Shown in pieces: positions 1 through 38,386 of a stretch of DNA of 38,386 nucleotides; within the stretch, counting starts at the first letter, position 1; every line of letters begins with the position of its first letter. The DNA is taken from the NCBI RefSeq assembly GCF_002735695.1, contig NZ_PDZH01000035.1, forward strand, positions 1 through 38,386. The letters run 5' to 3'. The notes under the pieces were generated by a model that was not told the DNA's origin, did not search any database, and was given only the letters and a program-made list of their open reading frames with translations. The position numbers were made by a program, and so were the translations under genes. Origin of the DNA: Chitinimonas sp. BJB300. GTDB lineage: Bacteria; Pseudomonadota; Gammaproteobacteria; Burkholderiales; Chitinimonadaceae.

Positions 1-236
1 GTGGCGTCTCAGATGTTCGCGAGAGCGAAGCTCGCCAAATGCGCTTGGAAGAGGAGAAGCCTTAACCGGCCTGGCAGCGAGACAAATAGTGGTGGCGAGT
101 CTGGATCAGCGAAACCGGGCGATGTGCTTCAATTGGAGGCAGATTGACCTCAACTGCTCCAACCGCCCGGTGCGGACCCGCATGCCGGGTGGTGTGGCAG
201 GGGTCGGCCAGAACATCTGGTCGCCCCTATGCCGAT
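1..236 (+). mobile_element. 3' end of a group II intron (domains V and VI)
   Basis: The RNA at 162-193 folds into a domain V-like hairpin: a 9-bp lower stem (162-170 with 185-193, one G-U pair), a two-base bulge (183-184) on the 3' side, and a 4-bp upper stem (171-174 with 179-182) closed by a tetraloop. It is followed at once by a domain VI-like hairpin: 196-199 with 230-233, 200-203 with 224-227, 206-211 with 217-222. That leaves A229 unpaired on the 3' strand, seven bases before a GCCGAT end at 236, which is where a branch-point adenosine belongs. A C-G-C run at 164-166 could be the catalytic triad. The overlapping reading frame encoding PVRTRMPGG is a translation often seen across such intron ends and is not taken as a gene. 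Positions 1-161 would be domain IV or the end of an intron-encoded reverse transcriptase, but I recognise no RT residues there. The 5' part lies outside the window. Confidence 0.62.
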
Positions 237-295
237 TGTGTGGGGGCAATAGCAAGCCAACTACTATGTAACTTCTTCTTGGCGGAATCCTTGCG

Positions 296-913
296 ATGGA
301 AACCTCATCATTTATTTCAGCCACGGTCTTGTTGATTTTGGTGACGGATCCATTGGGCAATATCCCTTTGTTTATCGGTCTTTTGAAGCAAGTTGATGCA
401 GCCAAGCGCCGGCGCATCATTATCCGAGAGGTTTTCCTCGCATTTGCGATCCTACTGTTCTTTCTATTCTTTGGTAGTCGGGTGCTGGAGGTGATGCATC
501 TCACTGAAACGTCACTGGGTATTGCCGGTGGGGTAATCCTCTTTCTGATTGCGTTGAAGATGATTTTTCCTCACCCTGAAGGGGCGTTTGCCCATCAGGT
601 TAAAGGTGAGCCCTTCCTTGTGCCGCTGGCAATTCCCTTTATTGCGGGCCCGTCTGCCATCGCGACTGTGCTACTCATGGTGTCGCGTGAGCCGACCAGA
701 ATGTGGGAGTGGATTGGGGCACTGACTGTGGCGATGTTGGTTTCAGCGATTGTCCTTGGTTTTGCAGAACGCATAGCAGCGTTTTTGGGTGAGCAGGTCA
801 CCATGGCTTTTGAACGGTTGATGGGATTGATACTCACAGCTATCTCCATTGAGATGCTATTGGGTGGGATAGAAAAGTTTGTCCGCAAACTCAATGCTGG
901 TGCGCCGGTATAA
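296..913 (+). CDS. MarC-family (UPF0056) inner-membrane protein
   Basis: This 205-residue protein belongs to the MarC/UPF0056 family of six-helix inner-membrane proteins. The family's transport role has not been proven; its early link to multiple antibiotic resistance was withdrawn. Two half-repeats typical of the family are visible: the DPLGNIP motif in the first membrane helix (residues 18-24) and the matching PFIAGPSAI segment near residues 113-121 after a hydrophilic loop. The rest is hydrophobic, ending in a short charged tail. The ATG at 296 gives an N-terminus directly in front of helix 1, as in relatives. It lies 60 bp after the group II intron end, so transcription could be affected by that element. 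rpiA follows after 36 bp and may be cotranscribed. Confidence 0.9.
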   Translation: METSSFISATVLLILVTDPLGNIPLFIGLLKQVDAAKRRRIIIREVFLAFAILLFFLFFGSRVLEVMHLTETSLGIAGGVILFLIALKMIFPHPEGAFAHQVKGEPFLVPLAIPFIAGPSAIATVLLMVSREPTRMWEWIGALTVAMLVSAIVLGFAERIAAFLGEQVTMAFERLMGLILTAISIEMLLGGIEKFVRKLNAGAPV

Positions 914-949
914 TCTCGGCTTTGTCCCCCTTTGCAGGAGTAAGAAGCG

Positions 950-1606
950 ATGACCCTTGATGAAATGAAGCGCGCAGCAGCGCGCGCTGCAATTGCTTTT
1001 GTTCCCGATAATTCGATAGTCGGCGTGGGTACGGGTTCTACGGCTAACCATTTCATTGATGCCTTGGCTGAGATCAAAGGCCGTATCGAGGGGGCAGTTG
1101 CAAGTTCAGAAGCCTCAGCAGCCAGGCTCAAAGGATATGGTATTGCCGTGTTTGATATGAATGCAGTGGATCGCATCCCGGTTTATGTGGATGGCGCGGA
1201 TGAAATCAATCGTCATCTGCAGGCAGTTAAAGGCGGTGGCGCCGCATTGACTAGGGAAAAGATTGTCGCTGCGGTTGCCGAGCAGTTTATTTGCATTGCC
1301 GATGAAACAAAACTGGTCGATGTGCTGGGGGCATTTCCTTTGCCGGTGGAGGTGATCCCGATGGCGCGCAGCTATGTTGCCCGTCAACTGGTTCTACTGG
1401 GTGGCAGACCTGCCTACCGTGAAGGTGTGCTTACGGACAATGGCAATGTGATTCTGGACGTACATGGTTTGCAAATTGCTGAACCGGGCAAGTTGGAAGG
1501 CGAAATCAACCAAATTGTTGGTGTGGTCACCAACGGATTGTTTGCCCGCCGCCGGGCAGATGTACTCCTATTGGGTACAGCCAATGGCGTGCAGACTCAT
1601 CGTTGA
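950..1606 (+). CDS. rpiA: Ribose-5-phosphate isomerase A
   Basis: RpiA interconverts ribose 5-phosphate and ribulose 5-phosphate in the non-oxidative pentose phosphate pathway, in the cytoplasm. The 218-residue length is normal for the family. The phosphate-binding GTGST loop is at residues 27-31. The active-site motifs fall at the same residue numbers as in the E. coli enzyme: DGAD at 81-84, KGGG beginning at Lys94, and the catalytic Glu103 in TREK. The ATG start has a good ribosome-binding site (AGGAG about 11 bases upstream). It is probably cotranscribed with marC, and a 99-bp gap separates it from phoU. Nothing unusual is seen in the protein. Confidence 0.97.
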
Positions 1607-1705
1607 TTCGTTGTCACGGAAATTTCTTTTGGTGGGCAACGCTTGTCATGTCAGAGTTGCTGCCTGGCCGCTCTGACGGCCCTAGTTCAATAAAGGGAAC
1701 AAGCC

Positions 1706-2404
1706 ATGTCGGAACATATTTCTAAGCAATTCGATGCGGAGCTTGAGATGGCTCGCGCCAAGATTCTGGCGATGGCGGGCTTGGTGGAAGAGCAGTTTGG
1801 TGATGCGATGGCGGCGCTGGAAGGTGGTGACCTTGAGCTGATCAACAAAGTGATCGAAACCGAAAATCGAGTCAACGTCATGCATGTCGAGATTGACGAT
1901 AACGTCATGCACATCATTGCCCGCCGCCAGCCGGCCGCCAGTGACTTACGTATGGTGCTGACGGTGAACAAGGTGGTAAACGATCTGGAGCGCATTGGTG
2001 ACAAGGCATGCAAGATTTCCCGTCGTGCCAAGCAGATTTATGGCGAAGGCCGGGTTAATGTGCCGCGTATGTCTGACTTGACTTATCAGTCTAATATTGC
2101 TTTGAGCATGTTGCGGACTGCATTGGACGGTTTCGCACGGTTGGACCCGAGTGTGGCGGGAACCGTGGCGCGTGAAGACATCAAGCTGGACGAAGAATTC
2201 AAGGCGATTCAGCGTCAGTTGATTACTTACATGATGGAAGACCCGCGTACTATCAGTTTGGCATTAGAGATCATCGAAATTGCCAAGGCTATTGAGCGGG
2301 TAGGCGACCATGCCAAGAATATTGCTGAGTACGTGGTTTACCTGGTGAAAGGTATTGATGTGCGGCATAGCCCAGTTGAAGAGATTGAAAAACAAGCCCG
2401 CTGA
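1706..2404 (+). CDS. phoU: PhoU phosphate-signalling protein
   Basis: PhoU is a cytoplasmic three-helix-bundle protein repeated twice, which couples the Pst phosphate transporter to the PhoR/PhoB two-component system and limits phosphate uptake. The 232-residue protein shows both PhoU repeats. Each has the conserved N/H-V-x-x-x-E-x-x-x-x-D pattern and the downstream DLERIGD (residues about 93-99) or IERVGDHAKNIAE (residues about 196-208) metal-binding motif. The start ATG follows an AAGGGAA ribosome-binding site. No pst or phoBR gene is in the window; the partner here is ppx immediately downstream, so this locus joins phosphate sensing to polyphosphate breakdown. I looked for a Pho box in the 99 bp upstream and found no convincing one. 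Confidence 0.96.
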   Translation: MSEHISKQFDAELEMARAKILAMAGLVEEQFGDAMAALEGGDLELINKVIETENRVNVMHVEIDDNVMHIIARRQPAASDLRMVLTVNKVVNDLERIGDKACKISRRAKQIYGEGRVNVPRMSDLTYQSNIALSMLRTALDGFARLDPSVAGTVAREDIKLDEEFKAIQRQLITYMMEDPRTISLALEIIEIAKAIERVGDHAKNIAEYVVYLVKGIDVRHSPVEEIEKQAR

Positions 2405-2422
2405 CCTGTATTGTGTCGTAAA

Positions 2423-2456
2423 CAAGCCCCCATTATTGCTAGGGGACTTGTGTTTT
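2423..2456 (+). terminator. Possible weak terminator between phoU and ppx
   Basis: A hairpin follows the phoU stop: CAAG at 2423-2426 pairs with CTTG at 2447-2450 and CCCC at 2428-2431 with GGGG at 2442-2445, with one C/A mismatch between. The loop is 10 bases and TGTTTTGT follows. It would reduce read-through from phoU into ppx. Its presence also argues that ppx starts at the ATG at 2507 and not at the in-frame TTG at 2411, since the latter would place the hairpin inside the coding region. Confidence 0.35.
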
Positions 2457-2506
2457 GTCCCCCCGCTTCAGACAATCCGGCCATCGTCTCCGCCGGCCTA
2501 GTAGAA

Positions 2507-4003
2507 ATGACTCCTCCCCATACCATTGCCGCCGTCGACCTTGGGTCCAATAGCTTTCGTTTGCAGGTTGCCCGGGTGGTGGATGACCAGGTGTACCCGC
2601 TTGACGCGCTGAAGGATACGGTACGCTTCGCTGCGGCGCTGGATGCGCAGGGCAACCTGGATAGCAAGGGTCAGACCCGTGCCTTAGCTGCGCTGGCACG
2701 GTTTGGTGAAAGGCTCAGAGGTATGCCACCCGAACATGTGCGGGTGGTAGCCACAAGCACGCTGCGGGTAGCCAAGAATTCGGCGGAGTTTCTACCGCGT
2801 GCTGAGGCTGCACTTGGGTTTCCCATTGAAGTGATTGCAGGCAGAGAAGAAGCGCGACTGATTTATATTGGCGCGGCCCATTCTCTGCCCGCAGGACGGG
2901 AAAAGCGGTTGGTTGTCGATATCGGTGGGGGCAGTACCGAATTTATTGTTGGCCAGCAATTTAAACCGTTTAAGACCGAAAGCTTGCTGATGGGGTGCGT
3001 CAGCTACAGCCTGAAGTTTTTCCCTGGCGGTAAACTGACCAAACAAGCACTTCGCGATGCTGAGCTTGCAGCACGTAGTGAGCTACAAGCCATCGTGCAT
3101 GAATTCAATCATGTGCATTGGCAGCAAGCCATTGGTACATCGGGGACGGCGCGTTCACTTGGCGATATCCTGGAGTTGAATGGTTTAAGTAGTGGTGGGC
3201 TTAGTGTGGCCGGTATGGAAAAATTGCGCGATCTGATGCTCAAGGCCGGGCATATCGATGCATTGCAACTCAATGGATTACGCGCCGATCGTCGCCCGGT
3301 GTTGCCCGGCGGGTTTGCCATTATGTCGGCTGTTTTTGCAGAACTTGGTGTTGAGAAAATGACTATCACCCTTGGTGCGCTGCGCGATGGTGTACTTTAC
3401 GACTTGGTCGGCAGGCAACATCAGCGTGATTTGCGCGAGGTAACCGTTACTCAGTTCAAACGTCGGTACCATGTGGATTTGGCGCAGCAGCAACGTGTAG
3501 CCAAGCTGGCGGAAATTTTTTATCGGCAGCTGGTGGCCAGCCTAGAGGTTGATCCCGATACGGATTTGAATATCTTGCTCTGGGCCGCTCGACTGCATGA
3601 GATAGGCTTGTCGATATCTCATTCCAGTTACCACAAGCATTCTGCCTATATCTTGCAGCATGCCGATATGCCAGGCTTTTCCAGCCAAGAACAGGCCCGG
3701 GTTGCATTGCTGGTGCTTGGTCATAAGGGCGGGTTAAAGAAATTGGGTAATCTGGCCAAGGATCGTTGGGCCCGGGTGCTGTCTTTGCGCCTTGCTGTAC
3801 TGTGCAGCCGTAGCCGCACAGATCGTGAAACACCGCCCATTAACCTGGCAGCCAATCGTAATGGTTTTAGTTTGGCTGTGACGAATGATTGGTTGCAGGC
3901 GAATCCTCTTACCCATACTGCATTGCTACAAGAAGCGGAAGAGTGGCGTGAGGCGGGTCATTTACTTGCACTTTCACCCAATTTCCAGCATTGGGGATTG
4001 TGA
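2507..4003 (+). CDS. ppx: Ppx/GppA-family exopolyphosphatase
   Basis: This enzyme releases phosphate from the ends of polyphosphate chains; some family members hydrolyse pppGpp instead. The 498-residue protein has the sugar-kinase/actin-type ATPase fold: phosphate-1 loop DLGSNSFRL near residues 11-19, and the second glycine-rich loop DIGGGSTEF near residues 144-152. A helical, HD-like C-terminal part carries LHEIGLSISH and an HKHSAYIL stretch, as in long Ppx proteins. I chose ATG 2507 because it places the first motif ten residues from the N-terminus. The frame is open back to a TTG at 2411, but those 32 residues look non-homologous and cover a hairpin. Its position after phoU fits exopolyphosphatase better than GppA. 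It ends one base before the corA start, so coupling is likely. Confidence 0.93.
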   Translation: MTPPHTIAAVDLGSNSFRLQVARVVDDQVYPLDALKDTVRFAAALDAQGNLDSKGQTRALAALARFGERLRGMPPEHVRVVATSTLRVAKNSAEFLPRAEAALGFPIEVIAGREEARLIYIGAAHSLPAGREKRLVVDIGGGSTEFIVGQQFKPFKTESLLMGCVSYSLKFFPGGKLTKQALRDAELAARSELQAIVHEFNHVHWQQAIGTSGTARSLGDILELNGLSSGGLSVAGMEKLRDLMLKAGHIDALQLNGLRADRRPVLPGGFAIMSAVFAELGVEKMTITLGALRDGVLYDLVGRQHQRDLREVTVTQFKRRYHVDLAQQQRVAKLAEIFYRQLVASLEVDPDTDLNILLWAARLHEIGLSISHSSYHKHSAYILQHADMPGFSSQEQARVALLVLGHKGGLKKLGNLAKDRWARVLSLRLAVLCSRSRTDRETPPINLAANRNGFSLAVTNDWLQANPLTHTALLQEAEEWREAGHLLALSPNFQHWGL

Positions 4004-4004
4004 A

Positions 4005-5081
4005 ATGGGCAAGAAGCGGCGTTTGCTGCCAACGTTGGCAGCCAAGCCAGAGGTACCGCTTGGATCACCGCATTATGTAGGGGATAAAACAGGGGAAACC
4101 CTGGCAACGTTAATTGAATATGGTTCAGGTGAGCAGGACCTACGCGAAACACTTTTTACATCGCTGGAGCATGGCAAGAGTTTTACCCCCACTTTTTCGA
4201 CCTTATGGCTGAATGTTCATGGCTTGGGCAATGTGGCGCTGTTGCAGGAAGTGGGACGTCGTTTTGGCCTGCATCCGCTTACCCTTGAAGACATACTCAA
4301 CACCAACCAACGTACCAAGGTCGAAGCTTACGAGAACTATCTATATATAGTTGCCAAGCTGGGCCGTTTTGATGCCGAACATAGCAGCGTCGTTGCCGAG
4401 CAAATTTCCATCGTACTCGGCCGCGGCTGGGTGCTGACGTTTCAGGAGCACCCCAGTGGTACCTTTAATCAAATCCGTGAACAGCTACGTCAGGGGGCTG
4501 GTCAGGTACGGAAGCTCGGTGCCGATTATCTGGTCTATGCCTTGCTGGATAAGGTAGTGGATCGCTATTTTGGCGTGCTGGAGGCATTGGGTGAGTTGGT
4601 GGAAAGCTTGGAAGATGAGGTCGGCGAGGGTGTACATCTAGGTGTTCTGCAGCGTATCCATGCATTGCGGCGCGAAATGCTTTATCTACGCCGGGCCCTG
4701 TGGCCAATGCGGGAAGTGTTGAATGCGTTGCAGCGTGATGATGGAGACTATTTTTGTGCGGAAACCCAAATCTACTTGCGGGATGTCTACGACCATGCTG
4801 TCCATCTGATCGAAGCGCAAGAAATGCTGCGTGACTTGGTGGGTGGGTTAACGGATTTTTATATGTCCAACCAAGGCAACCGACTCAACCGCGAAATGCG
4901 CATGCTGACGGTCATCGCCACGATTTTCATGCCCTTAACGTTTATTGTCGGCGTGTACGGCATGAATTTCGATTTCATGCCCGAATTGCATTGGCGATAT
5001 GGCTATTTCTTGATCTGGGGCATCATGGGACTGATTGCAACCGGCATGGGTTATACATTCTGGCGCCGTCGGTGGCTTTAG
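4005..5081 (+). CDS. corA: CorA-family magnesium/cobalt transporter
   Basis: CorA forms a pentameric inner-membrane channel for Mg2+ (also Co2+ and Ni2+). The protein has 358 residues: a large soluble N-terminal domain, a long charged helix (about 200-290) and two C-terminal membrane helices. The signature YGMN selectivity motif comes right after the first helix, followed by the MPE loop. The ATG at 4005 starts one base after the ppx stop and gives a normal N-terminus (MGKKRR); the frame stays open further upstream inside ppx, which I do not count. ppx and corA are almost certainly cotranscribed. A strong bidirectional terminator at 5175-5210 ends the unit. Confidence 0.94.
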   Translation: MGKKRRLLPTLAAKPEVPLGSPHYVGDKTGETLATLIEYGSGEQDLRETLFTSLEHGKSFTPTFSTLWLNVHGLGNVALLQEVGRRFGLHPLTLEDILNTNQRTKVEAYENYLYIVAKLGRFDAEHSSVVAEQISIVLGRGWVLTFQEHPSGTFNQIREQLRQGAGQVRKLGADYLVYALLDKVVDRYFGVLEALGELVESLEDEVGEGVHLGVLQRIHALRREMLYLRRALWPMREVLNALQRDDGDYFCAETQIYLRDVYDHAVHLIEAQEMLRDLVGGLTDFYMSNQGNRLNREMRMLTVIATIFMPLTFIVGVYGMNFDFMPELHWRYGYFLIWGIMGLIATGMGYTFWRRRWL

Positions 5082-5174
5082 GCCGCCCCCGTAGTTGCTT
5101 CATACACCAGTGGTGTGGTCCTTGTTTTTTTCTGGCTTGATCGGAGTGCTGCGAGATAACCCGGTGTGGTCAAA

Positions 5175-5210
5175 AAAATAGCGATGCAGCATGGGCTGTA
5201 TCGCTATTTT
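5175..5210. terminator. Bidirectional terminator between corA and mrcA
   Basis: A 15-bp stem (5175-5189 with 5196-5210, one G-U pair) has a six-base loop and is flanked by an A-run on the left and a T-run on the right. It therefore has the form of an intrinsic terminator on both strands. It lies between the convergent genes corA and mrcA and serves both. The rest of the 171-bp gap holds nothing else that I recognise. Confidence 0.88.
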
Positions 5211-5252
5211 GACTTTGAAACGCTATCAAATGCTTTTCTACGTAGCCAAAGC

Positions 5253-7562
5253 CTAGAAGAGCATATCTCTTACTTCATCTTCGATTGGATCAGTGCTTCC
5301 CGTACCTGCATTATCCAAGCCCAATTCCGGGTTGGTTTGTGGGAACTCAGCATAAAAATACTCATCCCGTACGCCGCGTGAGGTCTCTGTTGGGATCGTG
5401 ATCACTCCGTCAGGCATGGGGATCGCCCGTTCGGGTACACCCTGCAGAACTTGGCCGATATATTCGATCCAAATGGGCAGCGCAGCTTGTCCACCGGTTT
5501 CCGTTCCGCCTAACGAGCGCGGCTGGTCAAAACCTATCCAACTTACTGCCACTAAATCGGCTGTGTAACCGGCAAACCAAGCATCGTGCGTATCATTGGT
5601 TGTACCTGTTTTCCCTGCCAAATCATTGCGATTCAATACGGATGCTTTAGCGGCGGTACCGAATCGTGTTACATCTTTCATGATGCTGGTCATGATGAAT
5701 GCGTTCCTCGCATCCAATGTGCGTTCTGCATTTTCTCCGGCATGTACAGGTTGTGTGCGTGCCAGTACTTGGCCTTTGGCGTCGCTGACATGGTCAATAA
5801 AATACGAAGGCACCCGGTAACCTGTATTGGCAAATACGCTATAGGCTTCCGCCATTTGTAGTGGTGTAACCATACCGGCACCGAGTGCCATGGTTAGATA
5901 CGCGGGATGATTCTTGGCTTCAAAGCCAAACTTACCAATATAGGCTTGTGCGTAATCTGGCGTGATGGATTGAAGGATGCGAATCGAAACAAGATTTTTT
6001 GATTTAGTCAGCGCATCACGTAAAGTCATCATGCCAAGGAATTTGCCATCAAAGTTTTTTGGCTCCCAGCGTTGCCCCCCTATTGAGGCGGGATCGATAA
6101 TAAGCGGGGCGTCGTTGATTTGCGTGGCGGGCGTAAATCCACGCTCTATGCCTGCGGAATAGATGAAAGGCTTAAATGTGGAGCCCGGCTGTCGCCATGC
6201 TTGGGTCACATGGTTGAATTTATTTCTATTGAAATCGAATCCACCGACTAGTGCCCTGATTGCTCCGTTATTAGGATCCATAGCAACAACGCCGACTTCT
6301 ACTTCCGGAAGCTGTACGACCTGCCATTCTTCTTTAACTTGCTGAAGCCGGACGACTGCGCCTACTCTAATTCTTTGTGTGGGTGCTAATTTATTGCTAA
6401 GAGCGCGGCTGGCAAATTGTAAGCCCTTCGTAGCTATATTTAATGTGCCTCTTGAAGGCAGGTAAACATCGATTCCATTATTCGTTACCCGGGTTACAAC
6501 GGCAGGGAGTAAGCCTGGGATGAGCGTAAATTCAGATAGCTTTTCATCTAATCCATCGCGTTGTGGATTATCAAGATCACTTAATTCGATAAATCCTTCC
6601 GGCCCACGATAACCATGGCGGCGATCATAGGCTAATACACCATTACGCGCTGCCTGATATGCCGCTGTTTGATGAGTGGAGAGGAGCGTGGTATAGACTT
6701 GAATGCCTTGGGTATAAGCAGCATCTTGATATTTCTCAACAGCAAATTGCCTAGCCATTTCTGCAACATACTCGGCTTGTATGCTGAAACCTTCGCTTTT
6801 TTTGACTACATTTAATGGTTCTACCTTGGCCGCATTATATTGGGGCACATCAATCATCTGCAACTCACGCATTCTGCGCAATACATATTGCTGGCGTAAT
6901 TTGGCCCTGCTTGGATTAACCACCGGATTATAGCTGGAGGGTGCCTTTGGCAAGCCTGCCAACATCGCCATTTCTGCAATAGTCAAGTTTGGCAGTGTTT
7001 TCCCATAATACGCCTGTGCAGCGGCCGAGAAACCATACGCTCTTTGCCCAAGATAGATCTGATTTATATAAAGTTCCAGAATTTTGTCTTTCGATAAACT
7101 ATGTTCTATCTTGAAAGACAACAAAGCCTCGTTAAACTTACGGGAAAAGGTTTTCTCACTCGAAAGAAAGAAATTCCGGGCGACTTGCATGGTGATGGTA
7201 CTGGCGCCGGATTGAGCATGACCTGAGGCAAGATTGGATAAGGCTGCACGTGCTACACCAATGTAATCAACTCCTCCGTGGCTGTAGAAACGTTCATCTT
7301 CAGCAGCGAGAATCGCTTGCTTCATGAGGAGTGGTACTTTTTCGATTGGTACAAAGTCGCGGCGCTCTTCACCAAATTCGCCGATTTGCACCTCATCGGC
7401 AGTAAAGATACGCAAGGGTATTTTTGGTTTGTAGTCAGTGAGAGTCTCAAGCGATGGCAAGCGTGGGTAGGTAAAAACTAATGTGAGAGTAATCGCACCG
7501 GCCAAAGCGACGATCACTGCAAAAACCAAGCAGGCTATGAGCACTAGCCAACGTTGCATCAT
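5253..7562 (-). CDS. mrcA: Class A penicillin-binding protein 1A
   Basis: This bifunctional enzyme polymerises lipid II (transglycosylase) and cross-links the glycan strands (transpeptidase) on the periplasmic face of the inner membrane. The protein has 769 residues: a short cytoplasmic tail, one membrane helix (about 6-30), a GT51 domain with catalytic Glu88 in the EDERFY motif, an OB-like insertion, and the transpeptidase domain. The latter carries STFK (Ser461, Lys464), SKN (521-523) and KTGT (651-654). All key residues are present. The second Met is an equally possible start. It is divergent from pilM across a 173-bp promoter region, a gene order common in beta- and gammaproteobacteria. 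Confidence 0.96.
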   Translation of the reverse strand: MMQRWLVLIACLVFAVIVALAGAITLTLVFTYPRLPSLETLTDYKPKIPLRIFTADEVQIGEFGEERRDFVPIEKVPLLMKQAILAAEDERFYSHGGVDYIGVARAALSNLASGHAQSGASTITMQVARNFFLSSEKTFSRKFNEALLSFKIEHSLSKDKILELYINQIYLGQRAYGFSAAAQAYYGKTLPNLTIAEMAMLAGLPKAPSSYNPVVNPSRAKLRQQYVLRRMRELQMIDVPQYNAAKVEPLNVVKKSEGFSIQAEYVAEMARQFAVEKYQDAAYTQGIQVYTTLLSTHQTAAYQAARNGVLAYDRRHGYRGPEGFIELSDLDNPQRDGLDEKLSEFTLIPGLLPAVVTRVTNNGIDVYLPSRGTLNIATKGLQFASRALSNKLAPTQRIRVGAVVRLQQVKEEWQVVQLPEVEVGVVAMDPNNGAIRALVGGFDFNRNKFNHVTQAWRQPGSTFKPFIYSAGIERGFTPATQINDAPLIIDPASIGGQRWEPKNFDGKFLGMMTLRDALTKSKNLVSIRILQSITPDYAQAYIGKFGFEAKNHPAYLTMALGAGMVTPLQMAEAYSVFANTGYRVPSYFIDHVSDAKGQVLARTQPVHAGENAERTLDARNAFIMTSIMKDVTRFGTAAKASVLNRNDLAGKTGTTNDTHDAWFAGYTADLVAVSWIGFDQPRSLGGTETGGQAALPIWIEYIGQVLQGVPERAIPMPDGVITIPTETSRGVRDEYFYAEFPQTNPELGLDNAGTGSTDPIEDEVRDMLF

Positions 7563-7648
7563 GATAAATTAGGTCTTTCTGAGTTTGACGTTTGCATTCT
7601 ATCGCGTTGTTGGATGCACAAGGGTTTAGAATAAATGCATAAATCGGC

Positions 7649-7677
7649 TTTACACTGTAAAGGTGGGCTGCTAGGAT
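7649..7677 (+). promoter_or_regulatory. Predicted sigma-70 promoter of the pil operon
   Basis: TTTACA (7649-7654) and TAGGAT (7672-7677) are separated by 17 bases, in the mrcA/pilM divergent intergenic region. Transcription would start about 50 bases before the pilM TTG. An AAAGGG sequence near 7720-7725 could be the ribosome-binding site. This is a pattern match only. Confidence 0.5.
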
Positions 7678-7735
7678 TTAACGTGAATTTACTGAAACAA
7701 CCCCCGCTAACCTAATTTTAAAAGGGAAATTCAAG

Positions 7736-8806
7736 TTGAATCTAGATTTCCTAAAGCCTAAAGCGCCACCCATGATTGGGTTGGACATTAGTACCTCGGC
7801 CGTTAAGCTCGTTGAGCTTTCAGAAGCCGGGAAACATTTGACAATTGAGCGCTATGTCATTGAGCCTCTACCAAAAGATGCCGTCAGCGATGGAAATATC
7901 GTGAATCTAGACGCGGTGTCCGAAGCGGTCAAGCGGGCTTGGCGCGTTATGGGGACTCGAGTTAAAGGTGTTGCGTTGGCATTACCTGCGGCAGCGGTTA
8001 TTACAAAGAAAATAACAGTTCCTGCTGGGCAGTCTGAGAATGAATTGGAACAGCAAGTTGAAACTGAAGCTAACCAATACATTCCATTTGCTCTAGATGA
8101 AGTCAATTTAGATTTCCAAGTTCTTGGGCCTTCAGCTGCGACACCGGATGAAGTCGAGATTTTGATTGCTGCATCGAGAAAAGAGAAAGTTGAAGATCGT
8201 GTAGCCGCTGTAGAGGCTGCGGGATTAAAAGCTGTAGTTATGGACGTAGAGTCCTTTGCAACACAAGCTGCTTATGAGTTGATTGAGCGACAACTCCCGA
8301 GCAACGGCAGGGACCAAACAGTTGTTATTGTTGATATTGGTGCCGCAATGATGCATATCAATGTACTGCGAGATGGTCAACAAATTTATTCTCGTGAGCA
8401 GGCATTTGGTGGGAATCAGTTGACCCATGACATACAACGAAAGTTCAGTCTTTCTCCTGAAGAGGCTGAGGCTGCTAAACGTAATGGAGGGTTGCCGGAT
8501 AATTATGAGCCGGAAGTATTACAGCCCTTCATGGATTCCTTGGCAACAGAGATTTCTCGCGCACTACAGTTCTTTTTTACATCAACACAATATAATAGTG
8601 TCGATCACATTTTATTGGCTGGTGGCTGTAGTGTGATATCAGGATTGGATGAGGTGGTTGCTAGTAGGACGCAGGTTAGCACCATGATTGCAAATCCCTT
8701 CCTTAATATGAGTCAGTCTTCACGAGTTAAAACGCGTCAATTGCTATTGGATGCTCCTTCGCTTTTAATAGCTTGTGGCTTGGCTATGCGGAGGTTTGAT
8801 TCATGA
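7736..8806 (+). CDS. pilM: Type IV pilus inner-membrane platform protein PilM
   Basis: PilM is an actin-like cytoplasmic ATPase-fold protein that binds the N-terminal tail of PilN and links the pilus alignment complex to the motor. The 356-residue protein shows the FtsA-like nucleotide-binding pattern: IGLDISTSAVKLVEL (about 14-28), VVIVDIGAAMMHINVL (about 201-216) and ILLAGGCSVISGL (about 295-307). The start is a TTG, chosen because it follows an AAAGGGAA sequence and gives the expected NLDFLK N-terminus. It opens the five-gene pilMNOPQ operon and overlaps pilN by 4 bp. Base composition through pilM-pilQ is noticeably AT-richer than in the flanking housekeeping genes. Confidence 0.95.
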   Translation: MNLDFLKPKAPPMIGLDISTSAVKLVELSEAGKHLTIERYVIEPLPKDAVSDGNIVNLDAVSEAVKRAWRVMGTRVKGVALALPAAAVITKKITVPAGQSENELEQQVETEANQYIPFALDEVNLDFQVLGPSAATPDEVEILIAASRKEKVEDRVAAVEAAGLKAVVMDVESFATQAAYELIERQLPSNGRDQTVVIVDIGAAMMHINVLRDGQQIYSREQAFGGNQLTHDIQRKFSLSPEEAEAAKRNGGLPDNYEPEVLQPFMDSLATEISRALQFFFTSTQYNSVDHILLAGGCSVISGLDEVVASRTQVSTMIANPFLNMSQSSRVKTRQLLLDAPSLLIACGLAMRRFDS

Positions 8807-9396
8807 TAAGAATAAATTTATTGCCTCACCGTGAGCAGAAACGAAAAGCTAGATTAGCTCGTTTTGCGGTGTTGGCGGGTATCTCTGTTGGTATTGGTAT
8901 TGCGATTGTTGCTGCAGCCTACTTGGCGCTGGCCGCCCAAATTGCTATGCAAGCGGAGCGCAATGCTTTTCTTGAGGAAGAGAATGCAAAGCTGGATAAG
9001 CAGATAGCTGAAATCGAGACGCTTAAAAAGGAGCGCCAGTTACTGCTAGATCGGAAAAAAGTCGTTGAACGTCTTCAGGCAAATCGTGGTGAAGCAGTGC
9101 AGATACTGGACCAGTTGGTGCGTCAAACACCTGAAGGTATCTATTTATCTGAAATTAAACAAACAAATAATATTATTTCATTGACGGGGTTTGCTCAATC
9201 TAGTGCACGTGTTTCAACATTGATGCGTAGCCTGAATGACTCGCCGATCTTTGAGCAGCCTAATTTGATTGATATCAAAGCAGATGCTACAACGGGACAG
9301 CGGCTTAATATGTTTAGGTTGAATGTAACGATTACCCGTGAGGCAGATGAGGATCCAGCTGCTAAGGCTAAGGCGAAGAAGGGGGCTCAGCCATGA
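8803..9396 (+). CDS. pilN: Type IV pilus assembly protein PilN
   Basis: PilN is a bitopic inner-membrane protein that pairs with PilO in the periplasm and with PilM in the cytoplasm. The 197 residues begin MIRINLLPHRE, the conserved PilM-binding INLLP motif. One membrane helix (about 22-47), a coiled-coil stretch (about 50-90) and a ferredoxin-like periplasmic domain follow. It ends in a Lys/Ala-rich tail. It overlaps pilM by 4 bp and pilO by 4 bp (ATGA), indicating translational coupling. Confidence 0.95.
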   Translation: MIRINLLPHREQKRKARLARFAVLAGISVGIGIAIVAAAYLALAAQIAMQAERNAFLEEENAKLDKQIAEIETLKKERQLLLDRKKVVERLQANRGEAVQILDQLVRQTPEGIYLSEIKQTNNIISLTGFAQSSARVSTLMRSLNDSPIFEQPNLIDIKADATTGQRLNMFRLNVTITREADEDPAAKAKAKKGAQP

Positions 9397-10034
9397 ATAT
9401 GGATGAATTGCGGAATTTAGACCCCAAGGACATCGCCAATTGGCCTGCTTCTCTACAAATAGGCGCATTGGTTGCGCTTATTGCTGCAATCGTTGCAGCA
9501 GGGTATTTCTTAATCTTGGCCGATCAGAATGAAGAGTTAGAGCAAGGGCGGAATCGCGAGGGAGAGTTGAAGCAAGCGTTCCTAGATAGAAAAGCCAAGG
9601 CGATAAACTTAGATGCCTATAGGCAGCAGCTTGCAGAAATCCAAGAGTCATTTGGTGCTCTACTTAAACAACTGCCCAGCAAAGCTGAAATGGAAACGCT
9701 TATTACTGAGATTAATCAGTCTGGTGTTGGTCGAGGGCTGCAGTTTGAACTTTTCAGGCCTGCTGTCACAGAGACGAAAACAGCGGAATTTGCGGAGCGG
9801 CCAATAGAAATTAAAATTGGCGGTGCGTACCATGACTTGGCTGCATTCGCTAGTGATGTTTCTCAATTATCTAGAATTGTGACTTTAGGAAGCATGCAAA
9901 TTGCATTGCCTACTCCTGGCGCATCGAGTGCTTTATCCATGCAGGCAGTGGCCAGTACTTACCGAGCTTTGGATGAGGAAGAGGCAGTCGATATTCGTAG
10001 GACCGAAGCCGCGGCCAAGAAGAATAAGAACTGA
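9393..10034 (+). CDS. pilO: Type IV pilus assembly protein PilO
   Basis: PilO forms a heterodimer with PilN in the inner-membrane alignment complex. The 213-residue protein has a short cytoplasmic N-terminus, one membrane helix (about 22-46), a coiled coil with NEELEQGRNREGELKQAF-type heptads (about 49-85) and a ferredoxin-like C-terminal domain. The motif GVGRGLQFELFRP near residues 112-124 is characteristic of the family. It overlaps pilN by 4 bp and lies 11 bp before pilP. Confidence 0.95.
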   Translation: MNMDELRNLDPKDIANWPASLQIGALVALIAAIVAAGYFLILADQNEELEQGRNREGELKQAFLDRKAKAINLDAYRQQLAEIQESFGALLKQLPSKAEMETLITEINQSGVGRGLQFELFRPAVTETKTAEFAERPIEIKIGGAYHDLAAFASDVSQLSRIVTLGSMQIALPTPGASSALSMQAVASTYRALDEEEAVDIRRTEAAAKKNKN

Positions 10035-10045
10035 CGGGTGCCTAT

Positions 10046-10573
10046 ATGTTCAAGTTCAAGAAAATCGTTACATTAATTCCCGTACTTTTCCTTGCAGCGT
10101 GTGCTGGCGAAGAGTTTGGTGATTTAAAAGCCTGGATGGATGAAAGTAGTGTTGGGCTTAAGGGGCATATTGAACCGCTTCCAGAAGTCAAACCTTACGA
10201 ACCGTTCATTTATGCGGCTTTTGATCTAGTTGACCCCTTTAATAAAAGCAAGATGGCTGTCGCAAGGAAGTCGGGCGGCTTACTGGCGCCAAACCTGAAT
10301 CGTCCTCGTGAGACTTTGGAGTCTTACGATCTTGAAAAGCTTCGAATGGTTGGCTCGCTTCAGCGAGGTAAGGAGATTAACGCTTTGATTAAGGCGCCAG
10401 ATGGAAATCTTTACCGAATAAAGTTGGGCGGTTATATGGGACAGAATTTTGGTATGGTTACCGCGATCTCTGAATCTGAGATTTCTTTGAAAGAGATTGT
10501 TGAAGATAGTGGTGGTGACTGGGTGGAACGCACGAGTGTCCTGGCACTGGAAGAAACGGAGCAGAAGAAATGA
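10046..10573 (+). CDS. pilP: Type IV pilus assembly lipoprotein PilP
   Basis: PilP is an inner-membrane lipoprotein whose periplasmic domain binds the PilQ secretin and connects it to PilNO. The 175 residues start with a lipoprotein signal peptide ending in LAAC (lipobox, Cys about residue 20). An extended linker and a small beta-domain follow, in which DLVDPFNKSK and KLRMVGSLQRG are typical of the family. It overlaps pilQ by 4 bp. The lipobox supports the start chosen. Confidence 0.95.
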   Translation: MFKFKKIVTLIPVLFLAACAGEEFGDLKAWMDESSVGLKGHIEPLPEVKPYEPFIYAAFDLVDPFNKSKMAVARKSGGLLAPNLNRPRETLESYDLEKLRMVGSLQRGKEINALIKAPDGNLYRIKLGGYMGQNFGMVTAISESEISLKEIVEDSGGDWVERTSVLALEETEQKK

Positions 10574-12639
10574 ATAAGCGGTCTTGGTCTGGTTGGCTGA
10601 AAAATTCTGTATTTCTGCTGCTTGCGGGTACTGTTCTTGCCGAGGAGCCGAACTCAATTAAATCTGTTGAAGTTCGTTCGGATTCCGTTGAGCGACAGGA
10701 AGTCACGCTTGTTATGCAAAGGCCTGTCAAGGTGCCGGCAAGCTTTGTCGTTAATACTCCACCACGATTAGCATTTGATTTTGTCAATACTGCTAATGAA
10801 ACAGGGAAGTCTAGTTTTCCTGTCGCCGGTGCTAATTTGAAAAGTGTAAATTTAGCAGAGTCTGGTGGGCGTACGCGCGTTGTGCTTGGTTTGGTGAAGC
10901 CGGCATCTTATGAAACGCGTGTTGAGGGTAATAGAATAGTACTCAGTTTGAGCGCTGCTGATGGGCAGATAGCCGGAAATGCGTCTACGCAATTTTCTTC
11001 TGCCCAAAATAAGAATAGAGAGTCTATCCGTGATGTGGATTTCCGGCGAGGGAAAGCCGGCGAGGGGCGTGTTTCTATTGATTTATCGAGTCCATCCGTT
11101 GGTATAGATATTAGGCAGCAAGGGAAAAACTTGGTGCTGGAGTTTGCAAAAACTAGTTTGCCTAGGCAGTTTGAGCGCCGCATGGATGTGGCCGATTTTG
11201 GCACGCCCGTGCAGAACATTGATAGTTATGCTCAAGGCGAAACTGTCAAGATGGTGATTGAACCAAAGGGAACTTGGGAATACTCTGCATACCAGACAGA
11301 TAACCGCTTTGTCGTTGAAGTGAAGAGTGTTGATGAGCAGGCGAAGAAATTGGCGCAACTGGATAAGCCAGCTTATAAGGGTGAAAAGTTATCGCTCAAT
11401 TTCCAAAATGTCGAAGTGCGTACGGTTCTTCAGGTAATTGCCGAGTTTACTGGAAAGAACATTATCACTAGCGATACGGTAGTGGGTAATGTCACCCTTC
11501 GGTTGAAAGATGTTCCCTGGGACCAAGCGTTGGATTTGATCTTGCAAAGTAAAGGTTTGGATAAGCGAGATAATGGGAATGTAACCTGGGTTGCGCCGCG
11601 TGAAGAGATTGCATCCCGTGAAAAGCTTGTGTTGGAAGCGAAGGCACAGGTTGCAGATATCGAACCACTGCGTAGCGAGTCATTTCAGTTGAACTATCTG
11701 AAGGCTGAAGATATTCGGGCGATGTTGACAACTGATAAGCAATCATTCCTCAGTAAGCGTGGGAGTGCCATTGTTGAGGCGCGTAATAATGTATTGCTTG
11801 TTAGCGATATTCCTTCGAAGCTAGATGAGATTAGAGCGCTGTTATTACGGGCAGACGTTGCTTCCAGGCAGGTAATGATTGAAGCAAGAGTAGTAATCGC
11901 TAATGATGATTTCAGTCGAGACTTAGGCGTTCGATTGAATGTGAGAGGGGACAGAACGCTTGGCAGCAAAAACCGCGTGATGTTTGGCCATACGCTTGAG
12001 GATGGTATATCAATGGCCAATAGTAATGATATTTCAGGCACCATTAATGGTAATGCCGTGAATCTTCCTTCTGCAGCGGCTAGCTCTGGCAAATTCAGCA
12101 TGACTTTGCTGAATCGCAGTGTGGGTGCTTTATTGGGACTTGAGCTGTCGGCATTAGAGGCAAGCGGTAATGGCCGTACGGTTTCGAGCCCAAGAATAGT
12201 TACCGGCGATCAACAAAAAGCGACGATCAAGCAAGGCTCGCGTTTTTACGTGACTAAAGAAAGTGCTAACGTTACAACACTAGAAGAGAAGGAAGCTATC
12301 CTTCAGTTAGATGTAACTCCGCGAATTACCCCTGATGGTCGCGTGTTTATGGAGCTAAAGATTCTTAAGGATGCGCTTGCGGCTAAGAGTACAAATGCCG
12401 CTCCTTTGGTAGATACGCGTAGTATTGAGACTAAGGTATTGGTTAACAATGGTGATACTGCGGTTATTGGCGGTATTTTTGAACTGGAAGAGATTGATAA
12501 AGGAGCTCAAATACCATTCCTTGGTGATATTCCGATTCTGGGCAATTTATTCAAGAATAAGAGTAAGTCGTCTACGAAAAAGGAACTTTTGATATTCATC
12601 ACCCCGCGTATCTTGGATGATGCATTGACCCTACGCTGA
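10570..12639 (+). CDS. pilQ: Type IV pilus secretin PilQ
   Basis: PilQ is the outer-membrane secretin through which the pilus passes. The 689-residue precursor has a signal peptide (about 1-24, cleavage near VLA-EE) and two N-terminal AMIN domains for peptidoglycan binding (about 30-125 and 150-250). N0/STN and N1 secretin domains follow (about 265-430; for example VEVRTVLQVIAEFTGKN), then the C-terminal secretin barrel with VSSPRIVTGDQQKATIKQG and the closing PILGNLFKNK and ELLIFITPRI motifs. It is complete and closes the pil operon. A terminator hairpin begins 21 bases after its stop. Confidence 0.96.
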   Translation: MNKRSWSGWLKNSVFLLLAGTVLAEEPNSIKSVEVRSDSVERQEVTLVMQRPVKVPASFVVNTPPRLAFDFVNTANETGKSSFPVAGANLKSVNLAESGGRTRVVLGLVKPASYETRVEGNRIVLSLSAADGQIAGNASTQFSSAQNKNRESIRDVDFRRGKAGEGRVSIDLSSPSVGIDIRQQGKNLVLEFAKTSLPRQFERRMDVADFGTPVQNIDSYAQGETVKMVIEPKGTWEYSAYQTDNRFVVEVKSVDEQAKKLAQLDKPAYKGEKLSLNFQNVEVRTVLQVIAEFTGKNIITSDTVVGNVTLRLKDVPWDQALDLILQSKGLDKRDNGNVTWVAPREEIASREKLVLEAKAQVADIEPLRSESFQLNYLKAEDIRAMLTTDKQSFLSKRGSAIVEARNNVLLVSDIPSKLDEIRALLLRADVASRQVMIEARVVIANDDFSRDLGVRLNVRGDRTLGSKNRVMFGHTLEDGISMANSNDISGTINGNAVNLPSAAASSGKFSMTLLNRSVGALLGLELSALEASGNGRTVSSPRIVTGDQQKATIKQGSRFYVTKESANVTTLEEKEAILQLDVTPRITPDGRVFMELKILKDALAAKSTNAAPLVDTRSIETKVLVNNGDTAVIGGIFELEEIDKGAQIPFLGDIPILGNLFKNKSKSSTKKELLIFITPRILDDALTLR

Positions 12640-12659
12640 ACAAGCTGTAATCCGCTACA

Positions 12660-13205
12660 ATGCCCGGCATGAATTTGCCGGGCAATTTTTTTCTAGTCGG
12701 CTTGATGGGCGCCGGGAAGACGACGATTGGGCGTGCTTTGGCGCGGCTGACGCATAAGGTCTTTTACGACAGCGACCACGAGATCGAATCGCGAACGGGT
12801 GTTCGCATTCCATTCATTTTCGACGTTGAAGGTGAGGCCGGATTTCGCCTGCGCGAGCTGGAAATCATCCGAGAGCTGACTTCCTTATCAGATGTTGTCC
12901 TCGCTACCGGGGGGGGCGCTGTCTTGGACCCCGAGAATCGACAGTACCTGTCGAGCAATGGCTATGTAATATATCTGAGGGCATCGCCGGATGAGTTGTA
13001 CCAGCGGACGCGCCTGGACAAGAATCGTCCCCTTCTGCAAACGGCAGATCCAAGAGCGCGTCTGCATGCGCTTTATGCTGAACGCGATCCACTGTATCGG
13101 GAGATCGCTGATTTGGTCGTTGATACTAGCCGGCAGAGTGTTAATCAGTTGGCGCTCCATATTTTGAATGATCTGCAAAGTAAACATGTTCACCGTCCCC
13201 GTTGA
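12660..13205 (+). CDS. aroK: Shikimate kinase
   Basis: AroK phosphorylates shikimate at the 3-hydroxyl using ATP, in aromatic amino-acid synthesis. The 181-residue protein has the P-loop GLMGAGKT at 14-21, the shikimate-binding DSD triplet in FYDSDHEIE, a GGGAV loop near residues 82-86, and RPLL before the lid. Two ATGs (12660 and 12669) are possible starts; the second fits the usual MNxxGNFFLVG beginning. Neither has a clear ribosome-binding site, and both lie within an intrinsic-terminator hairpin, so expression may depend on read-through and coupling. It overlaps aroB by 20 bp. The pilQ-aroK-aroB order is widespread in proteobacteria. Confidence 0.94.
12661..12692 (+). terminator. Intrinsic terminator overlapping the aroK start
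   Basis: A perfect 9-bp stem (TGCCCGGCA at 12661-12669 with TGCCGGGCA at 12676-12684) has a six-base loop and is followed by a run of seven T (12686-12692). It would terminate the pil transcript just after pilQ. The same bases contain both candidate aroK start codons, so it could also act as an attenuator or as a structure hiding the aroK start. Confidence 0.75.
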
Positions 13206-14253
13206 GCTTGATCATGCTCCGTATCAAATATTGATCGCCAGAGGTTTGTTGAAAGACGCAACACCCTTTCTGGAAATCCTACCCCAGCCTCGAGTCGCAA
13301 TCGTTACTAACACTACGGTTGCTGCCCTTTACCTTGAGGATTTTCAGAAGGTACTTGATTCGGCAGGTGTTGAAGCACTGCCAATCGTGTTGCCGGACGG
13401 TGAGCAATACAAAACCTGGGAAACGTTGAATCTTATTCTGGATGCGTTGCTTGAACACCGCTGCGAACGTAGGACGACGTTGATTGCACTTGGTGGTGGT
13501 GTGATCGGTGATATGACAGGATTTGCAGCTGCGATTTATCAACGTGGTATGCCGTTTATCCAAGTGCCAACCACGTTGTTGGCTCAAGTAGACTCTTCTG
13601 TAGGGGGTAAAACTGCAATCAACCACCCTCTCGGCAAGAACATGATTGGTGCGTTTTATCAGCCTCGACTGGTTCTTGCGGACTTGGATACTTTGATTAC
13701 TTTGCCAGCGAGGGAATACTCGGCGGGCCTGGCTGAAGTCATCAAATATGGTTTGATAGATGACCTGCCATTTTTGGAATGGCTTGAAACCAATATGGCT
13801 GCCTTGATGCGGCGTGATCTTGATGCTGTCGCATATGCGGTTGAAAGATCATGTCGGAATAAAGCCCGTATTGTTGCCGCCGATGAGCGTGAGGAAGGCA
13901 TCCGTGCCTTGCTGAACCTCGGGCATACCTTTGGCCACGCGATAGAGGCAGGCCTTGGCTATGGAAAATGGCTTCATGGGGAGGCAATTGCTGCAGGCAT
14001 GGTGTTGGCAGCCACTTCCTCTAACCATTTAGGCTGGCTTGATGTGGCGGATGTTGCAAGAGTGAAAGCCGTGTTGACTCAGGCTAACCTGCCTGTTGAT
14101 GCGCCTGCCTTAGGCTATGAGCGGTGGATGGCCTTAATGGCACAAGATAAAAAAGTGTTGGATGGAAAGATCCGATTTGTCTTGATGCGTCGCCTTGGTC
14201 AGTCCGAATTGGGCTATCTAACCGCTTCACAATTGCTTTCGATCCTCCCGTAG
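13186..14253 (+). CDS. aroB: 3-dehydroquinate synthase
   Basis: AroB converts DAHP to 3-dehydroquinate, the second step of the shikimate pathway, using NAD+ and a divalent metal. The 355-residue protein has the NAD-binding [13 protein letters not shown] motif (about 99-111), [18 protein letters not shown] (about 126-143), an AEVIKYG metal/substrate segment, and [12 protein letters not shown] with the metal-binding histidines. The ATG at 13186 gives MFTVPVEL, the expected N-terminus; the frame opens slightly earlier inside aroK. It overlaps aroK by 20 bp and ends at a strong terminator shared with rppH. Confidence 0.96.
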
Positions 14254-14267
14254 ATCGGATGGGATAA

Positions 14268-14299
14268 AAAACGGCGTGGATTTGATTCCACGCCGTTTT
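14268..14299. terminator. Bidirectional terminator between aroB and rppH
   Basis: A perfect 13-bp stem (14268-14280 with 14287-14299) with a six-base loop is flanked by A-runs and T-runs on the two sides. It serves the convergent genes aroB and rppH and touches the rppH stop codon. Confidence 0.92.
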
Positions 14300-14818
14300 C
14301 TAATTTTGCACGTCTTGAACCCGGGCTTGAGGTCGCTGCCGAGGAACTGGGCTGAGAAAACGCGCAAGCTCTGATAGTGCATGCTCATAAACACCACGTT
14401 TGAACTCGATAACGGCTTCTAGCGGTGCCCAGTAGTCATTCCAGCGCCATGCATCGAATTCGGGATGATGTGATGCACGTAAAGACACATCACATTCACG
14501 GCCTACCAAGCGTAGCAAGAACCAAATTTGCTTTTGTCCTTTATAAGTACCGCGCCATTCCCGCCGCACCCAATGGGTGGGCACGTCATACCGTAACCAG
14601 TCGCGTGTTCGCCCCAGGATGCGGACATGCTCCGGTTTTAGCCCAGTTTCTTCCATCAATTCACGAAACATGGCTTGCTCGGGTGTTTCGCCCGACTTGA
14701 TGCCTCCTTGCGGGAATTGCCAGGAGTGTTCGCGAACACGCTTGCCCCAAAAAACCTGGTTTTTGTCGTTGCAGATAATGATGCCAACGTTGGGGCGATA
14801 ACCGTCTCGATCGAGCAT
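14300..14818 (-). CDS. rppH: RNA pyrophosphohydrolase
   Basis: RppH removes pyrophosphate from the 5' end of mRNAs and so starts RNase E-dependent decay. The 172-residue protein matches the family in having [14 protein letters not shown] at the N-terminus, a complete Nudix box beginning [11 protein letters not shown] and containing REL-MEET-G, and a YRYDVP-type segment ([10 protein letters not shown]). I chose the ATG at 14818; a GTG three codons earlier is also in frame. The gene is convergent with aroB and shares its terminator. The upstream 83 bp separate it from the methyltransferase-like gene on the same strand. Confidence 0.94.
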
Positions 14819-14901
14819 GGGTATCACCGTATAAATCGTTAAATTACAGTGATTTTTTCACATTGGCTCGGTGATGGAAAGCGCGGCTGATTAGTGTTGG
14901 T

Positions 14902-15684
14902 TTAGATCACTAATCGGCGGTCGTTATGTTCGTTCATACGGGTGAGATCGGTAACGAATTCGCTGAACTCAAGGGGGAAATGCGCCTCCAGTACACTGGC
15001 ACGTTCTTTCAGGCTGCTCCAACTGGGGTTATGGCTGCTGCGCTTGAAGCAAATTGCTGTGATATTGCCGCGTTGCCGGGCCGGAAGACAGAGCACTTGG
15101 CCATCAAAAGCGCGGGAAAGCCGATCGACATACACCTGAAAGCGTGGATCGGAACCCCATAGATTGACGAGCAGGCTGCCATCGGGGGTGAGCCGATTAC
15201 GGCAATGGCCAAAGAAGTCTTCTGTTGAGAGGCTTTCGGCGATGCCCGTGGGGCCAAAGGCGTCCAGCATGATGACGTCGACGGGATTCACCATGTCTGC
15301 AATGTAGGTTGCACCATCGCCCACCACTACCTGCAGTCGTTCGTTGTCCTGTGGTAGGCAAAACATGCTGCGTGCGATATGTACCACCTGAGGCAGCAGC
15401 TCTACCGCCACAACGCAAGTGTTCGGCATGTAGTGATGCACGAACTTGGGAATTGAGCCCCCCCCTAAGCCGATCACGACCATACTTTTTGGTATGTCCC
15501 GAAACAGCAAGAAGCCAAACATGCAGCGGCTGTAACCAAGTATGAGTTCTATGGGGTCGCGTACTCGCATGGAACTTTGAATGGCCTCTGAGCCCAGGTG
15601 TAGTGAGCGGATGCCATCCTTCTCACTCACATCAACGACAGCATCATCTTGAAATGATTTGTGAACACGGCGACCGAAGCGCAT
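14902..15684 (-). CDS. Spermidine synthase-like protein
   Basis: The 260-residue protein has the Rossmann fold of spermidine synthases and related methyltransferases. It shows the glycine-rich nucleoside-binding loop MVVIGLGGGSIPKF, the acidic VVAVELLPQVV strand end, VVGDGATYIAD, and DVIMLDAFGP where spermidine synthases have the catalytic Asp motif (D-x-Y/x-D). The motif is altered (LDAFGP, with only the first Asp), so aminopropyl transfer is not assured. It overlaps ttcA by one base (TAATG), so the two are translated together. It is best described as a class I SAM-binding, SpeE-like protein of uncertain substrate. Confidence 0.8.
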   Translation of the reverse strand: MRFGRRVHKSFQDDAVVDVSEKDGIRSLHLGSEAIQSSMRVRDPIELILGYSRCMFGFLLFRDIPKSMVVIGLGGGSIPKFVHHYMPNTCVVAVELLPQVVHIARSMFCLPQDNERLQVVVGDGATYIADMVNPVDVIMLDAFGPTGIAESLSTEDFFGHCRNRLTPDGSLLVNLWGSDPRFQVYVDRLSRAFDGQVLCLPARQRGNITAICFKRSSHNPSWSSLKERASVLEAHFPLEFSEFVTDLTRMNEHNDRRLVI

Positions 15685-16631
15685 TAGTGGCAGCCTTCCG
15701 TGCGGTCACGGCTATTGAGGACATTCACGCTGGCAAATGGATGGTCGGATGCGTGTTTGGGTAGTTCTGGCGCGTCAAAAGCGGTATCGCCATCTGCATA
15801 GGGGGTGTCTTGCGTCTTTAGGCCAACAAAATCGAACTGCTTGGGATCTGCCAAATGCGACGGCACAACGTTCTGTAACGAGCGGAACATGGTCTCCAGG
15901 CGACCTGGAAAACGCTTATCCCAATCTTTCAGCATTTGGCCGACAACTTCGCGCTGAAGATTAGGCTGCGAGCCACACAGTGTGCAAGGGATGATGGGGA
16001 ACTGGCGCATGCCGGCATAGCGTTCAATGTCCTTTTCCCGGCAATAGGCCAATGGGCGGATCACCATATGCTTGCCATCATCGCTGACCAGTTTAGGTGG
16101 CATTGCTTTCAGGCGACCGCCATGGAACATATTGAGGAATAACGTTTCCAGGATGTCATCGCGATGGTGGCCGAGTGCAATCTTGGTACAGTTTAGTTCG
16201 TCAGCCACTCGGTACAATATGCCACGCCGTAAGCGAGAACAAAGACCGCAAGTGGTTTTGCCGTCTTCGATAACCCGTTTGACGATGGAGTAAGTATCTT
16301 CCTCGACGATGCGATATGCCACGCCCAGCGCCTGCAGGTATTCCGGCAGCACATGTTCGGGGAACCCGGGTTGTTTCTGGTCCAGATTTACCGCAACCAG
16401 CTGAAAGTCGATCGGGGCGCTCTTTTGTAGGCTGAGCAGGATATCCAGCATGGTATAGCTGTCTTTGCCGCCCGACATGCAAACCATGATGCGATCACCC
16501 TGTTCGATCATGCCGAAGTCGTTGATGGCATCACCCACGGCATGACGTAGGCGCTTGGCGAGCTTATCGAAGTTGTACTTCGTTTTTTGCTCGGCCGAAG
16601 CGAGCGGAGTATCGGTTACTGCGGCGTCCAT
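15684..16631 (-). CDS. ttcA: tRNA 2-thiocytidine biosynthesis protein TtcA
   Basis: TtcA is an iron-sulfur PP-loop enzyme that thiolates cytidine 32 of certain tRNAs. The 315-residue protein has the ATP-binding SGGKDS motif at 53-58, the CxxC pair at 128 and 131 in [10 protein letters not shown], and a second PCTLCG motif at 215-220 that supplies the further cluster ligand. The 20-odd N-terminal residues are poorly conserved, so the exact start could be slightly downstream. Its neighbours are the SpeE-like gene (1-base overlap) and, upstream, a palindromic repeat and a pteridine reductase. Confidence 0.95.
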
Positions 16632-16699
16632 GATGCCACTCTGAAAATCGGAAAGGGCGTGATTTTACAGGGTTTTTTGTCGAAGGCGGCAGACTCTTA

Positions 16700-16753
16700 C
16701 TTAGAACCTGTTTACGATCTTACTGCGCAGTAAGATCGTAAACAGGTTCTTAG
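16700..16753. repeat. Perfect 48-bp palindrome (MITE-like remnant)
   Basis: Positions 16703-16750 form a 48-bp palindrome without mismatch. Each half is AGAACCTGTTTACGATCT followed by TACTGC. Direct copies of CTTAG overlap its ends (16700-16704 and 16749-16753). The first 28 bases match the left end of the 149-bp element at 21340, so this looks like two joined ends with the middle lost. It supplies the TAA stop of the pteridine reductase gene and could act as a transcription barrier between it and ttcA. Confidence 0.85.
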
Positions 16754-17490
16754 AGATAGATGCTACGTCCACCATCGACATTAATGATCTGCCCGGTGAT
16801 GTAGGGGGCATCCTGTATCAGGAATAAGATGGTACGGGCCAAGTCGTCGGGCTCTCCCACCCTTTTCAATGGGATGGAACCAGTGATTCTTTGGCGGGCC
16901 AGCTCATCGAAGACCGATTCCTCATCCGGCCAGATGTTTGCGCCGGGCGCTATGGCATTTACCCGCACATCTGGTGCTAGTTCACGGGCAAGTGACCGGG
17001 TCATGGCTACCAAACCTGCTTTGGCAATGTTGTAGACCAAGTGGCCCTTCATTGGCCGTTCGGCGTGGATATCGGCAATGCTGACGATGCACCCCTGGTT
17101 TTTCTTTAATTCTGGGGCCGCTGCTTGGGCAAGAAAAAGGGGCGCTTTCAGATTGCTGCCGATTAAGTCCAGCCAGCTGTTCTCATCAATTTCCCCGACA
17201 AGGGTGGGAAAGAAGCTTGAGGCATTGTTGACGATGGCGTCGAGGCGGCCGAATTGCGATAGGGTCTGCTGCACCAAGATAGGCAGACCGGCGATATTCA
17301 GTAGGTCGGCTTGGCTGATGGCAACAGAGTTGGGGCGTTGCAGATTAAGCTCCGCCGCCAGTGAGCGGGCTTCAGCCAACGAGCTGCGATAGTGCAACAT
17401 GACATTTGCGCCAGCGCCATGAAGCTTGCGCACAATGGCGGCGCCCACCCTTTTGGCCCCGCCTGTAACCAATACTACTTTGCCCTGCAT
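16750..17490 (-). CDS. PTR1/FolM-type pteridine reductase (SDR)
   Basis: This short-chain dehydrogenase probably reduces dihydropterins or dihydrofolate with NADPH. The 246 residues show the TGxxxRxG cofactor loop (TGGAKRVG, 9-16) that separates pteridine reductases from ordinary SDRs, NNASSF (88-93), and the PTR1 catalytic set Asp140, Tyr153 and Lys157. The Asp replaces the usual SDR serine, with PTR1 spacing of 13 and 4. The C-terminus DGGRSIYL ends in a stop codon supplied by the palindromic repeat. It is divergent from the MidA-family gene with 58 bp between. Confidence 0.88.
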   Translation of the reverse strand: MQGKVVLVTGGAKRVGAAIVRKLHGAGANVMLHYRSSLAEARSLAAELNLQRPNSVAISQADLLNIAGLPILVQQTLSQFGRLDAIVNNASSFFPTLVGEIDENSWLDLIGSNLKAPLFLAQAAAPELKKNQGCIVSIADIHAERPMKGHLVYNIAKAGLVAMTRSLARELAPDVRVNAIAPGANIWPDEESVFDELARQRITGSIPLKRVGEPDDLARTILFLIQDAPYITGQIINVDGGRSIYL

Positions 17491-17548
17491 ATCGCTGCCT
17501 CGTTAAACTGGTCGGTCTGGTAAACGAATCAAAAATTGAATCTAACAC

Positions 17549-18700
17549 ATGCGCCAACTGCCTGCCCCTGATGCTGACCAGCTAGCTGCCAGCCAATCAT
17601 TAACCGCCCTGATCCGTATCGAAATAGACCGTGCGGGGGGATGGCTGCCATTTGCGGACTATATGCGCTTGGCGCTATATGCGCCGGCCTTGGGTTATTA
17701 CAGCGGGGGTAGCCGCAAGTTTGGTGCAGCGGGTGATTTTGTGACCGCCCCCGAATTGTCGCCATTATTTGCGCAAGCCTTGGCGCGTCCGGTATCTCAG
17801 GTATTGGCGGCCGTGGGTGGCTCAGTGTTGGAAGTTGGTGCAGGTACAGGGCGGCTCGCGGCGGATTTGCTATTGGAACTGCGCCGAATGGATGCACTGC
17901 CAGTGCGCTATTACATTCTGGAACTCTCAGCTGAATTGGCCGAGCGGCAGCGCGCTACATTGATGGCGGTGGTGCCAGACTTACTTGATCGGGTGATATG
18001 GTTGGCATCGCTACCCACCGATTTCAACGGCTGCATTATTGGCAATGAAGTGCTGGATGCTATGCCCTGTATGGCATTGGAGCAGAGTGATGCGGGTTGG
18101 TTACAGCGTGGCGTTGTGTGGCGTGAGGGTTTTGCCTGGGAAAGCCGGCGGCTGGGCGATGCTGCGGGATGTGAGTCGCTACAGGCCTTGCCTCTACCAG
18201 CCGGTTACCTGACAGAAGTCCAGCACGAGGCGCAGGCATTTTTGGCCAGCTTGGCTGCTTCAGTAAACCGAGGCGCAGTCATTCTGCCTGACTACGGCTT
18301 TGTCGCCGGCGAGTACTACCACCCGCAGCGGCATATGGGCACCTTGATTTGCCACTACCGTCACCACAGCCATGACAACCCTTTTCATCTGCCGGGCTTG
18401 GAAGACATCACCACGCATGTTGATTTTTCGGCTATTTACCGTGTGGCAACCGAGGCTGGCTGGCAGCTGGAGGGATTTACCTCCCAAGCTTCTTTCTTGT
18501 TGGATGCGGGTGTGCTCGATGTGTTGGGGCGTATGAAGGCCGGTAGCACCGATTATTTGAAAGCCACTGTGGCGTTGAACAAATTGATAAGCCCGGCTGA
18601 GATGGGTGAATTGTTCAAGGTGATTGCGTTTTCCAAGGGTGTAGTACTGCCGGATCTGATGATGGGTTTTCGGCGAGATGATCGTTCGGGGGGATTGTAG
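17549..18700 (+). CDS. MidA/NDUFAF7-family SAM-dependent methyltransferase
   Basis: The 383-residue protein belongs to COG1565, whose mitochondrial member NDUFAF7 dimethylates an arginine of complex I; the bacterial substrate is unknown. Features seen are the N-terminal substrate signature FADYMRLALYAPALGYYSGG with GDFVTAPELSPLFAQALA, and the SAM-binding motif LEVGAGTGRLAADLL. IIGNEVLDAMPC and YGFVAGEYYHPQRHMGTL follow, the latter close to the family's DYG/EYYH motif. The gene is divergent from the pteridine reductase. The next 100 bp lead to a tRNA. Confidence 0.88.
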   Translation: MRQLPAPDADQLAASQSLTALIRIEIDRAGGWLPFADYMRLALYAPALGYYSGGSRKFGAAGDFVTAPELSPLFAQALARPVSQVLAAVGGSVLEVGAGTGRLAADLLLELRRMDALPVRYYILELSAELAERQRATLMAVVPDLLDRVIWLASLPTDFNGCIIGNEVLDAMPCMALEQSDAGWLQRGVVWREGFAWESRRLGDAAGCESLQALPLPAGYLTEVQHEAQAFLASLAASVNRGAVILPDYGFVAGEYYHPQRHMGTLICHYRHHSHDNPFHLPGLEDITTHVDFSAIYRVATEAGWQLEGFTSQASFLLDAGVLDVLGRMKAGSTDYLKATVALNKLISPAEMGELFKVIAFSKGVVLPDLMMGFRRDDRSGGL

Positions 18701-18757
18701 CAACGTAGTTGCTGCATTCGATGCGAGCGATTTTGAGGAAAAGTTAATGCGCAGGGC

Positions 18758-18786
18758 TTGACGAAGATTGCGCCCATCTAGATAAT
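18758..18786 (+). promoter_or_regulatory. Predicted sigma-70 promoter of tRNA-Met
   Basis: TTGACG (18758-18763) and GATAAT (18781-18786) are 17 bases apart and lie 15 bases before the mature tRNA. The GC-rich sequence CGCGCCC right after the -10 resembles the discriminator of stringently controlled stable-RNA promoters. Confidence 0.7.
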
Positions 18787-18801
18787 CGCGCCCTCTTCGA
18801 T

Positions 18802-18878
18802 GGCTATGTAGCTCAGCTGGTTAGAGCACAGCACTCATAATGCTGGGGTCACTGGTTCAAGTCCAGTCATAGCCACCA
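18802..18878 (+). tRNA. tRNA-Met (CAT), elongator type
   Basis: A complete 77-base cloverleaf. The acceptor stem GGCTATG pairs with CATAGCC. The D arm is GCTC/GAGC, and the anticodon arm CAGCA/TGCTG holds loop CTCATAA with anticodon CAT at 18836-18838. The variable loop is GGGTC, the T arm ACTGG/CCAGT, and CCA is encoded at 18876-18878. The first base pair is G-C and the anticodon stem lacks the three G-C pairs of initiator tRNA, so this is elongator tRNA-Met (a tRNA-Ile2 needing lysidine is less likely, by overall similarity to known elongator Met tRNAs). Confidence 0.95.
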
Positions 18879-18884
18879 GGTTTC

Positions 18885-18917
18885 AAAAGCCCGTTGCCAT
18901 TAGGCGACGGGCTTTTT
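18885..18917 (+). terminator. Terminator of tRNA-Met
   Basis: AAGCCCGTTGCC pairs with GGCGACGGGCTT (12 bp, one G-U) across a four-base loop and is followed by five T. It lies directly after the tRNA and isolates it from miaB. Confidence 0.88.
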
Positions 18918-18996
18918 CCTTATGCGTGTTCGTCGCGTGGCGGGTAACATAAGCGATTGATTTGACGGTGCTAACAGCGCCTTGGGGTAAGTTATC

Positions 18997-20340
18997 GTGA
19001 GCAAGAAAGTCTTCATCAAAACCTTTGGCTGCCAGATGAACGAGTACGACTCGGACAAAATGGCCGACGTCCTGCATGCCAGCGAGGGCCTGAGCAAGAC
19101 CGATAATGTGGAAGAGGCCGACGTCATTCTCTTCAATACCTGTTCGGTACGCGAAAAGGCACAGGAAAAAGTGTTCTCCGACCTTGGGCGTATCAAGCAC
19201 CTCAAGCTGCAAAACCCTAACTTAGTGATTGGCGTGGGCGGTTGTGTCGCGTCGCAAGAAGGTGAGGCCATCGTCAAGCGCGCGCCCTATGTTGACGTGG
19301 TGTTCGGCCCGCAAACCCTGCACCGATTGCCCGAGTTGATCGCCAAAAAGCGCAGCAGTGGTTTATCGCAGGTAGACATCTCTTTTCCTGAAATAGAAAA
19401 GTTCGACCACTTGCCGCCTGCTCGGGTTGAAGGCGCATCGGCATTTGTTTCCATCATGGAGGGCTGCTCCAAATTCTGTTCCTTCTGCGTGGTGCCTTAT
19501 ACCCGCGGCCAGGAAGTGAGCCGGCCGTTTGAGGACGTGCTGGTGGAAGTGGCTGACTTGGCGCAACAGGGCGTCAAGGAAGTGACCTTGCTGGGCCAAA
19601 ACGTGAATGCCTACCTGGGCAAGATGGAAGATGGCGAGATCGCCGACTTTGCCCTGCTGCTGGAATATGTACACGAGATTCCGGGTATCGAACGCATTCG
19701 CTACACTACCAGCCATCCCAAGGAGATGACCCAGCGGTTGATTGATGCTTATCGTACCTTGCCCAAGCTGGTATCGCATCTGCATCTGCCGGTACAGGCG
19801 GGTTCCGACCGCACCTTGGTGAATATGAAGCGCGGCTATACGACGCTGGAATTCAAAGCCATTGTGCGCAAGTTGCGCGATGCACGCCCTGACCTGTGCA
19901 TTTCGTCAGACTTCATCGTTGGCTTTCCGGGCGAAAGCGAAGATGATTTCGAACGCACCATGAAGTTGATTAACGACGTACGCTTCGATGCCAGTTTCAG
20001 CTTCGTCTACAGCCGCCGCCCGGGTACACCCGCGGCAGATTTGCACGATGAAGTGGCAGAGGAGGTAAAGCTCAAGCGCTTGCAGCGTCTGCAAAAGCGT
20101 ATTGATGAATTGGCTGATGAGGTGAACCTCAGCATGGTCGGCACGGTGCAGCGTGTATTGGTAGAGAAAATTTCGCGTAAGAACGAAAGTGAATTGGCTG
20201 GCCGCACGGACAATAACCGGATCGTCAATTTTGTGGGTAACCCACGTTTGATCAACCAGTTTGTGGAAGTCCTCATTACCGAAACCGCCACGCACAGCCT
20301 GCGCGGCGAGATTGTCATCAAGGAAACCATCGCCGCATGA
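18997..20340 (+). CDS. miaB: tRNA-2-methylthio-N6-dimethylallyladenosine synthase
   Basis: MiaB is a radical-SAM methylthiotransferase that modifies i6A37 of tRNAs reading UNN codons. The 447-residue protein has the six cluster-binding cysteines at exactly the E. coli positions: Cys12, Cys49 and Cys83 in the N-terminal UPF0004 domain, and Cys157, Cys161 and Cys164 (CSKFCSFC) in the radical-SAM domain. A C-terminal TRAM domain follows. The start is a GTG, chosen because it yields [19 protein letters not shown], the standard N-terminus. The stop overlaps the phoH start (ATGA), beginning the classical miaB-ybeZYX-lnt series. Confidence 0.97.
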
Positions 20341-21344
20341 GTATTCGCCACGCTACCCGAGAGCTGAACTTCGCGCCTGTTGATAACGGCCGTTTGGCCA
20401 ATCTGTGCGGCGCGCTTGATGAGAACCTGCGCCAGCTCGAAACCGGGCTGGAGGTTGATATCGTGCGGCGTGGCGAGCACTTCAGCATCTCGGGCAGGAT
20501 TGCCCAGACCAAATTGGCAGCTGAATTGCTGGAACGGTTTTATGGCATTTCGCATCGGCCGGTGGACGTTGAAGAGGTACAGCTGAGCTTGATTGAATTG
20601 CGTTTGCCGGATGTGGGCCAAGTGCTTGCACCGATCGAGGGCGATATGCCGGTGCTCAAAACCAAGCGGGCTGACCTGCGTGGGCGCACCCCGCGGCAGA
20701 ATGAGTATCTGAAGGCTATTCAAGAACACGATATCACCTTCGGCATTGGCCCCGCCGGTACGGGGAAGACCTATCTGGCAGTGGCAAGCGCGGTTGATGC
20801 GCTGGAGCGCGATACGGTAAAGCGCTTGGTGCTGGTGCGGCCTGCTGTTGAGGCGGGGGAGCGGCTGGGTTTTCTGCCGGGCGATTTGGTACAGAAGGTT
20901 GACCCCTATTTGCGCCCGCTGTACGACGCACTGTACGACCTGATGGGCTTTGAGAAAGTCACCAAACTATTCGAGCGTGGTGTGATCGAAATCGCCCCGT
21001 TGGCTTTTATGCGTGGCCGTACACTCAACCATGCGTTTGTTATTCTCGACGAAGCGCAAAACACCACGCCCGAGCAGATGAAGATGTTTCTGACACGAAT
21101 AGGCTTTGGCTCGCGTGCGGTGATTACGGGCGATGTAACGCAGATCGACCTCGCCAAGCATCAGAAGTCCGGTTTGATTGATGCGCAAAGCGTCTTGCAG
21201 AACGTGCGAGGTATTGCCCTGCATTACTTCCAGACCGATGATGTGGTGCGCCACCCGCTGGTGCAAAAGATTGTCGATGCCTACGACAAGCGCGACAAAG
21301 CCTTGAAAAAGGCGGAAGCGAACAAAGGGCCCACCAATGCTTAG
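20337..21344 (+). CDS. ybeZ: PhoH-like ATPase (YbeZ)
   Basis: PhoH-like proteins are cytoplasmic P-loop NTPases that work with the RNase YbeY in ribosome/rRNA quality control. The 335-residue protein has the Walker A GPAGTGKT at 138-145, the Walker B segment FVILDEAQN, and the PhoH-typical [16 protein letters not shown]. It overlaps miaB by 4 bp. Its TAG stop (21342-21344) is provided by the CTTAG at the left edge of the MITE-like element, which separates it from the rest of the operon. The protein length is close to normal, so the element seems to have inserted at or very near the original stop. Confidence 0.95.
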
Positions 21345-21488
21345 AACCTGTTTACGATCTTACTGCGCAGCCGTGATCAGGGCTCATGTGCTGCTCGAAA
21401 TCCTCATGTACAAAAGTACATTCCGGTTTCTGCGCTGCGCTTTACCCTGCTGACGCCTGCTCGTGACAGATCGTAAACAGGTTCTTAG
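21340..21488. mobile_element. 149-bp MITE-like element
   Basis: Terminal inverted repeats of 18 bp, AGAACCTGTTTACGATCT at 21343-21360 and its complement at 21468-21485, bound a non-coding core. CTTAG is present as a direct repeat at both outer edges (21340-21344 and 21484-21488). The core includes a small palindrome, ATGTAC-aaaa-GTACAT. Its right end is also found, in reverse, in the fragment at 26819. It carries no transposase, so it would have been moved by one supplied elsewhere. It separates ybeZ from ybeY and provides the ybeZ stop and the start of the next gene. Confidence 0.82.
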
Positions 21489-21834
21489 GCTTGCTGCGGT
21501 TCTTTTCGCATTGGCGGTGTCGCCTGTTTGGGCAATGGATGCCAACGCCACACGCGAAATCAACCATTTGCTGGATTTCTCTGCCCGATCCGGTTGCCAG
21601 TTTGTGCGTAATGGCACGGTATATGGTGCCAAGGAAGCCACCGATCATCTTCGTATGAAACTTGGTAAAGTGGGCGAACGTGTTAAGACGGCAGATGATT
21701 TTATCGAACACATTGCCAGCCAGAGCTACCTGAGTGGCACGCCCTATAGCGTGCGCTGCCCCGGCGCCAATGAACAAGCCACCAAAGCGTGGTTGAGTAC
21801 TGAACTGCGCCGATTACGCGCCGCACAACCCTGA
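21463..21834 (+). CDS. DUF5329-family secreted protein
   Basis: The 123-residue product resembles the DUF5329/YfeK family of small periplasmic proteins of unknown function: [20 protein letters not shown], then [11 protein letters not shown], and [11 protein letters not shown] with a second Cys. The Sec signal peptide (about 1-24, ending SPVWA) begins MTDRKQVLR. These nine residues and the GTG start are encoded by the right end of the MITE-like element, so the native start has been replaced. No strong ribosome-binding site precedes the GTG, and expression is therefore uncertain. It sits 7 bp before ybeY and is not a usual member of this operon. Confidence 0.72.
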
Positions 21835-21841
21835 GATTGCC

Positions 21842-22579
21842 ATGAACAAAGTCGCTGCCATTACTGTATTTGCCATCGATGCCAAAGGGCGTGAGAAGTT
21901 GGTCAAGGCCGAACAGCTGCGCCTGTTGATGGCTGATGGGACTGAATTGCATGTATTGCTTGATTCTCCCGATGGTGTTTTGATTGGCACGCCGGCAGAA
22001 GAGTCGGCCCCGGCTCGCTTGTTGGTTCGGCCCGCCAGCGCCAACGCGGTCAGCATTGCGGTTGAATGTAACGAACAGGAAAACGCTGAACTGGTGCTGG
22101 GCGAACTGGATTTGACGGTGCAATATGCCGACAAACCTAAGGGTACACCCAATAGGAAACTGTTTCGTGCCTGGACCGAGGCGGCGTTGGAAGCAGGACT
22201 GAACGCATCGATTACCGTGCGTGTTGTCGATGAGTCCGAAGCCCGTTCGTTGAATCGCGAATTCCGCGCCAAGGACTATGCCACCAATGTGCTTACCTTC
22301 GCCTTCAATGAAGGGGAGGCCATGCCTGGTATGGAAGACGTGGTAACTGGCGACCTGGTGCTATGTGCGGATGTGGTGCAGCGTGAAGCATTCGAGCAAG
22401 GGAAGAACCTGGAAGCACATTGGGCGCACCTTGTCGTGCACGGTGTGCTGCATCTGCAAGGTTACGACCATGAGGATGAAATAGAAGCCGAGGCAATGGA
22501 AGCGCTGGAAACAGCTATCTTGGCGAGCCTGGGTTACCCAGACCCCTATCTGAGTGAAAAGGGCGCGCCGGATGCATAG
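21842..22579 (+). CDS. ybeY: Endoribonuclease YbeY with N-terminal extension
   Basis: YbeY is a single-strand-specific metallo-endoribonuclease needed for 16S rRNA 3' maturation and 70S ribosome quality control. The C-terminal part (about 88-245) is a complete YbeY, with [15 protein letters not shown] and the zinc-binding His set His200, His204 and His210 in [11 protein letters not shown]. It is unusual in having about 85 extra residues before the domain, in one open frame and without similarity that I recognise; most YbeY proteins have 150-180 residues. An internal start near residue 93 (GTG) could produce the short form. The gene follows DUF5329 by 7 bp. Confidence 0.9.
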
Positions 22580-22600
22580 GTCTGGCACCCGGAATCCGCC

Positions 22601-22780
22601 ATGTCGCTGCTGAAGCTTGCATTCATTCTGTTTGGATTGTTGATGGTGGGTTTAGGCATTCAGCGACTGCGCGACCCGCAGGCCGCCCGCCGGCAAAGGT
22701 TGGCAGGCGTTTTATTGCTTTTGGCGGCTGTGGCACTGGGTTGGATAGCGTGGCATGGTGTTGACATCCATGTACCCTGA
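22601..22780 (+). CDS. Small two-helix membrane protein
   Basis: An open frame of 59 codons runs from ATG 22601 to TGA 22780. The product has two hydrophobic helices (about 4-20 and 34-51) joined by a basic, polar loop containing RLRDPQAARRQR, a typical hairpin with the loop inside the cell. Coding potential is supported by this clear protein character and by its fit in the gap between ybeY (21 bp upstream) and the VOC gene. The function is unknown. The ribosome-binding site is weak. Confidence 0.55.
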   Translation: MSLLKLAFILFGLLMVGLGIQRLRDPQAARRQRLAGVLLLLAAVALGWIAWHGVDIHVP

Positions 22781-22799
22781 GTCGCCCTCTCAAGCCGGT

Positions 22800-23246
22800 A
22801 TGATCGCCGGCATTCATCATATTGCGATCATCGTGGCTGATCTGGCTGCCGCACGGCGCTTTTATATTCAGGCGTTGGGCGGGGAAGAGTTGGCTGCCAA
22901 TTATCGCGCCGAGCGCGACTCTTGGAAGGTGGACATCCGCTTACCCGATGGGGCCCAGCTGGAACTGTTTACCTTTCCCGATGCACCAAAGCGCTTAAGC
23001 CGCCCTGAAGCGCAGGGTTTGCGCCACTTGGCGTTTCGGGTGCTTGACCTCGATAGCGTCATCGCCCGGCTTGGCAACTTCGGCATTACTTGCGAGCCTA
23101 TACGGTGTGATGAGTTTACTGGGGCACGCTTTACCTTTTGCGCTGATCCAGATGGCCTGCCCATCGAGTTTTATGAGTTGTACCCGTCAGCTCACTTATG
23201 CACTGAACGTTCCCCCGGCTATAATCCGCCTCAATCTTATTCTTGA
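22800..23246 (+). CDS. VOC-family protein (YaeR/GloA2-like)
   Basis: A single-domain vicinal-oxygen-chelate protein, close in pattern to E. coli YaeR: IHHIAIIVADLAAARRFY at the start, RDSWKVDIRL, LELFTFP, SRPEAQGLRHLAF, and RFTFCADPDGLPIEFYE at the end. The likely metal ligands are in HHIA, the ELF strand, LRHLAF and the final Glu. Family members include glyoxalases and dioxygenases; the substrate of the YaeR group is unknown. I chose ATG 22800 because it leaves the usual short lead before HHIA; ATGs at 22755 and 22770 would overlap the small membrane protein gene. The C-terminal tail overlaps the predicted corC promoter. Confidence 0.82.
   Translation: MIAGIHHIAIIVADLAAARRFYIQALGGEELAANYRAERDSWKVDIRLPDGAQLELFTFPDAPKRLSRPEAQGLRHLAFRVLDLDSVIARLGNFGITCEPIRCDEFTGARFTFCADPDGLPIEFYELYPSAHLCTERSPGYNPPQSYS
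23196..23225 (+). promoter_or_regulatory. Predicted promoter of corC-lnt
   Basis: A consensus -10 TATAAT (23220-23225) is preceded at 18 bases by TTATGC (23196-23201), inside the 3' end of the VOC gene. It would give corC and lnt transcription independent of the interrupted upstream operon. Confidence 0.45.
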
Positions 23247-23254
23247 ACCTAGTC

Positions 23255-24124
23255 ATGGACTTACCCTCTAGTCGCTTGCCCAATACCCCCCAAAACTCCA
23301 AAGCCAATTGGCTGGAAAGACTGACAGCCTTCCTGCTACGTGAGCCGGAAGACCGAGAAGAGTTGGTTGAACTGCTTCATTCAGCTTTCGAGCGACACCT
23401 GCTTGATGCCGACGCGCTGGCAATGATTGAAGGTGTGCTGCAGGTGGGTGACTTGCAGGTGCGCGATGTGATGATCCCGCGAACCCAGATGGATGTGATT
23501 GAGGTGGAGGATGCGCCCGCGACCTTCATCCCTTATGTGATGGAGTCAGGCCACTCGCGCTTCCCGGTCTATGAGGGCAGCAAAGACAACATCATCGGCA
23601 TCCTGCTGGCTAAGGATTTATTGCGCTACTATGCCAAACAGACTTTCAATCTGCGCCAGATTCTGCGCCCCGCGTTGTTCATTCCCGAATCCAAACGACT
23701 CAATGTGCTGCTTAAGGAGTTCCGCGCTAATCGTAATCATCTGGCGATTGTGGTGGATGAGTACGGCGGTGTGGCGGGGCTGGTGACCATCGAAGATGTG
23801 GTCGAGCAGATTGTTGGCGACATCGAGGACGAATATGACTTCGATGATACCGAAGACAACATTCTGCAAGACCGCCAGGGCCGTTGGCGGGTGAAGGCCA
23901 TGACGGCTATCGGTGACTTGAACAGAATGCTTGATACCAGCTTTAGTGATACCGATATCGATACTGTGGGGGGGCTGGTGGTGACTGAGTTTGGCCGTGT
24001 ACCCAAGCGCGGTGATGCCATCAGCTTTGGTGGCCTGCACTTCCAGGTGCTGCGTGCAGACAGCCGTCGTATCCATACCCTGTTAATCGAACGCGAAGCC
24101 CCGCCTGCTTCGGAAGTGGCGTGA
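23255..24124 (+). CDS. corC: CorC/HlyC-family CBS-domain protein (YbeX)
   Basis: The 289-residue protein is the soluble CorC/YbeX form. It has a short N-terminal lead (LLREPEDREELVELL), two CBS domains (about 65-185; VRDVMIPRTQMDVIE and AIVVDEYGGVAGLVTIEDVVEQIVGDIEDEYD) and a C-terminal CorC_HlyC domain. It has been linked to Mg2+/Co2+ resistance and to ribosome assembly with YbeY; its exact role is not settled. The ATG at 23255 is preferred over a TTG four codons earlier. The stop overlaps the lnt start (TGATG). Confidence 0.93.
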   Translation: MDLPSSRLPNTPQNSKANWLERLTAFLLREPEDREELVELLHSAFERHLLDADALAMIEGVLQVGDLQVRDVMIPRTQMDVIEVEDAPATFIPYVMESGHSRFPVYEGSKDNIIGILLAKDLLRYYAKQTFNLRQILRPALFIPESKRLNVLLKEFRANRNHLAIVVDEYGGVAGLVTIEDVVEQIVGDIEDEYDFDDTEDNILQDRQGRWRVKAMTAIGDLNRMLDTSFSDTDIDTVGGLVVTEFGRVPKRGDAISFGGLHFQVLRADSRRIHTLLIEREAPPASEVA

Positions 24125-25704
24125 TGCGCTGGCAGCCTGTGGGTCGGCTGCTCGCTCGTTTCCTGCCGCCGGCATTGGTTGGTGCATTTGCCCTGCTGGG
24201 TTTTGCGCCTTACTCGTTCTGGCCTGTGGTGGTGTTGTCTTTGGCGTTGCTGTTTGGTCTGATCGATGCCGCCGCTACGCCGCGCCGCGCGGCATTGGTG
24301 GCATGGGCGTGGGGTTTCGGTTTTTTCACTGCCACCATTCATTGGATATTCATCAGCCTGCATACCTATGGGGGGATGCCGGCGATTGTTGCCATACTGG
24401 CGATTGTTGGCCTTGCTGCCTTTCTCGCGCTTTATCCTGCACTGGCTGCTTTCTTGGCACGCAAGCTTGCTGGCCAGTCACGGACAGGGCTATTGCTCAC
24501 GGCATTGCCGGCGCTGTGGTTGCTGATTGAATGGCTGCGTGGCTGGCTGTTTACAGGCTTCCCATGGGGGGCGGTTGGTTATAGCCAGATGCCAGATGGC
24601 CCACTTGCTGGTTTCGCACCGATAATCGGGGTGTATGGCGTCAGTGGTTTGGTGGCTTTGCTTGCGGGTGTGGCTGTATGGTTGATAAGCAGGCAATTTC
24701 AGCTAAGCGATAAGCTAGCCCTATTGGCTGCAGTGCTGCTATGTGGGGCGGGCTATGGTTTGAAGCAGGTAGTGTGGACCGAGCCGGCAGGTAAGCCGCT
24801 CAAGGTTGCGTTGTTGCAAGGGGCGATTCCACAAAACCAGAAGTGGGGGATTGATGACCTCATATACAACCTGCGCACCTACTATCACTTGGTGAAGGAA
24901 GCAAAGGCAGATTTGATTGTGCTGCCTGAAACCGCGTTCCCGATTTTCCTGCATGAGGTGCCGGACGATTACCTTGAGGCGGTGCTCAGCTATGCCACCG
25001 CCCAGAATGCCGCCTTGATTGCCGGCGCACCGCGGCAAGATGGCAAGAGCGAGCGCTATTACAACGGCGCAGTATTGCTGACCGATCCGGCACGCCCATC
25101 CAACTACAAGGCTCATCTGGTGCCATTCGGCGAGTACATCCCGATAAGGCCGGTGTTTGGCTGGGTGTACGACAATATTCTGCAAATGCCGCTGGTGGAC
25201 TTTTCGTCGGGTGGAGCGGTGCAAAAGCCATTACCCGTGCGGGACCAGCGTATTGCCGCCAATATTTGCTATGAGGACGTGTTTGGCGAGGAACTGCTGC
25301 CAAACGCCCGCCAAGCCACCATCTTGCTGAATTTGTCCAACCTCGCTTGGTTTGATGGATCGGTAGCGTTGGCGCAGCATGGTCAGATATCACAAACCCG
25401 TGCGTTGGAAACCGGTCGGCCTATGCTGCGCGCCACCAATAGCGGTACAACAGCGGTCATCACGCCCGACGGCCACTATGCCGCCCGCTTACCGGAACGC
25501 GTGGAAGGCACGCTGTATGCCATGGTGCAGGGCATGCAAGGTGAAACCCCGTATATGTGGTGGGGAAATGTCGCGGCGTTGCTATTGGCGGCTGTAGGCC
25601 TGGCGATAGCATTGATTGCAAGGCGCCGAGCGCGGTTTGAGTATTGGCATGGTGTTGAGTCTATGGATTCTCTCTACATAGATTCATCGCTTACCAGCTC
25701 ATAG
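24124..25704 (+). CDS. lnt: Apolipoprotein N-acyltransferase
   Basis: Lnt adds the third acyl chain to the N-terminal cysteine of lipoproteins at the inner membrane. The 526-residue protein has about seven N-terminal membrane helices and a periplasmic nitrilase domain with the catalytic triad Glu269 (LPETAFP), Lys329 (NYKAHLVPFGEYIP) and Cys382 (ICYEDVFGEE). A last membrane helix lies near 490-510. It ends in a somewhat long polar tail. The ATG overlaps the corC stop. It closes the miaB-to-lnt series; no clear terminator follows before the regulator gene. Confidence 0.95.
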   Translation: MRWQPVGRLLARFLPPALVGAFALLGFAPYSFWPVVVLSLALLFGLIDAAATPRRAALVAWAWGFGFFTATIHWIFISLHTYGGMPAIVAILAIVGLAAFLALYPALAAFLARKLAGQSRTGLLLTALPALWLLIEWLRGWLFTGFPWGAVGYSQMPDGPLAGFAPIIGVYGVSGLVALLAGVAVWLISRQFQLSDKLALLAAVLLCGAGYGLKQVVWTEPAGKPLKVALLQGAIPQNQKWGIDDLIYNLRTYYHLVKEAKADLIVLPETAFPIFLHEVPDDYLEAVLSYATAQNAALIAGAPRQDGKSERYYNGAVLLTDPARPSNYKAHLVPFGEYIPIRPVFGWVYDNILQMPLVDFSSGGAVQKPLPVRDQRIAANICYEDVFGEELLPNARQATILLNLSNLAWFDGSVALAQHGQISQTRALETGRPMLRATNSGTTAVITPDGHYAARLPERVEGTLYAMVQGMQGETPYMWWGNVAALLLAAVGLAIALIARRRARFEYWHGVESMDSLYIDSSLTSS

Positions 25705-25759
25705 CGAGTATTAAAGCCAGTGCTGCACGATGTACCGGCACATCAGCATCAGAAGGCGC

Positions 25760-25788
25760 TTGACCTGAGTGTGGGTTTGATATTTAAT
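25760..25788 (+). promoter_or_regulatory. Predicted promoter of the gbsR-like gene
   Basis: TTGACC (25760-25765) and TTTAAT (25783-25788) are 17 bases apart. The -10 is the first six bases of the palindromic operator, so a protein bound there would block RNA polymerase. Confidence 0.6.
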
Positions 25789-25810
25789 TTCTGTAACGAC
25801 AGAAATTAAA
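25783..25810. promoter_or_regulatory. Operator 1: perfect 12+12 bp palindrome
   Basis: TTTAATTTCTGT and ACAGAAATTAAA are exact inverted repeats around a four-base centre (AACG). The site lies ten bases before the ATG of the GbsR/MarR-type regulator and overlaps the predicted -10. A near copy occurs at 26764-26791. The obvious inference is autorepression by the adjacent regulator. Confidence 0.8.
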
Positions 25811-25820
25811 GAAATGCAAC

Positions 25821-26363
25821 ATGAATCTCAGCCCGACGACTCAAAAATACATCCTCCACTGGGGAGAGATGGGCACCCGCTGGGGGGTAAACCGCACGGT
25901 GGCGCAGTTACATGCCCTGTTATTTCTTAGCGGCAAGCCGTTGCATGCCGAAGAAATCAGCGAAACCCTGGATGTGGCGCGTTCAAATGTCAGCACCAGC
26001 CTAAAGGAACTGCAAAGCTGGGGCTTGATTCGTGTGACCCATGTGATGAGCGACCGGCGAGATCACTTCGTTGCCTTGCAGGACGTATGGGAAATTTTCC
26101 GGGTGATCATGGAAGAGCGCAAAAAGCGTGAACTCGACCCTACGTTGCTGGTATTGCGTGAATGCGCCGTGGAGGCACAAAACGATACAGGGCTTGATGC
26201 CGCCACGCGCACCAGGATGGATGAAGTGTTGGTTTTCCTGGAAATATTAATGCGCGCCTATGACGACTTCAAGCACCTGCCGCCCCCAACTCTGCAACGG
26301 TTTTTGAAGGCTGGCGGAAAGATCGCGCGCCTTCTCGGCCCCGATGAAAAGGATGAACTATGA
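25821..26363 (+). CDS. GbsR/MarR-family transcriptional regulator
   Basis: The 180-residue protein has a winged helix-turn-helix of the GbsR type: GTRWGVNRTVAQLHALLFLSGKPLHAEEI, then the recognition helix in VARSNVSTSLKELQSWGLIRV and a wing MSDRRDHFVA. A helical C-terminal dimerisation part follows (about 95-180). Relatives include the choline/betaine regulators GbsR and OpcR, but many proteobacterial members sit beside membrane proteins and have unknown ligands. Palindromes before this gene and after the next one are likely its binding sites. It overlaps the DCC gene by 4 bp (ATGA). Confidence 0.88.
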   Translation: MNLSPTTQKYILHWGEMGTRWGVNRTVAQLHALLFLSGKPLHAEEISETLDVARSNVSTSLKELQSWGLIRVTHVMSDRRDHFVALQDVWEIFRVIMEERKKRELDPTLLVLRECAVEAQNDTGLDAATRTRMDEVLVFLEILMRAYDDFKHLPPPTLQRFLKAGGKIARLLGPDEKDEL

Positions 26364-26752
26364 CAACCCTGACGCTCTTCTTTGATAGCCGGTGCGCATT
26401 GTGTGCGGCTGAAATGCACCGTCTGGCTCGGTGGGACAAGCACGGGTGCCTTGCTTATATCGACATGCATGGTGAGGGGTTTGACGCAGCAGATTACGGC
26501 ACTACGCTGGCCGCAATGGATGCAGAACTGCATGGCTTGGATGCACAGGGGCATTTAATGGTGGGTATCGACGCCATTGCTGCGGCTTATACCGCGGTGG
26601 GGTTGGGTTGGTTGGTGTGGCCGCTTAAAGTGGAATTGACCAAACCACTTTGGGGTAGAACTTACCGATGGTTTGCACGTAATCGTTACCGCGTCAGTCG
26701 GCTCATGGGATATCGCTGTGCGGATGGGGTGTGCGATCTACGTTTTCGTTAA
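26360..26752 (+). CDS. DCC-family thiol-disulfide oxidoreductase-like protein (DUF393)
   Basis: The 130-residue protein belongs to the DCC/DUF393 group, small thioredoxin-fold-like proteins named for the motif D-x-x-C-x-x-C. Here it reads Asp9, Cys12 and Cys15 in FDSRCALCAAEM. The segment GHLMVGIDAIAAAYTAVGLGWLVWPL and the C-terminal CADGVCDLRF, with another Cys pair, are also typical. A redox role is assumed in the family, but no substrate is established. It overlaps the regulator by 4 bp, so the two form one transcript. The second operator begins 12 bases after its stop. Confidence 0.85.
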   Translation: MTTLTLFFDSRCALCAAEMHRLARWDKHGCLAYIDMHGEGFDAADYGTTLAAMDAELHGLDAQGHLMVGIDAIAAAYTAVGLGWLVWPLKVELTKPLWGRTYRWFARNRYRVSRLMGYRCADGVCDLRFR

Positions 26753-26763
26753 ATTTTTTATCT

Positions 26764-26791
26764 TTTTATTTCTGTTTTTACAGAAATTAAG
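26764..26791. promoter_or_regulatory. Operator 2: near copy of operator 1
   Basis: TTTTATTTCTGT and ACAGAAATTAAG flank a TTTT centre. The arms match operator 1 in 22 of 24 positions, with identical spacing. It lies in the 142-bp gap between the DCC gene and the saccharopine-reductase-like gene, so that operon is probably under the same regulator. AT-rich sequence just upstream could hold the promoter, but I see no clear -35. Confidence 0.72.
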
Positions 26792-26818
26792 GAAAGAAAG
26801 AATCTCCGAAGCTGCTAT

Positions 26819-26873
26819 CTAAGAACCTATTTACGATCTGTCGCGAGCAGCCGTCAGCAGGGTGAAGCGCCGC
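26819..26873. repeat. Truncated MITE-like element
   Basis: Beginning with CTAAGAACCTATTTACGATC, this 55-base stretch matches the reverse complement of the right end of the 149-bp element at 21340-21488 with about five differences. It then stops, and there is no second end. It is inserted between operator 2 and the start of the downstream operon, within the presumed 5' untranslated region. Confidence 0.75.
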
Positions 26874-26894
26874 ATTTGAGTAGTGAGACCAAGT

Positions 26895-27995
26895 ATGCAT
26901 ACCACGCTCGTTTTAGGCGGCTATGGTTTTTTTGGTAGCCGTATTTGTCAGGCACTTGCATCGAATAAGCAGATCTATCTGCTTATTGGGGGGCGCGACG
27001 GCGCGCAGGCGCAGGCACTTGCCAGCAAGCTTTGCTTGAAACCCGATCAAGGCCTTGCTATTGACGCCTATGCGCCAGATCTTGCCGAGCGTCTTGTGGC
27101 ATTAAATGTTGATACGGTGATACATACGGCTGGGCCGTTCCAGGGGCAGGACTACACGGTGGCGCGGGCGGCAATTGCAGCTGGGGCAAATTACATCGAT
27201 CTGGCGGATGGGCGTGATTTTGTCTCGGGTATCGAGCAACTCGACATCTTGGCGCGCACCCGGGGTGTATTTGTCTCAAGTGGGGCGAGCTCACTGCCGG
27301 CGCTCTCATCCGCGGTTGTTGATCGCTACCTGAGCCGATTTCGCCAGTTAACGTCCATTACGCACGGGATTGGTTCGGGTGCCCGCGCCCCAGGCCTCGC
27401 CACTATGCGAGGTGTATTTAGTTATTGTGGCAAGCCGTTTTCTTGGCTAAAGGCGGGTAGCTGGCAAACTACGCACGGTTGGTTGAACTTGAAGCGCTAT
27501 CGGTTTCCCTCGCCAGTTGGTACCCGATTGCTAGGTAGTTGTGATGTGCCAGATCTGGTTCTGTTTCCGCGTCGTTACCAGGGCGTGCATACCGTAGCGT
27601 TTCATGCAGGTTTTGCCGGCACTTTGGGGCATTTGTTTGTATGGTTTGGCGCTCAGCTGGTCCGTTTACGCATTATGCCAAGCCTTACACCGCTCGCCGC
27701 GCCGTTACATGCGATAAGCCAATGGCTTGAGCCCTTTGTCAGCGACAAAGGTGGGATGTTTGTCTCGTTGGAAGGAATCGGCATTGACGGCCAACCGCTT
27801 AAGCTGAATTGGCATTTGGTTGCAGCCCAAAATCATGGGCCATACATTCCCTGTGGCGCTTCTATTGCATTGGCTCTAAAGCTGGCCCGTGGTGAAAAAC
27901 TGCCGCATGGAGCAATGCCATGCATGGGTTTGTTAACAGTTGAAGACTATCTGGCGGCGTTGCAAGGTTTTGATGTGCATGAATTGCCTGCTTAA
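26895..27995 (+). CDS. Saccharopine dehydrogenase/reductase-like NAD(P)-binding protein
   Basis: The 366-residue protein starts with a Rossmann dinucleotide loop, LVLGGYGFFGSR (5-16). DTVIHTAGPFQGQDYTVARAAIAAGANYIDLADG (about 75-110) follows, the typical second half of the saccharopine-reductase NAD(P) domain. SSGASSLPALSSAVVD comes next. The C-terminal half is hydrophobic in places and resembles the group often fused to, or next to, DUF4166. The substrate is unknown; lysine metabolism is unlikely in this context. ATG 26895 is preferred over GTG 26883. It is the first gene after operator 2 and is followed by the SDR-DoxX gene after 15 bp. Confidence 0.82.
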   Translation: MHTTLVLGGYGFFGSRICQALASNKQIYLLIGGRDGAQAQALASKLCLKPDQGLAIDAYAPDLAERLVALNVDTVIHTAGPFQGQDYTVARAAIAAGANYIDLADGRDFVSGIEQLDILARTRGVFVSSGASSLPALSSAVVDRYLSRFRQLTSITHGIGSGARAPGLATMRGVFSYCGKPFSWLKAGSWQTTHGWLNLKRYRFPSPVGTRLLGSCDVPDLVLFPRRYQGVHTVAFHAGFAGTLGHLFVWFGAQLVRLRIMPSLTPLAAPLHAISQWLEPFVSDKGGMFVSLEGIGIDGQPLKLNWHLVAAQNHGPYIPCGASIALALKLARGEKLPHGAMPCMGLLTVEDYLAALQGFDVHELPA

Positions 27996-28010
27996 GCAGA
28001 CCACATTGAC

Positions 28011-29276
28011 ATGAAAATACTACTGATAGGTGCGAGTGGTTTGGTTGGCAGGGCGTTGCTTGCCAAGTTATCAACTGAAGGTCATACGATCTTGGCATTG
28101 TGTCGCCACCCCCTAGCCAGATTGCCACAAGAACAGGGCGTGCGCTGGTTGTCGGTCGATATGGTGAGGCTTTGTAGTGCGATTGATTGGCTGCCTTTGC
28201 TGGATGGAGTGGATGTAGTAATCAATTGTGCTGGCAGCTACCAGAAGACCCTGCCCAATGAGTATTTTGTGCTGAATGCTGAAGCACCAGCCGCCTTGTT
28301 TGCGGCCTGCGCTGAAATGGGCGTCGCCAAGGTAATTCAACTGTCGGCATTGGGGGCCACGCCGAACGCGGTATCAGCATACTGGCGTAGTAAGGCGGCG
28401 GGTGAAGCGGCATTGATGAAGACGGGGCTCGACTGGGCTATCGTCCGTCCTTCGTTGGTGTATGCCGATGAGGCGAACAGTAGTGTCTTGTTTTGCCGTA
28501 TGGCAGCGTGCCCCTGGCTTTTTGTTCCGGCCGATGCGGGTGTCGTGCAGCCTATCCATCTTGATGATCTGACCTTGCTGCTTATGCAATTGCTTGAAAG
28601 CCCCAGCATTGGTCGGCGCATCATTGATGCAGTCGGGCCCCACGCGTTGGCATGGGCAGACTACTTGCAAATTGTGCGACAGAGCATGGGGTTGTCGCCT
28701 GCCAAGGTGATTAGGCTTCCAGCCGGGTTGCTCCGTTGGGTAGTGAAACTGGCGCATTATTCATCTGGTCATCTGCTAAGCGCAGACAGCCTGCTCATGT
28801 TGCACCACGGTAGTTGTGCTGCTGGGCTTGATACCACAGGCCAGCTTGCGCGTATTGCGCCAAGCCAATTTACGCATCCCGCGCTTTTGGCTCAGGCGCA
28901 GCTAGCCAATTGGTTACCGCTGGCCCGGTTGGTATTGGCGTGGCTCTGGTTATTTACCGCACTGGTGTCGTACTGGGAATGGCATACCGGGCTGGCCCTG
29001 CTTGCCGATATCGGATTGCCACCTAAATGGCAGCCTGCCGTACTGTGGGCAGGTATCGGGCTGGACGCCGTAATGGGGCTGCTTACCTTGCTGTTGCCAA
29101 GTCGCAGCTTATGGCTGGCACAAGCCGGATTAGTTGTGGGTTACACCGCCATCATCACTGTCTTTCTACCCATCTGGTGGCTGCATCCGTTTGGACCAAT
29201 CAGCAAGAATCTGCCCGTACTGTTGGTGCTGGGCTTGCTGCTTTGCACGCAACCACGGCGGTCTGCCGCGCCTTAA
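28011..29276 (+). CDS. NAD(P)-binding SDR protein fused to a DoxX-like membrane domain
   Basis: The N-terminal 290 residues are an atypical SDR / NmrA-like NAD(P)-binding domain: IGASGLVGRAL (6-16), VDVVINCAGSYQ, and KVIQLSALGATP with an SxxxxxYWRSK pattern that places Tyr and Lys in a catalytic arrangement. The C-terminal 120 residues form about four membrane helices of the DoxX-like family (WLFTALVSYWEWHTG, LWAGIGLDAVMGLLTLLLP). This fusion is known in databases as SDR with DoxX-like C-terminus, without assigned function. It would place a reductase at the membrane, perhaps acting on a lipid or quinone-like substrate (inference). Confidence 0.85.
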   Translation: MKILLIGASGLVGRALLAKLSTEGHTILALCRHPLARLPQEQGVRWLSVDMVRLCSAIDWLPLLDGVDVVINCAGSYQKTLPNEYFVLNAEAPAALFAACAEMGVAKVIQLSALGATPNAVSAYWRSKAAGEAALMKTGLDWAIVRPSLVYADEANSSVLFCRMAACPWLFVPADAGVVQPIHLDDLTLLLMQLLESPSIGRRIIDAVGPHALAWADYLQIVRQSMGLSPAKVIRLPAGLLRWVVKLAHYSSGHLLSADSLLMLHHGSCAAGLDTTGQLARIAPSQFTHPALLAQAQLANWLPLARLVLAWLWLFTALVSYWEWHTGLALLADIGLPPKWQPAVLWAGIGLDAVMGLLTLLLPSRSLWLAQAGLVVGYTAIITVFLPIWWLHPFGPISKNLPVLLVLGLLLCTQPRRSAAP

Positions 29277-29288
29277 CAGGGACTCATC

Positions 29289-29753
29289 ATGGACTACCTA
29301 CTGACCAAATGGGTGCATATCCTCTCCGCCACGCTGATGTTTGGCACCGGTTTTGGCACAGCCTTTTACATGTTCGTCACCAACCGCAGCAAGAACGTCC
29401 AGGCCATCGCGGTGGTAACCCATTGGGTAGTACGTGCAGACTGGTGGTTCACTACGCCTTCCATCATTGTTCAGCCGCTCAGTGGTTTCTGGATGATTCA
29501 TCTCGCTGGCTTCCCAATGGCATCTCTCTGGATCGTATGGTCGATCGCGCTCTATATATTGGCTGGGGTTTGCTGGTTGCCGGTAGTCTGGTTGCAACTA
29601 CGCATGCGTGATATGGCTGCAGAGGCAGCGAGGAACAACACGCCTATCCCCTCTCAATATTGGTTTTATGAGCGAATATGGACGGCATTGGGTTTCCCTG
29701 CTTTTGGCGGTTTGATCGTCGTGTATTGGTTGATGGTGCACAAGTCGCTGTAA
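29289..29753 (+). CDS. DUF2269-family integral membrane protein
   Basis: The 154-residue protein has four membrane helices and the opening LTKWVHILSATLMFGTGFGTAFYMF, characteristic of DUF2269. A His near residue 9, further polar residues in the helices (TPSIIVQPLSGFWMI) and WFYERIWTALGFPAFGGLIVVYWLM at the end are also typical. A cofactor such as haem is conceivable from the intramembrane His residues but is not shown. It lies 12 bp after the SDR-DoxX gene and is surely cotranscribed with it. Confidence 0.85.
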   Translation: MDYLLTKWVHILSATLMFGTGFGTAFYMFVTNRSKNVQAIAVVTHWVVRADWWFTTPSIIVQPLSGFWMIHLAGFPMASLWIVWSIALYILAGVCWLPVVWLQLRMRDMAAEAARNNTPIPSQYWFYERIWTALGFPAFGGLIVVYWLMVHKSL

Positions 29754-29823
29754 GGCGTGGTATCCATCGCCTTTTCCCTTCACTGGTGCCCCATGGGAAA
29801 TGCCTTTACGGCGGTAAATCACG

Positions 29824-30262
29824 ATGGCCATCATCGAACACCTTACAGATATCCGCACTACGCAAGCCCGAGCCTTCCAGGCCGCCCAAGATTACGCACT
29901 CCGTAAACGTTGGGACCCGTTCGCCGCCCGGCTGGAAAAAGAGGAAACCGTTGATGGTCGGCAGATAGTGACAGTGACGGCTTGGCATGGTGCGACCATG
30001 CAGGTCGAATTTGCCGCCTGAGCGTGCGGCTATCCGAATGGTGGTGGGGCCGCGTATGTTGCAAAGCTTTGCCGGTAGCTGGGCTTTTCTTGATAAGGAC
30101 ACTGAAAGTGTGGAGGCGCGCTTTCGCTATCAACTCAAGGCTACGCCGGCATGGATGTGGTTGGAATGGCTGATGCGGTGGTATTTCAGCTGGGAAACCC
30201 GGCGCAGGCTGCATGCTCTGAAGCGATATCTGGAATCGACGGCCGATGACCATGTGAATTGA
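29824..30262 (+). pseudogene. SRPBCC/polyketide-cyclase-like gene with a frameshift
   Basis: Two partial frames together read as one SRPBCC-type (START-like lipid-binding fold) protein of about 145 residues. Frame 1 (29824-30021) gives IEHLTDIRTTQARAFQAAQDY, then RWDPF and a TVTAWHGATMQVEF strand, and then meets TGA. In the +1 frame the expected continuation PPERAAIRMVVG, then SFAGSWAFL and a FRYQLKATP strand followed by a long helix, runs to 30262. The shift is near 30012-30016. Removing one base there restores the frame. It could be a broken gene, a sequencing error or, less likely, programmed frameshifting. Its position in the DUF2269-DUF4166 interval suggests that it was a member of the cluster. 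Confidence 0.65.
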
Positions 30263-30263
30263 G

Positions 30264-30294
30264 GTGCAGCGCAGATTACTGCGCCACGCTGCAC
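30264..30294. repeat. Hairpin after the SRPBCC gene
   Basis: GTGCAGCG (30264-30271) pairs with CGCTGCAC (30287-30294). A competing inner hairpin, GCGCAG-atta-CTGCGC (30269-30284), is also perfect. No T-run follows, so it is not a standard terminator. The two alternative folds lie in the 180-bp gap before the DUF4166 gene, where I see nothing else apart from a smaller GTGTTC/GAACAC inverted repeat near 30400-30425. Confidence 0.4.
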
Positions 30295-30442
30295 GAGTGT
30301 GCTAAACCTTCTGCCAATTAGCCCGATATGAATGCAAGTTGGTTGGAGCCTTGCGAGCTGTATGAGGGTCAGTTCTATTGATTGAGTGACATGAAATCAC
30401 GTGTTCACCACAGACGTTGAACACACTAAAGGTGCATGGACC

Positions 30443-31009
30443 ATGCCTAGTCTCTATCAAACCGCATTGGGGCCTGAATTCGGCCAGCTTGTGCCGTTGC
30501 TGCAATGGTTTCATACCGAGGTCAGAACCGTTTGGCAGGGTGAAGCAACGGTGCGTTGGAGTCGCAATCCCTTGTTTCGCCTTTTGGTATTGCTGGCCCG
30601 TCTGCCGAAGGAAGGTGAAGACATTGCGGTGGCTGTACAACTTTTTGTACATGATGGGAAAGAGATATGGCAACGCCGTTTTGCTGATCGCCCCATGGTT
30701 TCCCGCCAGTACATGGATGCCGATGGTTTGTGTGAATCGATGGGTCTGTTTAGTCTGCTACTCAGCACAGAGGTACATGAGGGCGGGCTGATTCAGCACA
30801 GTACGCAAAGTCGCTGGTTGGGTATATCGCTGCCCACTTTCTTGGCTCTCCGCGTGATGGCAAAGGAATGGAGCGAACGTGGACGCATGCACTTTGATGT
30901 CACCATCTATTGGGGACGTTGGGAGTTAATCCGTTACACCGGCTGGTTGCAGCCGATTTATTCACGCTGGCTACCTTCAAACAGTGATTCTGAGATTTAC
31001 GCTGCCTAA
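30443..31009 (+). CDS. DUF4166-family protein
   Basis: The 188-residue protein matches the DUF4166 pattern: LYQTALGPEFGQLVPLLQWFH, an ARLPKEGEDIAVAVQLFVHDGKEIWQRRFADRPMVSRQY core, and LGLFSLLL-type and WLGISLPTF segments. DUF4166 is often the C-terminal part of saccharopine-dehydrogenase-like proteins; here it is a separate gene in the same cluster. No function is known. ATG 30443 is chosen as the start before the conserved region. The TAA stop (31007-31009) comes from the left end of a MITE-like element, so the last few residues may not be original. Confidence 0.78.
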   Translation: MPSLYQTALGPEFGQLVPLLQWFHTEVRTVWQGEATVRWSRNPLFRLLVLLARLPKEGEDIAVAVQLFVHDGKEIWQRRFADRPMVSRQYMDADGLCESMGLFSLLLSTEVHEGGLIQHSTQSRWLGISLPTFLALRVMAKEWSERGRMHFDVTIYWGRWELIRYTGWLQPIYSRWLPSNSDSEIYAA

Positions 31010-31153
31010 GAACCTGTTCAAAGCCTCGCGAGCTAGGGCGGGACAAGGCGAAAACAGCCGAGGTAGCGGAGTTTACATAGGGTAAATGAGCATTCCGAGA
31101 GTGTTTTCAACGCCATATTGCCGTCGCACAGCAGACTTTAGACAGGTTCTTAG
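31006..31153. mobile_element. 148-bp MITE-like element, second type
   Basis: The outer ends CTAAGAACCTGT (from 31006) and its exact complement (to 31153) form 12-bp terminal inverted repeats that continue imperfectly (TTCAAAG against TCTAAAG). The size matches the element at 21340 and the first bases GAACCTGTT are shared, but the core is different, so this is a second type moved by a related or the same transposase. It has no coding capacity. It supplies the stop of the DUF4166 gene. Confidence 0.8.
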
Positions 31154-31218
31154 AGAAAGCTTGGTTACAGCATGAGATCTGGTAGGGGTGCCGTTTTGAG
31201 ATGAAAAGCAGTACTTTC

Positions 31219-31259
31219 AATGGAACCGGGCTCACGATAAATCGTGGACTGGTTCCATT
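31219..31259. repeat. Long two-part hairpin
   Basis: AATGGAACC (31219-31227) pairs with GGTTCCATT (31251-31259), and the inner CACGAT (31233-31238) with ATCGTG (31241-31246). It lies in the 127-bp gap between the MITE-like element and the stop of the minus-strand gene. A 10-base direct repeat, TACTTTCAAT, occurs on its left (near 31212) and again at 31276. No T-run is present. It may be a terminator for the minus-strand gene or a small insertion. Confidence 0.5.
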
Positions 31260-31280
31260 AGGGGTTTGAAAACGCTACTT

Positions 31281-31991
31281 TCAATCACCTCCGCCGCAGC
31301 CACCCCCACAGCCTCCGCCATCTCCTCCACCGTCGCCACTATCGTTGGTATTGCTGCTCGAACTGTCTGAAAAGCCGTCGGTACCGCCATCAAAACCGCT
31401 ATCAGAGAAGTCGCTCCCACAATGAACCACGCTGTTGCCGTCTGTAGCGGCTTGTGGGATGAGTGATTTGCAGTTGGCGGCATAACTGAAGCCATTGAGG
31501 ATGTTGAGTTTGGTATCCAACGCAAATAGCAGGGGTAAACGTGTCGGCGTAAGCGGGTTGATGTTTTCATCGCGGCAGGTAAACCGCCAGCAACGTCGCA
31601 GCCCAGCATTGCTCTGGCGGTTGTCGTTCAGCACGGCTGCGGGCGTATGGTGGAGGAACCGACCAAATGCCTTTTTGCAGAAGGCTTGATAGTTTTTTGT
31701 GTAAAGAATGAACTCGTGCCAGAGGTCATCTGCCACCTGGGAAGGCATGGATACATACTGGTAGCCGCTCTTTTGGTAAGCGAGGAAGAACTGCCGCAGG
31801 CCGTTGGCAACGAGTTGGCATTCTTTAATGGAGAGTTGGGGATGCTGCTTGCAAAGCTTCTCGAACAGCCCCTTGGGCAAGGTGAAGTTTCGAACATAGG
31901 CTTCCCGCTGCAATGCAAGATACCGCCGCCAGAGTACGAAGCAGATAGTGCTGCTGACGATGAAGCAAACGATAAGAACGCTATTTCGCAA
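31281..31991 (-). CDS. Membrane-anchored protein with a Gly/Cys-rich tail
   Basis: The 236-residue protein has one N-terminal membrane helix (about 4-21) and a helical domain with DDLWHEFILYTKNYQAFC (89-105) and RFLHHTP (111-117). That pattern resembles the DUF1399-type domain of glycine-rich domain proteins. A variable region follows, then a low-complexity tail (about 195-236) of Ser, Asp, Asn and Gly ending GCGGGCGGGD. Trp-His-Glu and His-His could bind metal. The start is a TTG with a good ribosome-binding site (CAGGAG, 7-base spacing). The function is unknown. It is a single-gene unit lying after the ridA terminator. Confidence 0.72.
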   Translation of the reverse strand: MRNSVLIVCFIVSSTICFVLWRRYLALQREAYVRNFTLPKGLFEKLCKQHPQLSIKECQLVANGLRQFFLAYQKSGYQYVSMPSQVADDLWHEFILYTKNYQAFCKKAFGRFLHHTPAAVLNDNRQSNAGLRRCWRFTCRDENINPLTPTRLPLLFALDTKLNILNGFSYAANCKSLIPQAATDGNSVVHCGSDFSDSGFDGGTDGFSDSSSSNTNDSGDGGGDGGGCGGGCGGGD

Positions 31992-32084
31992 TGGATGGCT
32001 CCTGATGGGTAAAACCAGTTCGCAGTCCTGCTATGCATTAAGTACGAAAGCACACCGATGTTGCAATCGTTAGGAGAGGCAAAG

Positions 32085-32108
32085 AAAAAAGGGACGCTGA
32101 AACGTCCC
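32085..32108 (-). terminator. Terminator of the dusA-to-ridA operon
   Basis: On the minus strand GGGACG-tttcag-CGTCCC is followed by six T (positions 32108 down to 32085). It lies 27 bases after the ridA stop and ends the long minus-strand operon. Confidence 0.85.
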
Positions 32109-32134
32109 GTTTTGTTTGGTGAACCAGTGAGGGC

Positions 32135-32515
32135 TTAGCCGAGCACCATCACGCCATCGGCTTCCACCAATGCGCCCTTGGGCAAGGCCGATGCCTGGAT
32201 GGCGGCGCGGGCAGGGAAGGGTGCCTCGAAGTATTGGCCCATGATTTCATTAAGCTTGGCGAAGTTGCCTAGGTCGGTAACGAAAACGCCGAGTTTGACG
32301 ATGTCTTTCAAGTCGCCACCGGCAGCGCGGCAGACGGCACGTAGATTTTCAAACACGCGGTGCGCCTGGGCTTCAAAGCCCTCTAACATCTCTCCTGTGG
32401 TGGGCTCCAGTCCGATTTGGCCCGATAGATAGACGGTATTGCCCACCTTGACGGCTTGAGAGTAGGTGCCAACGGCCTTGGGCGCGTGGTCGCTATGGAT
32501 AATCTGCTTGCTCAT
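32135..32515 (-). CDS. ridA: RidA-family enamine/imine deaminase
   Basis: RidA hydrolyses reactive 2-aminoacrylate and other enamine intermediates made by PLP enzymes. The 126-residue protein has the family pattern [32 protein letters not shown], and [22 protein letters not shown] with the substrate-binding arginine. ATG 32515 is preceded by a good AAGGAG-type ribosome-binding site; the frame stays open upstream into hemW but is not coding there. It follows hemW by 43 bp and is the last gene before the operon terminator. Confidence 0.95.
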
Positions 32516-32558
32516 GCTTTTTTCTCCTTGGATTGGCGTGGCATTTGGCCGCGCTGGT

Positions 32559-33776
32559 TTACTCGTCTTGCAGGAATAGCTGCAACAGCGTGTTCTGGTA
32601 GCGCCGGCCACGTTCACTTGGCTTGATCGCTTTGAAGTCACGCTCGATCAAGCCCTGCGTTTCGGCAGCCTGCAATTGGCTTTCAACCACATTGATTGGT
32701 AGGCCGGTCCGCTCTGCGAATAGTGCAACGGGAAAGCCCTCGGCCAGGCGTAAGGCATTGAGCATGAATTCGAATGGTAGTTCGGAATGGCTCACCATCT
32801 CATCGGTTTGTACCCCATTACCTATGGCTACCGCTTTCAAATAAGCGGCGGGTTGCTTGAAACGGGCCTGGCGGATGATGCGATCGTGAAAGCTCAACTT
32901 ACCGTGTGCGCCTGCGCCAATGCCAAGGTAATCACCAAACTGCCAGTAGTTCACATTATGGCGGGCGCGGTGGCCAGGGCGAGCAAAGGCGCTGGTTTCG
33001 TAATGCTCGAACCCGGCGGCTTGCAACCGATTTTCGATGGCATCGTGCATTTCGGCCGCAGCGTCGTCGTCGGGCAACTCGGGCGGGTAGCGGTAGAAGT
33101 AGGTATTCGGTTCCAAGGTCAGGTGGTAGCAGCTGAGGTGCGTTGGCGCAAAGCTTAGCGCGGTGTCGACGTCCTGTAAGGCTTGCTCGATAGTCTGACC
33201 CGGTAGGGCGAACATCAGGTCGAGGTTGAAGGTGTCGAAGGTTTCGGCAGCTAGCGCCGCTGCGCGTTTGGCTTCGTCTGCATCGTGAATGCGGCCTATG
33301 GCCTTCAGGTGATCGGCATTGAAACTCTGGATTCCGATGGAAAGCCGGTTGATACCCGCAGCGCGATAGCCCTTGAATTTGCCGGCTTCCACTGTGCCGG
33401 GGTTGGCTTCCAGCGTGATTTCGGCATCGGGCAGCAACTTGGTGCGCGCGCGGATGCCAGCCAGCAGCATGTCCATGGCCTCGGGCGAGAACAAACTGGG
33501 CGTGCCGCCACCCATGAAAATGGTGTGGATAGACCGGCCCCAGATCAGCGGCAGGCTGTGTTCCAGGTCTTGTAGCAGCGCATTCACATACCCCGCTTCG
33601 TCAATCCCACCTTTGGCCTCGTGCGAGTTGAAGTCGCAATAAGGGCATTTACGCACGCACCACGGGAAGTGGATGTAGAGCGACAGCGGCGGCAAGGCAG
33701 TCAGCTGCCAATTGGCGCGGCTGACAGGCTGCTTGGCTGGGCGGTAGGTGGGGTGCGGGTGGATGGGGATGTTCAT
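32559..33776 (-). CDS. hemW: HemW-type radical SAM protein (heme chaperone)
   Basis: HemW is related to the oxygen-independent coproporphyrinogen III oxidase HemN but lacks that activity and acts as a heme-binding chaperone. The 405-residue protein has the radical-SAM CxxxCxxC motif in [13 protein letters not shown], plus [24 protein letters not shown] and GIGAGAHG. The HNVNYW motif typical of the HemW group is present. The length fits HemW, since HemN is longer. It overlaps the upstream 174-residue gene by 4 bp, and lies in the rdgB-hemW arrangement seen in many proteobacteria. Confidence 0.94.
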
Positions 33777-34297
33777 GGTGCGGAGGGCAAACAGTCGAGT
33801 TGTGCTGCGGTGCTGCTGGTACGGCGAGACAGTTGCACGGTTTGGTTTGAGTTTAACAAGGAGCTGCAGGCATTGAGTTGCACCAGACTCCCCGGCACCT
33901 GCTCAATCCGCGTCAACTTTCCTTCGGTAAACCCCAGCAAAATCACTTCTTTGGGCGGCTTGGCCAGCGCGGTGCGGCAGTCTTCCTGCCCTTCGCTTAA
34001 TTTGGCGCAGGCGGCCATCAGGTCATCACCCGGTTGGTAGAGCTGTGCGGTTTGCCATTTGCCGTCGTTGAGTTGGCCGAAGGTGGTGTTCACCGGTGTG
34101 TCGCGCGCCAGGGCGAAGGCTTGCTCGGCGGTGGTGCGGGCCAGCGATGGGGAACGCCCGGAGGGCATGAACCATGTTTGCAATATGGCAAAGGCAAGCC
34201 CAAGTGCGATCAGGACCATAAAACGGCGTTGGTCGCCGGCGGGTTTAGGGGGCGTGACGATGGGGCGGTCATCGTCAACGGAGTCTTCAGCGGCCAT
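33773..34297 (-). CDS. Hypothetical single-pass membrane protein
   Basis: The 174-residue product has an acidic N-terminus (AAEDSVDDD), one membrane helix (about 27-44) and a soluble, probably periplasmic, domain with four Cys (CAKLSEGQEDC, CSSL, LDCLP) that could form two disulfides. I do not recognise a family. It overlaps hemW by 4 bp and the upstream 70-residue gene by 11 bp, so it is clearly an operon member. Confidence 0.78.
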   Translation of the reverse strand: MAAEDSVDDDRPIVTPPKPAGDQRRFMVLIALGLAFAILQTWFMPSGRSPSLARTTAEQAFALARDTPVNTTFGQLNDGKWQTAQLYQPGDDLMAACAKLSEGQEDCRTALAKPPKEVILLGFTEGKLTRIEQVPGSLVQLNACSSLLNSNQTVQLSRRTSSTAAQLDCLPSAP

Positions 34298-34499
34298 ATG
34301 GATTGATCAGCGTATCCACCATACGATGCAGCGCCTCGCGCATCTGTGCTTCGCTGACTTCCATCAATAGGCCATCTTCAAACGCATCCTGAGCCATCTG
34401 CCGAATCTCGTCGAGGTTCTCCTCCATGACTTTGACCTTTTCAAAACAACTTACGATTTCACCATCGTTTTTGTGCCATTTCGGCCAAGGCATGTTCAT
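34287..34499 (-). CDS. Small conserved-looking hypothetical protein
   Basis: This is a 70-residue, mostly helical and acidic product: MNMPWPKWHKNDGEIVSC, then KVMEENLDEIRQMAQDAFED, and MREALHRMVDTLINPYG. The function is not recognised. Its start overlaps the rdgB stop by 4 bp and its end overlaps the next gene by 11 bp. This close packing supports a real gene. No signal peptide or membrane helix is seen. Confidence 0.72.
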   Translation of the reverse strand: MNMPWPKWHKNDGEIVSCFEKVKVMEENLDEIRQMAQDAFEDGLLMEVSEAQMREALHRMVDTLINPYGR

Positions 34500-35089
34500 A
34501 AGGCTTCTTCCTTGAGTTTTGCCAGCAGTGTGGCCAGCGCACGGCCACGGTGGCTGATGGGGTTTTTCTCTTCCGGTGTCAGTTCGGCAGCGGTTTTGCC
34601 CAGGGCGGGGATGAGGAAGTGGGGGTCGTAGCCAAAGCCGCCTTCACCACGAGGTTCGGCGACAATTTCGCCGTCGAGCCGGCCCTCGACAATCAGCGGG
34701 CGAGGGTCGTCGGCCGACCGCACCAATACCAATACGGCATAGTAAAAGGCGCGTTGGTCGGGGCTATTGGCTAAAGTCGCCACCAATTTTTCGTTGTTGC
34801 GGGCATCAGACTTTGGCTCGCCGGCATAGCGGGCGGAGTAAACACCTGGCGCGCCACCCAAGGCTGGTACGCAAATGCCGGAATCATCGGCCAGGGCCGG
34901 CAGGCCGGTGGCTGCGGCAGCATGGCGGGCCTTGGCAAGGGCATTTTCCACGAAGGTGATATGGGGTTCTTCGGCTTCGCTGACACCCAGTTGGCCCTGG
35001 GGAATGATGTCGATATCCAGCGAAGCGAACAGGCGGCTAAATTCTTTCAGCTTGCCGGCGTTATTACTTGCCAATACCAGTTTCTTCAT
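34496..35089 (-). CDS. rdgB: XTP/dITP pyrophosphatase (HAM1 family)
   Basis: RdgB hydrolyses non-canonical purine triphosphates (dITP, XTP) to keep them out of DNA and RNA. The 197-residue protein has SNNAGKLKEF at residues 7-16, the metal-binding EEPHITFVENALAKARHAA, the ADDSGICVPALGGAPGVYSARYAG core, and GFGYDPHF, with SHRGRAL near the end. ATG 35089 gives the normal N-terminus MKKLVLASNN; the frame is open further upstream but not coding. It lies 28 bp after the membrane protein gene. Confidence 0.95.
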   Translation of the reverse strand: MKKLVLASNNAGKLKEFSRLFASLDIDIIPQGQLGVSEAEEPHITFVENALAKARHAAAATGLPALADDSGICVPALGGAPGVYSARYAGEPKSDARNNEKLVATLANSPDQRAFYYAVLVLVRSADDPRPLIVEGRLDGEIVAEPRGEGGFGYDPHFLIPALGKTAAELTPEEKNPISHRGRALATLLAKLKEEAL

Positions 35090-35117
35090 GGTGTGTTCCT
35101 CAAGTACGCTTACTGCG

Positions 35118-35618
35118 TCAGGCCGCTTCGCCCGATCGGGGTAGTGCAGAGCGAAGTGCGGTGGCGAATTTTTCAGGCTGGGGCAAGCCAAACCAGATGG
35201 TACGGCCATCGCGACAGCTGATTTTCACGCCACGGTTGAGCGCCGGGGTGAAGTTGCCGCCATGAATTTCCGCACCATTAAACCGGCGTATGGGCTGTGT
35301 AGGTTTGTCGGGCAGCGGCATGACTTCGACATTGACGATTTCTGCCAGCGGCAGCTTGCCGTTGACGCCATTATGCAACTGGCCCCAGCGCCAATGCAGC
35401 GCATCACCGGCATGCCATATCTTGCAGGCCAGTCGCGGCAGCAGCCACCATACCAAGCCTATGCCGACGATGACATAGGCAACCAGAATGGCATCGGCCG
35501 GCATCATGCGCCGTAATAGCCACATGCCGATTGTCCAGATGATCAGCACCGCCAGGGCCGGTGGCCAGATCAGCCACTGTTTCAGCTCACGTTCCTGCGA
35601 ATTTTTAGTTTTTTCCAC
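35118..35618 (-). CDS. Hypothetical two-helix membrane protein
   Basis: The 166-residue product has two membrane helices (about 15-34 and 42-60) and a C-terminal beta-rich soluble part. There, WHAGDALHWRWGQLHNGVNGKLPLAEIVNVEV and ISCRDGRTIWFGLPQPEKFATAL look like a PH-like or YdbS/DUF2244-type domain, which is tentative. It begins 3 bp after the protease gene and is cotranscribed with it. Confidence 0.72.
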   Translation of the reverse strand: MEKTKNSQERELKQWLIWPPALAVLIIWTIGMWLLRRMMPADAILVAYVIVGIGLVWWLLPRLACKIWHAGDALHWRWGQLHNGVNGKLPLAEIVNVEVMPLPDKPTQPIRRFNGAEIHGGNFTPALNRGVKISCRDGRTIWFGLPQPEKFATALRSALPRSGEAA

Positions 35619-35621
35619 GAC

Positions 35622-36272
35622 TCAGTACTTCTTTCTCAGGGTCATATTGTCGCCGTCACGCAGCATTTGCAGGCGATTCAGCACACTCATGCCAATCAGC
35701 GGTACTTCCGGGAAGTTGCCTTCGGTGACGACAACGTCCACTTCATATAGCGGAATACCTTCAAGCTTGATTGCCGTTGCCTTGCTCATCCACGCGATCT
35801 TGCGGCCCTGTGCCGTACTCAGTTGTACCGGGCGGTCTCGACCATAGTTGATGCCGAGCTGCGCGGCATGGGCGCTTGACAGCGAAAGAAAGGTCGCGCC
35901 GGTGTCGATTACCCCGCGTACAGACGACTGACCGGTGCTGATCTGCGCCAGAAAGTGTCCACTGCCTGCATCGAACAGGGTAACTGTATCGCCGCTGCTG
36001 GATGTGCCCGTGATGCTGCTGCCACCACTGGCAAAAAATTCCTGGCCCAGGCCTATCTGGCGTCGCTTGCCCCGTGACTCGAATACCGCCGAGTCGGTAC
36101 CGATGGCGACGAGGCGTACGCCTTCCATTGTCTGCCCGACGCTCATCGTAATGGGTTTGCCGCCGAATGAGACCGAGACCTTATTGCCCATGGTGGCGAG
36201 CAAGACAGGTGCGGCTGCCATGACAGGCAGGCTTAGGAAGAGCGTGATGAGGGCGGGCAGATAAGCATGCAT
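35622..36272 (-). CDS. Retropepsin-like (clan AA) aspartic protease, periplasmic
   Basis: The 216-residue protein has a signal peptide (about 1-20, ending VMAA) and a C-terminal single-lobe aspartic protease domain. Its catalytic motif is VIDTGAT (Asp123-Thr-Gly), with LSSAHAAQLGI after it and the closing VPLIGMSVLNRL flap/ILG-like motif. It matches the TIGR02281 type of bacterial retropepsin-like proteins, which act as dimers; the substrates are unknown. The central Gly/Ser-rich stretch (about 81-95) is a linker. It starts 5 bp after dusA. Confidence 0.87.
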   Translation of the reverse strand: MHAYLPALITLFLSLPVMAAAPVLLATMGNKVSVSFGGKPITMSVGQTMEGVRLVAIGTDSAVFESRGKRRQIGLGQEFFASGGSSITGTSSSGDTVTLFDAGSGHFLAQISTGQSSVRGVIDTGATFLSLSSAHAAQLGINYGRDRPVQLSTAQGRKIAWMSKATAIKLEGIPLYEVDVVVTEGNFPEVPLIGMSVLNRLQMLRDGDNMTLRKKY

Positions 36273-36277
36273 AGGAT

Positions 36278-37294
36278 TCAGGCAACCAAAGCCGGCTCGA
36301 CTTCCGCCAATGCGCTTTGAATGATGGAAGGACTGGCGCTTTGCAGCTGTTTGCTATCGCTGAGCAAACGCCGCCAATTACGTGCGCCGGGCTTGCCCTG
36401 GTACAAACCCAGGATATGGCGAACGATATGCTTGGGCAGGGTTCGCCCTCCCTGCATACGTTCCGCAATATAGGGCATCAGCAGCCGGGCTACTTCGGCA
36501 CGGCTGGCAATCGGGCGATCATCGCCGTAGTAGCGTGCATCGACCTGGGCGAATTGGTACGGGTCGTGATAAGCCATGCGGCCTATCATCACGCCATCCA
36601 CCTGCTGCAATTGCTCGTCTACCGTGTCCCAGCTATCAATGCCGCCATTGATGATGATTTCCAACTGGGGAAAGTCACGCTTGAGCCTGTGTACATAGTC
36701 GTACTTTAACGGCGGAATCTCGCGGTTTTCCTTGGGCGACAAGCCCTTGAGAATCGCATTGCGAGCGTGGGCGATAAACACTTCGCAACCGGCTTCCGCT
36801 ACGGTGCCGACAAAATCACGCAGGTATTCGTAGTGTTCTACTTCATTGATGCCAATACGGTGCTTGACGGTAACCGGAATACTTACCACATCACGCATGG
36901 CCTTAATGCAATCTGCCACCAGTTGCGGCTCTTCCATCAGGCAAGCGCCAAACGCGCCCGATTGCACGCGTTCGCTGGGGCAGCCAACGTTGATGTTTAC
37001 TTCGTCATAGCCCCATTGCTCGGCCAGTTTGGCGCATTGGGTCAGGTCCGCAGGTTCCGACCCACCCAACTGCAACGCCACCGGGTGCTCGCATTCGCTG
37101 AAGTCCAGAAAACGGCTACGCTCGCCATGAATAATGGCCCCGGTTGTCACCATCTCGGTGTACAGAAAGGCATGGCGGGAGATTTGTCTTAGAAAGAAGC
37201 GGTAGTGTCTGTCAGTCCAATCCAACATCGGTGCCACGCAGATGCGGCGCGGGCTTGGTTTTGCTGATAAATCGTGGTTTGGTGCGGGTTTCAT
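36278..37294 (-). CDS. dusA: tRNA-dihydrouridine(20/20a) synthase
   Basis: DusA reduces uridines 20 and 20a of tRNAs using FMN and NADPH. The 338-residue protein has the FMN-binding APMLDWTDRHYR start, ALQLGGSEP, the catalytic NINVGCPSERVQSGAFGACLM with the active Cys, VKHRIGI, and INGGIDSWDTV with MIGRMAY. TEMVTTGAIIHG and the C-terminal helical domain identify DusA and not DusB or DusC. It heads the eight-gene minus-strand run dusA, protease, membrane protein, rdgB, two small genes, hemW, ridA. Confidence 0.95.
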   Translation of the reverse strand: MKPAPNHDLSAKPSPRRICVAPMLDWTDRHYRFFLRQISRHAFLYTEMVTTGAIIHGERSRFLDFSECEHPVALQLGGSEPADLTQCAKLAEQWGYDEVNINVGCPSERVQSGAFGACLMEEPQLVADCIKAMRDVVSIPVTVKHRIGINEVEHYEYLRDFVGTVAEAGCEVFIAHARNAILKGLSPKENREIPPLKYDYVHRLKRDFPQLEIIINGGIDSWDTVDEQLQQVDGVMIGRMAYHDPYQFAQVDARYYGDDRPIASRAEVARLLMPYIAERMQGGRTLPKHIVRHILGLYQGKPGARNWRRLLSDSKQLQSASPSIIQSALAEVEPALVA

Positions 37295-37695
37295 CGTTTT
37301 CGAGCGAGCCTGTTTTCTGCTTAATCATTGCTTATTGATGACGTACCGGTGTTCAGTTTGCCGTCAGTAAAAGCACCGCATAGTTTACCGCGAGGTGTGG
37401 GTATTCTCGCGTCAAAAATGGAAGCAGTACGCGCCGTTAAGCTGGAACTGATGTGAGAGTAGCCGGCACCATTGCCGTGGGTAGACTCGGTGAGAGGAGT
37501 GCTTCGTCTGGGCGTGGACAGGAAAATCGTGGTGGAATAGGGAACCGCGCTAATTTTGGCCAAGCCTTGCAGTCCGTGAGTGCACAAAGATATGGCGGAT
37601 TTAAAAATGAACCTGACGGATTCAATACCAGCGGGAGAGAGCGGTGAGCGGCGGTAGGATGCGCTCCCCTTTTCCCGCCAGGAAATTGAAGACCG
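37295..37695. other. Region without an assignable gene, between dusA and the IS30-type transposase
   Basis: These 401 bases must contain the dusA promoter (minus strand) and the left end of the IS30-type element. A minus-strand frame is open from about 37626 down to a stop at 37321, and other frames are also open for about 60 codons, so frame length alone does not prove a gene. I recognise no protein family and no clear inverted-repeat end, though the sequence near 37617-37630 (GGATTCAATACC) is a candidate IS end. Confidence 0.4.
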
Positions 37696-38386
37696 ATGAC
37701 CTACACGCAACTCACCCAAGGCGAACGATACCGAATCGCAGCCCTGTTGGAAACGCAGCATGCCGCCGCCGCCATTGCCAAGCTCATGAATCGAAGCCCG
37801 ACCACCATCCGGGCCGAACTCCGTCGTGGCCGCAGTACGCCGATGGCAGCCTATTGCCCTGACACAGCCCAACTGCGGGCGCTAGCTCGCAAAGCCAATA
37901 ATGCCCAGCGACTGGATGACGCCCTCTGGCAGCAGGTGCGACCGCTATTGGCCGAGCAGTGGAGTCCCGAGCAGATTGCCGGCCGGCTGACTGCAGAACA
38001 GGGCGGCAAAGCCCAGCTGAGCCATGTCTCTATCTACCACTGGATTGCCAGAGATAAGCGCGCTGGCGGCGTATTATTTCAGCATTTGCGGCATGGTAAA
38101 CCCTATCGGCGGCGACATACCAAGGACACTCGCGGGAAGATCGTGGGCCGCCGCGATATTATGGAACGACCTGGAATCGTTGAAGAAAGAGGGCGTATCG
38201 GCGACTGGGAGTTGGATCTCGTCATTGGCGGCCAACATAAAGGCGCGCTGATCACGCTGAATGAACGACTGTCGGGTCTGTCGCTGCAGCGGTGGATACC
38301 CAGCAAGGAGGCGGATAAGGTGGCGGTTGGTGTGATACACCTGCTAAGCCCGCTAAAGGCCTTTGTGCACACGATCACTTCGGACA
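37696..38386 (+). CDS. IS30-family transposase, 3' end outside the window
   Basis: The first 230 codons from ATG 37696 are open to the right edge of the window. The protein begins TYTQLTQGERYRIAALLE with an IS30-type helix-turn-helix (AAIAKLMNRSPTTIRAELRRG). WSPEQIAGRL and SHVSIYHWIARDKRAGG follow, and then the DDE catalytic region with GDWELDLVIGG, first Asp, and TITSD, second Asp, right at the edge. This is standard IS30 order. The final Glu and the right inverted repeat lie outside. The element sits 402 bp upstream of dusA and in the opposite orientation. Confidence 0.93.
   Translation, partial: MTYTQLTQGERYRIAALLETQHAAAAIAKLMNRSPTTIRAELRRGRSTPMAAYCPDTAQLRALARKANNAQRLDDALWQQVRPLLAEQWSPEQIAGRLTAEQGGKAQLSHVSIYHWIARDKRAGGVLFQHLRHGKPYRRRHTKDTRGKIVGRRDIMERPGIVEERGRIGDWELDLVIGGQHKGALITLNERLSGLSLQRWIPSKEADKVAVGVIHLLSPLKAFVHTITSD

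Follow-up and report, generated by a model that had tools for sequence, protein, structure and literature searches.

Seven adjacent plus-strand genes in a Chitinimonas draft genome raise the question of whether they constitute one regulon under the control of the first of them, which encodes a GbsR-type repressor. The genes occupy 25821-31009 of the window, by which we mean the whole analysed stretch of 38,386 nucleotides, and encode the regulator, a DCC protein, a saccharopine-reductase-like NAD(P)-binding protein (hereafter SDH), an SDR-DoxX fusion, a DUF2269 protein, an SRPBCC protein and a DUF4166 protein. Open reading frames and Pfam profiles confirmed the gene order and domains of the original prediction, apart from the SRPBCC gene, the frame of which is broken (Table 1).

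Table 1. Predicted features of the Chitinimonas locus, in window coordinates
Feature	Position	Strand	Size	Evidence or remark
Predicted promoter of regulator gene	25760..25788	+		TTGACC, 17 nt, TTTAAT
Operator 1 (putative)	25788..25805			core TTTCTGTAACGACAGAAA; ATG of regulator 15 nt downstream
GbsR-type (MarR superfamily) regulator	25821..26363	+	180 aa	MarR_2, 2.8e-10
DCC1-like thiol-disulfide oxidoreductase family protein	26360..26752	+	130 aa	PF04134, 1.1e-22
Operator 2 (putative)	26769..26786			core TTTCTGTTTTTACAGAAA; DCC stop codon 16 nt upstream
Possible end remnant of 150-bp repeat element	26818..26840			weak (18-23 nt); lies after operator 2, before SDH
SDH (Sacchrp_dh_NADP)	26895..27995	+		PF03435, 6.7e-9
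SDR fused to DoxX_3 membrane part	28011..29276	+	421 aa	PF13460, 4.2e-16; PF13781, 2.7e-20
DUF2269 four-helix membrane protein	29289..29753	+	154 aa	PF10027, 4.8e-60
SRPBCC (Polyketide_cyc2), split over two frames	about 29824..30262	+		profile matches
DUF4166 protein	30443..31009	+		PF13761, 1.1e-23; start picked by homology

Operators and predicted promoters of the Chitinimonas locus

The start of the DCC gene overlaps the end of the regulator gene by 4 nt, and the DUF4166 gene has an in-frame alternative start, GTG at 30401, upstream of the chosen one. SRPBCC profile positions 2-62 are matched in one frame (29824-30021) and positions 70-142 in another (29987-30262); in loci L038, L045 and L052 the domain occupies a single open frame. 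The possible repeat remnant was seen as repeat pairs D6 and I4 and is absent from the match list of a later search with the 150-bp repeat, which itself has one partial match (76.7%) in the plasmid collection.

Both operators are copies of TTTCTGT-N4-ACAGAAA and read ATTTCTGT-N4-ACAGAAAT (25787-25806 and 26768-26787), and the full inverted repeat at operator 1 extends over about 25784-25810. The two matched operators that had been predicted are real: they are the only such sites in the 4.74-Mb genome, even when 2 mismatches are allowed, and the reversed control pattern gave none.

Operator 1 starts on the last base of the predicted -10 hexamer of the regulator promoter. This promoter register is the same in other Chitinimonas, the window scoring 10 of 12 matches; a consensus scan, which demands A at -10 position 2, found no promoter. 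In a register analysis across loci, operators overlapped predicted core promoters and registers stood above background, with the AT-rich flank of the palindrome able to raise the score at the -5 register. Two layouts were distinguished: in layout A the operator overlaps the end of the -10 and covers the start region, and in layout B it carries the -35 sequence. Since the layout B group was first chosen by the presence of TGAC in the operator, which inflates the -35 score, the -10 was scored alone and the groups were redrawn by start distance; to the eye, L076, L077, L079, L080 and L082, first put in layout B, resemble layout A. The overlap with predicted core promoters fits autorepression, and the predicted tie between the cluster and its GbsR-type gene through matched operators is supported, the sites being placed as a repressor requires. 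Terminator-like hairpins were found ahead of operator 2 at 14 of the 33 loci, compared with 12 of 660 random windows (not matched gene ends); in the window, no terminator was found before operator 2.

Operator-regulator coupling and module membership across genomes

We compared 80 named DUF2269 loci (1.23 Mb), 35 with a cluster-type GbsR and 45 without, the latter including L083, which has only a 70-bit GbsR fragment; the near-identical loci L111 and L112 were each counted. The operator (up to 3 mismatches in 14) precedes GbsR in all 35 loci that have the regulator. Its exact form occurs in 2 of the 45 others, and both of these genomes encode the regulator elsewhere. All 36 exact sites in the 80 loci lie less than 200 nt upstream of a cluster gene, 15 of them 13-58 nt upstream of SDR-DoxX. 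A search of 100 genomes from the order located the exact 18-mer at 15 places in nine genomes, against one place for the reversed control, and all nine (G000, G004, G013, G021, G022, G032, G068, G097 and G099) encode a regulator of the window clade. Among 31 genomes picked for GbsR matches, 32 exact sites fall in 19 genomes; 29 are at the regulator locus, two precede DUF4166-bearing units and one lies within an unrelated ORF. In three members of this set (G237, G138 and G058) the best match is a cyd-side regulator and no exact site is present. Outside the order, the regulator, both operators, SDR-DoxX and DUF2269 were found in 5 of 20 hand-picked stretches. The original proposal was to fall if the neighbourhood were not conserved outside close relatives; it passes this check, conservation well beyond them being supported both by the operator-GbsR coupling and by the module outside the order.

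The operator is heterogeneous: 17 of 29 window-clade sites start with TTTCTGT, and those of L039, L044, L055 and L058 start with TTTCA. The site within an unrelated ORF (G105:C7), which we take to be UvrA, was counted as chance. A chance origin of the two window operators was considered and is ruled out by their uniqueness in the genome and by the 100-genome count against the reversed control.

Which genes belong to the module varies. SDR-DoxX and DUF2269 form its core: both occur in all 35 named GbsR loci, and the SDR-DoxX profile match ends less than 300 nt from DUF2269 in 75 of the 80 loci (SDR-DoxX is on the opposite strand in L057, L060 and L062). Other members are found in part of the loci, with DCC in 17 of the 35 GbsR loci versus 2 of the 45 others, DUF4166 in 5 of 35 and YfcH in 7 of 35. 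With the broader profile that replaced a first, too narrow one (3 of 80 loci), DUF4166 was found in 5 of 80 loci, all with GbsR. It lies less than 2 kb from DUF2269 in 8 of the 20 class genomes that have it, and in two other genomes an operator precedes a DUF4166 or YfcH-DUF4166 unit away from the regulator locus. SDH and SRPBCC did not hold up as regular members. A one-sequence profile found SDH in none of the 35 named and none of the 28 order-level GbsR loci; it is present in one of seven genus genomes and in 21 of the 45 GbsR-less loci, and a UbiB-like kinase adjoins 9 of these 21. Because it is absent from the GbsR loci and from six other genus genomes, SDH looks like, and probably is, a gene inserted locally after operator 2 and before SDR-DoxX. 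SRPBCC, besides being broken in this assembly, is rare (0/35 named and 3/28 order-level GbsR loci).

At 22 of the 45 other loci, SDR-DoxX and DUF2269 occur with no GbsR within reach, and 20 of these lack an exact operator. In L089, L098 and L117 the regulator lies elsewhere with its own operator and the pair has none, from which it follows that these enzymes do not need the regulator. Neighbour gene counts derive from profile counts and, for 12 loci, from gene calling by GC position; ORF clustering and first gene maps, which picked mostly antisense frames or ORFs, were set aside. Because the count profiles were built partly from the same order loci, and those for SDH and the kinase from one sequence each, absences are weak for distant homologs.

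The window regulator scores above the MarR_2 cut-off, has MJ223 (1ku9, 2.2e-11) as its best PDB match and an 86% identical ortholog within the genus, and matches the CudC profile weakly (45.7 bits, cut-off 218). A regulator tree, sampled without CydE and CioR themselves, has a single split (100/100) that separates the window regulator and 28 others from 12 cyd-side rows. Regulators had first been grouped by identity; on the tree, L053, L054 and L061 belong with the cyd side instead, and the tree's grouping underlies the counts made afterwards. Nine of the 12 cyd-side rows adjoin a cydA-like gene (Pfam-tested in the own genome only), and the nearest sampled relatives of the window regulator are regulators adjoining cydAB, the setting in which CydE and CioR are also found. 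At least two kinds of cluster gene lie near 24 of 28 cluster-clade regulators and near none of the 12 cyd-side regulators (profile counts, either strand). In the alignment, several winged-helix residues differ between the two sides; Cys115 is present in 18 of 20 core rows and replaced by Ala in 9 of 9 cyd-linked rows, and 5 of 9 distant cluster-clade rows also lack it. TTTC-N10-GAAA stands upstream of 35 of 41 regulators; cyd-side upstream regions carry a TTTCA site in 9 of 12 cases and lack TTTC-N10-GAAA in the other 3. The other GbsR gene of the Chitinimonas genome (C341) adjoins cydAB and has the upstream site TTTCAAGAATTACTGAAA. At the window locus, ORFs and Pfam profiles revealed no cydAB genes, and the regulator adjoins its putative targets, with predicted operators in front.

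Proposed autorepression weighed against other modes of control

We consider it likely that a small membrane redox module has a GbsR-type regulator of its own, which also represses itself. The gene cluster, the specificity of the operator, its coupling to the regulator, the promoter overlap and the separation from cydAB-linked regulators were all computed; we infer that the regulator binds the operator, that it represses and does not activate, and that a signal releases it. A regulator dimer would bind TTTCTGT-N4-ACAGAAA at two promoters, one being the regulator's own, serving the regulator and then DCC, and the other, in relatives, driving SDR-DoxX and DUF2269, while YfcH-like, DUF4166, SRPBCC and other members would join by lineage. 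With an operator on each core promoter, binding would shut off both until the repressor is freed by a ligand or by a redox signal. Several observations sit uneasily with this model: module membership varies by lineage, SDR-DoxX and DUF2269 occur at loci with no GbsR within reach, the operators are heterogeneous, one CydE footprint lacks the palindrome, the DUF2269 model has no significant PDB match, and in the window no terminator was found ahead of operator 2 and the SDH gene stands between that operator and SDR-DoxX.

The regulator could instead be a CydE/CioR-type repressor, and the cluster no more than an add-on to the cytochrome bd regulon. Both kinds of regulator belong to the same family, a second GbsR adjoins cydAB in the same genome, the operators share their size and outer bases, and four cluster-clade sites start with TTTCA; however, the tree separates the window clade from the cyd side, the genome's own cyd regulator has its own site and no third operator site exists at up to 2 mismatches, the 12 cyd-side regulators lack adjoining cluster genes and the winged-helix residues differ, so that we regard this reading as most improbable. 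MarR-type proteins can also activate, and the layout B operator bears the -35, where activators can act. That the regulator is an activator, or that the palindrome belongs to another protein, is nevertheless very doubtful, because operator and regulator go together in different lineages and genomes, including cases in trans, and the layout A operator, at the -10 end and start region, is in a repressing position. Moreover, characterised GbsR-type relatives repress, according to the available parts of PMC6096048 and PMC11837568. Control might, finally, extend only to the regulator, DCC and whichever gene follows operator 2, with the genes further downstream being independently expressed neighbours. 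Gaps of 70 and 180 nt flank SRPBCC in the window, where consensus scans gave no promoter evidence and terminator-like sites at chance level only, and DUF4166 and SRPBCC are frequently absent. Since DUF4166-bearing units are headed by their own operator copy in two genomes, and DUF4166 lies close to DUF2269 in the class genomes counted above, we consider such independence unlikely.

Possible function of the module

DUF2269 is matched at 202.4 bits (cut-off 28), and its AlphaFold2 model (mean pLDDT 91.5) has four long helices; K7, H10 and D51 are invariant in 52 sequences. Foldseek gave no match to the model at E 0.001 or better, the VIA list was headed by designed bundles, and an hmmsearch of PDB sequences with the profile found nothing. 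A heme or HemJ-like role was considered in view of K7 and H10 and of a supposed similarity to HemJ; however, the model is a generic four-helix bundle, and with no Foldseek match and designed bundles heading the VIA list, we make no such claim. The SDR domain matches best PDB chains named epimerase (9g83, 4.3e-18; 7b0n, 8e-11), then complex I 39-kDa subunits from 9.4e-11. A phmmer search of the PDB with SDH found nothing. DUF4166 is matched at 84.3 bits (cut-off 23), and its model, built from 6 sequences (pLDDT 88.9), reached a best Foldseek E of 4.1e-4 and VIA Z scores of 8-11, among them 2o62 (Z 11.0, rmsd 4.0 over 137) and nitrobindin (Z about 10, rmsd about 3.8 over 133); a search against PDB sequences gave three matches, all insignificant. 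The model suggests a lipocalin/FABP-like (calycin-type) barrel.

With confidence a little short of even, we propose that the module reduces or remodels a hydrophobic substrate in the membrane (a quinone, prenyl or acyl lipid) in an NAD(P)H-linked reaction, SDR-DoxX and DUF2269 forming the membrane enzyme and DUF4166 and SRPBCC binding this substrate. The originally suggested membrane redox or lipid-modifying theme is consistent with the predicted DUF4166 barrel and the similarity of the SDR to NDUFA9-type subunits of complex I. A non-lipid, non-quinone substrate, for example in thiol or oxidant detoxification via DCC and DoxX, is possible but on the unlikely side. DCC has a thiol motif and is enriched at GbsR loci, and DoxX has been linked to thiol homeostasis in mycobacteria; however, 18 of the 35 GbsR loci lack DCC, all 35 have SDR-DoxX and DUF2269, the predicted DUF4166 fold and the SRPBCC fold are typical of hydrophobic-ligand binders, and the UbiB-like kinase adjoins some SDH-type loci. 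In a further reading, which we hold to be rather unlikely, the system would be inducible, bound to the membrane and driven by NAD(P)H, and would reduce, repair or remodel a membrane prenyl lipid or quinone, with SDR-DoxX and DUF2269 as enzyme, DUF4166 and SRPBCC as carriers and SDH as interchangeable NAD(P) partner. As the repressor is closely related to cytochrome bd repressors, respiratory stress could then be read twice, for the alternative oxidase and for the membrane substrate feeding that oxidase.

Our literature search found no published description of the cluster, and two papers mention DUF2269 once each in passing. DUF2269, DUF4166, SDR-DoxX and DCC can now be studied within one shared regulatory context, and the operator is specific enough for members elsewhere in a genome to be located with it; because the same predicted switch stands before similar sets of genes in many related bacteria, their enzymatic roles become testable.

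Comparison with known systems

NDUFA9, the 39-kDa accessory SDR of complex I, ranks among the closest matches of the window SDR in the PDB (about 1e-10), but the latter carries a fused DoxX_3 membrane part and no complex I gene was seen beside it, and the similarity in sequence does not imply a role in complex I. The predicted DUF4166 barrel resembles the calycin folds of nitrobindin, FABP and DUF3598, but identity is about 5-12% and DUF4166 has extra helices. According to the available part of PMC4562309, DUF2269 shows distant profile similarity to the PuuD membrane domain (DUF989) at E 0.15, which is below usual significance; unlike PuuD, the 154-aa window protein lacks a cytochrome c part.

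In the available part of a survey (PMC6207618), 179 GbsR proteins are grouped, 73 of them with uninformative neighbourhoods, and that part mentions no neighbourhood with the genes of the present cluster. GbsR, OpuAR and OpcR of Bacillus, described there as controlling glycine betaine synthesis or uptake, belong to the same superfamily and likewise repress neighbouring genes. Among the literature found, the cytochrome bd branch is the characterised proteobacterial GbsR branch. As far as the available parts of PMC6096048 and PMC11837568 show, CydE of Alishewanella and CioR of Chromobacterium violaceum are GbsR-type repressors of the cytochrome bd operon and autorepressors (direct for CioR), each encoded, like the window regulator, by the first gene of its target operon. 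One of the two CydE footprints given in PMC6096048 holds TTTCAGAAATTTCTGAAA, an 18-bp TTTC-N10-GAAA palindrome as in the window operator, and the other lacks this palindrome. In contrast to CydE and CioR, the putative targets in the window are not cydAB, the half-site is TTTCTGT instead of TTTCAG, and the clade is split from cydAB-linked regulators. The present cluster would add, beside the cytochrome bd branch, a second GbsR branch with its own operator code.

Composition and conservation of the cluster

Seven plus-strand genes had been proposed to form one regulon, and all seven were recovered by profile matches: they encode a GbsR-type regulator, a DCC1-like protein, a saccharopine-reductase-like NAD(P)-binding protein (SDH), an SDR domain fused to a DoxX_3 membrane part (SDR-DoxX), DUF2269, SRPBCC (Polyketide_cyc2) and DUF4166. 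The cluster is flanked by lnt on one side and a minus-strand gene on the other, and the window makes up contig 285 of a draft genome of 4.74 Mb in 374 contigs. At least 40 further copies of the element overlapping the end of the DUF4166 gene are present in this genome at 87-95% identity (40 of 308 candidates were scored), and the element looks like a MITE. The frame change in the SRPBCC gene is matched by a break at a different place in a second Chitinimonas stretch (L036), and the gene is a single open frame in three further loci (L038, L045 and L052); the breaks reflect either gene decay in parts of the genus or assembly errors.

Features located in the window and in loci taken from other genomes
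Feature	Stretch	Position	Strand	Remarks
SRPBCC (Polyketide_cyc2)	window	29824-30262	+	frame change mid-gene
150-bp element	window	31004-31156		terminal inverted repeats, imperfect (CTAAGAACCTGTTC...CAGGTTCTTAG); DUF4166 end overlapped
236-aa protein	window	31281-31991	-	Gly-, Cys- and Asp-rich C-terminal tail; no Pfam match at E 0.01
SRPBCC	L036	~9873-10282		broken by frame change
One long ORF after operator 2	L048	5093-6940 (reverse-complement orientation)		desaturase-like half (PF00487 match below cut-off), then methyltransferase
Short GbsR, DCC and SDR-DoxX fragments	L083 (Janthinobacterium MAG)	7227-8274		crowded before intact DUF2269; deletion remnant or misassembly

A DUF2269 profile scan gave at least 549 confirmed loci, the best 80 of which were analysed as named loci, and at 75 of these the end of the SDR-DoxX profile match is less than 300 bases from DUF2269. 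Of 28 order-level regulators from the window's side of the regulator tree (the cluster clade), 24 have two or more kinds of cluster gene close by, and profile counts found none near the 12 regulators on the other, cyd side. Among 274 genomes drawn from the class, 20 encode DUF4166, eight of them with DUF2269 within 2 kb (G000, G282, G285, G323, G326, G427, G446 and G466). Five of 20 picked class stretches (L245, L246, L247, L253 and L259) hold the regulator, SDR-DoxX, DUF2269 and two operators at no more than one mismatch; no regulator was found in the other 15, some of which are on short contigs. Confinement to close relatives, the outcome named in the original prediction as counting against it, did not arise, and the module recurs in order and class genomes.

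Coupling of operator and regulator

Both palindromes in the window, operator 1 before the regulator gene and operator 2 after DCC, have TTTCTGT-N4-ACAGAAA in common. They are the only two sites in the window genome at up to two mismatches of the 20-mer pattern, and the reversed control pattern found no place at that threshold. A search of 100 genomes of the order located the exact pattern at 15 places, spread over nine genomes (reversed pattern, one place), and all nine encode a cluster-clade regulator; regulator carriers with imperfect sites (G016 and G059) are among the 91 genomes that lack an exact one. In 31 genomes selected for GbsR matches, we found 32 exact sites in 19 genomes (reversed control, one), 29 of them at the regulator locus. 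Away from that locus, an exact operator precedes a YfcH-DUF4166 pair in L219 and a lone DUF4166 gene in L218, and an exact site in L220 falls within an unrelated ORF.

The named loci show the same association. GbsR falls inside the stretch examined at 35 of the 80, and at all 35 an operator with at most 3/14 mismatches lies within the 320 bases tested upstream of it; exact sites are present at 22 loci. Exact sites number 36 across the 80 loci, and every one lies upstream of a cluster gene by no more than 200 bases (GbsR for 19, SDR-DoxX for 15, DCC for one and a small membrane protein for one). Of the 45 loci that lack GbsR, two (L081 and L084) have an operator, and the remaining 43 are at four or more mismatches. 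For these two we predicted, and then found, a regulator encoded elsewhere in the genome (72% and 73% identity), in each case with its own operator (L213 and L214). When 11 loci with neither operator nor GbsR were tested, three genomes had a 72-73% ortholog elsewhere (L089, L098 and L117), two had a 46-50% relative and six had none. Downstream of the three distant orthologs, each with its own operator, come either DUF4166 and YfcH or DCC and YfcH. Since regulator and operator lie elsewhere in these genomes and the SDR-DoxX/DUF2269 pair is without an operator, the pair can exist outside the regulon.

Partner proteins and predicted chemistry

SDH is present at the window locus, as originally predicted, but usual membership did not hold: a profile built from the window's own sequence detected it at 0/35 named and 0/28 order-level GbsR loci, and within the genus it occurs in one of seven genomes, that of the window. 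With the same profile, SDH was detected in 21 of the 45 named DUF2269 loci lacking GbsR. At 20 of these 21 a DoxX-like stretch (74-145 bits) lies between SDH and DUF2269, and in L145 SDH comes after DUF2269. In the window, SDH is placed between operator 2 and SDR-DoxX, by a possible 18-23 nt remnant of the 150-bp repeat. We take SDH to be a putative alternative NAD(P) partner for this module, one that would have been inserted in the window. A UbiB-like ABC1 kinase directly follows DUF2269 in nine of the 21 SDH-type loci (L119, L135, L132, L141, L143, L100, L120, L124 and L106); that of L119 scores 438.7 bits against TIGR01982, below the cut-off of 487.55.

The SDR domain matched two chains named epimerase first and then NDUFA9-type complex I subunits, and the predicted DUF4166 barrel resembles DUF3598, nitrobindin and fatty-acid-binding proteins. 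The YfcH-type partner in L074 passes TIGR01777, and three loci (L045, L048 and L049) encode an extra methyltransferase of a UbiE/CMAS-like superfamily. Collectively, the SDR, DUF4166, YfcH-type and methyltransferase matches suggest that the cluster products would act on a hydrophobic membrane substrate through NAD(P)H chemistry. DUF2269 gave a confident four-helix predicted model, comparison of which returned no informative relative. No published description of the cluster came up in full-text searches that used the domain names by themselves or combined with GbsR.

Relation to cydAB-linked regulators and proposed repression

A tree of 41 regulators contains one split (100/100) between 29 rows, including the window, and 12 others, nine of which lie by a cydA-like gene. 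The window genome has one regulator of each side, its second GbsR preceding cydA and cydB. The framework TTTC-N10-GAAA is found upstream of 35 of the 41; cluster-clade sites start with TTTCTGT in 17 of 29 cases and with TTTCA in four, others being varied or imperfect, and cyd-side sites start with TTTCA in nine of 12, three being without the framework. Within the winged helix, comparison of 20 core cluster-clade rows with nine cyd-linked rows revealed A53 replaced by S in all nine and S60 by G and G68 by R in eight. Cys115 (window regulator numbering), a possible thiol sensor, is kept in 18 of the 20 core rows, is Ala in all nine cyd-linked rows and, by eye, is missing from five of nine more distant cluster-clade rows. 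Groups distinguished in a GbsR survey include cytochrome bd, betaine and transporter groups as well as unknown ones (PMC6207618).

Promoter registers were scored on the regions upstream of the regulator in 69 entries (64 distinct), which fall into two layouts. In layout A, seen in Chitinimonas and many relatives, the predicted -10 ends on the first base of the operator; offset -5 gave 7.63/12 matches (31 regions) against a mean over registers of 4.18 (sd 0.72), and the -10 scored alone gave 4.24 versus 1.75 (sd 0.52; 41 regions). In layout B the -35 is TTGACA, contributed by the right half of the operator, and the -10 lies at +30, giving 8.85 versus 4.01 (sd 0.86; 33 regions), a score inflated by selection, and 3.78 versus 1.58 (sd 0.62; 23 regions) for the -10 alone. 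In both layouts the operator sits on the predicted core promoter. A terminator-like hairpin precedes operator 2 in 14 of 33 loci where this site follows the regulator gene, compared with 12 of 660 random windows, so operator 2 there probably serves a second promoter; none was seen before operator 2 in the window, which lies outside those 33 loci. From the operator-promoter layout, and by analogy with CydE and CioR, described as GbsR-type repressors of cytochrome bd operons (PMC6096048, PMC11837568), we infer that the GbsR-type regulator of the cluster would repress its own gene.
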